Source of the DNA: Spirochaetota bacterium
GTDB taxonomy: Bacteria > Spirochaetota > UBA4802 > UBA5368
Reading direction: 5' to 3'
Assembly: GCA_004297825.1 (NCBI GenBank)
Contig: SCSX01000093.1
Span: 1-64,000 of the forward strand
DNA: 64,000 nt
Shown in pieces: positions 1-64,000 of the stretch. The first letter of the stretch is position 1; the number at the start of each line of letters is the position of its first letter. Position numbers and translations under genes: made by a program. The notes under the pieces are model-generated. The model was not told where the DNA came from and did no database searches. It saw nothing but the letters and a program-made list of their open reading frames with translations.

Positions 1-1
1 C

Positions 2-193
2 TCCTACCTGGTGGCGATCGCCACGGACCGATATCTGGACGAAATATTGCAAGGCAAGAAAAACAGGCATAACTATGCAAAGTTTTCTCACTATGCCATC
101 GGCCGGAGGATTGAAAATGGCGTCATTTGCTGGGAATTGTACTGGGGAGACCCCGGCGACACGCCGAAGGGGAAGATACACCGACGTACATAA
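2..193 (+). CDS. C-terminal end of an unrecognised protein (partial)
   Basis: The frame is open from the left edge of the window and closes at a TAA at 191-193, giving a 63-residue hydrophilic tail. A GTG at 11 is in frame but has no ribosome-binding site, so the start probably lies outside the window. No family motif is recognisable; the visible residues include AIGRRIENG and CWELYWGD. It runs toward the TetR gene, with 135 bases between. It could also be spurious, because it is short and its only support is an uninterrupted frame. Confidence 0.3.
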   Translation, partial: SYLVAIATDRYLDEILQGKKNRHNYAKFSHYAIGRRIENGVICWELYWGDPGDTPKGKIHRRT

Positions 194-275
194 TACTCAT
201 TTCCCCCAAAAATTAATTCACACCTAAAAAATTCCCGGATATTCTTGACTATCTTACACCCCGCTGTACGCTTCC

Positions 276-296
276 TTCCTGTACGCGGTACAGGAA
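276..296. promoter_or_regulatory. Perfect 21-bp palindromic operator upstream of the TetR gene
   Basis: TTCCTGTAC at 276-284 and GTACAGGAA at 288-296 form a perfect inverted repeat around a 3-base centre (GCG). It lies 32 bases before the ATG at 329 and just downstream of a possible -35 box (TTGACT, 245-250). This is the usual place and shape for a TetR-family autoregulatory operator. That the neighbouring regulator binds here is inference. Confidence 0.7.
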
Positions 297-328
297 GCGT
301 GCTCATTTCGATCAGGGGCCGGGGGAAC

Positions 329-1030
329 ATGTCGGATATCAAGACTGCCAGGAAGAACAAGATCATAGAGACCGCCCTGCGGATATTCGCAGAGAAGGGG
401 TTCCAGGAGGCGACCATCTCCGAGATCGCGAAGGCTGCGGGCGTATCGGACGCGACCGTGTACGAGTACTTCAAGACGAAGGAGGAGCTGCTCTTCGTCA
501 TCCCGGAGAAGCTCACCGGGGACGCGCTGCGCGAGTTCCGCGAAAAGGTGCTCCCCTTCCTCCGGGGCACCGAGAACAAGCTCCGTGCGATCGTGCAGAC
601 CTACATGTCCCTCTACGAGCGCAACCCCCACTACTCGGCCCTGGTGATGCTCCAACTCAAAAGCAACCGGAACTTCCTGAAAACCAGTTCCTACGAACAG
701 ATCCGCGACGCTGCGCGTGAGCTTCTGGGATGTATTAAGGAAGGAATTGCGGACGGAACATTCAAAAAGAATATCGACCCCCTCCTGGTCCGTTCCATGA
801 TACTCGGAACGATCGAGCACCTGTGCGTCCGCTGGCATCTGCTGGGCTCGCCCTCGAACCTGGTGGATCATGTGGATCCCATCATCGAACTGGTGCTCGA
901 CGGCATTCGGGCCGATGCGCCCGTGCGGGAGGTGACGGTGCACCTGCATGTTTCGGGCGAGGGCGTGAAGGTGAACGATGTGTCCGCTGCCGGCACGTCA
1001 CGCGAGAAAAAAGGCACTGGTGAGAAATAG
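329..1030 (+). CDS. TetR/FadR-type transcriptional regulator
   Basis: This 233-residue protein has an N-terminal helix-turn-helix (about residues 10-55, with ATISEIAKAAGVSDATVYEY) typical of TetR-family repressors. A helical ligand-binding domain follows. The wording of the DNA-binding helix and of the C-terminal domain resembles the fatty-acid-responsive FadR group. I chose the ATG at 329 because GGGGGAAC sits just before it; a TTG at 245 would place the operator inside the gene. The palindrome at 276-296 suggests autoregulation. The acyl-CoA genes at 3892-9393 are plausible further targets, but I did not find the same palindrome in front of them. Confidence 0.88.
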   Translation: MSDIKTARKNKIIETALRIFAEKGFQEATISEIAKAAGVSDATVYEYFKTKEELLFVIPEKLTGDALREFREKVLPFLRGTENKLRAIVQTYMSLYERNPHYSALVMLQLKSNRNFLKTSSYEQIRDAARELLGCIKEGIADGTFKKNIDPLLVRSMILGTIEHLCVRWHLLGSPSNLVDHVDPIIELVLDGIRADAPVREVTVHLHVSGEGVKVNDVSAAGTSREKKGTGEK

Positions 1031-1345
1031 GCGGCCCGGTGAAAACGATCCCGAAAATCCCCGAAAAACCACGAAGAAAGACGCGCGCGCAGCACGCACG
1101 ACGGCGCAATGCACGACCGTACGTGCTTCATATTTTGATGCGTTTTTAAAGTCTTCTGGAATTATACTACAAAAAGTGTATACTGTCTAATGCGGGCACC
1201 GTAATCCCGGGTGTGTGGGTGTAATCTTCGTTTCATGGATATAAGCACATTCGCGTTAACCGGCGGACCGGAACTACGGGAAGCGGCGGGGGGATTTGAT
1301 GGACGATGCGGTTCATGGCATGGGTGAAAATCCGGGAGCAGGGGC
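1031..1345. other. Intergenic stretch without a recognisable feature
   Basis: About 315 bases separate the TetR gene from the receiver-kinase gene. Short open frames here have no ribosome-binding site or family signal. I see no convincing terminator hairpin or repeat. The only clear signal is the ribosome-binding site of the downstream gene (GGGAGCAGGGG near 1334-1344). Confidence 0.5.
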
Positions 1346-3190
1346 ATGATTATGGACGCCACCACCATTCTCCTCGTGGAAGATGAAATCATCATCGCGA
1401 TGCTGGAAAAGGAGCAGTTGGAAAGCCAGGGGTATAACGTCATCCATACGGCCCGTGGAGAAACCGCAATCGAAATATGCCGCGCCAATGCGGGCTCCAT
1501 TGACTTGATCCTCATGGACATCGACCTGGGAGCGGGTATTGACGGTGCCGAGGCGGCGGAAAGAATTCTTGCGGAATCGGACGTACCCATCGTATTTCTT
1601 TCCTCGCACACCGAGCCGGAGACAGTCGCAAAGACCGAAAGAATAACCTCGTACGGATACGTGGTTAAAAATTCCGGGATCACGGTGCTCGCCGCGTCGA
1701 TAAAGATGGCCCTCAAACTGCATAACGCCCACAAGAAAACAGCGGAACAGGCCGACATCACCGATCGCGCGCGCATGGAGGCGGAGCTCAATAAGACCAC
1801 GACGCTACTCGAGCAGGCCTTCGAGCAGTCCCCGGTTCCCATGGTGCTCGTGGCCATGCCGGGAGCGCTCATCCGCATCGTGAATCCCGCGTCCAGGAAG
1901 CTGCTCGGAATAACCGACGAGCCGTCCTTTATCGGCACCTCTTTACTCGATTACGTGCCGTCCTACCGGGATTTTGACGTGGATGGAAATCCGGGTTTGA
2001 TACGCGAACTGCCGCTTGCCCGCGCGCTGCGCGGTGAAAAGACGCTCAACGAGGAACACAGGCTCGTCCGCAAGGACGGAACGACCCGCTGGGCGCTGGT
2101 CAGCGGCGCACCCATATGCGGCGAGCGGGGCGACATACTCGCGGGCTACCTGATCATGACCGATATCACCGGGCGCAAGCGGGCGGAGGAGGCGCTGCGG
2201 GAGAACGAGGCGCACCTGCGGACGCTCCTCGACACCATACCCGACCTGGTGTGGCTGAAGGACGCGGAAGGTGTGTACCTGCACTGCAACAGGCGCTTCG
2301 AAAGCTTTTTCGGCGCGAAGGAAAGGGACATCGTGGGGAAAACCGACTACGATTTCGTCGAAAAGGACCTGGCCGATTTTTTCCGGCGGCACGACAACGC
2401 GGCGATGGCCGCGGGAAAGCCCACTATTAATGAAGAACGGATCACCTTCGCGGAAGACGGCCACGCGGAGATTCTCGAAACCATCAAGACGCCCATCTAC
2501 CGGAACGACGGACGGCTTATCGGCGTGCTGGGCGTCGGGCGGGATATAACCGGGCGCAAGGACGCGGACTCCAGGATCCAGAATTTGCTGGAGGAAAAAG
2601 ACCTTATCCTCAAAGAGGTGCACCATCGCATTATAAACAACATGAATGTCATCGGGAGCCTGCTCTCGGTTCAGGCGGATGCTATGGACGACCACGACCT
2701 GAAAAATGTCCTGTTGGACGCCGAGGGACGCGTGCAAAGCATGATGCTGCTGTATGACAAGCTCTACCGCTCCGAGGCGGTGGGCGAGGTTTCGGTCAGG
2801 GATTACCTCGCCACGCTTGTGGAGGAGATCGTCCGCATCTTTCCCGCCAGGACGCAGGTGAAGATCAGGACCGAGCTGGACGACATAACCTTGGGCGCAA
2901 GGACGCTCTCCCCGCTTGGGATAATCATCAATGAGCTTGTGACCAACGCGATGAAGTACGCGTTCGCGGGTCGCGGCAACGGGGTCATTCTCGTGAAAGC
3001 CTCACGGCGGAACGGCCGCATGGTCGTCACCTTCGAGGATGACGGGATCGGTATTCCGGATTCCGTTTTCCCGGAGGGTTCGCCCGGTTTCGGGCTCCAG
3101 CTTGTCGGCATTTTGGTTAAGCAGCTGAACGGGACCCTGGTCATCGAAAGGGGGGAAGGGACGAGATTTATCATCGAGTGTCCGATATGA
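1346..3190 (+). CDS. Receiver-PAS-PAS-histidine kinase (HisKA_2 type)
   Basis: This 614-residue signalling protein has no membrane segment and should be cytoplasmic. The N-terminal receiver (about residues 4-125) has ILLVEDE and a phospho-acceptor Asp58 in LILMDID. Two PAS domains follow (about 145-275 and 285-405, each ending in a GRK linker). Next is a HisKA_2 dimerisation helix with KEVHHRIINNMN, phospho-His about 426. The C-terminal ATPase domain shows NELVTNAMKYAF and the G-rich lids. The family usually has HHRxKNN, so Ile in place of Lys is a small deviation. Kinases with an N-terminal receiver usually work late in a phosphorelay or sense a soluble signal through PAS. A second in-frame ATG at 1352 is possible. 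No response regulator gene is adjacent. Confidence 0.9.
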   Translation: MIMDATTILLVEDEIIIAMLEKEQLESQGYNVIHTARGETAIEICRANAGSIDLILMDIDLGAGIDGAEAAERILAESDVPIVFLSSHTEPETVAKTERITSYGYVVKNSGITVLAASIKMALKLHNAHKKTAEQADITDRARMEAELNKTTTLLEQAFEQSPVPMVLVAMPGALIRIVNPASRKLLGITDEPSFIGTSLLDYVPSYRDFDVDGNPGLIRELPLARALRGEKTLNEEHRLVRKDGTTRWALVSGAPICGERGDILAGYLIMTDITGRKRAEEALRENEAHLRTLLDTIPDLVWLKDAEGVYLHCNRRFESFFGAKERDIVGKTDYDFVEKDLADFFRRHDNAAMAAGKPTINEERITFAEDGHAEILETIKTPIYRNDGRLIGVLGVGRDITGRKDADSRIQNLLEEKDLILKEVHHRIINNMNVIGSLLSVQADAMDDHDLKNVLLDAEGRVQSMMLLYDKLYRSEAVGEVSVRDYLATLVEEIVRIFPARTQVKIRTELDDITLGARTLSPLGIIINELVTNAMKYAFAGRGNGVILVKASRRNGRMVVTFEDDGIGIPDSVFPEGSPGFGLQLVGILVKQLNGTLVIERGEGTRFIIECPI

Positions 3191-3709
3191 CCGGCCGCTC
3201 GGCTGCGCCTGTAGCAGCAGGGGGGGCGATACGCGTACGGCGGTGATTGGCGCCGCGCGGTGCATCGTCTCCTCGCCTGTCCCGGTCCCGGGGGGATGAA
3301 GAACCGCTGTTATGGAAGGTGTATCGGCGCCAGCCCGCGATTTTGAGGCTGATTTTATAGTCGGCTCGTGGAAAGAATTATTGGCCGCGGATTTTCACGG
3401 ATTCGCACGGATTTCCATCTGAGGATGGAAGCGAACATGAATCAACACGCTTATCCGCGGTAATCCGCGAAAATCCGTGGCCTGATTTCAGAGTGCGCCC
3501 GTGGAAAAGATTATTAGCCGCGGATTGGCCGCCGATTCACACGTATTTTCCCGTAGACAGATGTGCTTCCACCACCATGAGGGCTTATCGGCCCCCCTAT
3601 CTCCTTCATTTGACCATAATAAAGGCATCAAATTACACGAATCGCTATAAATTTCCCCCGTAAAACATAGTCACACTGGTAAATTTTCAATAAAATCATA
3701 CTTTTAGCC
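3191..3709. repeat. Intergenic region with imperfect inverted and direct repeats
   Basis: The gap between the kinase and the dehydratase gene contains no gene. A 21-base arm at 3383-3403 (starting GGCCGCGGATTTTCACGG) pairs with 3462-3482 as an inverted repeat with about two mismatches. A third, direct copy of the TGGAAA...CCGCGGATT segment lies near 3500-3526. These CGCGGATT-rich repeats resemble in style, but not in sequence, the palindromic repeats at 5458-5526 and 6447-6525. They are most likely dispersed non-coding repeats. Further on, ATAGTCACACTGGT (3667-3680) recurs as ATAGTCATACTTGT (3729-3742), possibly an operator pair. Confidence 0.5.
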
Positions 3710-3747
3710 AAATCTATGTTGACAAAAAATAGTCATACTTGTTTTAT
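3710..3747 (+). promoter_or_regulatory. Probable promoter of the dehydratase gene
   Basis: A consensus -35 box TTGACA lies at 3719-3724, followed after 17 bases by TTTTAT at 3742-3747, a 4/6 match to a -10 box. The preceding AAATCTATG matches the AAATCCATG in front of the TTGACG boxes at 40482-40497 and 42992-43007 on the other strand. This suggests a shared extended promoter element. Transcription would start about 140 bases before the ATG at 3892. Confidence 0.5.
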
Positions 3748-3891
3748 TGGGATATGATTTATACCGGATAAAGGAATTGAATTCCAAATCCGGTGCTTCA
3801 CGGGTTTTCACGTGTCAGGGGAGGGGTCAGAGCCCCTGAGGACTGGGAAAATCCGGAGCGTCACTCCAAAACCGGCTCAAAGGAGCGAGGA

Positions 3892-5382
3892 ATGAGAACA
3901 AGAGAACAATACATGCAGGGTCTGCAGAAGATGCGCAAGAACCTCTACTACAACGGCTCCAAAATAGACCGCGTGAGCGAGCCGCAGATGCACGCACTCA
4001 ACGTCATGGGCGTCACCTTCGACGCGGCCTCCGATCCCGAGCTCAAGGACCTGTGCACCGCGACCTCACATCTTTCGGGGAACACGATCAACCGGTTCAA
4101 CCACATTCACCAGAACACCGACGACCTTCACCGGAAGCAGAACATGACGCGCGCCCTCTGCCGCAAGGTGGGCTACTGCATCCAGCGCTGCATGGGCATC
4201 GACGGCACCAACGCGATCAACGCGGCCTCCTTCGAGGCCGACAAGATCCGGCCGGGGGAGACGAACTATCACCAGAACTTTTTGAAGTGGCTGCGCTACT
4301 TCCAGGACAACGACCTCGTGGGATCCTGCGCGCAGACCGACATGAAGGGCGAGCGCCTGAAGCGCCCCAAGGACCAGACCGATCCCGATATGTACGTGCA
4401 CGTGGTCGAGAAGAAGAGCGACGGCATCGTGGTGCGCGGGTGCAAGCTCCATATCTCCGAGGCCTCAATCGCCGACGAGCTGCTCGTGATTCCCACCAGG
4501 GCACTGGGCCCCGATGAAAAGGAATACGCGGTCGCCTTCGCCGTCCCGGCCGACCACGAGGGCGTAAAACAGGTCGTGCATGTGCACCCGCAGCGTTCGC
4601 GCGAGCACTACAAGCGCGGCATGGATATAGGCTATACTGACTCGTACATCATCCTGGACGACTGCTTCGTTCCCTGGGACCGCGTGTTCCTGTGCGGGGA
4701 GAACGACCACGGCGGGATGTGCGCGCTCCTGTTCGCGCTCTTCCACCGTCACAGCTATTCCGGATGTAAGCCCGCGGTGGGCGACGTGTACCTGGGGTTG
4801 GCGTCGCTCGCGGCCCGGCACAACGGGGTCTTCAAGGCGCCGCACATCAAGGAGATGCTCGCCGAGTTCATCAAGACCACGGAGCTGGGATACGCCGCCG
4901 GGTTCACCGCCTCCGCGCTCGGGAAGCCCGAGGTCTACATTCCCGGCCTGGGCCCCGTGCCCTACGGTCCCGGGAGCTGCATACCCAATTCCATCTACGC
5001 GAACGTGGGCCGATGCCTTACCGGCGAGGCCGTGTTCGAGGAAAAGGAGATGCTCTGCAACATCGCGGGCGGTTTGCCCTCGACCTTCCCCTACGAGAAG
5101 GATTTAATGAACCCGGAGATCAAACCGCTGCTCGAGAAGTATCTGAAAAGGAACCCGAACATGTCGGTGGATGAGCAGATCAAGTTCTGGATGTTCTACG
5201 CGGACTACACGTGCTCGTCGCTGGCGGGCGCGATGGATTATGGCAACTATCACGGCGGCGGCTCGCCCATCATGGAGCAGATCGCGATCACGTCGCAGTA
5301 CGACATCAAGTCGAGGGAGCACCTGGTCAACTACCTCGCGGGCATCGAGAAGCTCAAGCCGGGTACGATAACGAAGTTCTGA
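3892..5382 (+). CDS. 4-hydroxybutyryl-CoA dehydratase / 4-HPA hydroxylase family enzyme
   Basis: This 496-residue protein belongs to the HpaB/AbfD flavoprotein superfamily. Four residues needed to bind the [4Fe-4S] cluster of clostridial 4-hydroxybutyryl-CoA dehydratase (Cys99, Cys103, His292, Cys299 there) are present with the same spacing: Cys96 and Cys100 in YCIQRCMG, His285 and Cys292 in HRHSYSGC. The oxygen-dependent hydroxylases of the family lack this cluster. The enzyme therefore most likely performs radical dehydration or isomerisation of a hydroxyacyl-CoA, using FAD plus the cluster, in an anaerobe. The ATG at 3892 follows AAGGAGCGAGGA; an upstream frame from 3793 lacks such a site. 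The SDR, 3-hydroxyacyl-CoA dehydrogenase and acyl-CoA synthetase downstream fit a CoA-thioester pathway, perhaps toward crotonyl-CoA. The exact substrate cannot be read from sequence. Confidence 0.88.
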   Translation: MRTREQYMQGLQKMRKNLYYNGSKIDRVSEPQMHALNVMGVTFDAASDPELKDLCTATSHLSGNTINRFNHIHQNTDDLHRKQNMTRALCRKVGYCIQRCMGIDGTNAINAASFEADKIRPGETNYHQNFLKWLRYFQDNDLVGSCAQTDMKGERLKRPKDQTDPDMYVHVVEKKSDGIVVRGCKLHISEASIADELLVIPTRALGPDEKEYAVAFAVPADHEGVKQVVHVHPQRSREHYKRGMDIGYTDSYIILDDCFVPWDRVFLCGENDHGGMCALLFALFHRHSYSGCKPAVGDVYLGLASLAARHNGVFKAPHIKEMLAEFIKTTELGYAAGFTASALGKPEVYIPGLGPVPYGPGSCIPNSIYANVGRCLTGEAVFEEKEMLCNIAGGLPSTFPYEKDLMNPEIKPLLEKYLKRNPNMSVDEQIKFWMFYADYTCSSLAGAMDYGNYHGGGSPIMEQIAITSQYDIKSREHLVNYLAGIEKLKPGTITKF

Positions 5383-5440
5383 GGCACGATTATGTTGCAC
5401 CACGCTTTACGGAAAGCGAGATGAGGAGATGGGGGGAGAT

Positions 5441-5530
5441 TGACGGGATAAGGAAGCAACCGCGAATAGACGCGAATAAACGCTAATGATTGCAGGATTC
5501 GCGTTTATTCGCGTGCATTGGCGGTTAATC
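5441..5530. repeat. Dispersed palindromic repeat, copy 1
   Basis: Two arms at 5458-5483 (AACCGCGAATAGACGCGAAT...) and 5501-5526 form a long imperfect inverted repeat around a 17-base centre. The same element, with the flanking GGAAGCAACC and TTAATCCGCC, occurs at 6441-6525 and on the opposite strand at 43175-43262. It lies between the dehydratase and SDR genes, where it could fold in RNA. No coding role is apparent. Confidence 0.75.
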
Positions 5531-5609
5531 CGCCTTTTCCAGGATTTCATTACTTCCCAATCTCCACCTCTCCCTTTCCTTTATGCCTTACTAATGAAAG
5601 GAGCATGAT

Positions 5610-6374
5610 ATGGAAAAAATCGGATTTCGTCTGGACGGGAAAATCGCGCTGGTGACGGGGGCGAGCCGCGGGATAGGCGAGGCGATCGCGCTCACGCTCG
5701 CGGATTACGGCGCGCACTGCATACTGGTGAGCCGGAAGGCCGACGCGCTGGAGGGCGTCGCGAAAAAGATCGCCGCGCGCGGCGGAAGCGCCGAGGTGAT
5801 GGCCTGCAACGTGGGTGACCTGGCGAAGATCGGCGAGCTCTACGCGCAGATAAAGCAGCGGTTCGGGAAGCTTCACATTCTCATCAACAACGCCGCGACG
5901 AACCCGTACTTCGGAGAGATGACCGGCGCGGACGAGGCGGTGTGGGAGAAGACCTTCGACGTGAACCTCAAGGGACCCTTCTTCCTTATAAAGCACGCCG
6001 TCGAACTGATGACCGAGTCCGGCGGCGGCGCGATCGTGAATGTCTCTTCGGTGAACGGCGTGAAGCCGGCGCCCTACCAGGGGATATACTCGATCACGAA
6101 GGCCGGGCTCATCTCGATGACCCAGGGATTCGCCAAGGAGCTCGCGGCCCGCAACATCCGGGTGAACGCGCTACTGCCGGGCCTCGTGGACACGCACTTC
6201 TCCAAGGCGATCATGCAGAACGAGGACATCCACAATTTCGCGATAAAGAGCATTCCCATGAACAGGCACGCGGTCCCCGGCGAGATCGCCGGCGCGGTCC
6301 TGTACATGGTATCGGACGCGGCGTCGTTCACGACGGGCGCGAGTTTCGTGGTGGACGGCGGCGCGCTCGCGTGA
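5610..6374 (+). CDS. Short-chain dehydrogenase/reductase (SDR)
   Basis: This 254-residue classical SDR shows the NAD(P)-binding TGASRGIG at about residues 16-23 and the NNAAT structural motif at 93-97. The catalytic Ser147, Tyr160 and Lys164 lie in NVSS and YSITK. The C-terminal DGGALA is typical of FabG-like oxidoreductases that act on 3-oxoacyl or small alcohol substrates. A good ribosome-binding site (GAAAGGAGC) precedes the ATG. It sits between two copies of the dispersed repeat, so it may form its own transcript. Given the flanking CoA enzymes, a role in oxidising or reducing a hydroxyacyl intermediate is plausible, but the specific substrate is unknown. Confidence 0.9.
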   Translation: MEKIGFRLDGKIALVTGASRGIGEAIALTLADYGAHCILVSRKADALEGVAKKIAARGGSAEVMACNVGDLAKIGELYAQIKQRFGKLHILINNAATNPYFGEMTGADEAVWEKTFDVNLKGPFFLIKHAVELMTESGGGAIVNVSSVNGVKPAPYQGIYSITKAGLISMTQGFAKELAARNIRVNALLPGLVDTHFSKAIMQNEDIHNFAIKSIPMNRHAVPGEIAGAVLYMVSDAASFTTGASFVVDGGALA

Positions 6375-6440
6375 TACCGGTCTGTAAACGATGCTTTACG
6401 GAAACGGAGATAAGGAGATAAAGGCAAGGGTAAAGGCGAT

Positions 6441-6525
6441 GGAAGCAACCGCGAATAGACGCGAATAAACGCTAATGATTGCAGGATTCGCGTTCATTCG
6501 CGTGCATTGGCGGTTAATCCGCCTT
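6441..6525. repeat. Dispersed palindromic repeat, copy 2
   Basis: This is nearly identical to copy 1 (5441-5530) over about 80 bases. It differs mainly by one base in the right arm (CGTTCATTCG instead of CGTTTATTCG) and at the ends. It lies in the gap between the SDR and the 3-hydroxyacyl-CoA dehydrogenase genes, again in the + orientation. The similarity extends weakly upstream into GCTTTACGGAAA. Confidence 0.75.
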
Positions 6526-6588
6526 TTCTAAGATTTCATCACCTCTCAATCTCCATATCTCATATTCTTGCACACTAGGGGAAGGCAC

Positions 6589-7503
6589 ATGAATATCGAC
6601 GATGTAAAAAAGGTTCTCATTATCGGCGCGGGTACCATGGGGCAGCAGATCGGCGTGACGTGCGCGATGGCCGGTTACGAGGTGGCGATATACGACATCA
6701 AGGAGGAGGCGCTCGCCACCGCGACGAAGCGGATCGGGAAGCTCCTAGATGGGTTCGTCGCCTTCAAGAAGATCACCCGGGAGGAGGCGGATGCGGCGCT
6801 CGGGCGGATATGGACCACGACCGACCCCGCGCTGGCCGCGAAAGGCGCCCACCTCGTGAGCGAAAGCGTGCCCGAAAACCCGGACATCAAGAAGAAGATT
6901 TTCGCGCAGTTCAACGAGCTCTGCCCCCCGGAAACCGTATTCACCACGAACTCGTCGACGCTCCTTCCCTCCATGATCGCGGCGGCCACGGGAAGGCCCG
7001 ACAAATTTCTCGCCTATCACTTTCACGATATACGGATGACGAACGTTGTAGACGTCATGCCTCACAAGGGAACGTCGCCGGAGGCGGTCGAGCTCGTCCG
7101 CCGGTTCGCGCTCAAGACCGGCCAGGCGCCCATCGTGCTCGCAAAGGAGCACTCGGGCTACGTGTTCAACGCGATGATCGGGGCGGTGTTCTTCTCGGCC
7201 CAGTCGCTTGCGTCCAACGGGGTGGCCGCGGTCGAAGACATCGACCGCGCGTGGATGGGGGTGACACACATGCCGTTCGGGCCGTTCGGCATGATGGACA
7301 GCGTGGGGCTGGAGACCGTATGGCACATAACGCACTACTGGGCCGAGCGCCACAAGGATCCGCAGGCGAAGAAGAACGCCGATTTCGTGAAGGATTGGGT
7401 CGACCGGGGGCGCCTGGGACAGAAAACCGGGGGCGGCTTCTACGAGTACCCGGACCCCGCGTTCGGCAAGCCGGGCTTTCTCTCGGGCGGAAAGAAGGAA
7501 TAG
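6589..7503 (+). CDS. 3-hydroxyacyl-CoA dehydrogenase family protein
   Basis: This 304-residue protein has the N-terminal Rossmann fold with GAGTMG at about residues 13-18. It also has the family's ES(V)PEN and NSSTL segments, and a C-terminal helical 3HCDH domain ending with GQKTGGGFYEY. These enzymes oxidise L-3-hydroxyacyl-CoA with NAD+ in beta-oxidation or butyrate-type pathways. The usual HFFNP segment around the catalytic histidine reads HFHDI here, so the protein is a divergent member and could act on another hydroxy acid. The ATG at 6589 follows GGGGAAGG. It lies 63 bases before the acyl-CoA synthetase and may be co-transcribed with it. Confidence 0.87.
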   Translation: MNIDDVKKVLIIGAGTMGQQIGVTCAMAGYEVAIYDIKEEALATATKRIGKLLDGFVAFKKITREEADAALGRIWTTTDPALAAKGAHLVSESVPENPDIKKKIFAQFNELCPPETVFTTNSSTLLPSMIAAATGRPDKFLAYHFHDIRMTNVVDVMPHKGTSPEAVELVRRFALKTGQAPIVLAKEHSGYVFNAMIGAVFFSAQSLASNGVAAVEDIDRAWMGVTHMPFGPFGMMDSVGLETVWHITHYWAERHKDPQAKKNADFVKDWVDRGRLGQKTGGGFYEYPDPAFGKPGFLSGGKKE

Positions 7504-7566
7504 ACGGAGGCGGAATTACAGCGCGCACAAGGAAATACAAATATACATTTTTCAGGAGGTCACCCG

Positions 7567-9393
7567 TTGAACAGTTTTCCGGAAAACACGATCGCCGCAT
7601 TGTTCCAGAACAAGGCCGCACTGCTTGACGATAAGGCGTATGCCGCCCATTACACGGACGGGCGCTACCAGGACATCTCGTGGCGCGAAATGAACGAGAT
7701 GGTGCACGACCTCGGGTATTATCTTCTTTCCCGCGGCATCAAGAAGGGGGACAAGGTGGGTATCTTCTCGCCCAATCGTTACGAGTGGCACATGGCCGCG
7801 CTGGCCATCCACTCGATCGGGGCGGTGGACGTTCCCATTTATGCGACCAACTCGGCGGAAGAGGTCGAGTACATCCTCGAGAATTCCGACGCGAAGCTCT
7901 GCATGGCGGGGACTCCCGCGCACCTGGACAAGGTGCTCAAGGTAAGGGCGAAGCTCCCGCTCCTCGCGGACATACTGGCGTTCGACGACCCGGGAAAGAA
8001 GATCGCGGGCGTCGTGACGCTTGCCGAGGCGCTGGAGGCCGGGAAGGCGAAGGCGTCACCCGCGGTGTTCGACGAGCGTCTCATGTCGATCGATCCCCAC
8101 GAGACCGCCACGCTCATCTACACGTCGGGCACGACGGGCAATCCCAAGGGGGTAATGCTCACGCACCGGAATTTCTACTCGAACGTGCGCAACTCCCTGG
8201 TCGAGATGAAGGACCGGAAAACCGGGAAGGATTTACTCTCGCACGAGGACGTGCTGCTCTCGTTCCTCCCGCTCTCGCATTCGCTGGAGCGCACCTCCGG
8301 CTTCCACAGCGCAATCTACGCGGGGGCGAAGACGGCCTTCGCACGCGACATGAGCACCATACTCGAGGACTTCCAGCTCGTGCGTCCCACGGTGATCATA
8401 TCGGTCCCCCGCATCTATGAAAAGATCCGCGCGGGGGTGCTCGGCAAGGTCGCCGCGGCCCCGCCGGCACGCCAGAAAATCTTCAACTTCGCGCTCCGGC
8501 AGGCGAAGAATAATCTCGACCGCGTGTGCCGGGACCTCCCCGTGCGCAGCGTGAAATACAAGATCGCCGACAAGCTCGTATTCTCCAAGCTCAAAGCCGC
8601 GCTGGGAATGGACAGGATGCGGTTCGCGATCTCCGGGGGCGCGCCGCTCTCGGTGTCCGACGCGGAGTTTTTCATAGGGATGGGCCTGAAGATACTCGAG
8701 GGGTTCGGGCTCACGGAAACGACGCCCATCACGCACTACAACCGGCCCTGGTCGATAAAGCCGGGGACGGTGGGGCATCCCATCCCCGAAACCGAGGTGA
8801 AGATCGCGAACGACGGCGAGCTCCTCATACGCGGCCCGCAGGTGATGGCCGGCTATTATAAGAACAGGGAAGCCACCCTGGAGGTCTTCACGGAGGACGG
8901 GTTCTTCCGGACCGGCGATATTGGCATGATCGACGATACCGGCTGCCTTCGCATCACCGGGCGCATCAAGGACATCATCGTGACCGCCGGCGGGAAGAAC
9001 ATAAGCCCGCAGAACATCGAGAACAGCGTGAAAAACTCGCGCTACGTGGAACAGGTCGCCGTCATAGGCGACCGCAGGAAATATTGTTCCGCCCTCGTGG
9101 TGCCGGCGTTCGCGGAACTGGGGGAATGGGCGCGCGCCCAGGGGATCGCCTTTGGCGACCCGGCCGACCTGCTCGCGGACGAAAAGGTGCAGGCGCTCTA
9201 CAGGAAGGAGATCGACGCGCACACGGCGCAGTTCGCGCGCGTCGAACAGATACGAAAATTCTCGCTCATCAAGGCCGAGTGGACGCAGGTGACCGGCGAG
9301 CTCACCCCCACCCAGAAGGTGAAGCGCCGCGTGATCGAGAAAAAGTACGCCGCCGAGATCGAGTCCCTCTACGCCGGGGACACCGGGGACTGA
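7567..9393 (+). CDS. Long-chain acyl-CoA synthetase (AMP-forming)
   Basis: This 608-residue adenylate-forming enzyme is of the FadD15/long-chain fatty acid CoA ligase type. The P-loop YTSGTTGNPKGV lies near residue 180. GGAPLS and EGFGLTET lie in the middle, and RTGDIG and GRIKDIIV near the hinge to the C-terminal domain. It activates a fatty or other carboxylic acid to the acyl-CoA with ATP. Translation probably starts at the TTG at 7567, because a perfect AGGAGGT sits 7 bases upstream and no ATG is nearby. It follows the hydroxyacyl-CoA dehydrogenase closely and would supply that pathway with CoA esters. The gene ends 20 bases before a strong hairpin. Confidence 0.93.
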   Translation: MNSFPENTIAALFQNKAALLDDKAYAAHYTDGRYQDISWREMNEMVHDLGYYLLSRGIKKGDKVGIFSPNRYEWHMAALAIHSIGAVDVPIYATNSAEEVEYILENSDAKLCMAGTPAHLDKVLKVRAKLPLLADILAFDDPGKKIAGVVTLAEALEAGKAKASPAVFDERLMSIDPHETATLIYTSGTTGNPKGVMLTHRNFYSNVRNSLVEMKDRKTGKDLLSHEDVLLSFLPLSHSLERTSGFHSAIYAGAKTAFARDMSTILEDFQLVRPTVIISVPRIYEKIRAGVLGKVAAAPPARQKIFNFALRQAKNNLDRVCRDLPVRSVKYKIADKLVFSKLKAALGMDRMRFAISGGAPLSVSDAEFFIGMGLKILEGFGLTETTPITHYNRPWSIKPGTVGHPIPETEVKIANDGELLIRGPQVMAGYYKNREATLEVFTEDGFFRTGDIGMIDDTGCLRITGRIKDIIVTAGGKNISPQNIENSVKNSRYVEQVAVIGDRRKYCSALVVPAFAELGEWARAQGIAFGDPADLLADEKVQALYRKEIDAHTAQFARVEQIRKFSLIKAEWTQVTGELTPTQKVKRRVIEKKYAAEIESLYAGDTGD

Positions 9394-9413
9394 GAACAAG
9401 GGCCCTGGTCAAG

Positions 9414-9451
9414 GTGCCGTAGAGACGCGATTCATCGCGTCTCTACGGCAC
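9414..9451. terminator. Perfect 17-bp hairpin between convergent genes
   Basis: GTGCCGTAGAGACGCGA (9414-9430) and its exact complement (9435-9451) flank the loop TTCA. It lies between the convergent acyl-CoA synthetase and MFS genes, so it could stop transcription from both sides. No T-run follows. The sequence looks like a mobile palindromic repeat rather than a purpose-made terminator. Confidence 0.6.
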
Positions 9452-9520
9452 GCATTCCCGGCCGGTGCGCTCGCTGATCCACCGTGGGCGAATCGGCGCC
9501 CCGCGCGAATCTTTACCTTT

Positions 9521-10696
9521 TCAGGCTCCCTGTGCGGGGAGCGCATTTTTTTGGCTGCGTCCATGCAGCGCGAGCACAAGCGCCGCGGCGGCGAACGATA
9601 CCGCGCACACGTTGAACGCCGGGACGTAACTTCCCGTCGCGTCGATGAGAAAACCCATGGCGAACGCGAAGAGCATCATGCCGCCGTTGAACGTCGCGGT
9701 GAAGAGTGCGTTGGATTTCCCGCGGTCCCCCGGCTGGACGATGCCCACCAGGTGGGCATTCAGGACCGGGTAGAGGAATCCGTGCGCGAGCCCGTACAGG
9801 AGCCCCGTGCCCGCGAGCAGGGGCATCCCCATGGGCAGGTTGAAGCACGCGTTCATGCATGCGGCCGCGCCGAGCATGAAGACGACTATGGGTGCGCGGT
9901 CCCACGCCTGGACCACGCGAATGAAGGTGAAGCGGACGACGACGAGCACCGCGATATAGACGACAAAGAAAAAGGAATAGGAGAGGCCCGGCTTCGTGAG
10001 CACGAAGTTGGGCAGGAAGGTGAGAAGGACGCCGAACCCCCCGCCGAACACGAACGCGACGAGCGAATACGCGCGGTAATCCGGGTCGCGGTAGAGCGCA
10101 AGTATCCCGCGGGCCATATCGTCGCCATTATCGCGCATAACGGTCTTGCGCGGCATCGCGAAGGCGAGCGCCAGGCTCACGGCGGCGAGCGCGGCGGCGA
10201 TTACGAAAAGCCATTTGAACGGCACGCCGTTCCCGAGGAGGAACTCGCCGATCGCGGGGCTCACGGCGTTCGTGAGCGCGCCGGTGATCCCGTAGAGCCC
10301 TATGGCCTCGGCGGCGCGGTCCCCGGGGACGATTTCGAAAATGACGGTCGTGCCCAGTATCATCGCGAGCGAAAATCCCATACCGTGCAGCACGCGCACC
10401 GCGGGGACGAACCACGAGAGCGACGCGATCCCCAGGTACAACGCGTAGACCGCGATGAGCAATCCGTAGCCCATGCGCAGCAGCAGCACGCGGTCCCACC
10501 GGTGGATGAGCGCCCCGATCGTCACGCTTGCCGCGATGACGAGCACCTTGTCGATGTTGTTGACCGCGCCTATGTAGGACTCGCTCGCCCCCATGCCCTT
10601 CAGGTACACGGGGAAAAGTATGAAAAAGGAATTACCCAGGAAGAAGCAGAGGTTCGCCAGGGACATGGTATAGAAGGCCTTGGGGAATCGTTTCAA
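9521..10696 (-). CDS. MFS transporter
   Basis: This protein of about 391 residues is made almost wholly of hydrophobic segments, consistent with 12 transmembrane helices of the major facilitator superfamily. A charged cytoplasmic loop sits mid-protein (MPRKTVMRDNGDD). The start is uncertain: a frame from 10762 adds 22 non-hydrophobic residues without a ribosome-binding site. A TTG at 10696 follows CGGGAG and starts just before the first helix (KRFPKAFYTMSLANL), so I prefer it. The substrate cannot be told from sequence. It is convergent with the acyl-CoA synthetase and stands alone. Confidence 0.85.
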   Translation of the reverse strand: MKRFPKAFYTMSLANLCFFLGNSFFILFPVYLKGMGASESYIGAVNNIDKVLVIAASVTIGALIHRWDRVLLLRMGYGLLIAVYALYLGIASLSWFVPAVRVLHGMGFSLAMILGTTVIFEIVPGDRAAEAIGLYGITGALTNAVSPAIGEFLLGNGVPFKWLFVIAAALAAVSLALAFAMPRKTVMRDNGDDMARGILALYRDPDYRAYSLVAFVFGGGFGVLLTFLPNFVLTKPGLSYSFFFVVYIAVLVVVRFTFIRVVQAWDRAPIVVFMLGAAACMNACFNLPMGMPLLAGTGLLYGLAHGFLYPVLNAHLVGIVQPGDRGKSNALFTATFNGGMMLFAFAMGFLIDATGSYVPAFNVCAVSFAAAALVLALHGRSQKNALPAQGA

Positions 10697-10967
10697 CGCG
10701 GTGCTCCCGGTGCGATTTGTTTCATGAGCGGATGCATAGCACGGCGGCGGCATGGGGCGCAAGCACTTTGCGCCGGCGCGCGGCCCGCGAAGCCCCGCGT
10801 GGGGAAAGGCCGCGGCCTGCGCCTTCGTGCGAATCGGAACCCCCAGGCCTTTATCGCCTGCGTGCTGCCACGATCCAATTTTTTCGCAGGCAGGCAGGCC
10901 ATGCGAAAATCCGCTCGGCCCCGTTGAAATTCGGCAAGGTGATTAGTATTTTTAGCGGGGGTGTGCA

Positions 10968-11330
10968 ATGGATTCGACGGCCTTCAATTACCAGCGGCAC
11001 GGACCGGACAGGGTACTGAAAACGATCACGCTGTTCATCATGGCGTCCTGGGTGCTGTGCGTCGTCATCTTCACGATCGTGGCCCTGGAAAAGGCCCCGA
11101 TAGCGGCGGATACGTACAGGGACCTCCGCATGTCGATCTCCGGGGATGCCGAGCCGGGCCTCATGGACGCGGCAATTCTATTAATGGGCGCGCAGTTCCT
11201 GCTGGGGGTAATGGGCCTGGGCTTCCAGGCCCGCCGCATGCGCAGGACGACCGACCAGTTCAGCGTCGTGCTCTTCCTGTTCACGCTCGCGTCGCTCGCG
11301 GGACTCATGTTTTATTCGCGCCTCTTCTAG
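10968..11330 (+). CDS. Small membrane protein, unrecognised
   Basis: This 120-residue protein has three predicted membrane helices: about residues 20-41, 67-86 and 98-115. Between the first two lies a short extracytoplasmic or cytoplasmic loop containing the segment DTYRDLRMS. It starts at an ATG preceded by a GGGGGTG-type site. I do not recognise a family. It is flanked by a divergent MFS gene and a convergent HD-GYP gene, which give no clue to its function. Confidence 0.6.
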   Translation: MDSTAFNYQRHGPDRVLKTITLFIMASWVLCVVIFTIVALEKAPIAADTYRDLRMSISGDAEPGLMDAAILLMGAQFLLGVMGLGFQARRMRRTTDQFSVVLFLFTLASLAGLMFYSRLF

Positions 11331-11465
11331 CGGTGGCGGTTCGATCGGCGCGGCAGGGGCCACGCGGCATGTGCGGCGCATAACGTCAAAGAGGCGGGGG
11401 GGGGCCGATACGGCTGTGCGCCGCGACCGGGCGCCGGCGGGCCGGGGAGCGCCGGGGAACTCCTC

Positions 11466-12578
11466 CTACCAGGAAAATATTTTACTTGAAAAGAGTTTCA
11501 TGCAGACGTCGACCACGTTCGGATCGTACCTGGTGCCCCGGAATTCAGTGAGCTCGGCGAAGGCCTTGTCCACCCCGGGCGACATGCGGTACGGCCGGGG
11601 GGTGGCCATCGCCTCCACGACGTCCGCGACCGTGAGTATCCTCGCCTCGAACCGTATCTCGTCGTCCGAGAGCCCGTATGGGTAGCCGCTTCCGTCGAGC
11701 TTCTCATGGTGCTGGAGCACGATCGACGCGACGGGCCAGGGGAATTCGATGTCCTTTAGAATCTCGAACCCGATCATGGGGTGCACCCGGATCACGCTGA
11801 ACTCTTCGTCAGTCAGCCTTCCCGGCTTTGTAAGGAACTCGCTGGGGACGTATATCTTGCCCAGGTCGTGGAGGTTTCCGGCGACCATGATCCCTTCGAG
11901 CATCTTGTCGTCGACGCCCAACTCGCGCGCGATGGCGACCGCGAGTATGGAGACGCGCTGCTGGTGTCCCGCGGTGTACGGATCGCGTTTTTCAAGCGCG
12001 TACATGAGCGAGTTCACCGTCTGGTGGAAGAGGCGCTTCGAGAGATCGTTGCTCTCCTGGAGCTGGTTCGTGCGCTCCCTAACCTTCTGTTCCAGGTCGA
12101 TGTTCAGGTGCCGGAGCTCGTCGCGGCTGTTGAGGAGCTTCCGGTTGGTGAGGTCCAGGTCCTTGTTCTTTTCGATGAGCTGGTGCTGCAACAGGACGAT
12201 CTCGTTGCGGCTCTGCTGGAGGGACTGGCGATAAAGTATCTCCTTCGTGATGTCGCGGATCACGACGACTACCGGGTGCGCGCCGCCCGCCCGGTGGATG
12301 AAATGCAGGTCGAAAAATATTTCGCTGTGCGGGGAGCGGTTGATGCACGCCACGCTGAACTCCGCGCACTCGCCCATCATGACCATCTCGATCTCGTGCT
12401 CCAGGCCGGCAGCCTCGGGGAAAATCTCGGCCAGGTCCGCGGCATCTCCATCGTGCTCCATTCCAAGGAAAACGCGGAAGGGCTCGTCCGGGATATACAG
12501 CTTCCAGTCCGCCCCGAGAAACCCATAATACAGGGCGAAGCGGTTGAGTATGTCGTTCAGGAATTCCTGGTCCATCAT
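11466..12578 (-). CDS. PAS-like / HD-GYP domain protein (putative c-di-GMP phosphodiesterase)
   Basis: This protein of about 370 residues starts with a PAS-like sensor region (about residues 5-135). A long coiled coil follows (about 135-200, Leu/Glu-rich with LEQKVRERTNQLQE). The C-terminal HD-GYP domain has GHQQRVS, the HD pair in NLHDLGKIYVP, and HHEKLDGSGYP with the defining GYP. Such domains hydrolyse cyclic di-GMP. The final part is complete (RTRYDPNVVD-like, here RGTRYDPN). The track-like longer start would be a TTG. The ATG at 12578 is better, although TATAAT lies only 6 bases before it, so the transcript may be almost leaderless. No membrane helix is seen, so the enzyme should be cytoplasmic. 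Confidence 0.9.
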   Translation of the reverse strand: MMDQEFLNDILNRFALYYGFLGADWKLYIPDEPFRVFLGMEHDGDAADLAEIFPEAAGLEHEIEMVMMGECAEFSVACINRSPHSEIFFDLHFIHRAGGAHPVVVVIRDITKEILYRQSLQQSRNEIVLLQHQLIEKNKDLDLTNRKLLNSRDELRHLNIDLEQKVRERTNQLQESNDLSKRLFHQTVNSLMYALEKRDPYTAGHQQRVSILAVAIARELGVDDKMLEGIMVAGNLHDLGKIYVPSEFLTKPGRLTDEEFSVIRVHPMIGFEILKDIEFPWPVASIVLQHHEKLDGSGYPYGLSDDEIRFEARILTVADVVEAMATPRPYRMSPGVDKAFAELTEFRGTRYDPNVVDVCMKLFSSKIFSW

Positions 12579-12713
12579 GTGAATTATAGCGTATGCGGCC
12601 AACCATTCGCGGGAATTATCGCTCGAAAACGAAAAAAGTCAAAGTTCTTAGGGTATCGCCGCATGCAACGGCTAACCTATTTTAAGGGGCGGTCCGGATT
12701 CCCCTGAAAATCG

Positions 12714-13211
12714 TTAGCCCTTTGGGCGCTTCCGGGAGAGTGAGGTCTTTTCCCTGACGTACCGATTCATGTATTCCTCGACCTTATCCAGCATGGAGGA
12801 GCTTGATTCGATCTCCCCAATGGAAATATTTTTCAGGTATGAGAATATCCTGTTATTCATGTCCTGGTGATATTTCTGGTGCCCCCGGTAGGTCGAATGC
12901 CCTTTCGCCGTGAGCTTGAAGTAGACAAGCTTGTTGTTGTCCTCTTCCCTGAATTTCTCGATAAAGCCTTTTTTTTCAAGCTTGCCGGCCATCTGCATGA
13001 TGGCCCCCCTGGTCACCCCCAGGACCTTGGCCAGCTCCGCCATGTGGGTGCCGTCGTTTTCCGCGATCGCCTCGATGGTGTGGACCTCGGACAGGTGAAG
13101 GGATTCCCCCGAACCGTAGTCCATGGGAATCCTCTGCAGAATGTTCATTTTATTGTTGATCCGCATGAACTGGTTGTACACGTCTTTAAATAGTTCTTTC
13201 TTCGTTTTCAT
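12714..13211 (-). CDS. MarR-family transcriptional regulator
   Basis: This protein of about 165 residues has the MarR winged-helix layout. A first helical pair is followed by LSEVHTIEAIAEN. The recognition region is MAELAKVLGVTRGAIMQMAGKLEKKGF, and the wing follows as EDNNKLVYFKLTAKG. A C-terminal helix for dimerisation is present. MarR proteins respond to small aromatic or amphipathic ligands. The ATG at 13211 begins the conserved N-terminus; a frame from 13295 adds 28 unlike residues. It follows the membrane-protein gene at 13388-14065 on the same strand. It faces a divergent control region with repeated palindromes (14187-14313), so it may control the cluster starting at 14310. Confidence 0.85.
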   Translation of the reverse strand: MKTKKELFKDVYNQFMRINNKMNILQRIPMDYGSGESLHLSEVHTIEAIAENDGTHMAELAKVLGVTRGAIMQMAGKLEKKGFIEKFREEDNNKLVYFKLTAKGHSTYRGHQKYHQDMNNRIFSYLKNISIGEIESSSSMLDKVEEYMNRYVREKTSLSRKRPKG

Positions 13212-13387
13212 CCCGGTTTTGGAAATGCGACGATTGAAATAATGGAACCCGCCTGAGCGGTGCGGACGGTGAAATCGTCTTTCATTTACGTTCAAAAAGC
13301 AATCTTAAAAAACGGCAACGCGGCGAATCGGTGATCGCAAAATCAGTACATCCGGTTCCCCCGGGGAAGCCGGTGAAAATGCCGCGC

Positions 13388-14065
13388 TTATGCGTCAAGG
13401 GACGGGGTGCCGATATATCCCTTTCTCAAGATATTGATTCCGAGTGGCAGATACCCGGCCATCATCAGGATCACGCCCGCGGTGCTTATCAGTTCGATAT
13501 CCGGATTGTTCAACAGCACCAGTCCCATGATTACCGATACTCCCTGCACCCTGCCGATAAAATTTTCTCTTACCAGGCCGATCGCCTGTATGATCGCGCC
13601 CAGCGGAAGCAGCACGATAAACCAGTTGATGACCAGCAGGCCCCTTTTGTCCACCAGCACCTGCAGGTAGGGAATGAGACCGGCGAATTGCGCGTCGTCC
13701 AGGGTGTCGAAGCCCGAGAGGACCAGGCAGAGACTGCCCTTGTCCAGGGCGAGTATGACCGCACCGAACAGGGCGATCATTCCGCCCCAGAAACCGCAGC
13801 GCGCACCCCGGCCTTTTAAAACAAGCAGGACGTAGAGCACGCTCAAAACGATGAGCGGTATCGAGAAAGCCACGATAGTATGCCCGATGTGAAATATCGG
13901 CTGGTGCCTGAAATTAAGCACGAGCTGTTCCGCGTGCTCTACGATGTCGAAGCTTAGGATGTCGGGATGCAGCAGGAATCCGATTAAAAGCAGGAACGGA
14001 AATATGATCGTGGAAAGCCCGCCCGCTATTTCCAGCCTTCTGTACTGGTCGACCTGTGTTTTCAT
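13388..14065 (-). CDS. Integral membrane protein, unrecognised
   Basis: This protein of about 225 residues has roughly six predicted helices, the first at residues 17-33 (LSTIIFPFLLLIGFLL). A short N-terminal cytoplasmic segment is followed by a HHP/HIGH-containing loop (FRHQPIFHIGHTIV) that could bind a metal or heme, though this is only suggestive. The ATG at 14065 follows AGGGGGATGG; a frame from 14155 adds 30 unlikely residues. I do not recognise a family. It probably shares a transcript with the MarR gene and is divergent from the MFS gene at 14310. Confidence 0.6.
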   Translation of the reverse strand: MKTQVDQYRRLEIAGGLSTIIFPFLLLIGFLLHPDILSFDIVEHAEQLVLNFRHQPIFHIGHTIVAFSIPLIVLSVLYVLLVLKGRGARCGFWGGMIALFGAVILALDKGSLCLVLSGFDTLDDAQFAGLIPYLQVLVDKRGLLVINWFIVLLPLGAIIQAIGLVRENFIGRVQGVSVIMGLVLLNNPDIELISTAGVILMMAGYLPLGINILRKGYIGTPSLDA

Positions 14066-14156
14066 AGAGAGCCATCCCCCTTGTAGTGATGAACCGGGTA
14101 CCCGTGCCGCCCGCGGCGGCCGGTTACCTTCGCCCCTGAACAAAAGCCCCGACAAC

Positions 14157-14313
14157 CATCATGCCCCCGCCCATGACAGGGGCATGATGTATACATTCTA
14201 TACGTACAAAGTATATATGCTATACATAAAGTCAATAAAAATTCACACGCAATGTGAAAAGAGCGAATTAATGGCTTGACAACGTATAATAGCTATACAT
14301 CATGTATACATGA
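14157..14313. promoter_or_regulatory. Divergent control region with two palindromic operators and an inverted repeat
   Basis: Two copies of the palindrome ATGTATACAT lie at 14187-14196 and 14302-14311. The second extends to TCATGTATACATGA (14300-14313) and overlaps the likely start of the MFS gene. An 11-bp perfect inverted repeat, CATCATGCCCC / GGGGCATGATG, lies at 14157-14167 and 14179-14189. The region is AT-rich, with TTGACA at 14276-14281 and several TATA-like boxes. The spacing of the two palindromes fits looping or dual control of divergent genes, with the nearby MarR protein as the obvious candidate binder. Confidence 0.55.
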
Positions 14314-15587
14314 TATACTATAAAAATTCCATTAAACCGGGAGGCGGCATATCCGCCCATGCGGCGCTCGCGGTCTGCACATTGCTTTTTACCGTCAACT
14401 TCATGGACAGGAGCGTGATGTCGGCAGTGCTCGAGCCCATGAAAAGGGACCTGGGGCTTTCGGACGCCCAGGCCGGACTGGTTCAGACGCTTTTTTTCAT
14501 AAGCCTGGCCTTCCTGTCCACGCCCGTCGCCTACCTGGTGGACCGATGGAGCAGAAAAAAATCCATCGGGCTCATGGCGCTCGCGTGGAGCCTGTTCACC
14601 TACGGTACCGGCGTCGCGCGGTCTTTCACAGCGCTCCTGGCTATGCGGATATTCGTGGCAACCGGCGAAGCAGGGTTCTCCTCGGGCAGCATCGCCCTTA
14701 TCACCGCCTCGTATCCGGAACGGATGCGCGCGCGCGTCGTGGCGCTGTTCAACATGGGCCTTCCCCTTGGCTCGGCGCTGGGTGTCATGCTGGGCGGGTA
14801 TATATCGGCGCATCACGGGGGCTGGCGGGCTCCCTTCTACCTGTTCGCGTTTCCCGGCGTCGCGCTGGGTCTCGCGGCCTTCTTTTTAAAGGACTATGCG
14901 ACGGCGCCGGAAAACACGGGGGCCGGCCGCCCGGGCGGCTTTATCAAATCCGCGCGGGAGCTTTTTTCCATCCCAAGCCTCCGGTGGAATTATTTCGGCT
15001 ACGCGATGATGAACGCGTTCGTCACCATGATTTTCGCCTGGCTCCCCTCGCTCATAATCCGCATAAGCGGGATCGGCGAGGACAAGGCGGGCCTTCTCAT
15101 GGCGATGGTGCTGGGGGGCTGCCTTCTGGGCACCATGAGCGGAGGGGTGGTCGCGGACCTGTGGCAGAGGCGCAATCCGCAGGCCCGCATGCTCCTGCCG
15201 GCGGCGGCGGCGCTGCTTTCGCTCGCCATCATGATGCTCGCCCTGTACCTGTTCAATCTCGGCATGACCGGGGTGACCCTGGCGCTACTCGTGGCCGTGG
15301 GATTCGTCTGCACGCTGGGCATCCCCGCGCAACAGGCGGTAACCCAGGACGTCGTTCCGACGCGCCTCAAGGGCCTCTCCTTCGGCATGCTCATGTTCAT
15401 GATGTATTTCGGGGGAGGGTGGTCTCCCCTGCTGGTCGGCGCGATATCGGACGGTTCCGGGAGCGGGGTTGGGGGGCTCATGACCGGGTTTATCAGCATC
15501 ACGGTGGTGACGCTCCTGCTGAGCAGCTGGTGCTATTTTCGCGGTTCGCGTTTTTATCCCGGGGACGCGGCGAAATTCCGGGAGTAG
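14310..15587 (+). CDS. MFS transporter of the catabolic cluster
   Basis: This 425-residue protein has 12 predicted membrane helices. It carries the MFS loop signature between helices 2 and 3 (DRWSRKKSIGL) and a typical first-helix end (NFMDRSVMSAVLEPM). It is similar in style to Spinster-like and organic-anion importers. The start is unclear: ATG 14310 lies inside a palindromic operator and has no ribosome-binding site, while GGGAGGCGG at 14340 is followed by no usual start in this frame. As first gene of the co-directional set up to 21208, it most likely imports the substrate that the downstream hydrolases degrade. Confidence 0.87.
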   Translation: MIYYKNSIKPGGGISAHAALAVCTLLFTVNFMDRSVMSAVLEPMKRDLGLSDAQAGLVQTLFFISLAFLSTPVAYLVDRWSRKKSIGLMALAWSLFTYGTGVARSFTALLAMRIFVATGEAGFSSGSIALITASYPERMRARVVALFNMGLPLGSALGVMLGGYISAHHGGWRAPFYLFAFPGVALGLAAFFLKDYATAPENTGAGRPGGFIKSARELFSIPSLRWNYFGYAMMNAFVTMIFAWLPSLIIRISGIGEDKAGLLMAMVLGGCLLGTMSGGVVADLWQRRNPQARMLLPAAAALLSLAIMMLALYLFNLGMTGVTLALLVAVGFVCTLGIPAQQAVTQDVVPTRLKGLSFGMLMFMMYFGGGWSPLLVGAISDGSGSGVGGLMTGFISITVVTLLLSSWCYFRGSRFYPGDAAKFRE

Positions 15588-15752
15588 GCCGTATCGGCGC
15601 CCGCCGGCCTTTTGACATGCGTGCGCCTGGATCAAATAACCATAGGGGAAACGGCGCCTGCCATGCGCGTACCCTGCGTATGACCGGATGAATTCCGTCC
15701 GGGCGTGATGACACTGACGCGCCATGTGAGTTTCGGATAACGGAGGAACGAT

Positions 15753-17528
15753 ATGCCAATTCAGAAAATTGAAACCGACGTGCTCGTTATCGGCGGCGGG
15801 GGGGCGGGCTTCAGGGCTGCCATCGCGGCGCGGGAACGGGGCGTGCGCGCGCTCCTCGTCAGCAAGGGTCCGCTGGCGCGGTGCGGGGCGAGCCCCATGG
15901 CGGGGGCGGACTTCACCCTGGACGGCGCGAGCATGAACGGGCTGGGGCGCGACGGCGACACGAACGACAGCATGGACAAATGCTTCAACGACATCGTTAC
16001 GCAGGGCTGGTTTCTCAACAACCAGAAACTGGTGCGGCACTATGTGGAAACCGCGCCCAGGCTCCTGAAAGACCTTATGGATTACGGCATCGACATCAAG
16101 CTCTCGGACCAGCGCATGATATTTTTCAGCGGCCTGCACCTCATGGATATTCTTTTGAAGAAGGCGCGGTCCGTGGGCGTGGACCTGCTCGAAGACGTCA
16201 TGGTGCTGGAGCTCCTGCGTCGGGACGGCGGGGTTACGGGCGCGCTGTGCCTGGGTATCCGCACCGGCGAATTCATCGCGGTTTCCTGCCGCGCGGTCGT
16301 GATGGCGAGCGGCGGATGGCACAAGGCGTTCTGGCCCAACACGGGAATGCGCGACCTGTCCGGCGAGGGCATGGCCATGGCGCAGCGCGCCGGCGCAACC
16401 CTGGGCAACATGGAGTTCATCACCTTCTGCTGCAACATCATGTACGAGCCCCCCATGTGGCGGGGAAGCCTGGCGCCCTATATGCTGGGCCTCATCGCCG
16501 GGGGGAGGCTCTGCAATCGAAAGGGGGAGGAGTTTCTGAAACAGTATGATCCCTCTGTCGTGAAGACGGGCACCTCGACCGAGTGGAATAAAAGCTTCAT
16601 TTCCATGGCGAGCATGAAGGAGGTGCGCGCCGGCAATGGATTCGAAAACGGCGGTGTCCATTTCGACCGCGGTGAGGTGTCGTGGGATTTAATGAAGATG
16701 ATCGCCACCTTCATCTTCCCCGACTGGAAATACAAGGCCATCGACCTCTCCGAATGGGGAAGAATGCTCGAGGCGGGCGAGCCCATAGAGGTGGGACCGG
16801 CCGTCGAGTATTTCGACGGCGGCATTATCGTGAACGACCGCTTCGAATCGGGCGTACCCGGGCTTTACGCTGCGGGCGAGTGCTGCCTGGGGGCGTTCGG
16901 ATCCAACAGGGTCTTCTCGGCTATCACCGAGATGCTGGTCCAGGGCCTCACCGCCGGCGAGAACGCAGCCGCGTTCGCCGGGGGAAGCGCGCAGGTTGCT
17001 CCGGACGCCTCCCTGGTCAATGCGCTCGTGCACGCCGCGGAAGCGCCGCTCGCGGGGAAGGGAAATATCAGCCCGGCACGGGCCCGCCGGATCATACAGG
17101 AGCGCGCGCACGCGCAACTGGGACCGGTGCGCAATGGAAATGAGCTCTCCGATTTCATAGCGTTCCTGGAAAGGGTCAGGGCAAATGAGCTTGGCAGTCT
17201 CACGGCGGCTTCGCCGGGCAGGATATACAACAAGGAATGGATCGACGCCCTGGAGCTCGGGAACATGGTGCAGCTCCTGGAGGTCTCCGCGCGCTGCGCC
17301 CTCGCGCGCACGGAGAGCAGGGGCGTGCACTTCCGCGAGGACTGTCCCGTGACCGACAACGACGCGTGGCTGAAGGAAAGCACCGCGACGATCGGGGACG
17401 GGGGGTTCGATATCGGCAGCCGCGCGGCGACCGTCACCTCGATGAGCCCTCCGGGCGGGAAGGTTCCCTACCTGGACATGATGAAGCGGATGATGGAATC
17501 CCATTCCGATACCGGCGGCAAGCATTGA
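15753..17528 (+). CDS. FAD-dependent oxidoreductase, fumarate reductase/succinate dehydrogenase flavoprotein family
   Basis: This 591-residue flavoprotein begins with the dinucleotide-binding motif VLVIGGGGAGFRAA (residues 10-23). It has a central ASGGWHKAF segment and a closing FAD loop PGLYAAGECCLGAFGSNR near residue 370, followed by a helical C-terminal domain. The usual H-G-x-N-R-L-G motif of true fumarate reductases is altered to GAFGSNRVFS, so the substrate probably differs from fumarate. A ribosome-binding site, CGGAGGAACG, precedes the ATG. The next gene encodes a [2Fe-2S] protein homologous to the partner subunit, so the two should form a soluble two-subunit oxidoreductase. Its role in the cluster may be to oxidise or reduce a ring or enoate intermediate. 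Confidence 0.85.
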   Translation: MPIQKIETDVLVIGGGGAGFRAAIAARERGVRALLVSKGPLARCGASPMAGADFTLDGASMNGLGRDGDTNDSMDKCFNDIVTQGWFLNNQKLVRHYVETAPRLLKDLMDYGIDIKLSDQRMIFFSGLHLMDILLKKARSVGVDLLEDVMVLELLRRDGGVTGALCLGIRTGEFIAVSCRAVVMASGGWHKAFWPNTGMRDLSGEGMAMAQRAGATLGNMEFITFCCNIMYEPPMWRGSLAPYMLGLIAGGRLCNRKGEEFLKQYDPSVVKTGTSTEWNKSFISMASMKEVRAGNGFENGGVHFDRGEVSWDLMKMIATFIFPDWKYKAIDLSEWGRMLEAGEPIEVGPAVEYFDGGIIVNDRFESGVPGLYAAGECCLGAFGSNRVFSAITEMLVQGLTAGENAAAFAGGSAQVAPDASLVNALVHAAEAPLAGKGNISPARARRIIQERAHAQLGPVRNGNELSDFIAFLERVRANELGSLTAASPGRIYNKEWIDALELGNMVQLLEVSARCALARTESRGVHFREDCPVTDNDAWLKESTATIGDGGFDIGSRAATVTSMSPPGGKVPYLDMMKRMMESHSDTGGKH

Positions 17529-17565
17529 GCGCCGCACATGGTTACTTCACCAGGAGGAGACGATA

Positions 17566-17889
17566 ATGAACGGTGATTCGATACGCGTAAAGGTCTTTCG
17601 ATTCGACCCGTCACGGGACAGGGAACCGTACTATAGCGATTACTCCGTCCCGTTCGAAAAGGGAATGAGCGCCATGGACGCGCTCGATTATATCTATCAA
17701 AACCTTGACGGCGGCATCGCCTACTACGATCATGCGGGGTGTTCCCTGGGAATCTGCGCGCGCTGCACCGGCCGCGTGAACGGCAAGCCGGGACTCATTT
17801 GCCAGACCGCCGTGGAAGGGGACATCGTCCTGGAGCCTGTGAATAAAGACAAGGTCATCAAGGACTTGGTGACGCGCCGCGGCGGCTGA
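17566..17889 (+). CDS. [2Fe-2S] ferredoxin-like subunit (SdhB/FrdB N-terminal type)
   Basis: This 107-residue protein matches only the N-terminal plant-ferredoxin-like domain of succinate dehydrogenase/fumarate reductase iron-sulfur subunits. Cluster ligands are seen in AGCSLGICARC (Cys-x4-Cys-x2-Cys), with a fourth in GLICQT. The C-terminal domain that normally carries the [4Fe-4S] and [3Fe-4S] clusters is absent. The protein is thus a stand-alone electron carrier. It follows the flavoprotein by 37 bases with an AGGAGGAG site and should be its redox partner. Confidence 0.87.
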   Translation: MNGDSIRVKVFRFDPSRDREPYYSDYSVPFEKGMSAMDALDYIYQNLDGGIAYYDHAGCSLGICARCTGRVNGKPGLICQTAVEGDIVLEPVNKDKVIKDLVTRRGG

Positions 17890-17944
17890 CCCGGGGATAA
17901 CCATGAGGGGTGTCGCCGGACAACTATTCAACGGGGGTCACGTC

Positions 17945-18679
17945 ATGTCGAACGAAACCGTACGCAAAGGCTTCACCGCGGAACACCACGCCCTTCTCTT
18001 CGCGTGGATGGCGCGGGAAATGATCGGCCGCGCGGGGGAGCGGGACGCTGCGCCGGTGATCCGCGCGGCGGTGCAGGAATACGGCATGCAGCGGGGAAGG
18101 CGCATGGCGCTGCGCGCGAAGAAGAACGGCCACAAGCGTTCAATGCTGAACTACCTGGTTTATGTGGAGTGGCAGGCCGGCAGGGGCGAGATGGTGACGA
18201 ATGTCGTCGAGAAAAGACCCGCGATGAGGGTGAAAATTCCCCGGTGCTGCTGGCACACGGCCTGGAAAAAATTTGACCTGGTGCCGTACGGGCGCTACTA
18301 CTGCCTGGACGTGGACCTCGCGCTGGTGCGCGGATTCAACCCGGATTTGAAGCTGGAGCTGCGCGACATCAAGCCGGACGGCGCTCTGGAGTGCGATTTC
18401 ATTTTTCACGGCGCGGCGCTGGGCCCCCGGGAGATGCTTGCCTTCCTGTACCGGAAAAATGTCAAACCCGGGAAGTCGGTGCTCATGCCCTGGGATTATC
18501 ATACCGGGCACGTGTATAAGACGATGGGCGATGCGTTCTCGCGGGAGTTCGGCGGGAAGGGCCGGGACGCGGCGGATGCCGCCCTCGAAGAGTTTTCCCG
18601 GCATTACGGAAGCGGCGCCGCCGCGGTAGTGCGGGGATTCGCGGACACCGATTTCAACGTCCTGCCGGGGGGTGCGTGA
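17945..18679 (+). CDS. L-2-amino-thiazoline-4-carboxylate (ATC) hydrolase family protein
   Basis: This 244-residue protein fits the ATC hydrolase family (PF14196 type). The N-terminal helices contain AWMAREMIGRAGER and EYGMQRGRRMALRAKKNG. The C-terminal half has CCWHTAWK, GRYYCLDVDLALVRGFNP and CDFIFH, with conserved Cys and Asp residues that probably make the active site. The Pseudomonas enzyme opens the ring of L-ATC to give N-carbamoyl-L-cysteine. Many family members are uncharacterised, so this substrate is a hypothesis. I chose the ATG at 17945 after GGGGGTCAC; another in-frame ATG at 17903 is possible. The stop overlaps the next start by one base (TGATG), so the protein is translationally coupled to the cysteine desulfidase. 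Confidence 0.8.
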   Translation: MSNETVRKGFTAEHHALLFAWMAREMIGRAGERDAAPVIRAAVQEYGMQRGRRMALRAKKNGHKRSMLNYLVYVEWQAGRGEMVTNVVEKRPAMRVKIPRCCWHTAWKKFDLVPYGRYYCLDVDLALVRGFNPDLKLELRDIKPDGALECDFIFHGAALGPREMLAFLYRKNVKPGKSVLMPWDYHTGHVYKTMGDAFSREFGGKGRDAADAALEEFSRHYGSGAAAVVRGFADTDFNVLPGGA

Positions 18680-19992
18680 TGCCGTTTACCGTTAAAGACG
18701 TGCTCGCGATGGAGGTAGCGCCCGCGCTGGGATGCACCGAGCCCTCGGCGGTCGCGCTCTCGGCCGCGGCCGCCGCGTCGCTGCTTCCCGGGCGAAGCGT
18801 CGAAACGGTGGAGGTCTGGCTCGATCCGAACATCTACAAGAACGCGATGGGCGTCGCCATACCGGGAACGAACGGGGAATACGGCATCCACCTCGCGGCG
18901 GCGATGGGCGCCCTCGCGGGGGACCCCTCCCTGCGGCTCGAAATATTCGACTCGATAGACGAACGGGCGCTGGGGCGCGCCAGGGAGCTCGTTCGGAAGA
19001 AGAGCGTCACGATACATCTCATGGAGGACAGGAAAGGCATATTCATCCGCGCCGCGGTATGCGGCAGCGGCCACAGGGCCCAGGCGCGTGTCGAGGGTTC
19101 GCACGACAATATCACGGAGCTCATCCTTGACGGCGCACCCGTTATGGGAAATCCGCTTCTCGCGGGTTCGGTGCAGGCGCATTCGACGCGCGCGCGTCTC
19201 GAGGAATGGCTTACAGGCCTCTCCCTCGCGGAGCTGCTCGCGCTCCTGGATGAGCTGGATGAAGAGGACCTGCGCTTCATCGCGGAAGGGGTGCGGGTCA
19301 ATACCGTCCTGGCCGATTACGGCCTGAAGTTCGGGCCGGGACTCGGCATCGGCTGCGCCTTCATGCGGCTGGTCGGTGAAGGCCGGCTGAAGAAGGACAT
19401 GGTCCTCTCCGCGCGCATGCTCACGTCCGCCGCGTCGGACGCGAGGATGGCCGGGGTAAAGCTTCCCGCCATGAGCTCGGCCGGCAGCGGGAACCACGGG
19501 CTCACGGCGATACTGCCCATCTGGGCGGTGCGCGAGTACGTCACCGGTGACGACGATTCCAGGGTGCTCCGCGCGATCGCCTTCAGCCATATCCTCACGG
19601 CCTACGTCAAGGCGCATACCGGCAGGCTTTCGGCCGTGTGCGGATGCTCGGTCGCGGCGGGCGCGGGGGCCGCCGGCGGCATCGCCTACCTCATGAACGG
19701 CACACTGCACCACATCGCCGGCGCGATCACGAACCTGATCGAGGACCTCGCGGGCGTCATCTGCGACGGCGCCAAGGCTGGCTGTTCGTTGAAGCTCGCG
19801 ACCGCGGCGGGGACCGCGGTCCAGGCGGCGCTTTTTTCACTGCACGGTGTCAACGTGAAGGCCACCGACGGCATCGTCGCCTCGACGCCGGAGCAGACGA
19901 TGAAGAACGTGGGTGAGCTTTCCACGATAGGCATGATCGAGACCGACAGGACGATTCTGCGGATCATGATAAAAAAGCAGTTTGATATCTGA
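18679..19992 (+). CDS. L-cysteine desulfidase (UPF0597/YhaM-CdsB family)
   Basis: This 437-residue protein shows the hallmarks of the CdsB/YhaM family: PALGCTEP near the N-terminus, GSGNHG mid-protein, then CGCSVAAGAGA and CDGAKAGCSLK. The cysteines in these motifs are expected to hold an oxygen-sensitive iron-sulfur cluster. The archaeal enzyme cleaves L-cysteine to pyruvate, ammonia and sulfide. Length matches the family. Translation starts at the ATG at 18679 overlapping the stop of the ATC hydrolase gene; the GTG at 18676 is less likely. The coupling suggests that the product of the hydrolase step feeds this enzyme. Confidence 0.88.
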   Translation: MPFTVKDVLAMEVAPALGCTEPSAVALSAAAAASLLPGRSVETVEVWLDPNIYKNAMGVAIPGTNGEYGIHLAAAMGALAGDPSLRLEIFDSIDERALGRARELVRKKSVTIHLMEDRKGIFIRAAVCGSGHRAQARVEGSHDNITELILDGAPVMGNPLLAGSVQAHSTRARLEEWLTGLSLAELLALLDELDEEDLRFIAEGVRVNTVLADYGLKFGPGLGIGCAFMRLVGEGRLKKDMVLSARMLTSAASDARMAGVKLPAMSSAGSGNHGLTAILPIWAVREYVTGDDDSRVLRAIAFSHILTAYVKAHTGRLSAVCGCSVAAGAGAAGGIAYLMNGTLHHIAGAITNLIEDLAGVICDGAKAGCSLKLATAAGTAVQAALFSLHGVNVKATDGIVASTPEQTMKNVGELSTIGMIETDRTILRIMIKKQFDI

Positions 19993-20038
19993 GCCCCGTG
20001 TGCGATAGTATCTGAAACGGCCGGGCCGGGAGAAAACC

Positions 20039-21208
20039 ATGTCCAGAATTGAAAACGTCGCGGCGCTTGCAGAGGAAATGACAGGGTGGCGCCGTTTCCT
20101 TCACCGGCATCCCGAGACCGCCTTCCAGGAAAAGATCACCTCGGATTTTGTCGTGGAAAAGCTGCAATCCTTCGGGCTCGAGGTCGCGGCCGGGATAGGC
20201 CGGACCGGGGTTGTCGCCACGCTGCGCAGGGGCGACGATACGCGGGAGGCAATCGCGCTCCGCGCCGACATCGACGCCCTCGACATCGAGGAAGAGAACG
20301 ACCTGGAATACCGTTCGGAGCATCCCGGGAAAATGCACGCATGCGGCCATGACGGGCATACCGCGATGCTCCTGGGCGCGGCGCGGTTTCTTTCCGCGAA
20401 CGACTGCTTCAGGGGGACGGTCCACTTCATCTTCCAGCCCGCGGAAGAAAACGAGGGGGGCGCGAGAGTAATGATTGAGGACGGCCTTTTCGAGAGGTTC
20501 CCGTGCAGGGCGGTCTTCGCGCTGCATAATTTCCCGATCCTGCCGGAGGGCTATTTCGCGATCAGGAAAGGCCCGGCCATGGCGGCGTTCGATATTTTCG
20601 ACATAAGCCTCAAGGGAACGGGCAGCCACGCGGCGATGCCCGAATCGGGAAAGGACCCCGTCGTCGCCGCCGCGCACCTGGTCACGATGCTGCAGACGAT
20701 CGTGAGCCGGAATATTAGCGCGACGGAGTCCGCCGTGATCAGCGTTACCGACATCCACGGCGGCACCACCTATAACGTCATCCCCGAATCCGTACGTATG
20801 CGGGGAACAACCCGCCACTTTCTCCCGGCGGTCCAGGATCTGGTGGAGCGGCGGATGAAGGAAACGGCCGCGGGAGTTTCCGCGTCCACCGGCGTAGCGA
20901 TCGAGGTGCGCTACGAACGCCGCTACCCCGCGGTGGTCAACAGCGAGAGGGAATCGGACGAGGCGATCCTCGCGGCGTCGCGGGTGGCCGCGCCCGGCGC
21001 CGTCATCACCGCCATCCCGCCCCTGATGGGCTCCGAGGACTTCGCGTTCATGCTGAATGAGAAGCCGGGGGCCTATATGGCGATCGGCGCGGGGGCGCCT
21101 CGAGAAAACGGCATGCCGCATCAGCCGGGCTACGATTTCAACGACGCGATCCTGCCCGCCGGGGCGTCCTACTGGTCCGCCCTTGTGCAATCGCTTCTGC
21201 CGAAGTAA
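20039..21208 (+). CDS. M20-family amidohydrolase (hippurate/N-acyl-amino-acid hydrolase type)
   Basis: This 389-residue metallohydrolase has the M20D pattern: FLHRHPETAFQE at the N-terminus, RADIDAL, and the metal-binding HACGHDGHT near residue 100. QPAEENEGG carries the catalytic Glu, and GSEDFAFM lies near the C-terminus with a further metal ligand. A smaller lid domain contains TGSHAAMP. Such enzymes remove acyl or carbamoyl groups from amino acids. It follows the cysteine desulfidase by 46 bases with a GGGAG site and is the last gene of the cluster. It could release cysteine from N-carbamoyl- or N-acyl-cysteine. The M20D subgroup favours N-acyl substrates, which is an argument for acyl over carbamoyl. 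Confidence 0.9.
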   Translation: MSRIENVAALAEEMTGWRRFLHRHPETAFQEKITSDFVVEKLQSFGLEVAAGIGRTGVVATLRRGDDTREAIALRADIDALDIEEENDLEYRSEHPGKMHACGHDGHTAMLLGAARFLSANDCFRGTVHFIFQPAEENEGGARVMIEDGLFERFPCRAVFALHNFPILPEGYFAIRKGPAMAAFDIFDISLKGTGSHAAMPESGKDPVVAAAHLVTMLQTIVSRNISATESAVISVTDIHGGTTYNVIPESVRMRGTTRHFLPAVQDLVERRMKETAAGVSASTGVAIEVRYERRYPAVVNSERESDEAILAASRVAAPGAVITAIPPLMGSEDFAFMLNEKPGAYMAIGAGAPRENGMPHQPGYDFNDAILPAGASYWSALVQSLLPK

Positions 21209-21247
21209 ATTCAGGGCGCCCGGCGCCGGGCCGGACGCGCGCATAAT

Positions 21248-21733
21248 TCAACACAACACCGCCGTCAGCACATATGCCGCCATGAGGAGAAAAATGAAGA
21301 GGTCGGATATCATTGCCGTGATTTCGTTCGATCCGGTTGGTTTTTTGAAAACGTGCTGAATTCCCGCGATGCCCATGTAAAGTCCCCCCGCACACGCGGC
21401 CGCCAGGCGCCAGTGTGGGAAAAAGAGGGAAACGACCCCGGGCAGACCCAGGCATATGTTGGAAAATCCCAGTTCCCTTACGAGGGCATGACTTGCGACA
21501 TCCGTTATATTGAATATATCCCGGGCGGTGAACACCGGATTGAGGGCCTGTCTGAGTCCGGCGATGAGAAGACGCATCCCGATTCCCCAGAAAAGGAACC
21601 ATTTTCCCGCGGGCTCAATCGTGAACGGCGCATCGGCGTTCAACGCCGCCTCCGTGAGCACGGACACCAGCGGCAGGACAAGCATGACCAGAATTAAAAA
21701 GCCCAGATACGCATTGCCCGTATTTTTTTTCAT
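21248..21733 (-). CDS. Small membrane protein (DUF6790-like)
   Basis: This 161-residue protein has four predicted membrane helices: about residues 9-28, 43-62, 95-120 and 135-158. A segment KWFLFWGIGMRLLIAGLRQ lies between the first two. It resembles small DUF6790/DUF4345-type inner-membrane proteins of unknown role. The ATG at 21733 follows AAGGAAGATC; a frame from 21850 adds 39 unlikely residues. It lies downstream of the SGNH hydrolase on the same strand, 43 bases away, so the two may be co-transcribed. Confidence 0.65.
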   Translation of the reverse strand: MKKNTGNAYLGFLILVMLVLPLVSVLTEAALNADAPFTIEPAGKWFLFWGIGMRLLIAGLRQALNPVFTARDIFNITDVASHALVRELGFSNICLGLPGVVSLFFPHWRLAAACAGGLYMGIAGIQHVFKKPTGSNEITAMISDLFIFLLMAAYVLTAVLC

Positions 21734-21776
21734 GGCGATCTTCCTTAATATCGTTCTTCTCAGCGAAAATAATCGT

Positions 21777-22487
21777 TCACTGCAGCACCGGTTTGATAAT
21801 GGACGTCCAGAGCCAGTATCCCGCTTCGTTGAGATGGAGACCGTCCGCAAGGAAATATTCCCCGCGCGGCGTTCCGTCCCCGGCGATCATGGGGGTCGCG
21901 ATGTCGATATAGGCGAGCCGCGGGTCCCTTGCGCAGAAATCCCGTATGAGTTCATTGGCCGCCTTCATCTGCGGCCAGAATTTCATTCGGTCGACCGAGG
22001 GCTTGATCGAGACGAAGTAAATCCGTATGCGGGGCAGGTCCCGGTGCACGGCCGCGACGAAGACCTTGAAGTCCTCAAGGCACTGCCCGGCCGTGTCCGG
22101 TTTCGCGCCAAAGAGATCGCGGAAATAGATATCATTGTCGCCCGCGTACAGCACCACCGCGGGGGGATGGTACGCGGTGACGAGGCGCGGCACGAACCAG
22201 GTCGAGTCCTTGATGCGCGAGCCGCCAAACCCGTGTCGTATAACGGGAACGGGATCCATATCGCGCTCAAGGCTCTCCCATTTCAAAATGCTCGAAGATC
22301 CGATGAACACGACGGCCCTGCCCTTGAGCGGGGAACCCGCCGTGCGCGCCTCGATGGCCTTGATGTCGTCTTCCCACTTGGTCGGGTCTTCCTTCGTATA
22401 GAAGCGGTATTGGAAAAAGAAGTACCCGAATGCAATGGTTATTATTGCGGCGATAATGATCGCCAGTCCTATTAAGCCTTTTCTCAT
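21777..22487 (-). CDS. SGNH/GDSL-type hydrolase, membrane-anchored
   Basis: This 236-residue protein starts with an uncleaved-looking membrane helix (residues 5-25) that would hold the catalytic domain outside the inner membrane. SGNH blocks are in order: GSSSI with the nucleophile Ser (block I), GFGGSRIKD with the oxyanion Gly (II), YAGDNDI with Asn (III), and DGLHLNEAGY with the Asp-x-x-His pair (V). Such enzymes are esterases or acetylhydrolases acting on lipids or glycans. A ribosome-binding site is only moderate (GGAGGACCGATCCC on the minus strand). The natural substrate is unknown. Confidence 0.88.
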   Translation of the reverse strand: MRKGLIGLAIIIAAIITIAFGYFFFQYRFYTKEDPTKWEDDIKAIEARTAGSPLKGRAVVFIGSSSILKWESLERDMDPVPVIRHGFGGSRIKDSTWFVPRLVTAYHPPAVVLYAGDNDIYFRDLFGAKPDTAGQCLEDFKVFVAAVHRDLPRIRIYFVSIKPSVDRMKFWPQMKAANELIRDFCARDPRLAYIDIATPMIAGDGTPRGEYFLADGLHLNEAGYWLWTSIIKPVLQ

Positions 22488-22702
22488 GGGATCGGTCCTC
22501 CTGATTTAACCAGGCGCGGGTGCCCGGTATTTAACCGTACTCATTATAGCGGATGGGGAGATCGGCGCAAGCTTATTATCCGGTCCGCCTGGCGATCATT
22601 GCACCGCATAAGACCTGACCTATAATAAAAATTATTTTCTGCCGATTTCAATATCGGATACATCTTGACAAGACAGATTTCAGCCTTTACCTTTAATCGA
22701 AT

Positions 22703-23026
22703 ATGAGCACTGACAATAAAATACTACTGCAAGATATTCGCGCGCGGATCACCGACCGCATGGGCGATATTGTCCATACTATCATATTGTTTGGATCACG
22801 CGTCCAAGGGACTTCGGCAGAGCATTCAGATTATGATGTTCTGATAGTGCTGCGCGAGAATGCCAACGGAGCAATTGAGAGGGAGATTTATGACATCTGC
22901 TACGAGATTGACCTGGATCGTGATATTTTGATCGACGCCAAGGTCCTCTCAGTTGAAGACCTCGCGACTCTTCGAGGTAAGCAGCCTTATATTCAACATG
23001 CGCTTGAGACCGGCCTGCACATATGA
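22703..23026 (+). CDS. MNT-type minimal nucleotidyltransferase (HEPN/MNT antitoxin)
   Basis: This 107-residue protein has the nucleotidyltransferase core: LFGSRVQGTSAEHSDYDVLI gives the G-S-x10-D-x-D catalytic pattern, with a third acidic residue later in DLDRDILIDAKVL. Minimal nucleotidyltransferases pair with HEPN proteins; in type VII toxin-antitoxin systems the MNT protein AMPylates and silences the HEPN RNase. The ATG has no obvious ribosome-binding site. Its TGA overlaps the next ATG by four bases (ATGA), so the pair is translationally coupled. Confidence 0.88.
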   Translation: MSTDNKILLQDIRARITDRMGDIVHTIILFGSRVQGTSAEHSDYDVLIVLRENANGAIEREIYDICYEIDLDRDILIDAKVLSVEDLATLRGKQPYIQHALETGLHI

Positions 23027-23418
23027 CTTTGAATGACGAAGACCGCCGTGCGCTTGTCCATCACCGACTCCAAAAGGCCGAAGGCCTGGTACAAGAAGTA
23101 CAAACCCATATCAATAACGGACACTATGTCACCGCAGTCAATAGGATCTATTACGGGATTTTTCACGCCCTTTCGGCTCTGGCACTGCAAGAAGGATTCA
23201 CAACTTCGAAACACCTTCAGCTCATCGGCTGGTTCAACAAACGTTTCGTAAAAGAGGGGGCCGTGGACAGGCGCTTCGGAAGGATAGTCAATACCGCCTT
23301 CGAAATGAGAACCAGGGGAGACTATGATGATTTCATTGATTACCAGAAGACGGATGTTGTACGACTCCACGAGGAGATGAAGGATTTTATCGCCATGATA
23401 GCTGGCATTTTACGCTGA
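23023..23418 (+). CDS. HEPN domain protein (putative RNase toxin of HEPN/MNT pair)
   Basis: This 131-residue all-helical protein has the HEPN signature NRIYYGIFHALSALAL at about residues 40-55. RTRGDYDDFIDY lies near residue 107, where the catalytic R-x4-6-H motif would be expected, but the histidine is missing. It may therefore be catalytically inactive or use another residue. It overlaps the MNT gene by four bases, so the two make a complete HEPN/MNT module. The module is either a type VII toxin-antitoxin system or a housekeeping nucleotide-binding complex. Flanking genes are unrelated, which fits a mobile accessory pair. Confidence 0.85.
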   Translation: MTLNDEDRRALVHHRLQKAEGLVQEVQTHINNGHYVTAVNRIYYGIFHALSALALQEGFTTSKHLQLIGWFNKRFVKEGAVDRRFGRIVNTAFEMRTRGDYDDFIDYQKTDVVRLHEEMKDFIAMIAGILR

Positions 23419-23476
23419 GACACACGTTCCTTCTTTTAAACGGCACGAGCCAACGTCCCGCGAAGACGGCTTTCCC

Positions 23477-24559
23477 CTATGCCTTCCATGACAGCGAAAC
23501 GGGCAGGCCCTTGAACCTGCCGTAGGCCTCCGCGGCTTCCCCGGCCGCGCGTTTCAGGCGCGCGCCGGGAGTCGCGAACGGGGCGATCTCGATTTCCACC
23601 AGTCCTTTCTTCACCGTGCGCTTCCATGTCCCCGCGACACGGCCGCCGGCAACGAGCACGGGATAGAAAATGCCGTTACGCGAAACGACACGCTGCTCCA
23701 TCCCCTGCGCCAGGGCCGCGGCGCGGTCCCCGTAGCCGATCAGAAATTCGTCGAACGCGGGAAGGAGGTGCGACTGGGCGGGGCGGGCGGCGGATTCATG
23801 TGGGATCGGGGCAAACCAGTAGTCTTCGCCCCGGACGGACGCGTGCTCCAGGCGCTCTCCCACCGACAGGAGTCCCGCGCGCGCTTCCATGAGGCCGAGT
23901 CCCGTCCAGCGCGCGAAGTCGGGGAGGGTGGCGGGCCCGTGGCCCCGGAAGTATACGAGCGCGACCTCCGCGAGTGACTCTTCGCGCGTGCGCGTTTTCT
24001 CGCGAGGCACCCATTCGTCCAGCAGCACGAAGCCCTGTTCCGCCCCCCGCGCGGGCCCCATGCACAGGAGCCCGGTCTGGGAGAGGTGGGAAATGATGTG
24101 GTAGCCGCGCTGGCCCTCCGTGGAAATTCGCGCGCGTTCCAGCAGGTCCATTACCTCCGAGCGCGACAGGCTCTTTCCTCCCTCGAGGGCGCGGGCGATC
24201 AGTTCCCGGCTCGTGCCGAACGTTTTGTCGTCCAGGCCCAGCTCGCGGTAACGCCCGGCGCTCGCCGCGACGACGCGGGGTGCGCATAACGCGAGCAGTG
24301 TGCGGACGAAACCGGGTGCGACGAAATGCAGGGTGCCGCGCATGGGCCAGGTACGGACGATCGATCCCCGATCGATCGCGCGCTCCACGGCGGCCTCCGC
24401 GGTCCCGGGCGCGCGAAGACCGGCTGCCCACCTCGCGGCGTTGTAGTCCTGGGCCTGGAGCGCACCCAGCGACAGGACCGCGTCCTCCGGAGCGGAGAAT
24501 GTTGAACCGGAAATGTGCTGGGCCTCGAGGCGAAGACGCGCTATTTCTGAAAAACGCAT
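23477..24559 (-). CDS. Winged-helix DNA-binding protein of the AlkZ/YcaQ (HTH_42) family
   Basis: This protein of about 360 residues matches the HTH_42 superfamily. It carries the diagnostic QAQD segment (LGALQAQDYNAARWAAG, about residues 33-49), WPMRGTLHFVAP near residue 72, and a C-terminal half with FDEFLIGYGDR. AlkZ and YcaQ members are DNA glycosylases that unhook interstrand crosslinks or excise alkylated bases, using the Q-x-Q/D motif. The ATG at 24559 follows CGGGAGTTTC and begins with RFSEIARLRL; the longer frame adds 29 unlike residues. It stands alone, convergent with the HEPN gene. Confidence 0.87.
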   Translation of the reverse strand: MRFSEIARLRLEAQHISGSTFSAPEDAVLSLGALQAQDYNAARWAAGLRAPGTAEAAVERAIDRGSIVRTWPMRGTLHFVAPGFVRTLLALCAPRVVAASAGRYRELGLDDKTFGTSRELIARALEGGKSLSRSEVMDLLERARISTEGQRGYHIISHLSQTGLLCMGPARGAEQGFVLLDEWVPREKTRTREESLAEVALVYFRGHGPATLPDFARWTGLGLMEARAGLLSVGERLEHASVRGEDYWFAPIPHESAARPAQSHLLPAFDEFLIGYGDRAAALAQGMEQRVVSRNGIFYPVLVAGGRVAGTWKRTVKKGLVEIEIAPFATPGARLKRAAGEAAEAYGRFKGLPVSLSWKA

Positions 24560-24934
24560 ATTGGAAACTCCCGTGTGAGTATCGGACCCCCCGGTCTTTA
24601 TGCCGGCCAGGTGTTTCAGGAAACCGCGGCTTCGGGGAAATTGCAATCAGAAATCGAGCAAGATACCCTGGCGAGTACCGATATCCGCGATTTCGGCGAA
24701 AAGATATTTTTTCCACAGCCCGTGTTGATTCGGCGGCAGCACGTGCATATTTTGATACATTATAATCGCTTCCTCCCGCGCTTGGACGAAAGCGATTCTA
24801 TGTCCCGATCGTCATTGCAGCAACGATAAGCTTGACGGAGCGTATGAAATCCGGCGGCGCACATTCAGGAGCATTCGATCCGGCAGAGACGAGAGGGGAA
24901 GATTATTTTTATATGAAAAAAACGGAGGCACAGA
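24560..24934. other. Intergenic stretch without a recognisable gene
   Basis: About 375 bases between the divergent AlkZ-like and SRPBCC genes. Open frames here overlap on several strands and have no ribosome-binding sites or family motifs. The centre (24700-24780) is AT-richer and probably holds the promoters for both directions, but no clear -35/-10 pair stands out. Confidence 0.5.
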
Positions 24935-25435
24935 ATGGCCACGATGAGTAAGCAGGCGACGGGAATCGAGGGAAAGGTGCTCGTCATCGAGCGCATATTC
25001 GACGCGCCGCGCGAGCGCGTGTGGAAGGCATGGACGGATGCGGAGAGCGCGAAGCGATGGTGGGGGCCTAAAGATTTCACCGCGCCCTTCAGCCGGATCG
25101 ACTTTCGCGTGGGGGGAACGTATCTGCTCTGCATGCGCGCGCCCGACGGGAAGGACTACTGGAGCACGGGCGTGTACAAGGAGATCGAGCCCATGGAGCG
25201 GATAGTCGCGACGGACAGCTTCGCGGACGAAAAGGGAAACGTGGTCTCGGCCGCGCATTACGGTATGAGTCCCGATTTCCCCCTGGAGCTGGAGGTGACC
25301 GTGACGTTCGAGGATCGCGGCGACAAGACCGCGTTCACCCTGCACCACGCCGGGCTGCCGCCGGAGGAGAACCTGGACGACATGCGCACTGGCTGGAACC
25401 AGTCCCTGGACAAGTTCGCGGATATTCTTAAGTAA
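24935..25435 (+). CDS. SRPBCC/AHSA1-domain protein
   Basis: This 166-residue protein has the Activator-of-Hsp90 homology 1 (AHSA1) START-like fold. VIERIFDAPRERVWKAWTDA begins the first strand and helix. WWGPKDF, GGTYLLCMRAPDG and a C-terminal helix GWNQSLDKFADIL follow, all typical. Such single-domain proteins bind hydrophobic ligands and rarely have a known role. A GGAGGC site precedes the ATG. It forms a tight tandem with the RibD-C protein 20 bases downstream and a second SRPBCC protein further on. Confidence 0.9.
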   Translation: MATMSKQATGIEGKVLVIERIFDAPRERVWKAWTDAESAKRWWGPKDFTAPFSRIDFRVGGTYLLCMRAPDGKDYWSTGVYKEIEPMERIVATDSFADEKGNVVSAAHYGMSPDFPLELEVTVTFEDRGDKTAFTLHHAGLPPEENLDDMRTGWNQSLDKFADILK

Positions 25436-25455
25436 GCGGGAGGTGACACGGCATC

Positions 25456-26016
25456 ATGAGAAAAATAATCGTATCGAACTACATGACGCTCGACGGGTAT
25501 TTCGCGGGACCCAGCGGGGAGATCGACTGGTTTCTCTGGGATGACGAAACGGCCTCGTATTCGAAGGAGTTGATCGGCGGTATCGACACGATGCTGTTCG
25601 GGAGGGTCACCTACGAGACGATGGCCTCGTTCTGGCCGACTGCGACCACGGAGGACCCGGCCATCACGAGCGCGATGAACGAATTTCCCAAGATCGTATT
25701 TTCCACAACGCTCAAATCCGCCGGCTGGAATAACTCGTCGATCGTCCGCGACGTCACGAAAGAGGGAATACGCAGCCTGAAAAATATGCCGGGGAAAGAC
25801 CTCGTCATTTTCGGCAGCGGCGGGCTCGTCGCCTCGCTCGCGCAGATCGACATGATCGATGAATTCAGGCTCATGGTGAACCCGGTCGTGGTGGGGGAGG
25901 GGAAATCCATGTTCGCGGGACTCAAGGGGAGACTCGACCTGGACCTGCTGAAAACCAGGACGTTCAGGTGCGGGATCGTACTGCTCACGTACCGGCCTGC
26001 GGGAACGAAGTCATGA
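25456..26016 (+). CDS. RibD C-terminal domain (dihydrofolate-reductase-like) protein
   Basis: This 186-residue protein matches the RibD_C/DHFR-like family, with the opening KIIVSNYMTLDGYFAGPSGE. MLFGRVTYETMASFWP forms the NADPH-binding region, and FGSGGLVASL and MVNPVVVGEGKSMF follow. Stand-alone members are putative NADPH-dependent reductases of unknown substrate and are not required for riboflavin synthesis. GGGAGGTGAC precedes the ATG. It lies in a run with two SRPBCC proteins, a combination common in bacterial genomes, and the three probably share a transcript. Confidence 0.9.
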   Translation: MRKIIVSNYMTLDGYFAGPSGEIDWFLWDDETASYSKELIGGIDTMLFGRVTYETMASFWPTATTEDPAITSAMNEFPKIVFSTTLKSAGWNNSSIVRDVTKEGIRSLKNMPGKDLVIFGSGGLVASLAQIDMIDEFRLMVNPVVVGEGKSMFAGLKGRLDLDLLKTRTFRCGIVLLTYRPAGTKS

Positions 26017-26077
26017 TTATTCCCCCGCCGGCCGGGCGCATTATATCGAAACGGCATCACAAAACAAGGAGGATCAT

Positions 26078-26605
26078 ATGGTAAAGAAAATCGTTATCGT
26101 CATCGTCGTCCTGATCGCGGCCCTGCTCATATTCGCCGCGACAAGGCCCGACACGTTCCATGTACAGCGTGAGGCGGCCATCAAAGCCCCTCCGGAAAAA
26201 ATATTCCCCCTCGTCAACGATTTCCGGAACTGGGGGAAATGGTCGCCGTGGGAAAAGCTCGATCCCGCGATGAAGCGTACTTTGAGCGGCGCGGCGACAG
26301 GCAAGGGATCCGTGTACGAGTGGGAAGGCAACAGCGATGTCGGCAAGGGGCGTATGGAGATCACGGACGCGATTCCGTCTTCAAAGATCGCGATCAAGCT
26401 CGATTTCCTGAAACCCATGGAGGCGCATAACGCCGTCAATTTCACGCTCGAAGCGAAGGGGGGCGTCACGAACGTCACCTGGATGATGCACGGGAAAAAC
26501 AACTATTTCGCCAAGCTCATGCATATCTTCTTCAACGTGGACAGGATGGTCGGCAAGGATTTCGAAACCGGCCTGTCCAACATGAAGGCCCTCGCCGAAA
26601 AATAG
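26078..26605 (+). CDS. Membrane-anchored SRPBCC (polyketide cyclase-like) protein
   Basis: This 175-residue protein has a short N-terminal membrane helix (residues 4-23) and then a START-like SRPBCC domain. FHVQREAAIKAPPEKIFPLV and DFRNWGKWSPWEKLDP are the conserved opening. A C-terminal helix with VGKDFETGLSNMKALAE closes the fold. The family binds hydrophobic ligands, with no known reaction here. A perfect AGGAGG lies before the ATG. It follows the RibD-C gene by 61 bases. Confidence 0.88.
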   Translation: MVKKIVIVIVVLIAALLIFAATRPDTFHVQREAAIKAPPEKIFPLVNDFRNWGKWSPWEKLDPAMKRTLSGAATGKGSVYEWEGNSDVGKGRMEITDAIPSSKIAIKLDFLKPMEAHNAVNFTLEAKGGVTNVTWMMHGKNNYFAKLMHIFFNVDRMVGKDFETGLSNMKALAEK

Positions 26606-26720
26606 ACGCGGATTCAGGAAACCTGTCCCGCGGCGGCGCGTCGTACGGCATTTCGGGCCGATGCGCGGCGTCGCGGGGAAGGGTGTGCGCGCGTTGTAAG
26701 GTGCGCAAATCCGCCGCCCC

Positions 26721-28112
26721 TCAGGGAATATATTTCCACATGTCGCTCAGATAACCCAGGGTTCCATTCTTGTCGTAGCCGTATCCGCCATAGAGCCACA
26801 GGTTTCCGTTTTCGTCGATACCGGAAATCATATATCTTCGTCCGCCCGGGGTGTTGGCGGAATCGGCGACTCCCCTAGTGCCGTAGACCCCCGACTGGTC
26901 TCTCACGTCTTCCCCTGAGATCCAGGTCCATTTCGTGCCGTCGAATTTCCAGAGGGCGTTAAGGTACCCTGCTGTCCCGTCCTTATCGTTTCCGTATCCG
27001 CCAAAGAGCCAGAAGTCGCCGATTCCATCCGTCCAGCTTACAGCCCGGTAACCTCCTCCTGGCTTATTGGCGGCACCGGCGGTTCCCCTTGTGCCATAAA
27101 CTCCGGCCTGGTTCCCTTCATCATCCCCCGAAACCCAGGTCCATTGGGAACCGTTGAATTTCCAGAGGTCATTCAGCATGCCGGCGGTAGCCCATTTATC
27201 GAAACCGTATCCGCCATGGAGCCAGAGGTTGCCGCTCTTATCGATCCAGGGGACGGCGCCGTAGCGGGACCCCGGTTTGTTTGCCGCATCCGCGACGCCT
27301 TTAGTTCCGAAGGTGCCCCCATGATCGCCATAGATATCCCCGGAGATCCAGGTCCAGTCGGTGCCGTCGAATTTCCAGAGGTCGTTCAGAAATCCGTTGT
27401 GGGAAGCGTCATCGTATCCTATTCCGCCGAATAGCCAGAGAGTGCCGCCCGCATCGATCCAGGATGTGGCGCATGTTCGGGATCCCGGCTTGTTGAACTC
27501 ATTTGCGACCCCCAAATCGCCGTACACGCCCGCCTTGTACACCTCTTTGTCCCCCGAGACCCAGGTCCAACTGGTGCCGTCGAATTTCCAGAGGTCGTTC
27601 AGATATCCGGTGTTTCCTGGTTCATCATACCCGGTTCCGCCGAAGAGCCATAGATTTCCATTTGCATCGATCCAAGATACCGCCTGGCTGCGCGTGCCCG
27701 GGTTGTTGGATGGGTTCGCGGTACCCCGGGTTCCGTATATGCCCGAATGGTTACACAGGTTGTCCCCCGAAACCCAGGTCCAGTTAGTGCCGTCATATTT
27801 CCATAGATCGCTCAAGGATCCGGCATTTCCGTTCGTATCGTACCCGTAACCTCCGAATAGCCAGAGATTCCCATTTCCGTCCATCCAGGAGGCGGAGTCC
27901 GTGCGGATCCCCGGCGTATTTGCCTGATCGGGGACTCCCCGCGTGCCGTACACGCTCGTTTGATTTATACCGGATTCTCCCGTCATCCAGGTCCAGACAT
28001 CGTGCGGACCGCTATTGCCGCTTCCGCCACCGTCGCATCCGATGAATAATAGCGTAACGCCTAATAAGGCGATTAAAATCCGCGCCAGAAAATTCAATTC
28101 CAGTTTCTTCAT
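26721..28112 (-). CDS. Kelch-like repeat lipoprotein
   Basis: This 463-residue protein starts with a signal peptide ending in a lipobox (LLFIGC). Six repeats of about 68-71 residues follow, each running from WTWVSGD through GVYGTRG, PGxR, SWIDxxGNLWLFGGYGYD to LNDLWKFDGT. The paired Gly and W/F residues are those of kelch blades, so it should fold as a six-bladed propeller anchored to the outer membrane. It begins at an ATG after AAGGAGGGGGT. It heads an island of four exported proteins on this strand with related layouts but different folds. Ligand unknown. Confidence 0.88.
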   Translation of the reverse strand: MKKLELNFLARILIALLGVTLLFIGCDGGGSGNSGPHDVWTWMTGESGINQTSVYGTRGVPDQANTPGIRTDSASWMDGNGNLWLFGGYGYDTNGNAGSLSDLWKYDGTNWTWVSGDNLCNHSGIYGTRGTANPSNNPGTRSQAVSWIDANGNLWLFGGTGYDEPGNTGYLNDLWKFDGTSWTWVSGDKEVYKAGVYGDLGVANEFNKPGSRTCATSWIDAGGTLWLFGGIGYDDASHNGFLNDLWKFDGTDWTWISGDIYGDHGGTFGTKGVADAANKPGSRYGAVPWIDKSGNLWLHGGYGFDKWATAGMLNDLWKFNGSQWTWVSGDDEGNQAGVYGTRGTAGAANKPGGGYRAVSWTDGIGDFWLFGGYGNDKDGTAGYLNALWKFDGTKWTWISGEDVRDQSGVYGTRGVADSANTPGGRRYMISGIDENGNLWLYGGYGYDKNGTLGYLSDMWKYIP

Positions 28113-28268
28113 ACCCCCTCCTTAAGGGACATCGGTTATTCGCTTTTTCCGATCATGTTCAATTCCCTTCGTTCTCATGAAAGCCCACGCGTGCGCCGTG
28201 CACCAAATCAGATAAATCATTCCTGTACCGGTCTTTGCGCCTTCCGCGTGGCGACTTTAATCGGATTT

Positions 28269-29255
28269 TCAAGGAGCCTTTTTCGCGATACGAAAACTGA
28301 CATGATTGTTTGCGGCACCCGTGGCCAAGGATACTGACATGCCGACTTGCACGGATTGAGCCACTTCGGACCAACTGCCTCCCCGAATGACCCTGCTGGT
28401 GATGGTTGTGGAGAACATATCGAAGCACCATTCGGACACGTTGCCGCTCATGTCGTAAATGCCGAGCGAATTCGCCGTCTTGCTTTTCACCTCCGCGGTC
28501 GATGTCCCGGAATTGGCCGCGTAAACCGCCACCAGTCCTGTCGCGGCAGCATCGCTGTAGATCGAGGTCGCGCCGCTCGCGGAACTACCGCGGGTGAAAT
28601 ACGGATCATCGTATCCACTCACCGAATTGGTCGCGTCGTCTCTCCATCGTGCCGCGAGTTCCCACTCGTTTTTCATGACGAGACGAAACCCGGTGGCGGA
28701 GGAATCAAATACGGTGTTGTCGCACGCGGTCGCGTCGGAGGAATCTCGATTTATCAGCCCCGTATAGGTGTAGGCGCACGCGTAGCTTGTTTCGTTGTAT
28801 GAATTGTACCATTCGGTAAGCGCATTACAGAACACCATGGCATCGCGCCAGCTTACCATGCTCACCGGATGCAGGCCGGTCTTTCCCGCGGCGCCATCAT
28901 TTCCCTTCATCCCGCTATTTTGAAATGCGTAACCGTGGGAGCTTGCCATGGACCGGACGGCATCCCATAATTCCCACGTCACTTCCGTCTCGCCTATCCA
29001 GCAGGCGTCCGCTACGGTCCCGGTGGCGCTGTCGTCCGCCTTCGTTGGAAATGTCCCGCCCGGAACGTAAACCATGCTCCAGCCAAGCGCCGTGTGGGCG
29101 ATGGTAAAAGTTTTCCTGTCCCCCGCATTCGGTCCTCCATCACCGCCTTCATCACTGCAGGTGATAAAGACGATCAGCGAAAAGAGAATCCCGGCAAGTA
29201 TCGTGCGTCGATACGATCTTCTTATCATGGCTACACTCGCTTCACTCATAATCAT
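28269..29255 (-). CDS. Formylglycine-generating-enzyme (SUMF1) domain lipoprotein
   Basis: This 328-residue protein has a signal peptide with lipobox-like FITC (about residue 33) and then an FGE-sulfatase/SUMF1 domain. MVYVPGGTF opens the domain. WIGETEVTWELWDAV, the central FCNALTEWYN and the C-terminal NSLGIYDMSGNVSEWCFD followed by RVIRGGSW are conserved. The cysteines of true formylglycine-generating enzymes are not evident, so it is probably a non-catalytic binding or structural member, as is common in spirochaetes and Bacteroidetes. A GAGGATTGGTGA precedes the first ATG; an internal ATG at residue 10 is possible. A fragment of a close paralogue lies just upstream (29372-29525). Confidence 0.85.
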   Translation of the reverse strand: MIMSEASVAMIRRSYRRTILAGILFSLIVFITCSDEGGDGGPNAGDRKTFTIAHTALGWSMVYVPGGTFPTKADDSATGTVADACWIGETEVTWELWDAVRSMASSHGYAFQNSGMKGNDGAAGKTGLHPVSMVSWRDAMVFCNALTEWYNSYNETSYACAYTYTGLINRDSSDATACDNTVFDSSATGFRLVMKNEWELAARWRDDATNSVSGYDDPYFTRGSSASGATSIYSDAAATGLVAVYAANSGTSTAEVKSKTANSLGIYDMSGNVSEWCFDMFSTTITSRVIRGGSWSEVAQSVQVGMSVSLATGAANNHVSFRIAKKAP

Positions 29256-29371
29256 TCACCAATCCTCAGCACGAAATTTACGACGGAACCTCCGGGTCAT
29301 CCTGTCGCAAACCGAAAATTCCGATTCATCTCATATCCGCCGACACACCGGTTCGATTTTGTTTCTGGCGC

Positions 29372-29525
29372 TCACCTGCTCCTCGCAACGCGGAGCCCGC
29401 GCCAGTTGGTTTCGTCGAACGCGTTGCCTGCGAATGGCGTGCCCACGTGCAGGTCGCTGTCGCCGAATGCCCAGCACCCGCCCCGGATGACCCTGTTACT
29501 GTTAAATGCACCGGTTCTCCTTTTT
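29372..29525 (-). pseudogene. Fragment of a second FGE/SUMF1-domain gene
   Basis: Reading the minus strand from 29525 to a TGA at 29372-29374 gives about 50 residues. These contain NRVIRGGCWAFGDSDLH and NWRGLRVARSR, the typical C-terminal end of the SUMF1 domain. No start or N-terminal part exists: an in-frame stop precedes it, and the following 130 bases encode another fragment. It is the tail of a decayed gene, homologous to the intact protein at 28269-29255. Confidence 0.7.
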
Positions 29526-29540
29526 GCTCATTCGACCAGG

Positions 29541-29620
29541 TTATTGAAAAAATACCGACATTACATATGCATCAGGTGCGCCGTCGCCCGCAAGATCGGT
29601 CTTCGTGGTACCCAGGCATC
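29541..29620 (-). pseudogene. Fragment of a YTAG/LAGDG-repeat protein gene
   Basis: On the minus strand this stretch encodes RCLGTTKTDLAGDGAPDAYV and then a stop at 29541. The sequence matches one repeat of the protein at 30355-31401 (GTTKTPLAGDGTHDAV). It is not attached to a signal peptide or other repeats. It is best read as the remnant of a deleted or recombined paralogue, next to the FGE fragment. Confidence 0.6.
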
Positions 29621-29655
29621 GCTCCAACTCCTCGGGAAAGAAAATAGTTAAATTG

Positions 29656-30240
29656 TTAAAATGCCCGAACAGCCCGAACACGAATTCCATCACCCTTATC
29701 GGCGTTGAGCTGGCTGCCATCGCTAAAAACCTGGACCCACGAGTTGGCAGCACTGTCCTCAGACGAACTCCAATAGGCGCTATCAGCGAAACCGCCAACT
29801 GCTACTCTATTAAGGTATAGTTGATTAAGTTCATTAAGTGATGGCAAATACCAGTCGGTATAACTGCCGCCGTTGTATGCGCGAGCCAAACCTGCAGCGT
29901 AGGTACTACCTGCTCCATTTTGTGCAATGATCTTATCAGTATTTGCAGAACCAGTTCCAAGTGCGGTTCCAGTGTCCGGGACTGCTGTTGACTGGAAAGC
30001 CGCGATAGCCCACATTATTATTGTACTCTGGTCTTCGGTAGCCGCGATCAGACCGTGCTGCACATTAGCATCATATCCAGGGTCGCCTGACTCAAGTATG
30101 TACGCCATTTTTCCACCTTGAAACTCGTTGCCGATTTCCAGTACCGTCACATCTCCGCTATCACCATCTCCAGTGCAGGCAGTAAAAGCCAACGATACCG
30201 CAATCATTAAAACTAATGCAAATTTCAGTTGAATCTTCAT
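29656..30240 (-). CDS. DUF1566-domain lipoprotein
   Basis: This protein of about 194 residues has a lipoprotein signal peptide (lipobox AFTAC). A DUF1566/Lcl C-terminal-type domain follows, with GGSYTDWYLPSLNELNQLY, YWSSSE and a closing DGIRVRAVRAF. Domains of this kind resemble C-type-lectin-like folds and bind extracellular ligands, including glycosaminoglycans in Legionella Lcl. Two in-frame ATGs (30249 and 30240) are present. GAGGAG abuts the first, so the second at 30240 has the better spacing. The gene belongs to the lipoprotein island and is followed by fragments of two decayed neighbours. Confidence 0.85.
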   Translation of the reverse strand: MKIQLKFALVLMIAVSLAFTACTGDGDSGDVTVLEIGNEFQGGKMAYILESGDPGYDANVQHGLIAATEDQSTIIMWAIAAFQSTAVPDTGTALGTGSANTDKIIAQNGAGSTYAAGLARAYNGGSYTDWYLPSLNELNQLYLNRVAVGGFADSAYWSSSEDSAANSWVQVFSDGSQLNADKGDGIRVRAVRAF

Positions 30241-30354
30241 AATCTTCATCTCCTCTACATACCAATGCCGTATAAAGACATGTTTTGTGATTCATAAATA
30301 ATCCGGATCTCTCCTTGAATGCGCATTCCTTCTCCTTCCTCCAGTGGGGTCCGG

Positions 30355-31401
30355 CTACTCGACGAAGATCGAATTTGCTACCGCGTTATAAGAAGAAAAT
30401 CTTGGAAGATCGGTCCTCTCGGTGCCGGTCCAATAACATGGGATATATTTCGATCCGTCGTTGTAATACCCGGAAGTGTAGACTGTTCCGTCCGCTACGA
30501 AAATTGAGGTTGCGGTCGCGAAGTGCGCACCATCACCCGCGAGGGGCGTCATCGACGTATCGGTCCAATAGCAGGGTATGTTTTTCAACCCGTCGTTATA
30601 ACTGCCGGCAGTGTACACGGTGTCGTCCGAGACAAAAATTGACGCTGCGCTCGAATTATGTGTGCCGTCACCCGCGAGATCCGTCCTTGAGGTCCCCGTC
30701 CAATAGCAGGGAATCATTTTTGTCGCATCTTTAAAATATCCCGCGGTATAGACTTTGCCTTCCGTCAGAAAGATCGAGAGGGTATGTGCACTATGCGAGC
30801 CGTCTCCCGCAAGTGGAATCCTGGTGGAATTAATCCAGTAGCAAGGTATGTCCTTCGATCCGTCATTATAGTACCCTGCGGTGTAAACAATGCCGCTCGA
30901 TACGAAAATCGAGGTTCCCACCGCATCGTGCGTGCCATCACCCGCAAGGGGCGTCTTGGTTGTGCCGGTCCAGTAACAGGGAACCACTTTTGTCGCATCA
31001 AAGTAATAACCGGCAGTATATACGGTATCGCCGGATACAAAGATCGAATATGCTTCCGATGTATGCGTGCCGTCGCCCGCAAGCGGCGTGAGCACATTGC
31101 CGGCCCAGTAGCAGGGTATGTTTTTCGAGCCATCATTGTAATATCCGGCAGCGTAGACTGACCCGCTTGATACGAAAATCGAATTCGCAACCGCATCATG
31201 TGTGCCGTCGCCTGCAAGAGGCGTCCTGGTTGTGCCGGTCCAGTAGCAGGGTACTGATATTGATCCATTAATATAACTCCCGGCCGTGTATACCGTTGGC
31301 TCCGCGTCCGTCCCGCTGCTGCCGCTGTCGCAGCCTACAAGGTTGAGGGCTACGGCCAGCACAAATATCAGAAGTATGGTGAAACGCCTCTGCTTCTTCA
31401 T
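30355..31401 (-). CDS. Lipoprotein with YTAGYYNDG-IPCYW-LAGDG repeats
   Basis: This 348-residue protein has a signal peptide with lipobox LVGC. It then consists of about seven and a half repeats of 41 residues, each with YTAGYYNDGSK, IPCYWTGTTRTPLAGDGTH and a closing SIFVSSG. One cysteine per repeat is conserved. The pattern looks like blades of a beta-propeller or a beta-helix at the cell surface. No named family comes to mind, although similar repeat proteins occur in spirochaetes. A GGAGGAATC site precedes the ATG. It is the first gene of the minus-strand island that ends at 26721. Confidence 0.75.
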   Translation of the reverse strand: MKKQRRFTILLIFVLAVALNLVGCDSGSSGTDAEPTVYTAGSYINGSISVPCYWTGTTRTPLAGDGTHDAVANSIFVSSGSVYAAGYYNDGSKNIPCYWAGNVLTPLAGDGTHTSEAYSIFVSGDTVYTAGYYFDATKVVPCYWTGTTKTPLAGDGTHDAVGTSIFVSSGIVYTAGYYNDGSKDIPCYWINSTRIPLAGDGSHSAHTLSIFLTEGKVYTAGYFKDATKMIPCYWTGTSRTDLAGDGTHNSSAASIFVSDDTVYTAGSYNDGLKNIPCYWTDTSMTPLAGDGAHFATATSIFVADGTVYTSGYYNDGSKYIPCYWTGTERTDLPRFSSYNAVANSIFVE

Positions 31402-31863
31402 GATTCCTCCATGATGATCATAAAAGGCCCGCCTGGCTTTTTAATTGGCGTCGATATTCTAAAAGCATGAATCATGCCATCCGGGAAAATATCGGACCTG
31501 ATTTGTTCGAGGTGGTTTTTGAGCACATTGATTTACTATGTTCATGTAATTGGCAGTTATTTCGACATTCCAGGAATTGTGTATGTATTAATCGAACAGC
31601 AATTTACTCACCGCAATTGCGCATTCCGGTAATGCGAACTTATTTCGCGAATTGCGAATAACTGTTGACAGCGTGATGCATCCAATTTAGAAGAAAACCG
31701 GCTCCGCCTGGAATAATTGGATCGAACCCCAAGCCGCACCAAAAATACATAACCCGGGGAAACGCAACCGATGGAAGTTCCGTGATCGCGGGAACCGCGG
31801 AATGGCGCGCATTTTCAGGACTTGTGGCATGTCGCTCAATGTGATATCGGCCGGGACCATGAG
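31402..31863. other. AT-rich intergenic region between divergent genes
   Basis: This gap separates the lipoprotein island from the hybrid kinase. A 64-codon open frame (31467-31661, +) has no ribosome-binding site or recognisable family, and I do not call it. The region is AT-rich and includes several TATT/AATT boxes that may hold the divergent promoters. No repeat or strong hairpin is visible. Confidence 0.5.
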
Positions 31864-34800
31864 ATGAACCATTTTATCGCAGGCAAGAGGAAGCCCGTGT
31901 GCCCCGGCGGCGCGGGAAAAAATTCATATAGAATGATCGCCTGTGTAATCATACTCACCGGATTGTACGCCCGCCCGCTCTTTTCCGACCCCATTTCAAT
32001 AACCGACGCCACGAAGAGTATCCCGCTGGGAAAGCATCTCGAGCTTCATGAAGATCCCGATGCGATAGAAAGCATTGCATCGCTGTGTAATCCGGGGAAC
32101 GACGCGAGGTGGGTAAAATCGAAGGCCGAAAACCCCGCATTAGGATTTACGAAATCGGCGTACTGGGCGCGGTTTGCGCTGAAGAATGAAGAGCGGCACG
32201 ACCTGGAAGTCTACATCGAGCAGAATTATATCTTAATCAACGACATGAAGCTTTTTGAACCGGACAAGGAGGGATTCCGGATCACCGAAATCGGGAACAG
32301 GAAACCCTTTTACGACCGGCCGGTGATATACCGGACGCTGGTAGTGCCGCTGAAAATCAGGGCGGGCACGCAGGAAACGTATTACCTGCGTTACTTAACC
32401 GAAGGCGCCATGAACATCCGGCCCGTTATCTGGCAGCGGGAGGCTTTCAGGGAGAAGATCTACAACGAGGACATCGTCCTGTGGATGTTCTACGGCATCA
32501 TGCTTATCATGGCGTTGTACAATCTCTTCCTGTTTTTTTCGATCCGCGATGTCACCTATCTCTACCTGAGCCTGCACATCGTCGTGATGAGCCTGCTCAT
32601 GATGAATCTCCATGGAATCTCGTTCCAGTATCTCTGGCCCAACCAGGTCTGGTGGGCCGTCATCTCCTATCCCGTATTTATGGGCCTGACCGGTTTTGCC
32701 ATCTTCCAGTTCGTCAGGTATTTCCTGCGAACTATGGACCAGGACCGGCCCTTGATGAAATACGCGGATAGGTCGTTCAAAATATTGGCCCTGGCCGGCC
32801 TTGTCATGTCGGTGCTGACACTGGTGACGGGAAACTACCGTATCGGCAATTTAGTGATTTCTGCGTTCGTGGTGGTTTTCGCCGTTGTGGGCGTTTCGAT
32901 CGCGCTGGTGCTGCTGTTCACCCCGGGACCCTGGGTCAGGCGGATCAAGTTCTTTGTCGCCGCGTTCGGGCTCTACATAATCGGCACGCTGATGTACGCG
33001 CTTAAAACGTTCACGATCCTGCCGGATGTATTCTTGACCGCGTACTCGATGCAGATCGGCACCGTGTTCGAAGTGGCCATCCTCTCGTTCGCCCTCGCCG
33101 ACACGATCCACGTGATGAAGAACGACCTTGCGGACCTGAACGTGCATCTCGAGGACAAGATCAGGGATCGCACCGACGAGCTCCGCGCGTCCAACGAGAA
33201 GCTCAAGGAAATGGACAAGGTCAAATCGAATTTCTTCACCAACCTCTCGCACGAAATAAAGACGCCGCTCACGCTCATCTCGAATTACATGGACCAGTAT
33301 ATCCGCATCCACGGATCGAGCGACGAGATAAAGGTGGTCAGGCGGGGCATAGACAAGCTCCTCGCCGACATGGTGAATTTCTTCGATGTGCTGAAATTCG
33401 AGCGCGGTGCCGATCTCTACGATCATACGCAGGTATCCCGGCTCTCCGATATACTGCGCCAGAAAACGGAGCTCTTCGCCAGCATGGTGTACGGCAAGGA
33501 AATCACCATTTCATCCGACATCGAACGCGATCTGTTCGCGAAGGCCGACCCACTGGCGATAGAGCGCATAATCAACAACCTCATAGAAAACGCCATCCGG
33601 TATAACAGGAAGGGCGGACAAATTCATGTCGCGCTCAAATCGGATGACGACGAGATTTCGTTTTTGGTGAAAGATACGGGCATCGGCATCGACAGGGTGC
33701 AGCTCGGGAATATATTCGAACCGTATTTCCAGGTGACCCACAATAAGCGCAATATCCAGGGAATCGGCATGGGGCTTTCAATCGTGAAAAGCATCGTGGA
33801 ATCGCTCCGTGGTACCATACGCGTCGACAGCGAACCGGGCACCGGGACGACCTTCACCGTTGTGCTGGAAAAATATCGGCCCATCGAAGGGGACGTTATA
33901 CACAGTGAAATGCTCGCGGTCAGGCCTGCGGACACCGTCCCGCATTTCCGGGAATTGCCCGACGTTCCTCCCGTAACGGGAGCGCGCAGCAGCGTCCTCG
34001 TCGTCGAGGACAACCGGGACCTTCTCGCGCTCATGCGCACCAGGCTGGGGGAGCGCTACCGGGTGACAGCGGCGCTCAACGGGAGGGAGGCGCTGGAAAA
34101 GCTCGCGGGAATGCCGCCGCCTGACGTCATCATATCCGATATCATGATGGACGAGATGGACGGGTACGGCTTTATCGAGAAGATCACGGAATTGCCCGGC
34201 TACAGGGACATCCCGTTCGTGTTCGTAACCGCGAAATCCGGCAGCGACGACAGGATCGACGGCCTGAACAGGGGCGCGATCGATTACATATTCAAGCCCT
34301 TCGTCATGGAGGAACTCATTTCCAAGATCGATTCCATCCTGAGATACCAGGACCTGAAAAAAGCTGCCTTCGATAGGGACAAGTTCATGTCGCTGGGCAT
34401 GCTGCTGGGCGGTATATCGCATGAAATTTTCAACCCGTTATCCGGCATAACGGGACCCCTGGACAACCTGAAAAGGCTGATCGACGAAACCGATCTGGGA
34501 GCAAACGAAAGGGTGCTCCGGTATTTCCGTAATATCCATGAAAGCGCGGAGAAGATAGAGGGAATCGTCAACAATATCAGGATCCTGTACTCGAATAAAA
34601 CCCTGGAGAAGGAACCCATCGATGTGGGGGAGACGGCGCGAATAGTCGTCGCGGAGCATCGTGAACGGAATGGGGGTCGGATACGCTTCGATACGGATAT
34701 CGAAAATGCCGTCTCGATCATGGGTAACAGGGACGCCTTCCGACAGATACTGGATAACCTCGTCGCCAACGCCATGGAATCCATTTCGGGAACGGGATCC

Positions 34801-35046
34801 ATCTCGATTGCGGCGGAGAGGATGGACGGCGCCGCGCGCATCCGGGTCGCCGATACGGGATGCGGAATTCCGCATGAACACAGGGACAGGATATTCGACG
34901 CCTTCTATACCACGAAGGACGTCGGCCGTGGAGTGGGACTCGGGCTTAACATCGTGAAAAACCTGGCCGTAAAAATGGACTGGGATCTGACGGTCGACTC
35001 CGAGCCCGGCAAAGGAACTGTCTTCACCATCGTCGCGAAGGAATGA
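31864..35046 (+). CDS. 7TMR-DISM hybrid histidine kinase with two kinase modules
   Basis: This protein of 1060 residues starts with a signal helix and an extracytoplasmic DISM-type sensor domain (about residues 40-170). A seven-helix membrane domain (about 190-400) and a coiled coil follow. The first HisKA/HATPase module has NLSHEIKTPL with phospho-His 463, DTGIGIDR and GMGLSIVKS. The receiver has SDIMMDEMDG with acceptor Asp about 759. A second HisKA/HATPase module has GGISHEIFNPLSGI with His about 853, ADTGCGIPHEH and GLGLNIVK. Two complete kinase modules around one receiver are uncommon. The start is uncertain: 31864 follows GGGACC, while 31933 begins right before the signal helix. The stop overlaps the next gene's ATG, so kinase and sigma-54 activator are coupled and should form one pathway. 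Confidence 0.9.
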   Translation: MNHFIAGKRKPVCPGGAGKNSYRMIACVIILTGLYARPLFSDPISITDATKSIPLGKHLELHEDPDAIESIASLCNPGNDARWVKSKAENPALGFTKSAYWARFALKNEERHDLEVYIEQNYILINDMKLFEPDKEGFRITEIGNRKPFYDRPVIYRTLVVPLKIRAGTQETYYLRYLTEGAMNIRPVIWQREAFREKIYNEDIVLWMFYGIMLIMALYNLFLFFSIRDVTYLYLSLHIVVMSLLMMNLHGISFQYLWPNQVWWAVISYPVFMGLTGFAIFQFVRYFLRTMDQDRPLMKYADRSFKILALAGLVMSVLTLVTGNYRIGNLVISAFVVVFAVVGVSIALVLLFTPGPWVRRIKFFVAAFGLYIIGTLMYALKTFTILPDVFLTAYSMQIGTVFEVAILSFALADTIHVMKNDLADLNVHLEDKIRDRTDELRASNEKLKEMDKVKSNFFTNLSHEIKTPLTLISNYMDQYIRIHGSSDEIKVVRRGIDKLLADMVNFFDVLKFERGADLYDHTQVSRLSDILRQKTELFASMVYGKEITISSDIERDLFAKADPLAIERIINNLIENAIRYNRKGGQIHVALKSDDDEISFLVKDTGIGIDRVQLGNIFEPYFQVTHNKRNIQGIGMGLSIVKSIVESLRGTIRVDSEPGTGTTFTVVLEKYRPIEGDVIHSEMLAVRPADTVPHFRELPDVPPVTGARSSVLVVEDNRDLLALMRTRLGERYRVTAALNGREALEKLAGMPPPDVIISDIMMDEMDGYGFIEKITELPGYRDIPFVFVTAKSGSDDRIDGLNRGAIDYIFKPFVMEELISKIDSILRYQDLKKAAFDRDKFMSLGMLLGGISHEIFNPLSGITGPLDNLKRLIDETDLGANERVLRYFRNIHESAEKIEGIVNNIRILYSNKTLEKEPIDVGETARIVVAEHRERNGGRIRFDTDIENAVSIMGNRDAFRQILDNLVANAMESISGTGSISIAAERMDGAARIRVADTGCGIPHEHRDRIFDAFYTTKDVGRGVGLGLNIVKNLAVKMDWDLTVDSEPGKGTVFTIVAKE

Positions 35047-36449
35047 ATATGAACGATTTCTCCATCATGGTAGTCGACGACGAGGCGATCATTCTCGAAA
35101 GCATCAGGGATTACCTTTCGGGGTATTCCATCCGCACATTCCTGGATCCGCGTGACGCGTGGAAGGCCCTTCAAAATGAATACTTCGACATTATTGTTTC
35201 CGACTACAAGATGCCGGGAATGAACGGCCTGGACCTGCTCCTGGAGGCGAAAAGGAACGACAGGTACCATTACGGAATATTGCTTACCGCGTACGCGGAA
35301 AAAGACCTGCTCGAGGACTGCATCAACGGCGACGTCATCAGGAAGGTGGTCGAAAAGCCCCTGAAGCTCGCTCCCTTCAAGGCCCTCATCGACGCGGCGA
35401 TAACGTCGTGCGCGACGGCCAGGGATGAACGCGAGAGGGTTGTGCGCATGCGGCTTATCTGCGAAGAGGCGTTCAAGGGGCTGAATTTCCTGAACGATTC
35501 GATTATCGGGATCGACGGCGGTTTAAAGGAAGTTTACAGGAAAGCGGAATACATCGCCCCCACGAATGAAAATGTGCTCATCACGGGCGAGACCGGCACC
35601 GGCAAGGAGGCCCTGGCCCGGGCCATCCATTTCATGAGCGCGCGCAGGGCACAGCCCTTTATAAAAATAAACTGCGGCGCGATCCCGGAAAACCTGATCG
35701 AGAGCGAGCTCTTCGGCTTTTCGAAAGGGGCGTTCTCGGGCGCGGACAGGGAGAAGCCCGGTAAAATCGAGCTCGCCCAGGGCGGAACGCTGTTCCTCGA
35801 CGAAATCGGCGAGCTGAGCCCCGAGATGCAGACGAGGCTGCTCAGCGCCGTGCAGGAAAAACGAGTGGAACGGCTGGGCGCACTAAGAAGCATCAGCGTC
35901 GATTTTCGACTGATAAGCGCTACCAACAGGGACCTCGATAAGTCCATGCGGGAGAACAGGTTCAGAAGCGATCTCTACTATAGAATCGGAACCTATCCGA
36001 TTCACCTGCCCCCGTTGCGCGCGCGAACCATGGATATGGAAAACCTCGTTCGCTACCTGGTTAATAGTTTCGGCAGGGAGCTGGGGAAAAAGAACGTCGA
36101 GGTCGAGGACCGGGCGATCGCGCGGCTGAAGGAATATTCATGGCCCGGCAATGTCAGGGAGCTCGAAAACGTCATCAAGAGGGCCCTGCTGCACCTGTCG
36201 GACCATGAAAAAATTATCGGTCCGGAAGCTTTCGAGTACCTGTTTTACAAGGTCGACAGTGACAGCCGTCTCGGCGCCGGTGAGAGCGCTATAGCGGAGA
36301 TCAGGAACAGGATAATCAGGGAGAAACTGAGCCTTAAAACCCTGGAAAAAGAGATCATCGCCAGCATCCTCGAGCACTTCAACGACAACATCATCGAGGC
36401 CGTGAAGGTCACCGGCATACCCAAGGACCGATTCTATCGCAGCAGGTAA
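35043..36449 (+). CDS. Sigma-54-dependent response regulator (NtrC type)
   Basis: This 468-residue protein has a receiver with acceptor Asp54 in VSDYKMPG. The AAA+ sigma-54 activator domain (about residues 160-390) has Walker A GETGTGKE and the loop GAFSGADR, where the usual GAFTGA reads GAFSGA. Walker B is GTLFLDEIGEL, and the arginine fingers lie in RFRSDLYYR. A C-terminal Fis-like helix-turn-helix (LKTLEKEIIASILEHFNDNI) binds DNA. Phosphorylation would switch it on and promote open complexes at sigma-54 promoters. Its start overlaps the kinase stop by four bases, so the hybrid kinase at 31864 is the likely partner. Targets are not identifiable here. Confidence 0.94.
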   Translation: MNMNDFSIMVVDDEAIILESIRDYLSGYSIRTFLDPRDAWKALQNEYFDIIVSDYKMPGMNGLDLLLEAKRNDRYHYGILLTAYAEKDLLEDCINGDVIRKVVEKPLKLAPFKALIDAAITSCATARDERERVVRMRLICEEAFKGLNFLNDSIIGIDGGLKEVYRKAEYIAPTNENVLITGETGTGKEALARAIHFMSARRAQPFIKINCGAIPENLIESELFGFSKGAFSGADREKPGKIELAQGGTLFLDEIGELSPEMQTRLLSAVQEKRVERLGALRSISVDFRLISATNRDLDKSMRENRFRSDLYYRIGTYPIHLPPLRARTMDMENLVRYLVNSFGRELGKKNVEVEDRAIARLKEYSWPGNVRELENVIKRALLHLSDHEKIIGPEAFEYLFYKVDSDSRLGAGESAIAEIRNRIIREKLSLKTLEKEIIASILEHFNDNIIEAVKVTGIPKDRFYRSR

Positions 36450-36533
36450 AGCGGGCCCGGATACAGCGACTTTCAGGGCCCGCCCGGATGGCGCCCCCCC
36501 CCTAAAAAAATTCAAACTACACATAAATATGGC

Positions 36534-36560
36534 TAAACATATGTGTGCATCCTCCGATAA
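36534..36560 (+). promoter_or_regulatory. Sigma-28 (FliA) promoter of the flgM-like gene
   Basis: TAAA at 36534-36537 is followed after exactly 15 bases by TCCGATAA at 36553-36560. This matches the flagellar sigma-28 consensus TAAA-N15-GCCGATAA in all but one base. It lies 40 bases before the ATG of a FlgM-like gene, a common arrangement for anti-sigma-28 control. Confidence 0.75.
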
Positions 36561-36599
36561 TAACTATGTCACATCGATACTCAAAGGGAGGCAAAGATC

Positions 36600-36974
36600 A
36601 TGATTATAAACAGGACAGGAATATTGGACCGCAACCCCTACCGGGGAGAAACGAAGGGATCACCCGTTTTTCTCAGGCAGCCCGCGCGCGCGGACAGGGG
36701 AACGGACCAGGTGGAAATATCGGACGAGGCGCGCAGCAGGCTTGACCTGGAGCGGTTGCCCCGCTGGATGAGAACACCCGGCGTCTTCACGGACGCCCAG
36801 GTTCGGGAATTCGGCGCGATCGTCCGCGAAAAGGACGAGGCCTTCGCGGCGGAACGCCGGGAGCGCCTTGACGCGCTCGCGCGGGCGGTGCGGGACGGCA
36901 GGTACGATTTCGGGAACATGACCGTGATGAAAGAAACGGCGGACAGGATCGCCGGCGAGATGATGATGTCATAA
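36600..36974 (+). CDS. flgM: FlgM-like anti-sigma-28 factor
   Basis: This 124-residue protein has the FlgM pattern. An early VEISDEARSRL segment is followed, after a longer than usual linker, by helices RRERLDALARAVRDGRYDF and ETADRIAGEMM at the C-terminus. These are the parts of FlgM that grip FliA. FlgM keeps flagellar late genes off until the hook is complete and is then exported. A good site (GGGAGGC) precedes the ATG, and the sigma-28 promoter at 36534-36560 supports the call. The N-terminal half is longer than in enterics. No other flagellar gene is in the window. Confidence 0.75.
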   Translation: MIINRTGILDRNPYRGETKGSPVFLRQPARADRGTDQVEISDEARSRLDLERLPRWMRTPGVFTDAQVREFGAIVREKDEAFAAERRERLDALARAVRDGRYDFGNMTVMKETADRIAGEMMMS

Positions 36975-36990
36975 CTGAAAGCTTGAACCA

Positions 36991-37015
36991 GCGTGCGCGG
37001 TCTTCGCGCGCACGC
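36991..37015. terminator. Hairpin between convergent flgM and methyltransferase genes
   Basis: GCGTGCGCG (36991-36999) and CGCGCACGC (37007-37015) form a perfect 9-bp stem with a 7-base loop. It lies in the 64-base gap between two convergent genes. It has no T-run, so it may act through Rho or simply protect transcript ends. Confidence 0.5.
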
Positions 37016-37038
37016 CGGACCCCTCTCCCCAGCAGTGC

Positions 37039-37845
37039 TTACGCCTGACGGCAGGTGAACATACCGGAATCGGAAGGGATATGGATTGTGCCGCGCTCTG
37101 CGATTTCCCGTTCGATAAAATGCAGGAATTCATCCCGCCGATGTTCCTCAAGCACGGATTTTTCACCATGCATTCCCTGAAGGGAATACGCGTAATCCAC
37201 GAATGGCCCCGCCTGGGTCACCCTGAGCGTGTTTTCATATAATTCGAGCGTAACCCGGCCGAAGTATCCGCTCAGCTGCGCACCGCCGTTTTCGATCGAA
37301 AAATTTTTAATTATCGGATTAGGCCTTTCGCCGGCCGCAGGCTTGGCAGTGAAGTCCCGTATGATGCGCCTCATCTCGTTCATATAGCCGTCCCGCATCG
37401 TCGTCGCGTAGAAGACGCCGTCGCGTCCAAGAACCCGGCGAATTTCAGAAAAGGCCTTTTTCCTGTCGGGAACATGGTACAACATGTGATTCGCGATTAC
37501 CATATCAAGGCTCCCGTCGTCCCGGGGTATGGTCCCGGCGTCGATTACCTCGTAGCTGAGTCCTGCAATGCTGTTTCCGATGCCGCTTCGCGCTGCCTCA
37601 AGCATGCCTTCTGAGAAGTCGGACAAGGCGATGTTCCATCCCCGGGGGATCCGGTCGGCGTTGAGCCGCCAGAGGTAGCCGTTTCCACATCCAAGCTCCA
37701 GCACCGTGAGATATTCGTCCTTCCTGAATCGATCGAACACCCACCTTGGCCAGGGATACGTGTTGCCGCTGAACGCGTAATGAAGGTACAAGCGCGCATT
37801 GAAGTTCGATGAGTCCCCGTACTGGCTGTTCTGGAGGTGGGACAT
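37039..37845 (-). CDS. Class I SAM-dependent methyltransferase
   Basis: This protein of about 268 residues has the class I methyltransferase fold. VLELGCGNGYLWRL is motif I (about residues 48-61). SDFSEGMLEAA, a motif II region with SLDMVIANHMLYHVPDRKKA, and RVLGRDGVFYATTM complete the core. The acceptor could be a small molecule, quinone or lipid. The ATG at 37845 follows AGGAGAACAAC; the longer frame from 38022 has no site. It lies downstream of the AraC/GyrI gene (182 bases away) and may belong to the same transcript. Confidence 0.88.
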   Translation of the reverse strand: MSHLQNSQYGDSSNFNARLYLHYAFSGNTYPWPRWVFDRFRKDEYLTVLELGCGNGYLWRLNADRIPRGWNIALSDFSEGMLEAARSGIGNSIAGLSYEVIDAGTIPRDDGSLDMVIANHMLYHVPDRKKAFSEIRRVLGRDGVFYATTMRDGYMNEMRRIIRDFTAKPAAGERPNPIIKNFSIENGGAQLSGYFGRVTLELYENTLRVTQAGPFVDYAYSLQGMHGEKSVLEEHRRDEFLHFIEREIAERGTIHIPSDSGMFTCRQA

Positions 37846-38026
37846 TGTTGTTCTCCTGATGCCGGGAGATTGCCGGCCCGGCGCATCCGCGCACATTCCG
37901 GTATGTCGAATTGCCCCGGATGAAAGTGTCGCAGGCACCGAATCGGCTTGATGCCGGCATAAATCCGGGAACCCGGAAAGAGTACGGGCTCCCGGATGAA
38001 AATCCGGAGGGCAGCGCTTCACGGAA

Positions 38027-39022
38027 TTACAGCGGCATCACCGGCACGCAGATGTCCACGATGCACTTTCCCTGCGGGTGGGTCTTGGGGTCGTTGTAGT
38101 ATATCTCGAACGGGGGCCGGTCGTCGGGCTGATACCCGCTTCCGGGAAGCCAGTCCCCGTAAACCGCTTTCCAGGCGGCTTCGTATTCGTCACCCGCGAG
38201 CTCGAAGTGGGCGATGGCGTATCGGCCCCCCGCGATCTCCATTTTTCCGACCTCGCCGTCCACCTTTGTGTCCCCGGGAACGGGCAGGCACATGCTCAGG
38301 CGGAGATTCGGTTCCCGCGTGATCTCGGGATTGTCGTGGTACACCGCGATGAGCTTTGTGTCGGACCCCAGGTATCCGCGCGGACCGGCCCACGCGCACA
38401 GCTTCCCGATGAGCGTCCCGAACAGGGCGCTGTCGCCCTTATAGGGCCCCACGTTGCGTACGTACGCGACGGTGGCCGCGGGAAGCTCCTTCACCTCGAC
38501 CTTCGGTTTAACCTTATCGTTCATGCTTTTCCTCCGTATGGTTGAATTTCGCTTACCATACACGGAGGCCTCCCGGGAATCTTTCCCCGGCTTGCGGAGC
38601 GTGTTGCCCGTCTTGCTTTTCGTTTTACCCGGCTTGCGTTCGGGCCTTTCCCGCGCGACATTTTCCCCGCCCGAAAGCCGCCACTGGGAGGCGCTCATCC
38701 CGAAAAGCTCCCTGAACGCGCGGGCGAAGGCGGCCGATCCCGAGAAGCCGCAATCGAGCGCAATGCGCGTAACGGGCTTTTTGGGATTGTCGACGAGCTG
38801 CGTCGCGGCCCTGTTCAGGCGGATGCGCTGGATGTACTGGAAGAGCGGCTCGTCCATCATCGCGCGGAAGATGCGGTGGAAATGATACGGTGAGAAATTG
38901 GCGACCCGCGCGAGCGCCTCCAGCGTGAGGTCCGCGTCGATATGGGCGTCGATATAGTCCATCACGCGGTTGATGCGCGCGGTGTATTCTTCGCGAAGGT
39001 ACTTGTTGTTTGTGGGGGTCAT
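38027..39022 (-). CDS. AraC-family regulator with GyrI-like effector domain
   Basis: This 331-residue protein has an N-terminal AraC double helix-turn-helix (about residues 12-115). It shows LTLEALARVANFSPYHFHRIF and RIALDCGFSGSAAFARAFRE. A Lys/Arg-rich linker (about 120-165) is followed by a GyrI/Bacterial-effector-binding domain (about 170-330) with VAYVRNVGPYKG and PPFEIYYND. Regulators like Rob and SoxS relatives with GyrI domains sense small hydrophobic compounds and activate efflux or stress genes. It is divergent from nothing and convergent with nothing here, with the GDSL gene 8 bases upstream on the same strand. Confidence 0.9.
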   Translation of the reverse strand: MTPTNNKYLREEYTARINRVMDYIDAHIDADLTLEALARVANFSPYHFHRIFRAMMDEPLFQYIQRIRLNRAATQLVDNPKKPVTRIALDCGFSGSAAFARAFRELFGMSASQWRLSGGENVARERPERKPGKTKSKTGNTLRKPGKDSREASVYGKRNSTIRRKSMNDKVKPKVEVKELPAATVAYVRNVGPYKGDSALFGTLIGKLCAWAGPRGYLGSDTKLIAVYHDNPEITREPNLRLSMCLPVPGDTKVDGEVGKMEIAGGRYAIAHFELAGDEYEAAWKAVYGDWLPGSGYQPDDRPPFEIYYNDPKTHPQGKCIVDICVPVMPL

Positions 39023-39029
39023 GGCGGTT

Positions 39030-40358
39030 TTATTCCCGTCCCGCGTCCGGGTTTTTCGCCATGTAATCCCGAAGCCCCGTCCAGAGCGCGCGGGTGAGCC
39101 GCCTGCCCATGAAGGCCCCGCCGGTCCGGGTCAGGTGCACTAGGTCCCATTGGCAGAATCCATTGCAGTAAAAGCGGTACGCGGAGCCATTGCCGCCCAT
39201 GGCATTCCAGAAGTCCCAGAACGCGGTGCCGTTGTCCAGCGCGATCTGTCTTTTCTCAAGGCCGCACTGGATCATGCGCTCATGCGACACCGGGTTGTCC
39301 GCGGTTTCCACCCAGTCCGGGGGGCTCATGAGGAGAATGGGCGCGTCCGGCAGGGCGGCGCGGTGGCGCGCGATCACCTCGCGCATCCAGACGGGATGCA
39401 TTTCGGCGTTCCACATGTTGGTGCCCGTCAGGAAAATGATGAGATCGTACCCCCTGTTTTTAAGCGCCTGCTCCATCACGGCCCTGTCCTGGGTCAGCAT
39501 GAACATGCAGTTGTGCGCGCCCACCCCGAGCGAATCCACGATGAATCCCGGCGCGTCGCGCTCCAGCGCCGCGCCGAAAAGCCGCACGGGGCGCTCCCCT
39601 GCCTTGAACTCCAGCCGGGCCGGCCCGTCCTCGGGAAGGGCGAACCGTTTCACGCCGGCCGAGACATGGTCGTCGTTGGTATCCACCTCCTGCCATTCCT
39701 TCCCGTTCAGGAGGATCTTGAACGTGCCGTTGCCCGGATAATTCAGGTAATGCACCTCGACGAGTCCCGCTCTTTTGCCCACGGGGCTGTCGTCCGCCGC
39801 CGTTTCCACCCAGGTCACGACCCCGGGAAATTTACTCTGCGCGGATATGCCGGCGAAACCGTAATAGCCGTCCGGGGCCGGTTCCGTCGTGACGGTGTAG
39901 CTTATCCAGCCGTTCTGGTCCACGTCGTGGCGCACGTCCATGTGCTTATACCAGGACCAGGGCCGGCCCAGGGCCACATAGCCGTGTCCGGGATCGCCGT
40001 ACATCGCCTGCAGGGTGCGGCGCATCTCTCCGGAGATGTAGTCGCTGGTCATGTTCGAATCGCCGTAAAACGCGATACGCAGCGGCGTCTTGCGCGTGCC
40101 GCGCAGAAGGGCAGCCGCTTTGCGGTAGAAGGGCGCGAGCGAACCAGTCGGGTCTTCGATTGCGGGCAACGGCACAGCGAGCGGGCTGTCGATGAGCTCC
40201 GGCAGGTCAACGGCGGAGGTCCTGCCGAATCGCGAGGTGGCGCAGTTCTGCGGTAACAGGATGAGGGAGATCGCGAGGACCATGCAGAGGCGCCGGAATG
40301 CGCGCAAATCCGGACCGGCAAGTGAGACTACGAGACGGCAAAACGGGCGCTTCTGCAT
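39030..40358 (-). CDS. SGNH/GDSL-family lipoprotein hydrolase
   Basis: This 442-residue exported protein has a signal sequence with a lipobox-like PQNC near residue 40. It carries an SGNH hydrolase fold interrupted by a long insert. Block I is FYGDSNMTSDYISG with catalytic Ser, block III is TGTNMWN with Asn, and block V is DLVHLTRTGG with the Asp-x-x-His pair. The middle third (about residues 170-290) looks like a beta-sandwich domain (GNGTFKILLNG). Such proteins often deacetylate surface glycans. It sits immediately before the AraC gene and is preceded by a probable promoter (40459-40497). Confidence 0.82.
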   Translation of the reverse strand: MQKRPFCRLVVSLAGPDLRAFRRLCMVLAISLILLPQNCATSRFGRTSAVDLPELIDSPLAVPLPAIEDPTGSLAPFYRKAAALLRGTRKTPLRIAFYGDSNMTSDYISGEMRRTLQAMYGDPGHGYVALGRPWSWYKHMDVRHDVDQNGWISYTVTTEPAPDGYYGFAGISAQSKFPGVVTWVETAADDSPVGKRAGLVEVHYLNYPGNGTFKILLNGKEWQEVDTNDDHVSAGVKRFALPEDGPARLEFKAGERPVRLFGAALERDAPGFIVDSLGVGAHNCMFMLTQDRAVMEQALKNRGYDLIIFLTGTNMWNAEMHPVWMREVIARHRAALPDAPILLMSPPDWVETADNPVSHERMIQCGLEKRQIALDNGTAFWDFWNAMGGNGSAYRFYCNGFCQWDLVHLTRTGGAFMGRRLTRALWTGLRDYMAKNPDAGRE

Positions 40359-40458
40359 AAACCCTCTTTATCGAACTAAGCCGCGGGAAGTAGATGTCGG
40401 ATTTGAGAACACCTGTGTGAATTTTTGCATTTGTCGCCGACTCCGATTTCCCACAAGT

Positions 40459-40497
40459 ATCATGCACATGCGGAACAGGTACGTCAACATGGATTTT
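40459..40497 (-). promoter_or_regulatory. Probable promoter of the GDSL gene
   Basis: On the minus strand TTGACG (40487-40482) is followed after 17 bases by CATGAT (40464-40459), a 4/6 match to the -10 consensus. The stretch AAATCCATG directly before the -35 box recurs before similar boxes at 3710 (+) and 43007 (-). It lies about 95 bases before the GDSL ATG at 40358. Confidence 0.45.
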
Positions 40498-40503
40498 TGT
40501 CAA

Positions 40504-40533
40504 TGAAGGCGCGGATTCGAATCCGCGCCTTCA
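40504..40533. terminator. Perfect 30-bp palindrome
   Basis: The sequence is its own reverse complement over 30 bases (TGAAGGCGCGGATTC and its complement). It lies 27 bases after the HicB stop and just before the promoter of the next minus-strand gene. It could terminate the HD-GYP/hicB transcript. The central GGATTCGAATCC resembles a tRNA T-arm but no tRNA surrounds it. Confidence 0.6.
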
Positions 40534-40559
40534 CCTCCGGGGAAATCGGCTTCACGGTG

Positions 40560-40982
40560 CTACACGGCGAGAACTCGCGTGTGTAAAACGGTTTCAACCC
40601 TTGCTATGGTTTTCAATGTGGGGTTCGATTTTTTCAGGTTCTCGAATTTCTGGTAACTCTGGACTTCTATCTTAAGAAGCCGGACCATGTCCCTTTGTGA
40701 GAGTCCCTGTTCGGCTCGCTTCATTTTAAGCCACAGGGCGAAGGAAACCCTTTTTTCGGGTTCAATATAGTATACGTTTTTTCCGGCGATCTTCGAAGAT
40801 TGGGGGACATCGATTTTTCGAAGATCGATAGACTCGAGATATCCCGTCAATGCTTCGCGTGCGTGCGCGATTGCCGAGTCAAGATCATCCCCATACGTCA
40901 GGCAGCCCGGAAGATCGGGAAATACTACAAGGAAGCATTGATCCGGTTTTGAAAATGTTATTTTTGCAGGATATGTGATCAT
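40560..40982 (-). CDS. HicB-type antitoxin-like protein with C-terminal helix-turn-helix (orphan)
   Basis: This 140-residue protein has a HicB N-terminal domain (ITYPAKITFSKPDQCFLVVF then DLPGCLTYGDDLDSAIAHA). It also has a C-terminal Xre-like helix-turn-helix with LSQRDMVRLLKIEVQSYQKFE. HicB antitoxins neutralise HicA, an RNA-cleaving toxin of about 60 residues, but no hicA-like frame lies on either side. The ATG overlaps the stop of the HD-GYP gene by four bases, so it is co-translated with an unrelated signalling gene. It may now be a stand-alone regulator. Confidence 0.82.
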   Translation of the reverse strand: MITYPAKITFSKPDQCFLVVFPDLPGCLTYGDDLDSAIAHAREALTGYLESIDLRKIDVPQSSKIAGKNVYYIEPEKRVSFALWLKMKRAEQGLSQRDMVRLLKIEVQSYQKFENLKKSNPTLKTIARVETVLHTRVLAV

Positions 40983-42862
40983 TTTAGTTCACCTTTGGGC
41001 CTGTCGGCGAGTATCTCCAGGAATATCCCGAGCAGGCGGGGATCGAACAGCCGGTTCTCCTGCTCCCTGAGAAAGCCGATCGCCTCGTCCCCGCTCATCC
41101 CGCTGCGGTAGGGACGGTTCGCCGTGATCGCGTCGTAGACGTCGGCGAGGGTGATGATGCGGCCGGTGAGGGGAATGGCCTCGTCGCACAGTCCCGCGGG
41201 ATAACCGCTCCCGTCCCAGTGTTCGTGGTGATAGAGGATGCCGGGAAGGATCTTCCCGTAAGAGGGAATATCGCCGATAATGCGCGCGCCTTCCCGGGGA
41301 TGCGTCTTGATGATCGCGTATTCTTCCGTGGTAAGCCGCGCGGGCTTCTCGAGGATGAGCTCGGAGACGCCGATCTTTCCGATATCGTGCAGGAGGGCGG
41401 AAAAGGTGAGCGCCCGGAGATCGGGCTCGGGGAGGCCCAGGTGCATGCCGATCTCCTCCGCGTACTTCGCGACGCGTTCGCTGTGGCCGGCGGTCCATTT
41501 CGACTTGGCGTCGATCGCGCGGGTGAGCGCGATGAGGATGCCCATGAAGAGCTTTTCCTTCTCCTCGAATTCCTTCACGCTGTGAAGCGCGATTCCCACC
41601 TGGTCGGCGAGCATCGTGATCGATTCGATGGTCGCGGCGGGAAAATCTCCGGGGTCGTCTTTTCCGATCACGAGCGAGCCCAGGTAGCCGCCGCGCAGGT
41701 AGATGGGGACGTTGATAATCCTCCCGCAACAGAATGAGTAGAGCACGCCCGACGATTCGGCGGCGGAGCCGCAGATAAACTGGTAGAGGTCGGTGATGTT
41801 GCGCGCGTGTCCCGGGTCCAGGTCCGCGAGGGGAACGAAGGGGCGCTCTCCCAGTATCCCCTTCACCGCGTGCCGGTAGAGCGAGAGCACCTCGAAACCC
41901 TTTTCATTTTCACGGTAGAGCGCGAGCGCGACCGATGCGCTCGTGAAGAGATCCGAGACGATGCCGATCACCCGGTCGAGAAGGTCGGCGCGGGATACCG
42001 ATGAGAGCACGGCCTTGTCGATCATGTTCATTGTGTCCATGGTCTTCATTCGGCGGTCGATCTCGCTGATCTGTGCGTCCAGGTTCCGGGACATCGTGTT
42101 GAGGGCGATCGAGAGCTCGCCCAGTTCGTCGCGGCGCGCGAGGTGGAAGGACGAATCCGTCTCCCCCGAGGCGCGCCGCGAGGCCGTGTCCGAGAGCGCG
42201 CGGATCGGCCGGAGTATCCGCCAGGAAAATAATTTTCCCAGGACGAGGGATACCACCAGGATGACGATGCTGAAAAGAATGAATTCCTGGACGTCATGCT
42301 TGATAAAGGAGCTGAGGCCCCGGCGGTTCGTCTCCATCCGGATGATGTAGGTGTACCTGCTGCCGAATCCGGGAACCTTGATGAACAGCGCAGCGGTATC
42401 GCCTTTTCCCCAGAAGGGAGCGGAATCGGAATACAGGCTGTGCCGGTTCGCCTTGTCGAGGCCGCGCGCGACGATATCGCTCACCGCGGCGCTCCTGAAA
42501 ATATTTTTATCGTCAAGGCGGATGGAACGCCATGTCCTGTCCGTGGTGCCGCGGAAATACAGGGTGCCGCGTACGTCCCCGTGCCCCGGATCGTCGGGCC
42601 TCTCAAGGTAGCGGAAGAGCCTTGAAAATCCCGGGTGCTCCCGGTCGAGGATCGTTTCTATGAGCTCGCCCTCCCGGGTATCGGTCAGGTTCTGAATAAG
42701 CGGAATCAGGGTCGAGGAGATCACCTGGAGGCCGTGGCGCGATGACGCGGTGGTGACAAAGATGAAGGAGAGGTACCCGATGATGAACCCGAATACCACG
42801 AAGTAGGACGTGAGCTTGAGCCCCAGGATGGAGGGCCGGAGCGAGAGAAGGAATTTTTTCAT
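40979..42862 (-). CDS. Membrane HAMP-GAF-HD-GYP phosphodiesterase
   Basis: This 627-residue protein has an N-terminal membrane helix (about residues 14-36) and a periplasmic sensor domain (about 37-200). A second helix (about 205-225) and a HAMP segment with RRDELGELSIALNTM follow. The GAF-like domain (about 290-440) leads to an HD-GYP domain with GHSERVAKYAEEIG, HDIGKIGVSE, HHEHWDGSGYPAGL and the closing DVYDAITANRPY. It should hydrolyse cyclic di-GMP in response to an external or envelope signal. The start at 42862 begins KKFLLSLRPSILGLKL; a frame from 42976 adds 38 unlike residues. It overlaps the HicB-like gene by four bases. Confidence 0.93.
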   Translation of the reverse strand: MKKFLLSLRPSILGLKLTSYFVVFGFIIGYLSFIFVTTASSRHGLQVISSTLIPLIQNLTDTREGELIETILDREHPGFSRLFRYLERPDDPGHGDVRGTLYFRGTTDRTWRSIRLDDKNIFRSAAVSDIVARGLDKANRHSLYSDSAPFWGKGDTAALFIKVPGFGSRYTYIIRMETNRRGLSSFIKHDVQEFILFSIVILVVSLVLGKLFSWRILRPIRALSDTASRRASGETDSSFHLARRDELGELSIALNTMSRNLDAQISEIDRRMKTMDTMNMIDKAVLSSVSRADLLDRVIGIVSDLFTSASVALALYRENEKGFEVLSLYRHAVKGILGERPFVPLADLDPGHARNITDLYQFICGSAAESSGVLYSFCCGRIINVPIYLRGGYLGSLVIGKDDPGDFPAATIESITMLADQVGIALHSVKEFEEKEKLFMGILIALTRAIDAKSKWTAGHSERVAKYAEEIGMHLGLPEPDLRALTFSALLHDIGKIGVSELILEKPARLTTEEYAIIKTHPREGARIIGDIPSYGKILPGILYHHEHWDGSGYPAGLCDEAIPLTGRIITLADVYDAITANRPYRSGMSGDEAIGFLREQENRLFDPRLLGIFLEILADRPKGELK

Positions 42863-43059
42863 AGAGTGCAGCTCATGGCGCCCATTCGATGCGGTATGCC
42901 CGGCGGCTCGATTCCCGCGTTCCGCCGGAATCACGACGCATCGTCGCGTTGCCGGACACCTTACAGCATACAACAATCATAGCACCAATTACGTCAACAT
43001 GGATTTATCCTATTCTTTATCTCTTCTATCGCCGTTAATCCTTCATCTCCTCATCTCCT

Positions 43060-43120
43060 ATGAAAGGCGCTACCACGATGAGCGTCGTTCATGAAAGCTT
43101 TTGCGTGAACAAAGCGTATC
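43060..43120 (+). repeat. Dispersed repeat family 2, copy A
   Basis: From ATGAAAGGCGC at 43060 to AAAGCGTATC at 43111-43120, this non-coding stretch matches 57457-57526 and part of 63920-63986. Shared words are ATGAAAGGCGC, GCATCGTTTC-like and GGAACAAAGCGTATC. A truncated copy starts at 43271 (ATGAAGGGCGCCCTC). Confidence 0.55.
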
Positions 43121-43174
43121 GGTGCGGGCGCAGGGTGGGGGAGGGGTGGGGATGGAAAAGATGGTGGGGATAAA

Positions 43175-43262
43175 TGGCGGATTAACCGCCAATGCACGCG
43201 AATAGACGCGAATCTAAAAAATAATTCGCGTCTATTCGCGGTTGCTTCCTTATCCCGTCAAT
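43175..43262 (-). repeat. Dispersed palindromic repeat, copy 3 (inverted)
   Basis: Read on the minus strand, this is the same element as at 5441-5530 and 6441-6525. It includes GACGGGATAAGGAAGCAACC, CGCGAATAGACGCGAAT and GCATTGGCGGTTAATCCGCC. The centre differs (ATTATTTTTTAGATT). It lies in the gap before the helical-repeat lipoprotein gene at 43313. Confidence 0.7.
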
Positions 43263-43312
43263 CATCCCCCATGAAGGGCGCCCTCAGGAAAAGCAGAGTC
43301 AGTAGTGCTTCC

Positions 43313-45403
43313 TCACCATCCCATGCCGCAGGCAGTACACGGCGTGCGGAAATCCGGATCGAAGGGAGGCAGGCCGTCGCCGCCCGGGTCGCCCACCCGG
43401 TCGCCGCATCCGATCATGGGCACCATCATCTCGATGCCCGTTCCGTTCATTACGGCGGCGAGGTCGGCTGCGCCGTCGGCGCTGTTGATCATGGCGGCGA
43501 CGTGTACGGACCCAAGGCCGGGGAACGCCCGTCCCTGGTAGACGACGCCTGCCCTCATGAGGCGCACGAGACCCTCGCGTACGGTGACGGACGAGCCGTT
43601 GTACGCAAGGACCGGGTTGAGCGACGCGAGAAGTCCCGCCAACCGACCCGCCTCGTCTAAAGCGCCAATTGAGTGTATCAGCCCCGCCATGTGGTCGTGG
43701 CCCAGGCCCGCCGAGGCATCCGCGGCGTAGGGGGCTATGAGCGAGGCCATGAGCGCGTCCCGCGTGCCGTTCAGGTCGGAGATGATCCTTGCCGTCTTGG
43801 GGACGTCGGACAAATCAAGACCGTTGATGAGGCCCGTGAGGTCGGCGATGTCCGCGCGCGGATCCGCGATCACGGCGTTGATAAAACCGACCAGGAGACT
43901 CGAATTTCCGATCAGGTTTATCAGGCCGGATAATTTTGCGGGATCGCCCACGCCGTCAAGGAGCCGCGCGGTATCGGCGAGGGTCGTGACGTTGTCGATC
44001 ATGTTGACGAGCTTTCCCACGCCGGTCGCGGAGGAGCCAAGGAGAGGATTCCACGAATTGGGACCCTCTATGTCGTTCAGGAGGATGGATACTTTGTGAG
44101 CGCTCGCGACCCTGAGCGCGTTCATGAGATCCGCCATGGCGGTAATCGCGGAAACGTTGTTCATCACGAACACGAGATCGTCGATGTCGGCCGTTCCGTC
44201 TATCACCGCCGCGAGTTTTCTCCCGGCGGCCCCGGCGTCGGCGTTGCCGTCGTCGTCGAGTCTCGATCCGGCCGCGACTCCGTTCACCAGTCCCGCCATG
44301 TGCGCAGGCGTAACGCCGCCCATGATGGTCACGAGCTTCGCCGGGTCTTCCACGCCGTCGACCACGCGCGCCATGGTGCCTATGCTGTTTTCATGGGGCG
44401 GCGCCAGGTCAGGGCTGTCGCACCGCGTCCACACGTCTACGACCAGGGGTATATCGGCGACGGCAAGGGAGCGCATGAGCGAGCGGAGGCGCTCCATGCG
44501 GGTCACGCCGTTGATCATGACAGACAGCTTCCTGATCCAGGTGGTCGTCGGATCGGTCCCGCCTGCTATTACCGGCAACAGCTTGTGGCGCAGATATTCT
44601 ATCTGCGCAGCGTCGTCCCCCGGCCCCTCGACGGTCCTCGCGCCGTTGACCAGGTAATGCATCTTGCCCGGATCGACGACGCCCCGGAAGAGCGCCACGA
44701 CGACGCCCAGCCCCCTGAGCTGCGCGCCGGAGACGATGTCCGGGGTACTCACCGGCGGCGCCGTGCCGGCGTCCATCTGGTCGATGAAAAACACGATATC
44801 CCTGGCGTCGATAACGCCGTTGACCAGCGCGATGATCTTCACCGGGTCATCCAGGTAGACGATGAGAAAGGCGAGCTTTTCCATGTAGGCGTCGTCGGTC
44901 GCGGGATCCGCATATTCGAGCCCCAGGCGGTTGATTACGCTCACGAGCTTTCCGGCGTTCACCATGCCGTCCACGAGCCGCGCCACCGCATCGAGATAAT
45001 TGTAATCGTCCAGGCCGCAGTCCGCGCAGCGGTGCGTTCCGGGGATGTCGTACCTTCCCAGCGGATACCCGGCAACGGGACGGTTGCACCCGAGCCTCCG
45101 GATCGCGCTCATCAGGTGCAGCGTCTTGCGGGCCCCGCATCGCTTCACCACCTCGACCATCTTGTCTACCGAGCATTTGTCTATCAGGTACAGCAGGTGA
45201 TCGATCGGGAGGCCGGGCTCGGCCGGGTCATTGGGATCGTTCAATAGGACGTCCATCTCCCCGGGTCCAAGCTCGCGCATGAACCGGCCCACCGCGGAAT
45301 CGTCCATCGTCGATTTCATCGGTTCGATGTCGCCGGTGCCCATGCAGGAAACGAAGAGCAATGCGGCCAGGATGCACGGTTTCGCAATGGATCGTTTCAT
45401 CAT
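43313..45403 (-). CDS. Helical-repeat lipoprotein C (696 aa), unrecognised family
   Basis: This protein has a lipoprotein signal peptide (lipobox FVSC). Almost the whole length is then short helical repeats of about 13-20 residues with a core L/I/M-L/I/V-N-x-V/I, for example LVNMIDNVTTLAD and KLSGLINLIGN. The C-terminal module FPGLGSVHVAAMIN then GCGDRVGDPGGDGLPPFDPD is shared with the 882-residue paralogue, as are long stretches of its repeats. Several Cys residues (HRCADCG) lie near residue 130. It is the last gene of the operon, and its ATG overlaps the stop of the upstream barrel gene. Function unknown; it is probably an alpha-solenoid on the outer membrane. Confidence 0.75.
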   Translation of the reverse strand: MMKRSIAKPCILAALLFVSCMGTGDIEPMKSTMDDSAVGRFMRELGPGEMDVLLNDPNDPAEPGLPIDHLLYLIDKCSVDKMVEVVKRCGARKTLHLMSAIRRLGCNRPVAGYPLGRYDIPGTHRCADCGLDDYNYLDAVARLVDGMVNAGKLVSVINRLGLEYADPATDDAYMEKLAFLIVYLDDPVKIIALVNGVIDARDIVFFIDQMDAGTAPPVSTPDIVSGAQLRGLGVVVALFRGVVDPGKMHYLVNGARTVEGPGDDAAQIEYLRHKLLPVIAGGTDPTTTWIRKLSVMINGVTRMERLRSLMRSLAVADIPLVVDVWTRCDSPDLAPPHENSIGTMARVVDGVEDPAKLVTIMGGVTPAHMAGLVNGVAAGSRLDDDGNADAGAAGRKLAAVIDGTADIDDLVFVMNNVSAITAMADLMNALRVASAHKVSILLNDIEGPNSWNPLLGSSATGVGKLVNMIDNVTTLADTARLLDGVGDPAKLSGLINLIGNSSLLVGFINAVIADPRADIADLTGLINGLDLSDVPKTARIISDLNGTRDALMASLIAPYAADASAGLGHDHMAGLIHSIGALDEAGRLAGLLASLNPVLAYNGSSVTVREGLVRLMRAGVVYQGRAFPGLGSVHVAAMINSADGAADLAAVMNGTGIEMMVPMIGCGDRVGDPGGDGLPPFDPDFRTPCTACGMGW

Positions 45404-46476
45404 CGCAGCCTCTGGGAGTATCCGATTGTCGCCAGGAAGCCGGTCTGGGAGAAGACGGCGCTCCTGGATTCGTCGTGAACCCGGCGCGTGTAGGTCGCGC
45501 CGTCGATAGTCTCGCTCCAGCTTCCGCTCCGGTTCATGGTCACCGGTGTTTCCTGGCGGATCCAGCCCGCGCGAAGCTCGACGGATCTTCCCCCGCCCAA
45601 ATCGAGGCGGCCGCCGGCGAAGAGTCCCGTGCGCAGGGAGACGCCGTTGAAAAAACTTTCCTGGATTGTGGCGCTCACGCGGCGGTCCTGGCCGGTCGAC
45701 GCCAGGTGGAGGAGGTCGGAGGTCATGGTGATTTTACGCGAGCCGCTCACTATCGCCATGCCCGCTTCAAGACCGGCGAAGGGGACGAGTTTCATTTTCC
45801 AGCTCCCCAGCGCGACGCCGTTTTCGTGGAACCACGCCAGGCTCATGGACGGCGCGAGGATGAAGAGCTCCTCGCGCAGGGCGATCGTGCCGGTGTAGGC
45901 GATGTCCGCGGGTTCGGGGGCGATCGCTTCGGAATTGTGGTAGATAATGGAACCATGATAAACGTGTTTCACGGAATCGGTAACAGGGTACCATGAGAGC
46001 GATACGCCGGCCCGAATGCCGCGAAAGCCCTGCAGGGTTTCGATCGAATCGAGCAGGGGAACGCTTTCGGGCTTTATGCCCATCATGTATTCCAGCGTTA
46101 TCACGGGGTACCCGCCGCCGGCACTCCCTGCCGATGCGTTCACGTTGTCGGAATAATAGACGTGATCGTTGTCGGGGCTGAAGCTCTCGTCCCGGAAAAA
46201 GAGGTCTTCCTTCATCGCCTTTGCATAGCTGTCCCGCCATGAATTTGACATGGAAAACGCGTGGTACCCGGCGCGCACGGAAACCTCAGAGAGGTAGAGC
46301 GCTCCTGCGTATATCCGTGAAGGCCATGTAACCATTGCACCTAAAAAAATCAATGCGGTCGTCACGATTAAACGGCAGCCACGGAGGCTCAGAGACACGG
46401 AGGGTGAATAATCTGTCCGCCTGAATCCCTCCTCTGCGTCTATGTGTCTCTGTGGCCCATTATTCGACATCGTCAT
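45400..46476 (-). CDS. Outer-membrane beta-barrel protein 2
   Basis: This protein of about 358 residues has a delayed signal peptide (RLIVTTALIFLGAMVTW near residue 36). Alternating beta-strand patterns follow, as in outer-membrane barrels, ending in GFLATIGYS. It is a paralogue of the barrel upstream: ALREELFILAPSMSLAW here matches VLNEEVWILSPTFTYDY there. The ATG at 46476 overlaps the stop of that gene (ATGA), supporting this start. Odd: the first 35 residues are encoded by a stretch that resembles an intergenic repeat (46378-46462) and precede the signal peptide, so a downstream non-ATG start is possible. Its stop overlaps the start of lipoprotein C. Confidence 0.7.
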   Translation of the reverse strand: MTMSNNGPQRHIDAEEGFRRTDYSPSVSLSLRGCRLIVTTALIFLGAMVTWPSRIYAGALYLSEVSVRAGYHAFSMSNSWRDSYAKAMKEDLFFRDESFSPDNDHVYYSDNVNASAGSAGGGYPVITLEYMMGIKPESVPLLDSIETLQGFRGIRAGVSLSWYPVTDSVKHVYHGSIIYHNSEAIAPEPADIAYTGTIALREELFILAPSMSLAWFHENGVALGSWKMKLVPFAGLEAGMAIVSGSRKITMTSDLLHLASTGQDRRVSATIQESFFNGVSLRTGLFAGGRLDLGGGRSVELRAGWIRQETPVTMNRSGSWSETIDGATYTRRVHDESRSAVFSQTGFLATIGYSQRLR

Positions 46477-47546
46477 ATCGATATCCCCGCCTGGATGAAT
46501 ATTCCCGTGAGCTGAACCCTGTTCGTCTCCCGGGTCTTAAACGGTTTCCCGTCCACCGTGATCGACGAGAGGGGGAACGAAATCGGCATGACGTCGCCTC
46601 CCATGTAGATGGTGGACGCGCCGTCGACGTCCCGGTGCACGTCCACAAAACCGGCCGATACTCCCATGCGGAGGTCCAGCGTGCAGGAGTCGGAAAAATA
46701 TTTCCGGTAGCCGCAGTATGCTTGAAGGCGGACCCCGGCGTCGTTCACGGCCGTCGACTGCACACTGCCTTCCAGCAGCCGTTCGCTATAGGGATCGGCG
46801 GAGATGTCGGTCCTTCTTGCCCTGAAGCGGATATCCTGTTTAAGCGTGAGGATCATGAGCGACAGGCTCGTCCCCGCGGTCAGCATCCCCCACGGGGCCT
46901 GGAAGAACGAGTAATCGTAGGTGAAGGTCGGGGACAGGATCCAGACCTCCTCGTTCAGTACCATCTGGAGACGGTAATCGCCGTTACCCGACACGGGATC
47001 CACGAATCCGAGTTTCGCCATGGGGCAGTCGTCGATATCCGGCTTCACCTCCTCGTGGATGGTCATGCCCGTGTCGGCGTCTATGGTGTTGAGCTTCACC
47101 ATGCCGGCGAGCCCCAGGGAAAGCTCGAACCGGTGACGGCCGCGCCCGTGCCCGAGGCCGAGCTCCGTCATGGGAAGGACGCTCGTCCGGGCGCGCTTGA
47201 CGGAATCGCGCGCCGTCATCGTCACGGTGGTATCGAAATTGACCGCCGAGAGCCGCACGTCCTTGCCGGAAAAAAAATCCTCGATCTGCCCCAGGGCGTT
47301 CTCGATCTCCGGTCCCATGCGGTAATATCCCGCCGAGGCGCCCAGGCGCGTATACCACTCGTCCGCGCCTTCGCCCTCTTCACGTGCCGGATCGATCCGC
47401 TCGTCGGGTCCCAGCGGCTTGCCCTGCGCGCCCTTATCGAGCCGGCCGCGCGGGGAGGCGTCTTCCGCGGCGCAAGGGAGCGCGGCCATGGATCCGATAC
47501 ACGCCGCGATGAACGCAAGGGCGATTGCCGTGAAGATGCGCTTCAT
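46473..47546 (-). CDS. Outer-membrane beta-barrel protein 1
   Basis: This 357-residue protein has a clear signal peptide (KRIFTAIALAFIAACIGSMAALPCAA). Many amphipathic beta-strands follow, ending in TGIFIQAGISI, a hydrophobic end suited to barrel assembly. Aromatic-flanked segments like WILSPTFTYDYSFFQAPWG support a barrel. The ATG at 47546 follows GAGAGAATC and lies 8 bases after the lipoprotein B stop; a longer frame to 48524 is only a shadow inside that gene. It overlaps the paralogous barrel gene by four bases. It probably forms a channel or scaffold used with the helical-repeat lipoproteins. Confidence 0.75.
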   Translation of the reverse strand: MKRIFTAIALAFIAACIGSMAALPCAAEDASPRGRLDKGAQGKPLGPDERIDPAREEGEGADEWYTRLGASAGYYRMGPEIENALGQIEDFFSGKDVRLSAVNFDTTVTMTARDSVKRARTSVLPMTELGLGHGRGRHRFELSLGLAGMVKLNTIDADTGMTIHEEVKPDIDDCPMAKLGFVDPVSGNGDYRLQMVLNEEVWILSPTFTYDYSFFQAPWGMLTAGTSLSLMILTLKQDIRFRARRTDISADPYSERLLEGSVQSTAVNDAGVRLQAYCGYRKYFSDSCTLDLRMGVSAGFVDVHRDVDGASTIYMGGDVMPISFPLSSITVDGKPFKTRETNRVQLTGIFIQAGISI

Positions 47547-47554
47547 GATTCTCT

Positions 47555-50203
47555 CTACCACATCCCCAGCGCGGTGCAGGGCGCATGGAAATCGGGATCG
47601 AACGGCGGCAGCCCGTTGTTGTCCGGGTCGCCCACGCGGTCGCCGCATCCCACCATGGGCACCATCTGGTCGATGCCTATGGCGTTCATGAGCGCGGCCA
47701 TGTCGGCGGGATCGTCCACCCCGTTCATCATGACGGCGGTGTGCACGGGCCCAATGCCCGGGAAGGTCTGCCCCCCGTAAAGGACGCCGGCCCTGAGGAG
47801 CCGCACCATTCCCGCGCGCTTCGATATGGGAGAGCCAAGGTAGTAGACATTCGCATTCAGCGAGGTGATGAGCGTCGCGAGCTTTCCGGCCGACGATGCG
47901 TCGGTCAGGCTGGTCATGAGGGTTACCATCGTGGCGTATCCCACGCCCTTGGTCGCATCGGCGGCATAGACCGCCATGAGGCCGGCGACGAGCGCGTTGT
48001 TGGTGCCGTTCAGGTCGGTCACGAGCCGGGCCATCTTCGGGATGTCGTTCACCCTGTCGATGCCGTTCATGAGGCCCACCATGTCGGCGGTCGTCGCGTC
48101 GGGATCCGCGATCACGGCGTTGATGAGTCCGACCACGAGGTTCGAGTTCGCCACCTGGTTGATGAAATCCGAGAGCTTGAGCGCCTCGGCGATGCCGTCC
48201 ATGAGCGCGGCGACGTCGGCCAGGCTCGATATGTTGTCGATCATGTTGACGAGCTTCCCGTTCCCCGTGGCCGCGGCCGGCGCGCCGGCGTTCCAGCCGT
48301 TGGTCCCGGTGATGTTGTTGACAAGCGTCGCCATTCGGGGGGTGCTCGCGATGCGAAGCGTGTTGATCAGGTCCGCCATCTTCGAAAAGTTGGATACATT
48401 GTTCAGGACGAACACCAGGTCGTTCACGTCGGTGGTCCCGTCGATCACGTTGTTGAGCTTCTTCCCCGCTGCCTGCGTGTCGTCCACGGTCGCCCCGGTG
48501 TGGACGGGCTGCGCATCGGACCATTGCGATCCGGCGGCAACGTTGTTCACCAGGCTCGTCACGCTGGCCGGCGCCACGCTGTCGATCACCCCGATGAGCT
48601 TCTGCACCTGCGCCGCGTGCTCGACCATGTAGATGAGGGTCACGACCGCGGTGTCGTTGGGCCAGGGGCTCGATCCCGTGTGGATGCCGTTTATGATGAA
48701 GGAAAGATTTGCGAGCACGCTCACATCGTACACGAGGTCTATCATCTTGTCGATGTCGCTCACTCCCTGGACGAGCTCCGCGACTTTTAAAGGCCCCTGC
48801 TGGGCGTTGCTGAGCGAGGTGATGAGCTCGTTCATCTTCGCGAGGTAATTGGCCTGGTTTCCGATGTTGCCGAATATCCGCTGCCCGTCCATGAGCTGGC
48901 GCATGCGCGGTATGGTCGCGAGTTCCACGTTTTCAAGGATGAATCCCAGGTTCTGGGACGGGACCGCGTTCACCCCCGGGTCCGCGAGGCTCGCGATGAG
49001 CGCGATCATGTCGTCGGACTCGGTCATGTCCTGGATGAGGCGCATCATCTTGGTCATGTCGCTCACCTGGTTCATGATGCTTATGAGCTTGGCCGGGTTG
49101 GGCGCCGCGGACAGCCCGTTGATGATGCCGGCAAGCCGCACCATCCCGGAATCGGCGCCCGAGGGGTTGCCGCTCCAGTGCTGCGCGGCCCCCGCCTGGC
49201 CGGCCCATGTGCTGTTGTCTTCCATCTGGTTGATGAGCGCGCTCATCTTCAGGGGCTGGCCGATATTGTCTATCATATAGACGATGGTGCCCGCCGATGC
49301 GACATTGTTGAGGACATAGCCCATCTTGGAGGTGCACCCGGGATTCATCCCGTTCATGATCGCGCAGAGATTGGGCACCGACGATACCGTCTGTACCAGC
49401 GTCACCATCTTGGACATGTCGGTCACGCAGTCGACCACCTCGACGACGTTTTCGGTATCGTTAAGGCCGGAGAGCATGTCCCGGAGCTTCGTGGTCACCG
49501 TCGCCGCGGGGAGCCCCGTCATGATGGTGATCACCTTGTTCAGGTCCCCGGCATGGGAGATGAGCTTGGCCAGCCGGTCGAGCCTTTCCTGGTCCGTGGG
49601 ATTCCCGTCCCCGGTGGTCTCGTCGTGCATATCGCGCGTAACGCCAAGGGCGTTCACCAGGGCGACCAGTTTTTCATTGACCTCGTCGGGCGAGAGGGCG
49701 TTCACGAAATCGCCGATCCTCTGCACCGTGTCCTGGTCGGAGGGCAGGCTCCCGTCGTAGCGGTTCATCGTCATCCAGTGGTCGACGGTGTTCATGAGGC
49801 TCACCACGCGCGCGGCGCCCAGGCCCGTTTCGGAACCGGCGGGATAATCGCTTCCCACGATGGCGATGAGCTTGTTCATGTCGGATATGATATTCACCAA
49901 TAGGATCAGGTTGGAGACGCCCACCCCGTAGGAGAGCAGGTCCATTTCGCCCGTCCCCATCTCATCGTAGAGAATGGCGGTCTTTTCCTGGCCGATTCCC
50001 GCAACGAGCCGGTCGTACATTTCCGACGAGGTCAGCCCGCTGTCATGCTCCCGGCTTTCGCCGTAGCGCGTCGCCGGCCCGTCCGTCGGCTTGGCGCATC
50101 CCGACTGGACGACCGTAACCGCCAGCAGAAGCGCCACAAACATCATCGCCGATCGGCCCCGAATACCCGTCCTGGTTTTTTTACCGTGCATGTTTTTTTT
50201 CAT
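47555..50203 (-). CDS. Helical-repeat lipoprotein B (882 aa), unrecognised family
   Basis: This protein has a signal peptide with lipobox VQSGC. An N-terminal module (GIGQEKTAILYDEMGTGEMD, then GVGVSNLILLVNIISDMNKL) is shared with the 1282-residue paralogue. Dozens of short repeats with cores like LVNMIDNISS, KLSDFINQVAN and VGLINAVIAD follow. The C-terminal module is FPGIGPVHTAVMMN then GCGDRVGDPDNNGLPPFDPD. The D-x-x-K and L-I/V-N spacing suggests an alpha-solenoid of single helices. A GGAGGGTC site precedes the ATG. It lies 8 bases before a barrel gene. I know of no named family with this pattern. Confidence 0.75.
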   Translation of the reverse strand: MKKNMHGKKTRTGIRGRSAMMFVALLLAVTVVQSGCAKPTDGPATRYGESREHDSGLTSSEMYDRLVAGIGQEKTAILYDEMGTGEMDLLSYGVGVSNLILLVNIISDMNKLIAIVGSDYPAGSETGLGAARVVSLMNTVDHWMTMNRYDGSLPSDQDTVQRIGDFVNALSPDEVNEKLVALVNALGVTRDMHDETTGDGNPTDQERLDRLAKLISHAGDLNKVITIMTGLPAATVTTKLRDMLSGLNDTENVVEVVDCVTDMSKMVTLVQTVSSVPNLCAIMNGMNPGCTSKMGYVLNNVASAGTIVYMIDNIGQPLKMSALINQMEDNSTWAGQAGAAQHWSGNPSGADSGMVRLAGIINGLSAAPNPAKLISIMNQVSDMTKMMRLIQDMTESDDMIALIASLADPGVNAVPSQNLGFILENVELATIPRMRQLMDGQRIFGNIGNQANYLAKMNELITSLSNAQQGPLKVAELVQGVSDIDKMIDLVYDVSVLANLSFIINGIHTGSSPWPNDTAVVTLIYMVEHAAQVQKLIGVIDSVAPASVTSLVNNVAAGSQWSDAQPVHTGATVDDTQAAGKKLNNVIDGTTDVNDLVFVLNNVSNFSKMADLINTLRIASTPRMATLVNNITGTNGWNAGAPAAATGNGKLVNMIDNISSLADVAALMDGIAEALKLSDFINQVANSNLVVGLINAVIADPDATTADMVGLMNGIDRVNDIPKMARLVTDLNGTNNALVAGLMAVYAADATKGVGYATMVTLMTSLTDASSAGKLATLITSLNANVYYLGSPISKRAGMVRLLRAGVLYGGQTFPGIGPVHTAVMMNGVDDPADMAALMNAIGIDQMVPMVGCGDRVGDPDNNGLPPFDPDFHAPCTALGMW

Positions 50204-50404
50204 TTGAGACCCTCCAGTTTTATTTTCACCCCTCCCCCTTGACGGGGGAGGCGGGGTGGGGGTGATGAAGCCCGGTTTTATTACCGCTCATCCTGCCCAT
50301 CAAAGAATTCTCATCAAGAAACGCGCCTCACCCTCCCCTGTCCCCTCCCCTCAAGGGAGGGGGATGTGGATGGTCGCTTCTCCGGAATCAATAAAGCATT
50401 TGTT
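50204..50404. repeat. Palindromic repeats between operon genes
   Basis: CTCCCCC/GGGGGAG around TTGAC (50232-50250) and CCCCTCCC/GGGAGGGG around a short centre (50342-50363) form two G/C-rich hairpins in the gap between the zincin and lipoprotein B genes. They may attenuate transcription or come from dispersed repeats. No coding frame is supported. Confidence 0.5.
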
Positions 50405-53257
50405 TCATTCTCCTGTGCACCCGCCGCCCAGGTTATTCTCCACGCAATCGATGTTCCAGCGAGACAGCCGCGCGTTATATACGGTCGATGTAAACAGGTA
50501 TGAATGTCCGGTACCCAGGTCCGCCGATTTCGCGAAGGCGACGCCCTGGGGCTCCAGCATGAAAATCGCCGGATACGTATATGCGTTTCCCACGGGCTCC
50601 TGCGTGGGTCCGTCAAGATTCGTCTCCCACTGGGAGGTGCCCCCTCCTATCCAGCCCCCGAAGTTTCCCGACGCGATGCCCCAGCGCGCGATCCGCTGGT
50701 TACGCCGGTCCGCGATATAGAGCCACATGCCGTCCGCGGTCACATCGCCGGGGTAGTTGAATCGTTTTCTCTCCTGCGCGGCGCCGGCGGGTGTCGCGCC
50801 GTCGTGCCAGCCGTCGTCCCCGCCGCCTATCCATGCCGCAGCCGGGTCGGCTCCGGTCGAACCGTTGAAACCCGCGCGCGTCCACCGGGAGACGCGATGG
50901 TTCCCCTCGTCGGCCACGTAGAGATATCCGCCCTGCGCGACGATGCCGCGCGGATAGCTGAAATAATTCCTGGCGCTTCCCCGCTGGCCCGAGAGCGTCG
51001 TCGCGGCGGTGTCCCATGAGTCGACGCCGTTCCCGATGAATCCCTCGTAGCGTCCCGTCGCGAGGTTCCGCCGCGACACGACGCTCGAGCCGTAGCAGCT
51101 CACGTAGAGGAATCCCGCGGATTCGTCGATCGCCACGCCAAAGGGGCTGTTGAACGACTTCGCGTCCATGGAGTAGGGGAGGTCCCAGGGCTCTTCCATA
51201 GACAGGGTCTGCCATGCGTCGTCGTTCGGGCTTCCCAGCCAGGCGACGAAATTCCCGTCACGGTTGCGCTTCACGATGCGATGATTGTTCCGGTCGGCCA
51301 CATAAATGAAGCCGCTCGAATCGACGGCGATTCCCTGGGGCGCGTTAAGGCTTCGCCGGCAGAAGTTACAGGCAGGCTTTCCCGCCGTCATGTGCCATCC
51401 GTCGTCCTCGCTCCCGTCGTCGGCACAGTTAAGGCTCTTGCTCCCCATCCTTCCGGCGAAGGCGCCCGTGCCGGCGTTCCACCGAGACACGCCGTGGTTG
51501 ATCGAGTCCGCGACGTAGACGTAATTGCCGTCGCCTCCATGTACGCTTTGGAGCGACAGTGCCGTGCCGGTCGTGCGGTAAAACCAGCTGTCCGCATTGC
51601 CGGTCCTCGCACCGGGGCCGCGCTGCCATCCCGACTTTCCCTCTCCCACCCACGAGGCGAGGTTGCGCGCGTCCCAGGGAAGCTGTCCCGTGGAGAGCCT
51701 TTCCCCGCCGTAGTTCGGATTGTAGATCATGAAGTGATACGTTTCGCCCGCGAAGAGGCTCATGGTCGCGTCGTAGTCGTGAATCGACATGTGTGCGCCG
51801 CTCTCGCCGGCCAGGCGCACCAGGACGATCTTCAGGCCCCGGTCCATGCCCTGGTTGAGCGGCGTATAGGATTCGTTCGTCGATGGAACATACTCGTGGT
51901 AGACGAACGAGGCGGGCAGGAGCTCCACCATGCCCTCGCCGGAAAGCGGGAGCGAGTTCTCGCGGAAGGCGAGTCCCGCTTCGCCCTTCTTCCCGATCCC
52001 GGCGCCCGTGTAGCTCAGGTCGTATTTCCGCGAGGGATACGTTCCGTCGCCCAGGTCCACCGCGGCGCCCGATTCGTCCAGAAGCGATTCGAGATCCCTG
52101 CCCGCTGCATAGAGCCAGTTGGTGATGACCCAGTCGCCGAACATTCCGGAAAAATCCTGTCCCCCGTTCCAGAAGGAAAACTCCCCCAGCACCCGGTCGA
52201 CGCCGTAGACCGATTCATCGGGCTCCGTGACGAAGGCCTCCATGATCGCGAGGTCCCCTGGCGCGGTGCCCGCGCGGTGCCGCATATAATTGAAAAACAG
52301 GTTCGTCAGTATATAACCCGCAAGCGGATTTCCCGACGAGTTCATGTCCAGCAGCGACGGCGACGAGGCTACGAGCTGCTGCACAAGGGGGAGACAGTAC
52401 TGTTCAAGGCGCTCGGCCTGTCCCGCGGCGGACCCGGCAAGCATCCCGGGCGACTGCTCCGCGAGTCCCTCGGAAATCCACATCGTGTGTTTTTTCACCG
52501 CCCCGTCCAGGACGCGCCGGTAGTACGTGAACAGGTGCGACAGCTCATGCAGCGCGGCCTCAACGAACAGGGTCTTCGCCTTCTCCGTGTCGCCCCCAAA
52601 TGCCGCGCCGTCATAGAAGGGATGGAGGTCCAGGTAGACGATCTGTATTTCGTTCGATCTGCCTTTCAGGGTTTCCGCGGTTTCCAGGTCCCCCAGGTTC
52701 CCGGTCGTTTCGATAAGCTCCGGGTGCCCGTACAGCGCCGCGGTGAAATCGTCGGCGAACAGGTCGCGCGGCGCGAAGAAGCCGCTCACGTACGCGGGAT
52801 CGGTCGCCGCGTAATCGTCGCGGATGTCGTACGCCAGGAGCACCGTCCTTCCCGTGTCCTGCGTCGATGGGCATACCCCGCCGCCGTACACCGCTTTGAG
52901 ATTTTCAAATGCGGGCTCTATCCGGGTGAGGAGCGCCCCGGCATCGGCCGCCGGCATGATATCGTTCTTTCCTGTTTCACGGTAGAGCACGAAATGCCCG
53001 GACACGGCGATTCGTTCGGCGGAGAGGCGGTAGTGGGCCGATACTCCTTCGGGCGCATCGGCGCGCCGGTCCTTCACCCAGAACTCATGCGTCGCGGGTC
53101 CCCCCTCGGGGCAGCCGTCTTTTTCCGCCGATCCCGGCGGGCATGCCGCGGGGTCGGGAACGGGAAGGCCCGAGTGCGAATCGGAACGGGAACCGCCCCC
53201 GCACATCAGCAGGGGAAGCAGCAGGGCGAGCAGCGTTGTCGCGAGTGTTCTTTTCAT
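50405..53257 (-). CDS. Zincin-like metallopeptidase with NHL propeller (lipoprotein)
   Basis: This 950-residue exported protein has a signal peptide with lipobox LLMC. The N-terminal domain is a gluzincin-type peptidase: HELSH (His237, His241) with a probable third ligand Glu263 in SEGLAE, as in M30/hyicolysin-like enzymes. The C-terminal half (about residues 570-950) has NHL/YVTN-type repeats such as GIAVDSSGFIYVADRNNHRI, PRGIVAQGGYLYVADEGNHR and PGDVTADGMWLYIADRRNQR, typical of a propeller. It may process a surface or secreted protein. It lies between two helical-repeat lipoprotein genes on the same strand, 125 bases after the larger and about 200 bases before the smaller. No strong ribosome-binding site is seen. 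Confidence 0.8.
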   Translation of the reverse strand: MKRTLATTLLALLLPLLMCGGGSRSDSHSGLPVPDPAACPPGSAEKDGCPEGGPATHEFWVKDRRADAPEGVSAHYRLSAERIAVSGHFVLYRETGKNDIMPAADAGALLTRIEPAFENLKAVYGGGVCPSTQDTGRTVLLAYDIRDDYAATDPAYVSGFFAPRDLFADDFTAALYGHPELIETTGNLGDLETAETLKGRSNEIQIVYLDLHPFYDGAAFGGDTEKAKTLFVEAALHELSHLFTYYRRVLDGAVKKHTMWISEGLAEQSPGMLAGSAAGQAERLEQYCLPLVQQLVASSPSLLDMNSSGNPLAGYILTNLFFNYMRHRAGTAPGDLAIMEAFVTEPDESVYGVDRVLGEFSFWNGGQDFSGMFGDWVITNWLYAAGRDLESLLDESGAAVDLGDGTYPSRKYDLSYTGAGIGKKGEAGLAFRENSLPLSGEGMVELLPASFVYHEYVPSTNESYTPLNQGMDRGLKIVLVRLAGESGAHMSIHDYDATMSLFAGETYHFMIYNPNYGGERLSTGQLPWDARNLASWVGEGKSGWQRGPGARTGNADSWFYRTTGTALSLQSVHGGDGNYVYVADSINHGVSRWNAGTGAFAGRMGSKSLNCADDGSEDDGWHMTAGKPACNFCRRSLNAPQGIAVDSSGFIYVADRNNHRIVKRNRDGNFVAWLGSPNDDAWQTLSMEEPWDLPYSMDAKSFNSPFGVAIDESAGFLYVSCYGSSVVSRRNLATGRYEGFIGNGVDSWDTAATTLSGQRGSARNYFSYPRGIVAQGGYLYVADEGNHRVSRWTRAGFNGSTGADPAAAWIGGGDDGWHDGATPAGAAQERKRFNYPGDVTADGMWLYIADRRNQRIARWGIASGNFGGWIGGGTSQWETNLDGPTQEPVGNAYTYPAIFMLEPQGVAFAKSADLGTGHSYLFTSTVYNARLSRWNIDCVENNLGGGCTGE

Positions 53258-53382
53258 CGATTCACCGGTTCTGTGTGCGCCCGCGGCAGAATCCCCGACA
53301 CGGGGGGCCGATACAGCGGGAAATTAGCGTATCAGCGCCCCGTTATGCGACATTTCCTCTTCGCGTCCGCGACGATCGACGC

Positions 53383-56300
53383 CTAGTGGTTCGGCGGGTA
53401 CGCGTATTCCGGATAACGCTGGCCGCTTTTGTAGATCACCGCCGGCTCATCGTCCAGCGGGCACACCCGGCACTTGGGCCAGTTCTTGTCGCTCGTTCCC
53501 GCGTAGGGCGGATAATGCACGGTGCCCGCCCAACTCAGGAGCCAGCCCAGGAATCCGTCCCCGTTGATCGCGTCCCACGCCGACGTGATCCCGGGATCCA
53601 CGCTCACCACCAGGCAGAATGACGCGCCCGACCATATGACCGAATCCACCTGTGGCGAACCGCAGATGGACGTCGAGATAGTCTCATTGTAGTAATTAAG
53701 GCAGTTGTACGTGTTGCCGGGCGAGACCTGGTAGGAGTGGGTGTAGAGTCCGTTCACCCATGCGCCGCCCGTGTAATGCGGCCCGTTGATCTGGATGGTC
53801 TCGGTCGCGGGAAAGTACTGCGTCGCGCCGCCGTTCCTGTTTTCGAGCGACTGGTTGTTCACGACGCCGAACCCGCACACCATTGCGGGAATCGCCGTGC
53901 GCCAGCCGAAATTTGTAAGCATGTTGTAAAGCCTTGGACCCGTTTCGGAATTGAGGAGGCGGGCCATGCGAACGGGGCCCACGCCGGGAAAGTAATTGCA
54001 GTTGCCGGTCCTGCTTCCCCCTTCGCCTATGCCCGTGCCGAAGTGCATCATCCCCGCCATGGCGTCGTAGGAAAGCTTGTTCATCAGGTAGAGCGTGGAG
54101 CCGTACACGACGTTGTTCGTGTTATGCATCGTGTTCAGGAACGCGGCGGTGACCTCGCCGGGCAGGAGGTTGATCAGGTTGATGAGCTGCTGGATGTCCT
54201 GGTACCCGTTCAGGATGGCCACGGTCTTCATGGTGTCGGTGACGTTGCCCACGATGATCGCCACCGGATCCGGGTTGTCCATGCCCAGCATGAACTCGGA
54301 CAACCGCTTCCTCCCCGAGGAGCAGGGCTCAGTCAGCAGGTGGTCCCAGGGCGCGCTCAGCTCGTAGCCGGACTGGATGCCGCACCTGTTCACCTCGTTG
54401 ACCAGGGTAATGGCGCGCGCCTGTTCCGCGGGGGTGCGCGACTGGCCTGTGACGTAGTTCCATCCCAGGAGATTGATGACCCCCCAGACTATGGACAGGT
54501 CGCCCACGCTTTTTATCCCGTTCCCCTTCTGGACCGAACCGCCCACCTCGTTCATGAGCCCCACGAGGGGGTCGTAGTCCGCCTCGGGATACCCGGGAGG
54601 GCCGTTCAGGATGTTCATCATGAGCGAAATGTTCGCCACGTTGTTGATCGTATCGGAGAGGTAGCGGACCCGGTTCATGCCGCCGCCGGATTTTGCCGTG
54701 CCGTTCTCATTTATTTTTGCAAGGAGCCCTGTGAGCTTGTCCATGTCCTCGATATCGTTGAGTATCGTGATGAGGTTGGATGCCCCGGCCGGCGTCACTA
54801 CCTCGTTGACGAGCACCGTCATGCGCCCAAGGGCGTCGTTCTCGGCGGTGGAAAGGGCGTCGGTATAGCGGGGCGAGGGCGCCGTCCTGCCCGGGTAGCT
54901 CTTGTCGCCCATGCAGTCGAGCACCCTCCTCAGGCGCGTGACGTCCAGGCCGGGCTCGTTGAGTATCGACAGCATCAGGTTCACGTTGGTCAGGCTGTTG
55001 ATGACGTCGGAGATGTACCGGATGCGCTTCGCCGTGCCGATGAGCCCCGTGAGATAGGGCAGGCTGCCGGAATTGACGCCGTTGATGAGCGCAACCGTGG
55101 CGCCCGTCCCGTTGCCCGACATATCGTTGATGAACGCGGTGAGGCGCCCGAACTTGTCGGACGTGCAGTCCCCGGAATCGCAGAGCGGGTCGGTATAGCG
55201 CGCGGCGTCGTTATGCGCCCCCAGGCTTTCCATGATAAGGACCATCCGCGTGGCGCCGTCCGGGTTCGTGGTGTTTTTAAGCCCGCTCACGATCCTGCCC
55301 ACGTTGGCCGCCCCCGTGCCCCCCCCGTACGCGGAGATGTCGTTCAGCATTCGCACCACGTGGTAGCCCACGGTGAGCCCGGCCCCGGGGGCGTCGCCGT
55401 CGGCGATCTCGTTGATGACGTTGACGAGCCGGGAGCCCGCCGTGGGGGCGCTCGTCGCGCCCAGTGCGGACACGTTCGTGCCGGCAAGATCGAGGTTGTT
55501 GAAGATCGCCGGGACGTAATCGGTGCTCTCTACGCCGTTCATGACGGTGAGGATGTCGGCGAGGGATATGCCGTCCAGGAAGCGCATGAGCGCGACTGTC
55601 CCCGCGGGCGTCACCCCGTTGACAATCCTGTAGAGCTTCTCGCCGGGGTTCCCCGCAAGGCCGTCGACCATGCCGTAGACCTTCGACACGTCCGCGATGA
55701 AATCCATGATATCGGTCATCTGGCGCGGCGCGTCGCCCTCGAGCCCGTTTATCACGCGGGTGAGGGTGTCGATGTCGCTCAGGTTGTTCACGATCGACAC
55801 GATCCTGGGTTCCACGACATCGGGGTTGGGCGGATATACGGTATGGTTGACCATGTACACGAGATTATCGAGCCCCGCGGCGTTAAGACTGTTGAGCGTT
55901 TCCGCGATGGTGGTTTCGTGGGAGAGCGAAAGCTGGTTCAGGAGAATGGCCACCTTCATGTAAGGAAGCAGATCGGCGCCGCGGTTCCCGGGAAGGACGA
56001 CCTTGTCGATGTACACGGCATCTTCGCCCGCGCTGGTGGAGGCATCCTTCACATACTCCCACCGCAGCCTGTGCACCCCGGCGGCGTACGGGCCGTAGGT
56101 CAGCTCGGCCCAGGGAAGCTCGCCGGAATATCGGTCCACGAGGACGTCGTCGACGTAAAATTTGAGATAATCCCAGTTGGTCTCGGTGCTCACCTTTCGC
56201 GCGAAGCTGATCGTTCCCGCCGTCGTGAACCGCGTCACGATCTCGGCCGAGGCCGTCTCGTTGTCGTCCATGGGATTCAGGGTCGCAACGCCCGCGCACA

Positions 56301-57225
56301 GCGATCTGCTCCCGCTGAAGGCCGTGGACGAGGTGACCTGCCAGTGTGCGTTTCCGCTCACGGCCCAGTTGTTATTCGCCTGGGGAAGCTCGAAATCGTC
56401 GTCGTTGCTGATCACCCCCGTGACCGCCAGGCCGTTAATGACGAAGGCGAGTCGCGCGGGATCGGTCGTATGGTTGAGGGTCGCGACGAGCGCGCCCGTG
56501 CCGTCGTCGGGATTGCCGAAATTGGTGATGTTGTTCATCACCCCGGTCACGTTTATCAGGTTGGTGGTCCCGTTAATCACTGTCACCAGGTCCTTCATGT
56601 CGTCGGTCTGGTTGAAGATGCGCAGGAGCGTTTGCAGGCCCGCCGGCGTACAGGCGACCTGGTTCAGGATGGTGGGCATGGTGCTCTGGTACTCGTCGAC
56701 CAGGGCCACCACCATCGTGAGCCGCTCCATGCCGGTCTTCCCGTTCCGGTCTGTCACCCCGAGGATTATCTCCTTGAAGTAATTCATGTCGTTGACGTTG
56801 TTGATGAGGTTCGCGATTTTTCCCAGCGTATCGTCGGAGGGCGGATTCTCCACGCCGATAGCCTGGTCGGTGTAATTCATGAGGTCCACCACGTCCTCGG
56901 GAGAGATCGCATGGGGCTCACTGAGGAGCGCGACGAGCTTGTTCACGTCCGAGATGATATTTATCAGGTGGATCATGTTGCTCTGGCCCATGCCGTAGGC
57001 CAGCCGGTCGAAACTGTACCTGCCCATGCCCTCGACAAGGATATCGTACCGATACTGCCCTATCCCGGAAACGATCGCCCCCTGGTCGACGGGCTTGCCC
57101 TGGTCCGCCTCCTGGTTCCGGGAGTAGGCAGTGTCGTGCCTGGGGCTTAAAATGCATGACGAAAACGAACCCAGTACGATTGCGAGGGAGAGATATGCGA
57201 TGAAGAGCCTGATTGTGGTCGCCAT
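53383..57225 (-). CDS. Helical-repeat lipoprotein A (1280 aa) with inserted beta-sandwich domain
   Basis: This is the largest member of the family. It has a signal peptide with lipobox SFSSC. The N-terminal module (GIGQYRYDILVEGMGRYSFD, then GMGQSNMIHLINIISDVNKL) and many repeats (for example LVTVINGTTNLINVTGVMNN) match lipoprotein B. About residues 275-405 form an inserted beta-sandwich (SGSRSLCAGV, KFYVDDVLVD, GVHRLRWEYV), like a carbohydrate-binding or MAM-type domain. The C-terminal module FPGVGPVRMARLLN and MVCGFGVVNNQ is followed by an extra Cys-rich tail of about 130 residues. The ATG at 57225 sits 6 bases after AGGAGGT, better than the one at 57231 that abuts it. It is the first gene after the promoter at 57361-57389. 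Confidence 0.75.
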   Translation of the reverse strand: MATTIRLFIAYLSLAIVLGSFSSCILSPRHDTAYSRNQEADQGKPVDQGAIVSGIGQYRYDILVEGMGRYSFDRLAYGMGQSNMIHLINIISDVNKLVALLSEPHAISPEDVVDLMNYTDQAIGVENPPSDDTLGKIANLINNVNDMNYFKEIILGVTDRNGKTGMERLTMVVALVDEYQSTMPTILNQVACTPAGLQTLLRIFNQTDDMKDLVTVINGTTNLINVTGVMNNITNFGNPDDGTGALVATLNHTTDPARLAFVINGLAVTGVISNDDDFELPQANNNWAVSGNAHWQVTSSTAFSGSRSLCAGVATLNPMDDNETASAEIVTRFTTAGTISFARKVSTETNWDYLKFYVDDVLVDRYSGELPWAELTYGPYAAGVHRLRWEYVKDASTSAGEDAVYIDKVVLPGNRGADLLPYMKVAILLNQLSLSHETTIAETLNSLNAAGLDNLVYMVNHTVYPPNPDVVEPRIVSIVNNLSDIDTLTRVINGLEGDAPRQMTDIMDFIADVSKVYGMVDGLAGNPGEKLYRIVNGVTPAGTVALMRFLDGISLADILTVMNGVESTDYVPAIFNNLDLAGTNVSALGATSAPTAGSRLVNVINEIADGDAPGAGLTVGYHVVRMLNDISAYGGGTGAANVGRIVSGLKNTTNPDGATRMVLIMESLGAHNDAARYTDPLCDSGDCTSDKFGRLTAFINDMSGNGTGATVALINGVNSGSLPYLTGLIGTAKRIRYISDVINSLTNVNLMLSILNEPGLDVTRLRRVLDCMGDKSYPGRTAPSPRYTDALSTAENDALGRMTVLVNEVVTPAGASNLITILNDIEDMDKLTGLLAKINENGTAKSGGGMNRVRYLSDTINNVANISLMMNILNGPPGYPEADYDPLVGLMNEVGGSVQKGNGIKSVGDLSIVWGVINLLGWNYVTGQSRTPAEQARAITLVNEVNRCGIQSGYELSAPWDHLLTEPCSSGRKRLSEFMLGMDNPDPVAIIVGNVTDTMKTVAILNGYQDIQQLINLINLLPGEVTAAFLNTMHNTNNVVYGSTLYLMNKLSYDAMAGMMHFGTGIGEGGSRTGNCNYFPGVGPVRMARLLNSETGPRLYNMLTNFGWRTAIPAMVCGFGVVNNQSLENRNGGATQYFPATETIQINGPHYTGGAWVNGLYTHSYQVSPGNTYNCLNYYNETISTSICGSPQVDSVIWSGASFCLVVSVDPGITSAWDAINGDGFLGWLLSWAGTVHYPPYAGTSDKNWPKCRVCPLDDEPAVIYKSGQRYPEYAYPPNH

Positions 57226-57360
57226 ATTCATACCTCCTGTAGTTCGCCGGGCCTCATTCGAATCGATCGCTCAAGAGATGCTGTGTGCGCACGGCCTTCT
57301 GGACATCTTTCACCCGGAATCCGCGGATGAAGGATCAAATACTTAACAAGGTTAAGGTAA

Positions 57361-57389
57361 TATATACCATGAGTCTATGTTATGGTCAA
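57361..57389 (-). promoter_or_regulatory. Promoter of the helical-repeat lipoprotein operon
   Basis: On the minus strand TTGACC (57389-57384) is followed after exactly 17 bases by TATATA (57366-57361), close to the sigma-70 consensus. Transcription would begin near 57354 and run into the ATG at 57225 with a leader of about 130 bases. Confidence 0.6.
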
Positions 57390-57456
57390 CAACAAATACC
57401 ATAAAAAGTTTATTTTTTTATAAATATACCATGTGTTCATATTATCATCCTTCCCC

Positions 57457-57526
57457 ATGAAAAGCGCCCTCGCGACGAGCATCGTTTCAGAAGGTCGTGA
57501 AGCTTTATGCAGGAACAAAGCGTATC
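57457..57526 (+). repeat. Dispersed repeat family 2, copy B
   Basis: ATGAAAAGCGCCCTCGCGAC... to GGAACAAAGCGTATC (57457-57526). It matches 43060-43120 at both ends and 63920-63986 in its first half. It lies in the gap between the lipoprotein promoter and modA and does not encode a protein. Confidence 0.55.
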
Positions 57527-57660
57527 AGCCGCGGCGCGGGGAGTGGGGGGAGAGAAATTCATTGACTGGTATTTTTACTATGTTTAATTTGACCTAATAA
57601 CTCATATATATCTTTTGATTCAATAGTATGTTCGCAAGAGATTGCATCAAGGAGAGCACA

Positions 57661-58434
57661 ATGAAGAGTCCGGGTTATAAACGGGTCGCGGCAATCGCAG
57701 TGATCAGCATTGTCGCTGCTGCCGTGTCCATATCCGGATGCACCAGGGATCCGTCTTCTAAAAAGATCAGCGCGGGTGTCGCCGCTAATTTTATCAAGCC
57801 ATTCGGCGAACTCGCGGCCGAATTTGAGGGCAAAACCGGAATAAAGGTTGAAACGACATTCACCTCGTCAGGGACGCTCTATAATCAGATAAAAAACGGC
57901 GCCCCCTATGACATTTTTCTTTCTGCCGACGAAGAGAGACCGACCCTTCTTTTGAAGGAAGGTAAAGTCCTGACTCCTTTCGTGTACGCGAAGGGCGAGG
58001 TGATTCTCTGGTCTGGGAAGAAGGAATTATGCACTGCCGCCAACTGGAGAGAAGCGCTCACGCTTCCGGGTGTGAATAAGATATCCATAGCAAATCCCGC
58101 GACGGCGCCGTATGGCCTGGCTGCGAAGAGCGCGCTTGTGGGCGCCGAACTGTGGGATTCTCTCCAGCCGAAGCTCGTGAACGGACAGGATATCGCGCAG
58201 GCCTTCCAGTATGCTTCCACCGGCGCCACGGACATGGGATTCTGCGCCTTCTCCGCAGCGTTTTCCGATGAGGGAAAGAAGGGCGGCTACTACGCGGTGG
58301 CCGAGGCTCCCGCAATAGTGCAGTCGGCCTGCGTGGTGAAAAGCACGGAAAAGCGCGACGCGGCGGACAAGTTTGCGACTTTCCTGGTGTCGCCGGAAGC
58401 TGAAAAGATTAAAAAGAAATACGGCTATAAATAG
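57661..58434 (+). CDS. modA: Molybdate ABC transporter substrate-binding protein
   Basis: This 257-residue protein has a lipoprotein signal peptide (lipobox SISGC) and the ModA fold. ISAGVAANFIKPFGELAAEF opens the first lobe. TFTSSGTLYNQIKNGAPYDIF carries the ligand-contacting Ser residues. IANPATAPYGLAAK and GATDMGFCAF belong to the second lobe. It captures molybdate or tungstate outside the inner membrane and delivers it to ModB. AAGGAGAGCAC precedes the ATG at 57661. modB starts immediately after its stop, so the three genes form an operon. Molybdate supply fits an anaerobe with Mo- or W-enzymes. Confidence 0.93.
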   Translation: MKSPGYKRVAAIAVISIVAAAVSISGCTRDPSSKKISAGVAANFIKPFGELAAEFEGKTGIKVETTFTSSGTLYNQIKNGAPYDIFLSADEERPTLLLKEGKVLTPFVYAKGEVILWSGKKELCTAANWREALTLPGVNKISIANPATAPYGLAAKSALVGAELWDSLQPKLVNGQDIAQAFQYASTGATDMGFCAFSAAFSDEGKKGGYYAVAEAPAIVQSACVVKSTEKRDAADKFATFLVSPEAEKIKKKYGYK

Positions 58435-59091
58435 ATGGATTTCCAGTCCCTGTTATTAACATTAAAGCTTTCAATGTTTACCACCGTCGTGCTGGTGGCG
58501 CTTGCCGCGCCACTGGCATATTTCATCGCATTTTCCGGGATGCGCGGCAAAACATTCATTGAAGCGCTTATCTATATCCCCACGGCCCTTCCCCCCACGG
58601 TGATTGGATTTTATCTCCTTGTCGTCATGGGACCGCACGGATTCGCGGGAAGGGCGTGGACTTCATTGACAGGCGGGTATCTTCTTTTTACTTTTACCGG
58701 TATTGTCATAGCTTCAATTGTATACAGCATCCCGTTTGCGGTGCAGCCTATGAAGGCGGCGTTTCAGAAGATCGATCGCCGCCTCCTCGAAAACGCATAC
58801 GTGCTGGGGTTGACTAAAAAGGCCGCGTTTTTCCGTGTCGTCATACCGAACAGCATCTCGGGGATCGCGGCCGCGGCCGTGCTGGTTTTTCTTCACAGCA
58901 TGGGCGCGTTCGGTGTCTTGATGATGGTGGGAGGAAGCGTCCCCGGCGAAACGAGGGTCGCGTCGATCGCGATCTATGAAGCGGTGGAGGCGATGGATTA
59001 CCGGGGGGCCGGGCTCCTGTCCCTGGCGTTTATTCCTATGAGCTACGCGTTCCTTCTTCTTGTGAATAAACTCAACGAGGAAAAGAAATAA
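58435..59091 (+). CDS. modB: Molybdate ABC transporter permease
   Basis: This 218-residue inner-membrane protein has about six helices. It carries the ABC permease EAA loop (RLLENAYVLGLTKKAAFFRVVIPNSI, about residues 121-146) that contacts the ATPase. FIEALIYIPTALPPTVIGFY near residue 45 and GVLMMVGGSVPGETR are typical of ModB. It starts at the base after the modA stop and overlaps the modC start by one base (TAATG). It forms the channel for molybdate or tungstate. Confidence 0.94.
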   Translation: MDFQSLLLTLKLSMFTTVVLVALAAPLAYFIAFSGMRGKTFIEALIYIPTALPPTVIGFYLLVVMGPHGFAGRAWTSLTGGYLLFTFTGIVIASIVYSIPFAVQPMKAAFQKIDRRLLENAYVLGLTKKAAFFRVVIPNSISGIAAAAVLVFLHSMGAFGVLMMVGGSVPGETRVASIAIYEAVEAMDYRGAGLLSLAFIPMSYAFLLLVNKLNEEKK

Positions 59092-59804
59092 TGTCCCTGA
59101 GCGTGACCATACGAAAGCGGCTTAAATTTATCGATCTGGATATGGCCTTCGAATGTTCCGACGGCAGGGTGCTGGTGATGATAGGGCCCTCGGGCGGGGG
59201 GAAGACTTCGATCATCCGCATGCTCGCGGGGCTCGACGCGCCCGATGAGGGAATAATTACTTTCCACGACCAGGTATGGTTCGATTCATCGCGCCGGATA
59301 AACGTACCGCCGCGCAAGCGCCGGCTGGGGTATGTCTTTCAGGATTACACCCTGTTCCCGCATCTGAATTTATATGATAATGCGGCATTTGCCGCCGTGA
59401 ATAAAAAAGACGTGGACGATCTTTTCGAACTCTTCAGCATCGGCCACCTGCGCACGCGCAAACCCGGCAAGGTGTCGGGCGGCGAGCGCCAGCGCTGCGC
59501 CATCTGCCAAGCCATGGCGAGAAGGCCGCAGGTCCTCCTTCTTGACGAACCCTTTTCGGCCCTCGACGCCATGACCCGAAGGGTGCTTCGCGAGGAGCTG
59601 AAAAACCTCAAGGGGAGATTCTCATTTCCGATCGTGTACGTAACGCATGACGTAAATGAGGCCCTCTACCTGGCGGACGAGATGCTCCCCGTCGTCCAGG
59701 GGAAAACGGATGAGGGCTGGATGAAGAAAATGACCGCCAGGAACCGTCAAGGCGGGAAAGCGTCAAGGGCCGCCAGGGAAACGAAGCTTGCGCTTGTGTA
59801 TTGA
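59091..59804 (+). CDS. modC: Molybdate ABC transporter ATP-binding protein (short)
   Basis: This 237-residue ATPase has Walker A GPSGGGKTS (about residues 31-39), the Q-loop in YVFQDYTLFPH, the signature VSGGERQRCAI and Walker B VLLLDEPFSALD. A switch His is in VTHDVNEA. Unlike the usual ModC of about 350 residues, it lacks the C-terminal Mop domain that senses molybdate. Feedback inhibition by molybdate is therefore probably missing or done elsewhere. It completes the modABC operon, with no modE in the window. Confidence 0.93.
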   Translation: MSLSVTIRKRLKFIDLDMAFECSDGRVLVMIGPSGGGKTSIIRMLAGLDAPDEGIITFHDQVWFDSSRRINVPPRKRRLGYVFQDYTLFPHLNLYDNAAFAAVNKKDVDDLFELFSIGHLRTRKPGKVSGGERQRCAICQAMARRPQVLLLDEPFSALDAMTRRVLREELKNLKGRFSFPIVYVTHDVNEALYLADEMLPVVQGKTDEGWMKKMTARNRQGGKASRAARETKLALVY

Positions 59805-59983
59805 GCGCTGTCGGTTCATCACCTGTGAAATGGGTTTCGCGAGCGCAGCACGTACACCATGTGTTGAACCTGTAGAATAACCCCCCTGTGACTGGTCAAT
59901 CTCCTTTTACCATGAAGATCCTATTGCCGCAATATATTATTTTCTCTACTTCCTCTTAAAATCCCGTTATCGGTGCACATTTA
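59805..59983. other. Gap between modC and the insertion sequence
   Basis: About 180 bases, becoming AT-rich toward the IS end. No gene, hairpin or repeat of note is visible. The left end of the IS begins at about 59984. Confidence 0.5.
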
Positions 59984-61563
59984 GACGTGGAACCATGCTC
60001 GATCTACCCATACCGGCATACTTTTCCTATAGTGTGCACCATGCAGTAGAGCATCCATTGCACATTGACCTTCTTTTTCGTACGCAGCGTAAACCGGTTC
60101 AATCCCTTGGCGCTGCACATGTTCGCGAACACCGGTTCGATGATTCCCATGCGGGCGCTGTATATTTTCCTGCCTTTAAGCGTATCGATCTTCGCCTTCA
60201 TCTCTTCCGAGAAGTTGCGGTTGAAATATTTCTCGATCACATACAGACTCCGCTGCCGGGTGTTTACGGAACGGAGGCATTTCTCCCTCCTGGAACATTT
60301 TCGGCAATCAGAGAGTAGCGCACGGTACACCCTCCCGGTAGTGTTGTTGAACGTCTGCCGGGTATGAAACTTCAAGATTCTTTTCTCGGGACAGACAAAG
60401 GTATTGGATTTTATGAAGTAAGTGAAATCTTCTTTCGTGTAAAGAGACCGCTTGGGGGGTTTATAGCGATCCCTGTCTATAAAACGAGGATCGCGTTTCC
60501 GGAACTGCTGGTCAGGTATGTAGGCGTCTATCTTTTCCGAGGACAGATACTTGATGTTCTCCTCGCAGAACGAACCCGTATCCGCAATCAGGCGTTTCCC
60601 TTCAAAAAAACGCTTCCCCAGACCCGCGTACCGGGCATTCTCCTTGGCCGTCGACACCAGCGGCTTTAAAAGCTCGTACTCTTGTCCGTTCCCAAAGGCC
60701 TCTGCCGCTACGACCACCTGGTGCTTGTCGTCGGCAAGCGCCATGCCGTTGTAGCCCTGTATTACACCCTTCGATGTTTTAATCTTTGCGCTTTCGTTAT
60801 CGGTGATATTGCTTTGTTTCTCCCCCTGGCGGGTTTTCACTTTCGGTTTCTCCCCTGCCAGGAAAGAATCGATCTTCCCGATTTTCTGCTTCATCCGGGC
60901 CACGCGTCTCTTTTCCCGCTTTTTGGCTTCTCTGTCTCGCGAATCATTTTTCCCGTGCTGCTTCACGAGCATGCGGACTGTTTTCTCCAGCTTGTCCCGC
61001 TTCCTCTTCAAGTCGGCAAAGGTGCCGCTGTATTCCTTGGACGCGTTTGAAGGCAATTTGCACCCATCGAGCGCAAAGGTGGTGCCACCCAGGAGATCGA
61101 GCTCGACGCAGTAAAGGAGCACATCAGAGAACAATTGCCGTACTTCGTTTTTCATTGAGCGAATGAAGTGCGCAATCGTAGTGAAATCCGGTTCAGTTGC
61201 TGCCGAAAGCGCTTTAAACACCACGTTCTCCCTGCACAGACGCTCGATTCTTCGCGAAGAGATCACTCCTCGCGCGTAGGCCAGGAGAACGATCTTGAGT
61301 AATATCTTCGGATCGTATGCGGGTGCACCGGTTTCCTCGTTGTTGAAACGCTTTTCAAGCGGCGAGATATCGATCTTTTCTTCAACGATGAAATGGATCG
61401 TGTACTCAAGCGTTCCCGGGATGATTTGTTCCTTGAAATTGACGGGAAGAAGGAGAGATTGGGCGTAATCGTAGTTCTTATAACGAGGCATGGCGTACCT
61501 CATTGCGTGAATTTGTTTAATGATGGGGTATTGACTCTGAAAAGTCAATTAATTTCCACGTCT
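59984..61563 (-). mobile_element. IS1182-family insertion sequence
   Basis: Ten-base terminal inverted repeats AGACGTGGAA (59984-59993) and TTCCACGTCT (61554-61563) bracket one transposase gene, giving an element of about 1.58 kb. Length, single frame and transposase type fit IS1182. I could not prove a target duplication. Its right end cuts into the attC of an integron cassette, so it inserted after the cassette array formed. Confidence 0.85.
60004..61503 (-). CDS. IS1182-family transposase
   Basis: This protein of about 499 residues is a DDE transposase. The N-terminal DUF772-type domain has MPRYKNYDYAQSLLLPVNF and YDPKILLKIVLLAYARGV. The catalytic acidic residues are probably in FALDGCKLPS, LIADTGSF and the late IEPVFANM. 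A Cys-rich CRKCSRREKC block near residue 410 is typical of the family's insert. A TTG at 61548 would add 15 residues; the ATG at 61503 (then 61491, PRYKNYDY) looks more natural. The gene appears intact, so the element may still be mobile. Confidence 0.9.
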   Translation of the reverse strand: MRYAMPRYKNYDYAQSLLLPVNFKEQIIPGTLEYTIHFIVEEKIDISPLEKRFNNEETGAPAYDPKILLKIVLLAYARGVISSRRIERLCRENVVFKALSAATEPDFTTIAHFIRSMKNEVRQLFSDVLLYCVELDLLGGTTFALDGCKLPSNASKEYSGTFADLKRKRDKLEKTVRMLVKQHGKNDSRDREAKKREKRRVARMKQKIGKIDSFLAGEKPKVKTRQGEKQSNITDNESAKIKTSKGVIQGYNGMALADDKHQVVVAAEAFGNGQEYELLKPLVSTAKENARYAGLGKRFFEGKRLIADTGSFCEENIKYLSSEKIDAYIPDQQFRKRDPRFIDRDRYKPPKRSLYTKEDFTYFIKSNTFVCPEKRILKFHTRQTFNNTTGRVYRALLSDCRKCSRREKCLRSVNTRQRSLYVIEKYFNRNFSEEMKAKIDTLKGRKIYSARMGIIEPVFANMCSAKGLNRFTLRTKKKVNVQWMLYCMVHTIGKVCRYG

Positions 61564-61584
61564 TTAGGATTTTCCTACAGACTC

Positions 61585-62312
61585 GTTAGGTGCAGTATTT
61601 TGGTGCTCTCTGCACGGATCATTAGGCAAACAGTATTTAATTCCACTAGTAATGCACGAAAAATTAGTGTAATTTTTGTCGTTTCTTCATCATTTTCAGA
61701 AGAATTTGCATCCGTTTTTGTCTGGTCGCTGGCTTCTTTGCTGTTTCTAATCGCCAAGCAATTGAATATGTATTTGCCTTATTCAGTGTTTTAAAAAATT
61801 CGTAGGCCTTTTGGTCTTTTTTAAGTATCGATAGAAAATCAGCGGGAATTTCCATTTGGCTGGGAGAATCATAAGCCTTGTCCCACCTGCCGTCTTTTTT
61901 TGCGGTCTCTATTTCTTTGAGTCCGGATGGTTGCATTCGCTTTTCTTCGACAAGCTGGGCCACTCGTGTTTTATTTCGCTTTGACCATATGCTCTTTGAT
62001 CTGCGTGGCGTGAATTTTTGAAGCCACGATTTTTCATCATACGCTTTTTTCTGACCGTCGATCCAACCAAAGCAAAGAGCTTCATCCAATGCCTCATCAT
62101 AGGTGATCGTTGCCTCGCCGGAATCTTTCTTGAAAATTCGAAGCCAAATACCATTATTGGATATGGCATAATTCATTGCAAGCCATTCCTTCCATTGCTT
62201 TGAGGATGCAAACGATTTTATGGGGGTTTCAGTATTTTTATTCATAGGATTATAATGCCTCCATACTCATTTCTATTTATAAATCACATTAGCGCCAAAA
62301 TATTGCACCTAA
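61585..62312 (-). mobile_element. Integron gene cassette 2 (truncated at its 3' end)
   Basis: Read on the minus strand, the cassette begins TTAGGTGCAATATTTTGG just after the G at 62313, holds the YdeI/OmdA-like gene, and reaches its R'' site ACCTAAC at 61591-61585. The 18 bases ending there (CCAAAATACTGCACCTAA) are the reverse complement of the cassette's own first 18 bases with one mismatch, as the cassette rule requires. The rest of its attC is missing because the IS1182 element starts about 20 bases further on. The cassette is AT-rich relative to the host DNA. Confidence 0.8.
61664..62245 (-). CDS. YdeI/OmdA-family protein (integron cassette cargo)
   Basis: This 193-residue protein matches the YdeI/OmdA family: SSKQWKEWLAMNYAISNNGIW, TYDEALDEALCFGWIDGQKK and FTPRRSKSIWSKRN are conserved, followed by IPADFLSILKKDQKAYEFF. 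Members are linked with bacteriocin protection, but mechanisms are unknown. The gene is AT-rich, unlike most of the window, and fills cassette 2. Its start lies 67 bases after the cassette start, so it may carry its own ribosome-binding site (GGAGGCATT-like) but probably relies on an upstream promoter. Confidence 0.88.
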   Translation of the reverse strand: MNKNTETPIKSFASSKQWKEWLAMNYAISNNGIWLRIFKKDSGEATITYDEALDEALCFGWIDGQKKAYDEKSWLQKFTPRRSKSIWSKRNKTRVAQLVEEKRMQPSGLKEIETAKKDGRWDKAYDSPSQMEIPADFLSILKKDQKAYEFFKTLNKANTYSIAWRLETAKKPATRQKRMQILLKMMKKRQKLH

Positions 62313-62464
62313 CGGTGCGGCTATACGACGTTTGCTGGTCGCGTAGCGATTGGCACATCTTTTTGCCGTAGCAAAAACGTGTGCCAAAAGCAAATGTGCC
62401 CGCAGGGCCGAGGAGCGCCCGGAACGCAGTGAGGACGCACAGGAGCGTATAGCCGCTGTTGTAC
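62307..62464 (-). repeat. attC recombination site of cassette 1
   Basis: On the minus strand the site runs from R'' GTACAAC (62464-62458) to R' GTTAGGT (62313-62307), the latter a perfect GTTRRRY. Next to them, 11-base arms CGTATAGCCGC (62446-62456) and GCGGCTATACG (62317-62327) are exact complements. A further hairpin, GGCACATCTTTTTGC / GCAAAAACGTGTGCC, lies at about 62351-62384. At 158 bases it is a long attC. A second GTTGTAC at 62514-62520 may be left from an older site. Confidence 0.8.
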
Positions 62465-63233
62465 GCTGGCCTGGCCGAAAATAGGCACTAAAAGCAAAGC
62501 CACGGATGGCGTTGTTGTACAAATAATTCTAGATTCTCACCGATTAATATAATAACTGCAATAGACTAAAATTCTTTAATAATTTCTTTAGCACAAATTC
62601 AGGCGCTATTTTGTTTCAAGTATCTGCTGAAATCCGACGCCCTGCCTCCAAACAATATCATTACGAACTGATAAAATACGCCAGCCATCGCTTGTTTTTG
62701 TAACACTCCCTGTAACTACCCCTCCGGCGAGAAAATAATTATCTTGGCTTTTTACACTCGTGTCGCCCAAACCCTCCTTCCATAAATGCATAGCGATTAA
62801 ATTTAATCGGAAGTTGGCATTTATTTCATCGGTTAAGTCAATAATAAATCCACTTGTAAGATGTTGTGTTGCTCTGAATCTTTTCATGCTATTTTCGTGG
62901 TTTGAAGAAATATCTTCAGGTCCTTCAAGTTCCTGACCATGTGGACGTTCAACAGTAGCGTTGTTTGCAAAGATATTTCTAAATATCTCTATGTTAAAAG
63001 TGCGTTTATCGAGTGCAGCAAAATATCGATTAACGGTTTCTGCGATTTCCAATTTGTCAATTGTCATAGTCTTTTACCTCACTTATAAATAAATTTGAAA
63101 ATTATTAAAATATTGGTTTTTAGCCCCCATATTTATTTTTAGGATTCATTATAACTTATTGCCTATCTTTTCATTTCCGGCAAGGATGCCGGAATTATTT
63201 TAATACAAAATCATCGGCCAGGCTTGCGTACAA
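62313..63233 (-). mobile_element. Integron gene cassette 1
   Basis: On the minus strand the cassette begins TTGTACGCAAGCCTGGCCGA at 63233. It carries the SnoaL-like gene and ends at the G of GTTAGGT (62313). The sequence before and at its R'' (CGGCCAGGCCAGCGTACAA, 62459-62477) is the reverse complement of the cassette's own first 19 bases with about two mismatches. This matches the rule that a cassette's R'' pairs with its own start. It is the first cassette next to the integrase-like gene, in the usual divergent order. Confidence 0.8.
62606..63067 (-). CDS. SnoaL-like (NTF2 fold) protein, integron cassette cargo
   Basis: This 153-residue protein fits the SnoaL_4/NTF2-like group: KLEIAETVNRYFAALDKRTF opens the cone-shaped fold, NIFANNATVERP follows, and WRILSVRNDIVWRQG closes it. 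These domains bind small hydrophobic ligands; some are isomerases or dehydratases, but residues for a given reaction are not evident. The gene is AT-rich. It is the sole gene of cassette 1, ending about 140 bases before the R'' of its attC. A plausible ribosome-binding site (GAGGTAAAAG) precedes the ATG. Confidence 0.85.
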   Translation of the reverse strand: MTIDKLEIAETVNRYFAALDKRTFNIEIFRNIFANNATVERPHGQELEGPEDISSNHENSMKRFRATQHLTSGFIIDLTDEINANFRLNLIAMHLWKEGLGDTSVKSQDNYFLAGGVVTGSVTKTSDGWRILSVRNDIVWRQGVGFQQILETK

Positions 63234-63399
63234 CTATAAATAGCCGAAATTCGTAATAACCATTAGAATATACGATTATCTGTCCAAAATAAAGTAAAAT
63301 ATCTTCGCATTAACTGAAAATGTTTAGCATTTCTGGACTCAAATTCGTATTAACCATTAGGAGAATGTGTTATCCTTTTAATGGAGGTACTGTGTCTTT
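63234..63399. promoter_or_regulatory. attI candidate with 20-base direct repeats
   Basis: The region between cassette 1 and the integrase-like gene holds two 20-base direct repeats, AAATTCGTAATAACCATTAG (63247-63266) and AAATTCGTATTAACCATTAG (63341-63360), differing in one base and 94 bases apart. In known integrons, direct repeats in attI bind the integrase. The cassette junction itself is GTTGTAC on the minus strand (63234-63228). The promoter of the integrase-like gene must also be here, but no clear boxes were found. Confidence 0.6.
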
Positions 63400-63954
63400 A
63401 TGAAAATCGAATTACTTCGTGATTTGCTCGATACATACGCCCACAAGGGCAGCCCAAAGTATATTTCAAACCTGGATCTGATGGAGTATTTCAAATCGAA
63501 AAAAAGCGAAATCGATTTCCATGATTTCTCCAGGGTGCGCGATTATTTTCTAAACGAACTAAAAGTTACAAGGTATGCGTTCACGGAGATCTCAGCATGG
63601 TTCAAAGACAATTCACCGGGTTCCGATAAAGAGCGGGACGCGAATAGCATCGAACCTCCCGGCATGGAGCGCTTCAGGGAGGCGCTCGTCCTCAAGCGCT
63701 ATTCCCGCAAAACCGTCAAAGCCTACCTGGGAGCGCTGCGGCGCGCGAACGCCTGGTTCGTCAGAGAGAAGGGAATATCGGCCGACCGGATATGTACCGG
63801 CAACGCGCGGGAGTATTTTCTCTACCTCACGGCGGAAAAAGGAGTATCGGTATCGCTTGTGCGTATGCACCGCTTCGCGCTCGCCTCGTATTTTAAAATC
63901 GTCATGGACCGCGAGCTCGATGAAAGGCGCCCTCACGTTGCGCATCGTTTCTGA
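63400..63954 (+). CDS. Truncated integron-integrase-like tyrosine recombinase (N-terminal part)
   Basis: This 184-residue protein has an unusual N-terminal extension (about residues 1-85). A core-binding domain follows (about 90-175): GMERFREALVLKRYSRKTVK, AWFVREKGISADRI and EYFLYLTAEKGVSVSLVRM. These align by eye with the same region of IntI1 (LHYSLRTEQAY, FLSWLANERKVSVSTHRQA). The catalytic domain with Arg, His, Arg and Tyr is absent, because the frame ends at 63952 inside a dispersed repeat that begins at 63920. A GGAGG site precedes the ATG. Position and divergent orientation relative to the cassettes suggest it was the integrase of this integron. It could be an unrelated XerC/D-like fragment. 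Confidence 0.7.
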   Translation: MKIELLRDLLDTYAHKGSPKYISNLDLMEYFKSKKSEIDFHDFSRVRDYFLNELKVTRYAFTEISAWFKDNSPGSDKERDANSIEPPGMERFREALVLKRYSRKTVKAYLGALRRANAWFVREKGISADRICTGNAREYFLYLTAEKGVSVSLVRMHRFALASYFKIVMDRELDERRPHVAHRF

Positions 63955-63986
63955 AAAATGGAAAGCCTCTTACCGGAACAGCGAGT
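63920..63986 (+). repeat. Dispersed repeat family 2, copy C, at the end of the integrase-like gene
   Basis: ATGAAAGGCGCCCTCAC at 63920 and GCATCGTTTCTGAAA further on match 57457-57490, and CCGGAACA resembles the later part. The integrase-like frame runs into it and stops 35 bases later. This implies that the repeat inserted into, or replaced, the rest of the gene. Confidence 0.5.
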
Positions 63987-64000
63987 TTGGCTGGAACGCA

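Follow-up and report, generated by a model that had tools for sequence, protein, structure and literature searches.

How do large proteins of spirochaetes reach the outer membrane or its surface? Spirochaetes have no known homologs of Slam (surface lipoprotein assembly modulator), and a system still to be discovered may carry out translocation across their outer membrane (review, PMC7857515). A six-gene operon in the window analysed here, a 64,000-nt stretch of a Spirochaetota contig (SCSX01000093.1), encodes giant lipoproteins next to predicted barrels and is a candidate for how this is done. As far as searched, the gene set is confined to one order and this genome, and it therefore cannot be a general spirochaetal solution.

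All six genes lie on the minus strand, from 57231 down to 43313, in the order LipA, zincin-NHL, LipB, Bar1, Bar2 and LipC, the genes and common direction that a sequence-only reading had listed. The longest open reading frame of LipA gives 1282 aa; the second ATG (57225), 7 nt after an AGGAGG, gives 1280 aa (53383..57225), the length of that reading if this ATG is the start. There follow the zincin-NHL lipoprotein (950 aa, 50405..53257), LipB (882 aa, 47555..50203), Bar1 (357 aa, 46473..47546), Bar2 (358 aa, 45400..46476) and LipC (696 aa, 43313..45403). The junctions from LipA onwards measure 125, 201, 8, -4 and -4 nt, which bears out the tight spacing claimed for the last four genes. At the front, direct reading finds a promoter-like TTGACC-17-TATATA with a TG before the -10 (57361..57389, minus strand; 9 of 12 consensus matches). 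This element was missed by a consensus promoter scan whose rule requires a T at the last position, so that the good promoter of the earlier reading is a plausible one only.

Most of the sequence of the three Lip proteins is built from an amphipathic unit of 13 residues, which a converged position-specific model gives as K-[LM]-[VA]-x-[LI]-[IL]-N-G-[LV]-x-D-x-x; the commonest spacing between units is likewise 13 residues. At one threshold LipA, LipB and LipC hold 44, 40 and 29 units against shuffle means of 4.7, 4.0 and 2.6 (maxima 10, 10 and 7), an excess that is partly built in, since the shuffles preserve composition only and the model was trained on LipA-C and related proteins, yet is large. 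Alpha periodicity is strong (z 8.2, 8.4 and 5.5, respectively) and strand periodicity falls under chance, which points to helical, solenoid-like proteins. Lipoprotein signals are seen in all three and in the zincin, that of LipB (VVQSGC) being atypical. The description of three big lipoproteins is borne out, and periodicity indirectly supports their being made of short helical repeats. An AlphaFold model of LipB from an alignment of the three window sequences gave no usable fold (pLDDT 36); its short helices, often one per unit, are consistent with the repeat and are not evidence for it.

The earlier reading had named a match of the repeats to a known family as a test, and none was found in the databases searched: LipA, LipB and LipC have no match in Pfam, NCBIfam, PHROGs, PADLOC or PDB, and no Lip member matches the Pfam models of the known alpha-solenoid repeats TPR, HEAT, ARM and Sel1. 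The Lip proteins would add a large helical-repeat family without described relative. LipA also carries a predicted beta-sandwich insert (~residues 270-425), judged by eye, with no Pfam or PDB match. LipC is a paralog of LipB (42% identity over 547 aa) with its own N-terminal motif. In a tree of 28 Lip proteins the LipA and LipC clades each have an SH-aLRT of 100 and LipB is not resolved as a single clade; as the three window proteins fall in three lines, the trio must have existed before these genes diverged among the compared genomes. Length varies widely through inserts, LipC ranging from 696 to 1641 aa. Runs of GxGYTxxPxV-type repeats, with no Pfam match, stand between the helical units in the LipC of G144 (L048:7941-12356) and the LipB of G182 (L038:9579-12143).

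Bar1 and Bar2 are predicted outer-membrane beta-barrels, a fold suggested by sequence periodicity. The beta-alternation z is 1.4 to 4.4 among Bar1 relatives, with window Bar1 at 4.4, like OmpA and FadL. Bar2 relatives give 0.5 to 2.4 and the Bar1-like BarX proteins 0.9 to 3.9. These values compare with those of the reference barrels OmpX, LamB, OmpA and FadL (1.6 to 4.5), and six non-barrel E. coli proteins give -2.1 to 1.4; the test is crude and the ranges touch. The window copy of Bar2 is weakly periodic (z 0.5-0.6); seven Bar2 relatives reach 1.6-2.4. Many Bar relatives share with OmpA/OmpX/FadL-type barrels not only strand alternation but also a C-terminal Phe, whereas at the sequence level the best Pfam match in the Bar families is a weak one of a single Bar2 relative to OMP_b-brl (E 0.012). 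Bar1 and Bar2 themselves have no match in Pfam, NCBIfam, PHROGs, PADLOC or PDB, and a single-sequence AlphaFold model of Bar1 gave no usable fold (pLDDT 32). The two are probably paralogs, as had been proposed, although the relation is invisible in pairwise BLAST (E 0.17) and emerges only when profiles are compared (probability 76%, E 2e-5).

The remaining protein was described as a zincin-NHL lipoprotein, and its lipoprotein signal and profile matches agree. Its N-terminal half matches the M30 metalloprotease lugdulysin in two collinear stretches (profile E 8.8e-12) and contains an HExxH at 237-241, with E263 downstream in WIxEGxAE; H237, E238, H241 and E263 are invariant in four aligned homologs and, by reading, the catalytic residues are also kept in Turneriella parva. 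NHL repeats, predicted to form a propeller, lie in the C-terminal half (79.8 bits against a Pfam cut-off of 20). Unlike hyicolysin and lugdulysin, the window protein is predicted to be lipidated and is fused to the NHL propeller, and of four family members a single one matches Pfam M30, weakly (best E 0.0072).

Profile search of 393 Spirochaetota genomes, some of them incomplete, detected Lip relatives in 11: this genome and members of two families within the order to which T. parva belongs. Within that order LipB/C relatives occur in 12 of 18 genomes, and 11 of these 12 also carry Bar1 or BarX; the exception, G223, is 54% complete. The six genomes of the order that have no Lip have no barrels either (p 0.0004 on the assumption of independent genomes, which their shared ancestry violates). 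No Bar1 relative was found in the remaining 30 genomes of T. parva's class, and Bar1 occurs in this genome only among the 46 of the window's own class. Peptide-pattern scans of genome and viral contigs gave no relative, and the patterns were probably too specific, as family-carrying genomes turned up by profile search. A phage search with LipB and a plasmid search with Bar1 and the LipA insert gave no match; defence and phage families were rejected, the Lip and Bar proteins matching nothing in PADLOC or PHROGs.

The sequence-only reading had asked for a profile-type search for the gene set and for the gene order in relatives, and both gave a positive answer. In T. parva the arrangement is LipA, one intervening ORF, zincin, LipB, Bar1, Bar2 and LipC, with overlaps of 4 to 13 nt at the last four junctions; the order from zincin to LipC is kept in G179, and in T. 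parva and G179 these genes mostly have 4-base overlaps. Wherever a relative's contig covers all of Bar1-Bar2-LipC, the three genes are contiguous (overlapping or <=10 nt apart). The zincin adjoins LipB in five genomes. In G182 zincin-LipB and Bar1-Bar2-LipC lie on two contigs that both end inside the set, in G089 they form two separate loci, and the locus of G155 holds Bar1-Bar2-LipC alone. Gene order and overlaps are common to different Spirochaetota classes at roughly 30-43% protein identity.

Turneriella species carry a second version, LipB-BarX-Bar0-Bar1-Bar2-LipC, without the zincin. As BarX is Bar1-like (98%) and Bar0 Bar2-like (97.5%), the barrel pair has been duplicated there. The idea of a duplicated two-part unit of lipoprotein and barrel therefore stands in so far as LipB and LipC, and probably Bar1 and Bar2, are paralogs, but the duplication visible in Turneriella is one of the barrel pair. 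In three loci a similar-looking membrane protein follows the second-version LipC (L104:264-2153, L105:4517-6385, L048:6001-7878); the T. parva copy, the only one scanned, has a sulfatase domain (E 2.7e-38). LipA also has a second setting in Turneriella relatives (L043:3055-11349, L046, L039, L044 and L115), in which small lipoproteins follow it, joined at several of the loci by a membrane protein that weakly resembles UbiA; a divergent Bar1 relative lies at L046:13829-14791, one gene from a LipA in G089.

Judged by these searches, the gene set matches no described system. Five of the six proteins fall outside every described family, and for this reason we regard the operon as a new gene system, whereas a mechanism of the type proposed below, a barrel with a partner lipoprotein, is already known. 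Slam with its TbpB-type lipoproteins offers the nearest layout, an outer-membrane barrel gene beside lipoproteins that it may bring to the surface (PMC7857515). Such adjacency is found in the operon; the export itself is what we infer. The Bar pair differs from Slam in consisting of two short barrels without an N-terminal TPR domain, and the window lipoproteins are helical-repeat proteins whereas Slam substrates are beta-barrel proteins. The SlipAM barrel domain (PF04575) has no match in the Bar1/Bar2 families at E 0.1, nor has the TPR domain in the operon proteins or Bar families. A genome-wide Slam search was empty, but its positive controls gave no match either and it is uninformative on absence. 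SusC/SusD systems are surface lipoprotein/barrel gene pairs for nutrient uptake and resemble the operon in this pairing; the Bar barrels, of ~330 residues, have no TonB plug, and neither TonB-dependent receptor nor SusD domains are matched in the operon proteins or Bar/Lip families. Two-partner secretion finds no POTRA domain or TpsA-type partner match in the same proteins and families. The earlier statement that no known secretion, adhesion or uptake system was recognisable agrees with all three comparisons.

The reading that we tentatively favour, at somewhat less than an even chance, is that the operon encodes a complex of the outer membrane whose barrel pair exports giant lipoproteins or holds them at the surface, comparable to Slam or SusCD in its working but without sequence relation to either. 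Bar1 and Bar2 would be unlike barrels acting jointly as a dedicated partner of the neighbouring lipoproteins, as export channel, holder or both. LipA, LipB and LipC would each be an extended scaffold in which short helices are stacked, anchored through a lipid at the N-terminus and probably exposed on the outside, with inserted modules that may touch something in the surroundings. The zincin-NHL protein would be a protease on the same surface, its substrate either the Lip proteins or an external protein. This complex is supported by the conserved Bar1-Bar2-LipC adjacency, with zincin-LipB ahead in T. parva and G179, by the co-occurrence of Lip and barrels in the T. parva order (11/12 vs 0/6), by the joint presence of the barrel pair and large lipoproteins in the duplicated version, and by beta-alternation in the Bar and alpha periodicity (z 5.5-8.4) in the Lip proteins. 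The large length variation through inserts is expected of exposed proteins, and the conserved catalytic residues support the protease role. The weak periodicity of window Bar2 counts against the complex, as do the separation of LipB from the barrels in G089 and G155 and the lack of the zincin in the second Turneriella version, which indicate that the parts can separate. A stronger form, a two-barrel, spirochaete-specific export apparatus for giant surface lipoproteins that is unrelated to Slam, is unlikely; if true, it would be an instance of the lipoprotein 'flippase' of the outer membrane that, according to reviewers, spirochaetes must have. T. parva is cultivated and free-living and carries the lipoprotein/barrel set in fixed order, which makes the idea directly testable there.

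The same inventory, a single operon with a protease, lipoproteins of binding type and two barrels, would also suit scavenging and uptake, as would the neighbourhood of zincin and LipB in five genomes. The zincin would then degrade protein at the surface, the Lip proteins would bind the resulting fragments and Bar1/Bar2 would serve as entry channels in a SusCD-like manner without TonB. We consider this rather unlikely: no family match to TonB-dependent receptors, SusD or porins was obtained, the second Turneriella version dispenses with the zincin and the operon holds no transporter genes.

Spirochaetal lipoproteins may also face the periplasm, which counts against surface display, and the inner leaflet is the default fate of outer-membrane lipoproteins. 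The Lip proteins might then form an envelope scaffold that links the barrels, as anchors like OmpA, to the cell wall or the periplasmic flagella. However, no peptidoglycan-binding domain was found in them by Pfam-type domain searches, and the patchy distribution and large variable inserts fit an outward role better; we consider such a scaffold unlikely. That the operon merely co-transcribes unconnected surface proteins is very improbable: LipA stands apart from the barrels in its second gene setting in several genomes and the loci are split in G089 and G155, but order and overlaps have been kept across classes of the phylum at the protein identities given above.

As to its origin in this genome, horizontal gain and many losses are both possible. 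The operon has a G+C of 59-64% and a GC3 of 74-87%, similar to the neighbouring HD-GYP gene, and composition thus shows no trace of a recent transfer. In the sister species G001 (88% complete) the HD-GYP gene lies beside a different neighbour. An IS-type DDE transposase (Pfam DDE_Tnp_1_6, DUF772) is encoded at 60004-61548 (minus strand), ~2.8 kb from the operon front. Repeat comparison shows direct repeats of ~100 nt (~73% identity over the aligned core) that flank the operon on the minus strand, one upstream of LipA (57447..57550) and one beyond the operon end, upstream of the HD-GYP gene (43050..43144); they are the only two genome matches at the sensitivity used. The upstream regions of LipA and the HD-GYP gene are alike over ~300 nt (score 50.5 vs a shuffle maximum of 28). 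One possibility is a regulatory region common to the operon and the c-di-GMP phosphodiesterase-like gene; another is a dispersed repeat of low copy number. A weak partial third copy is seen at 63920-63955.
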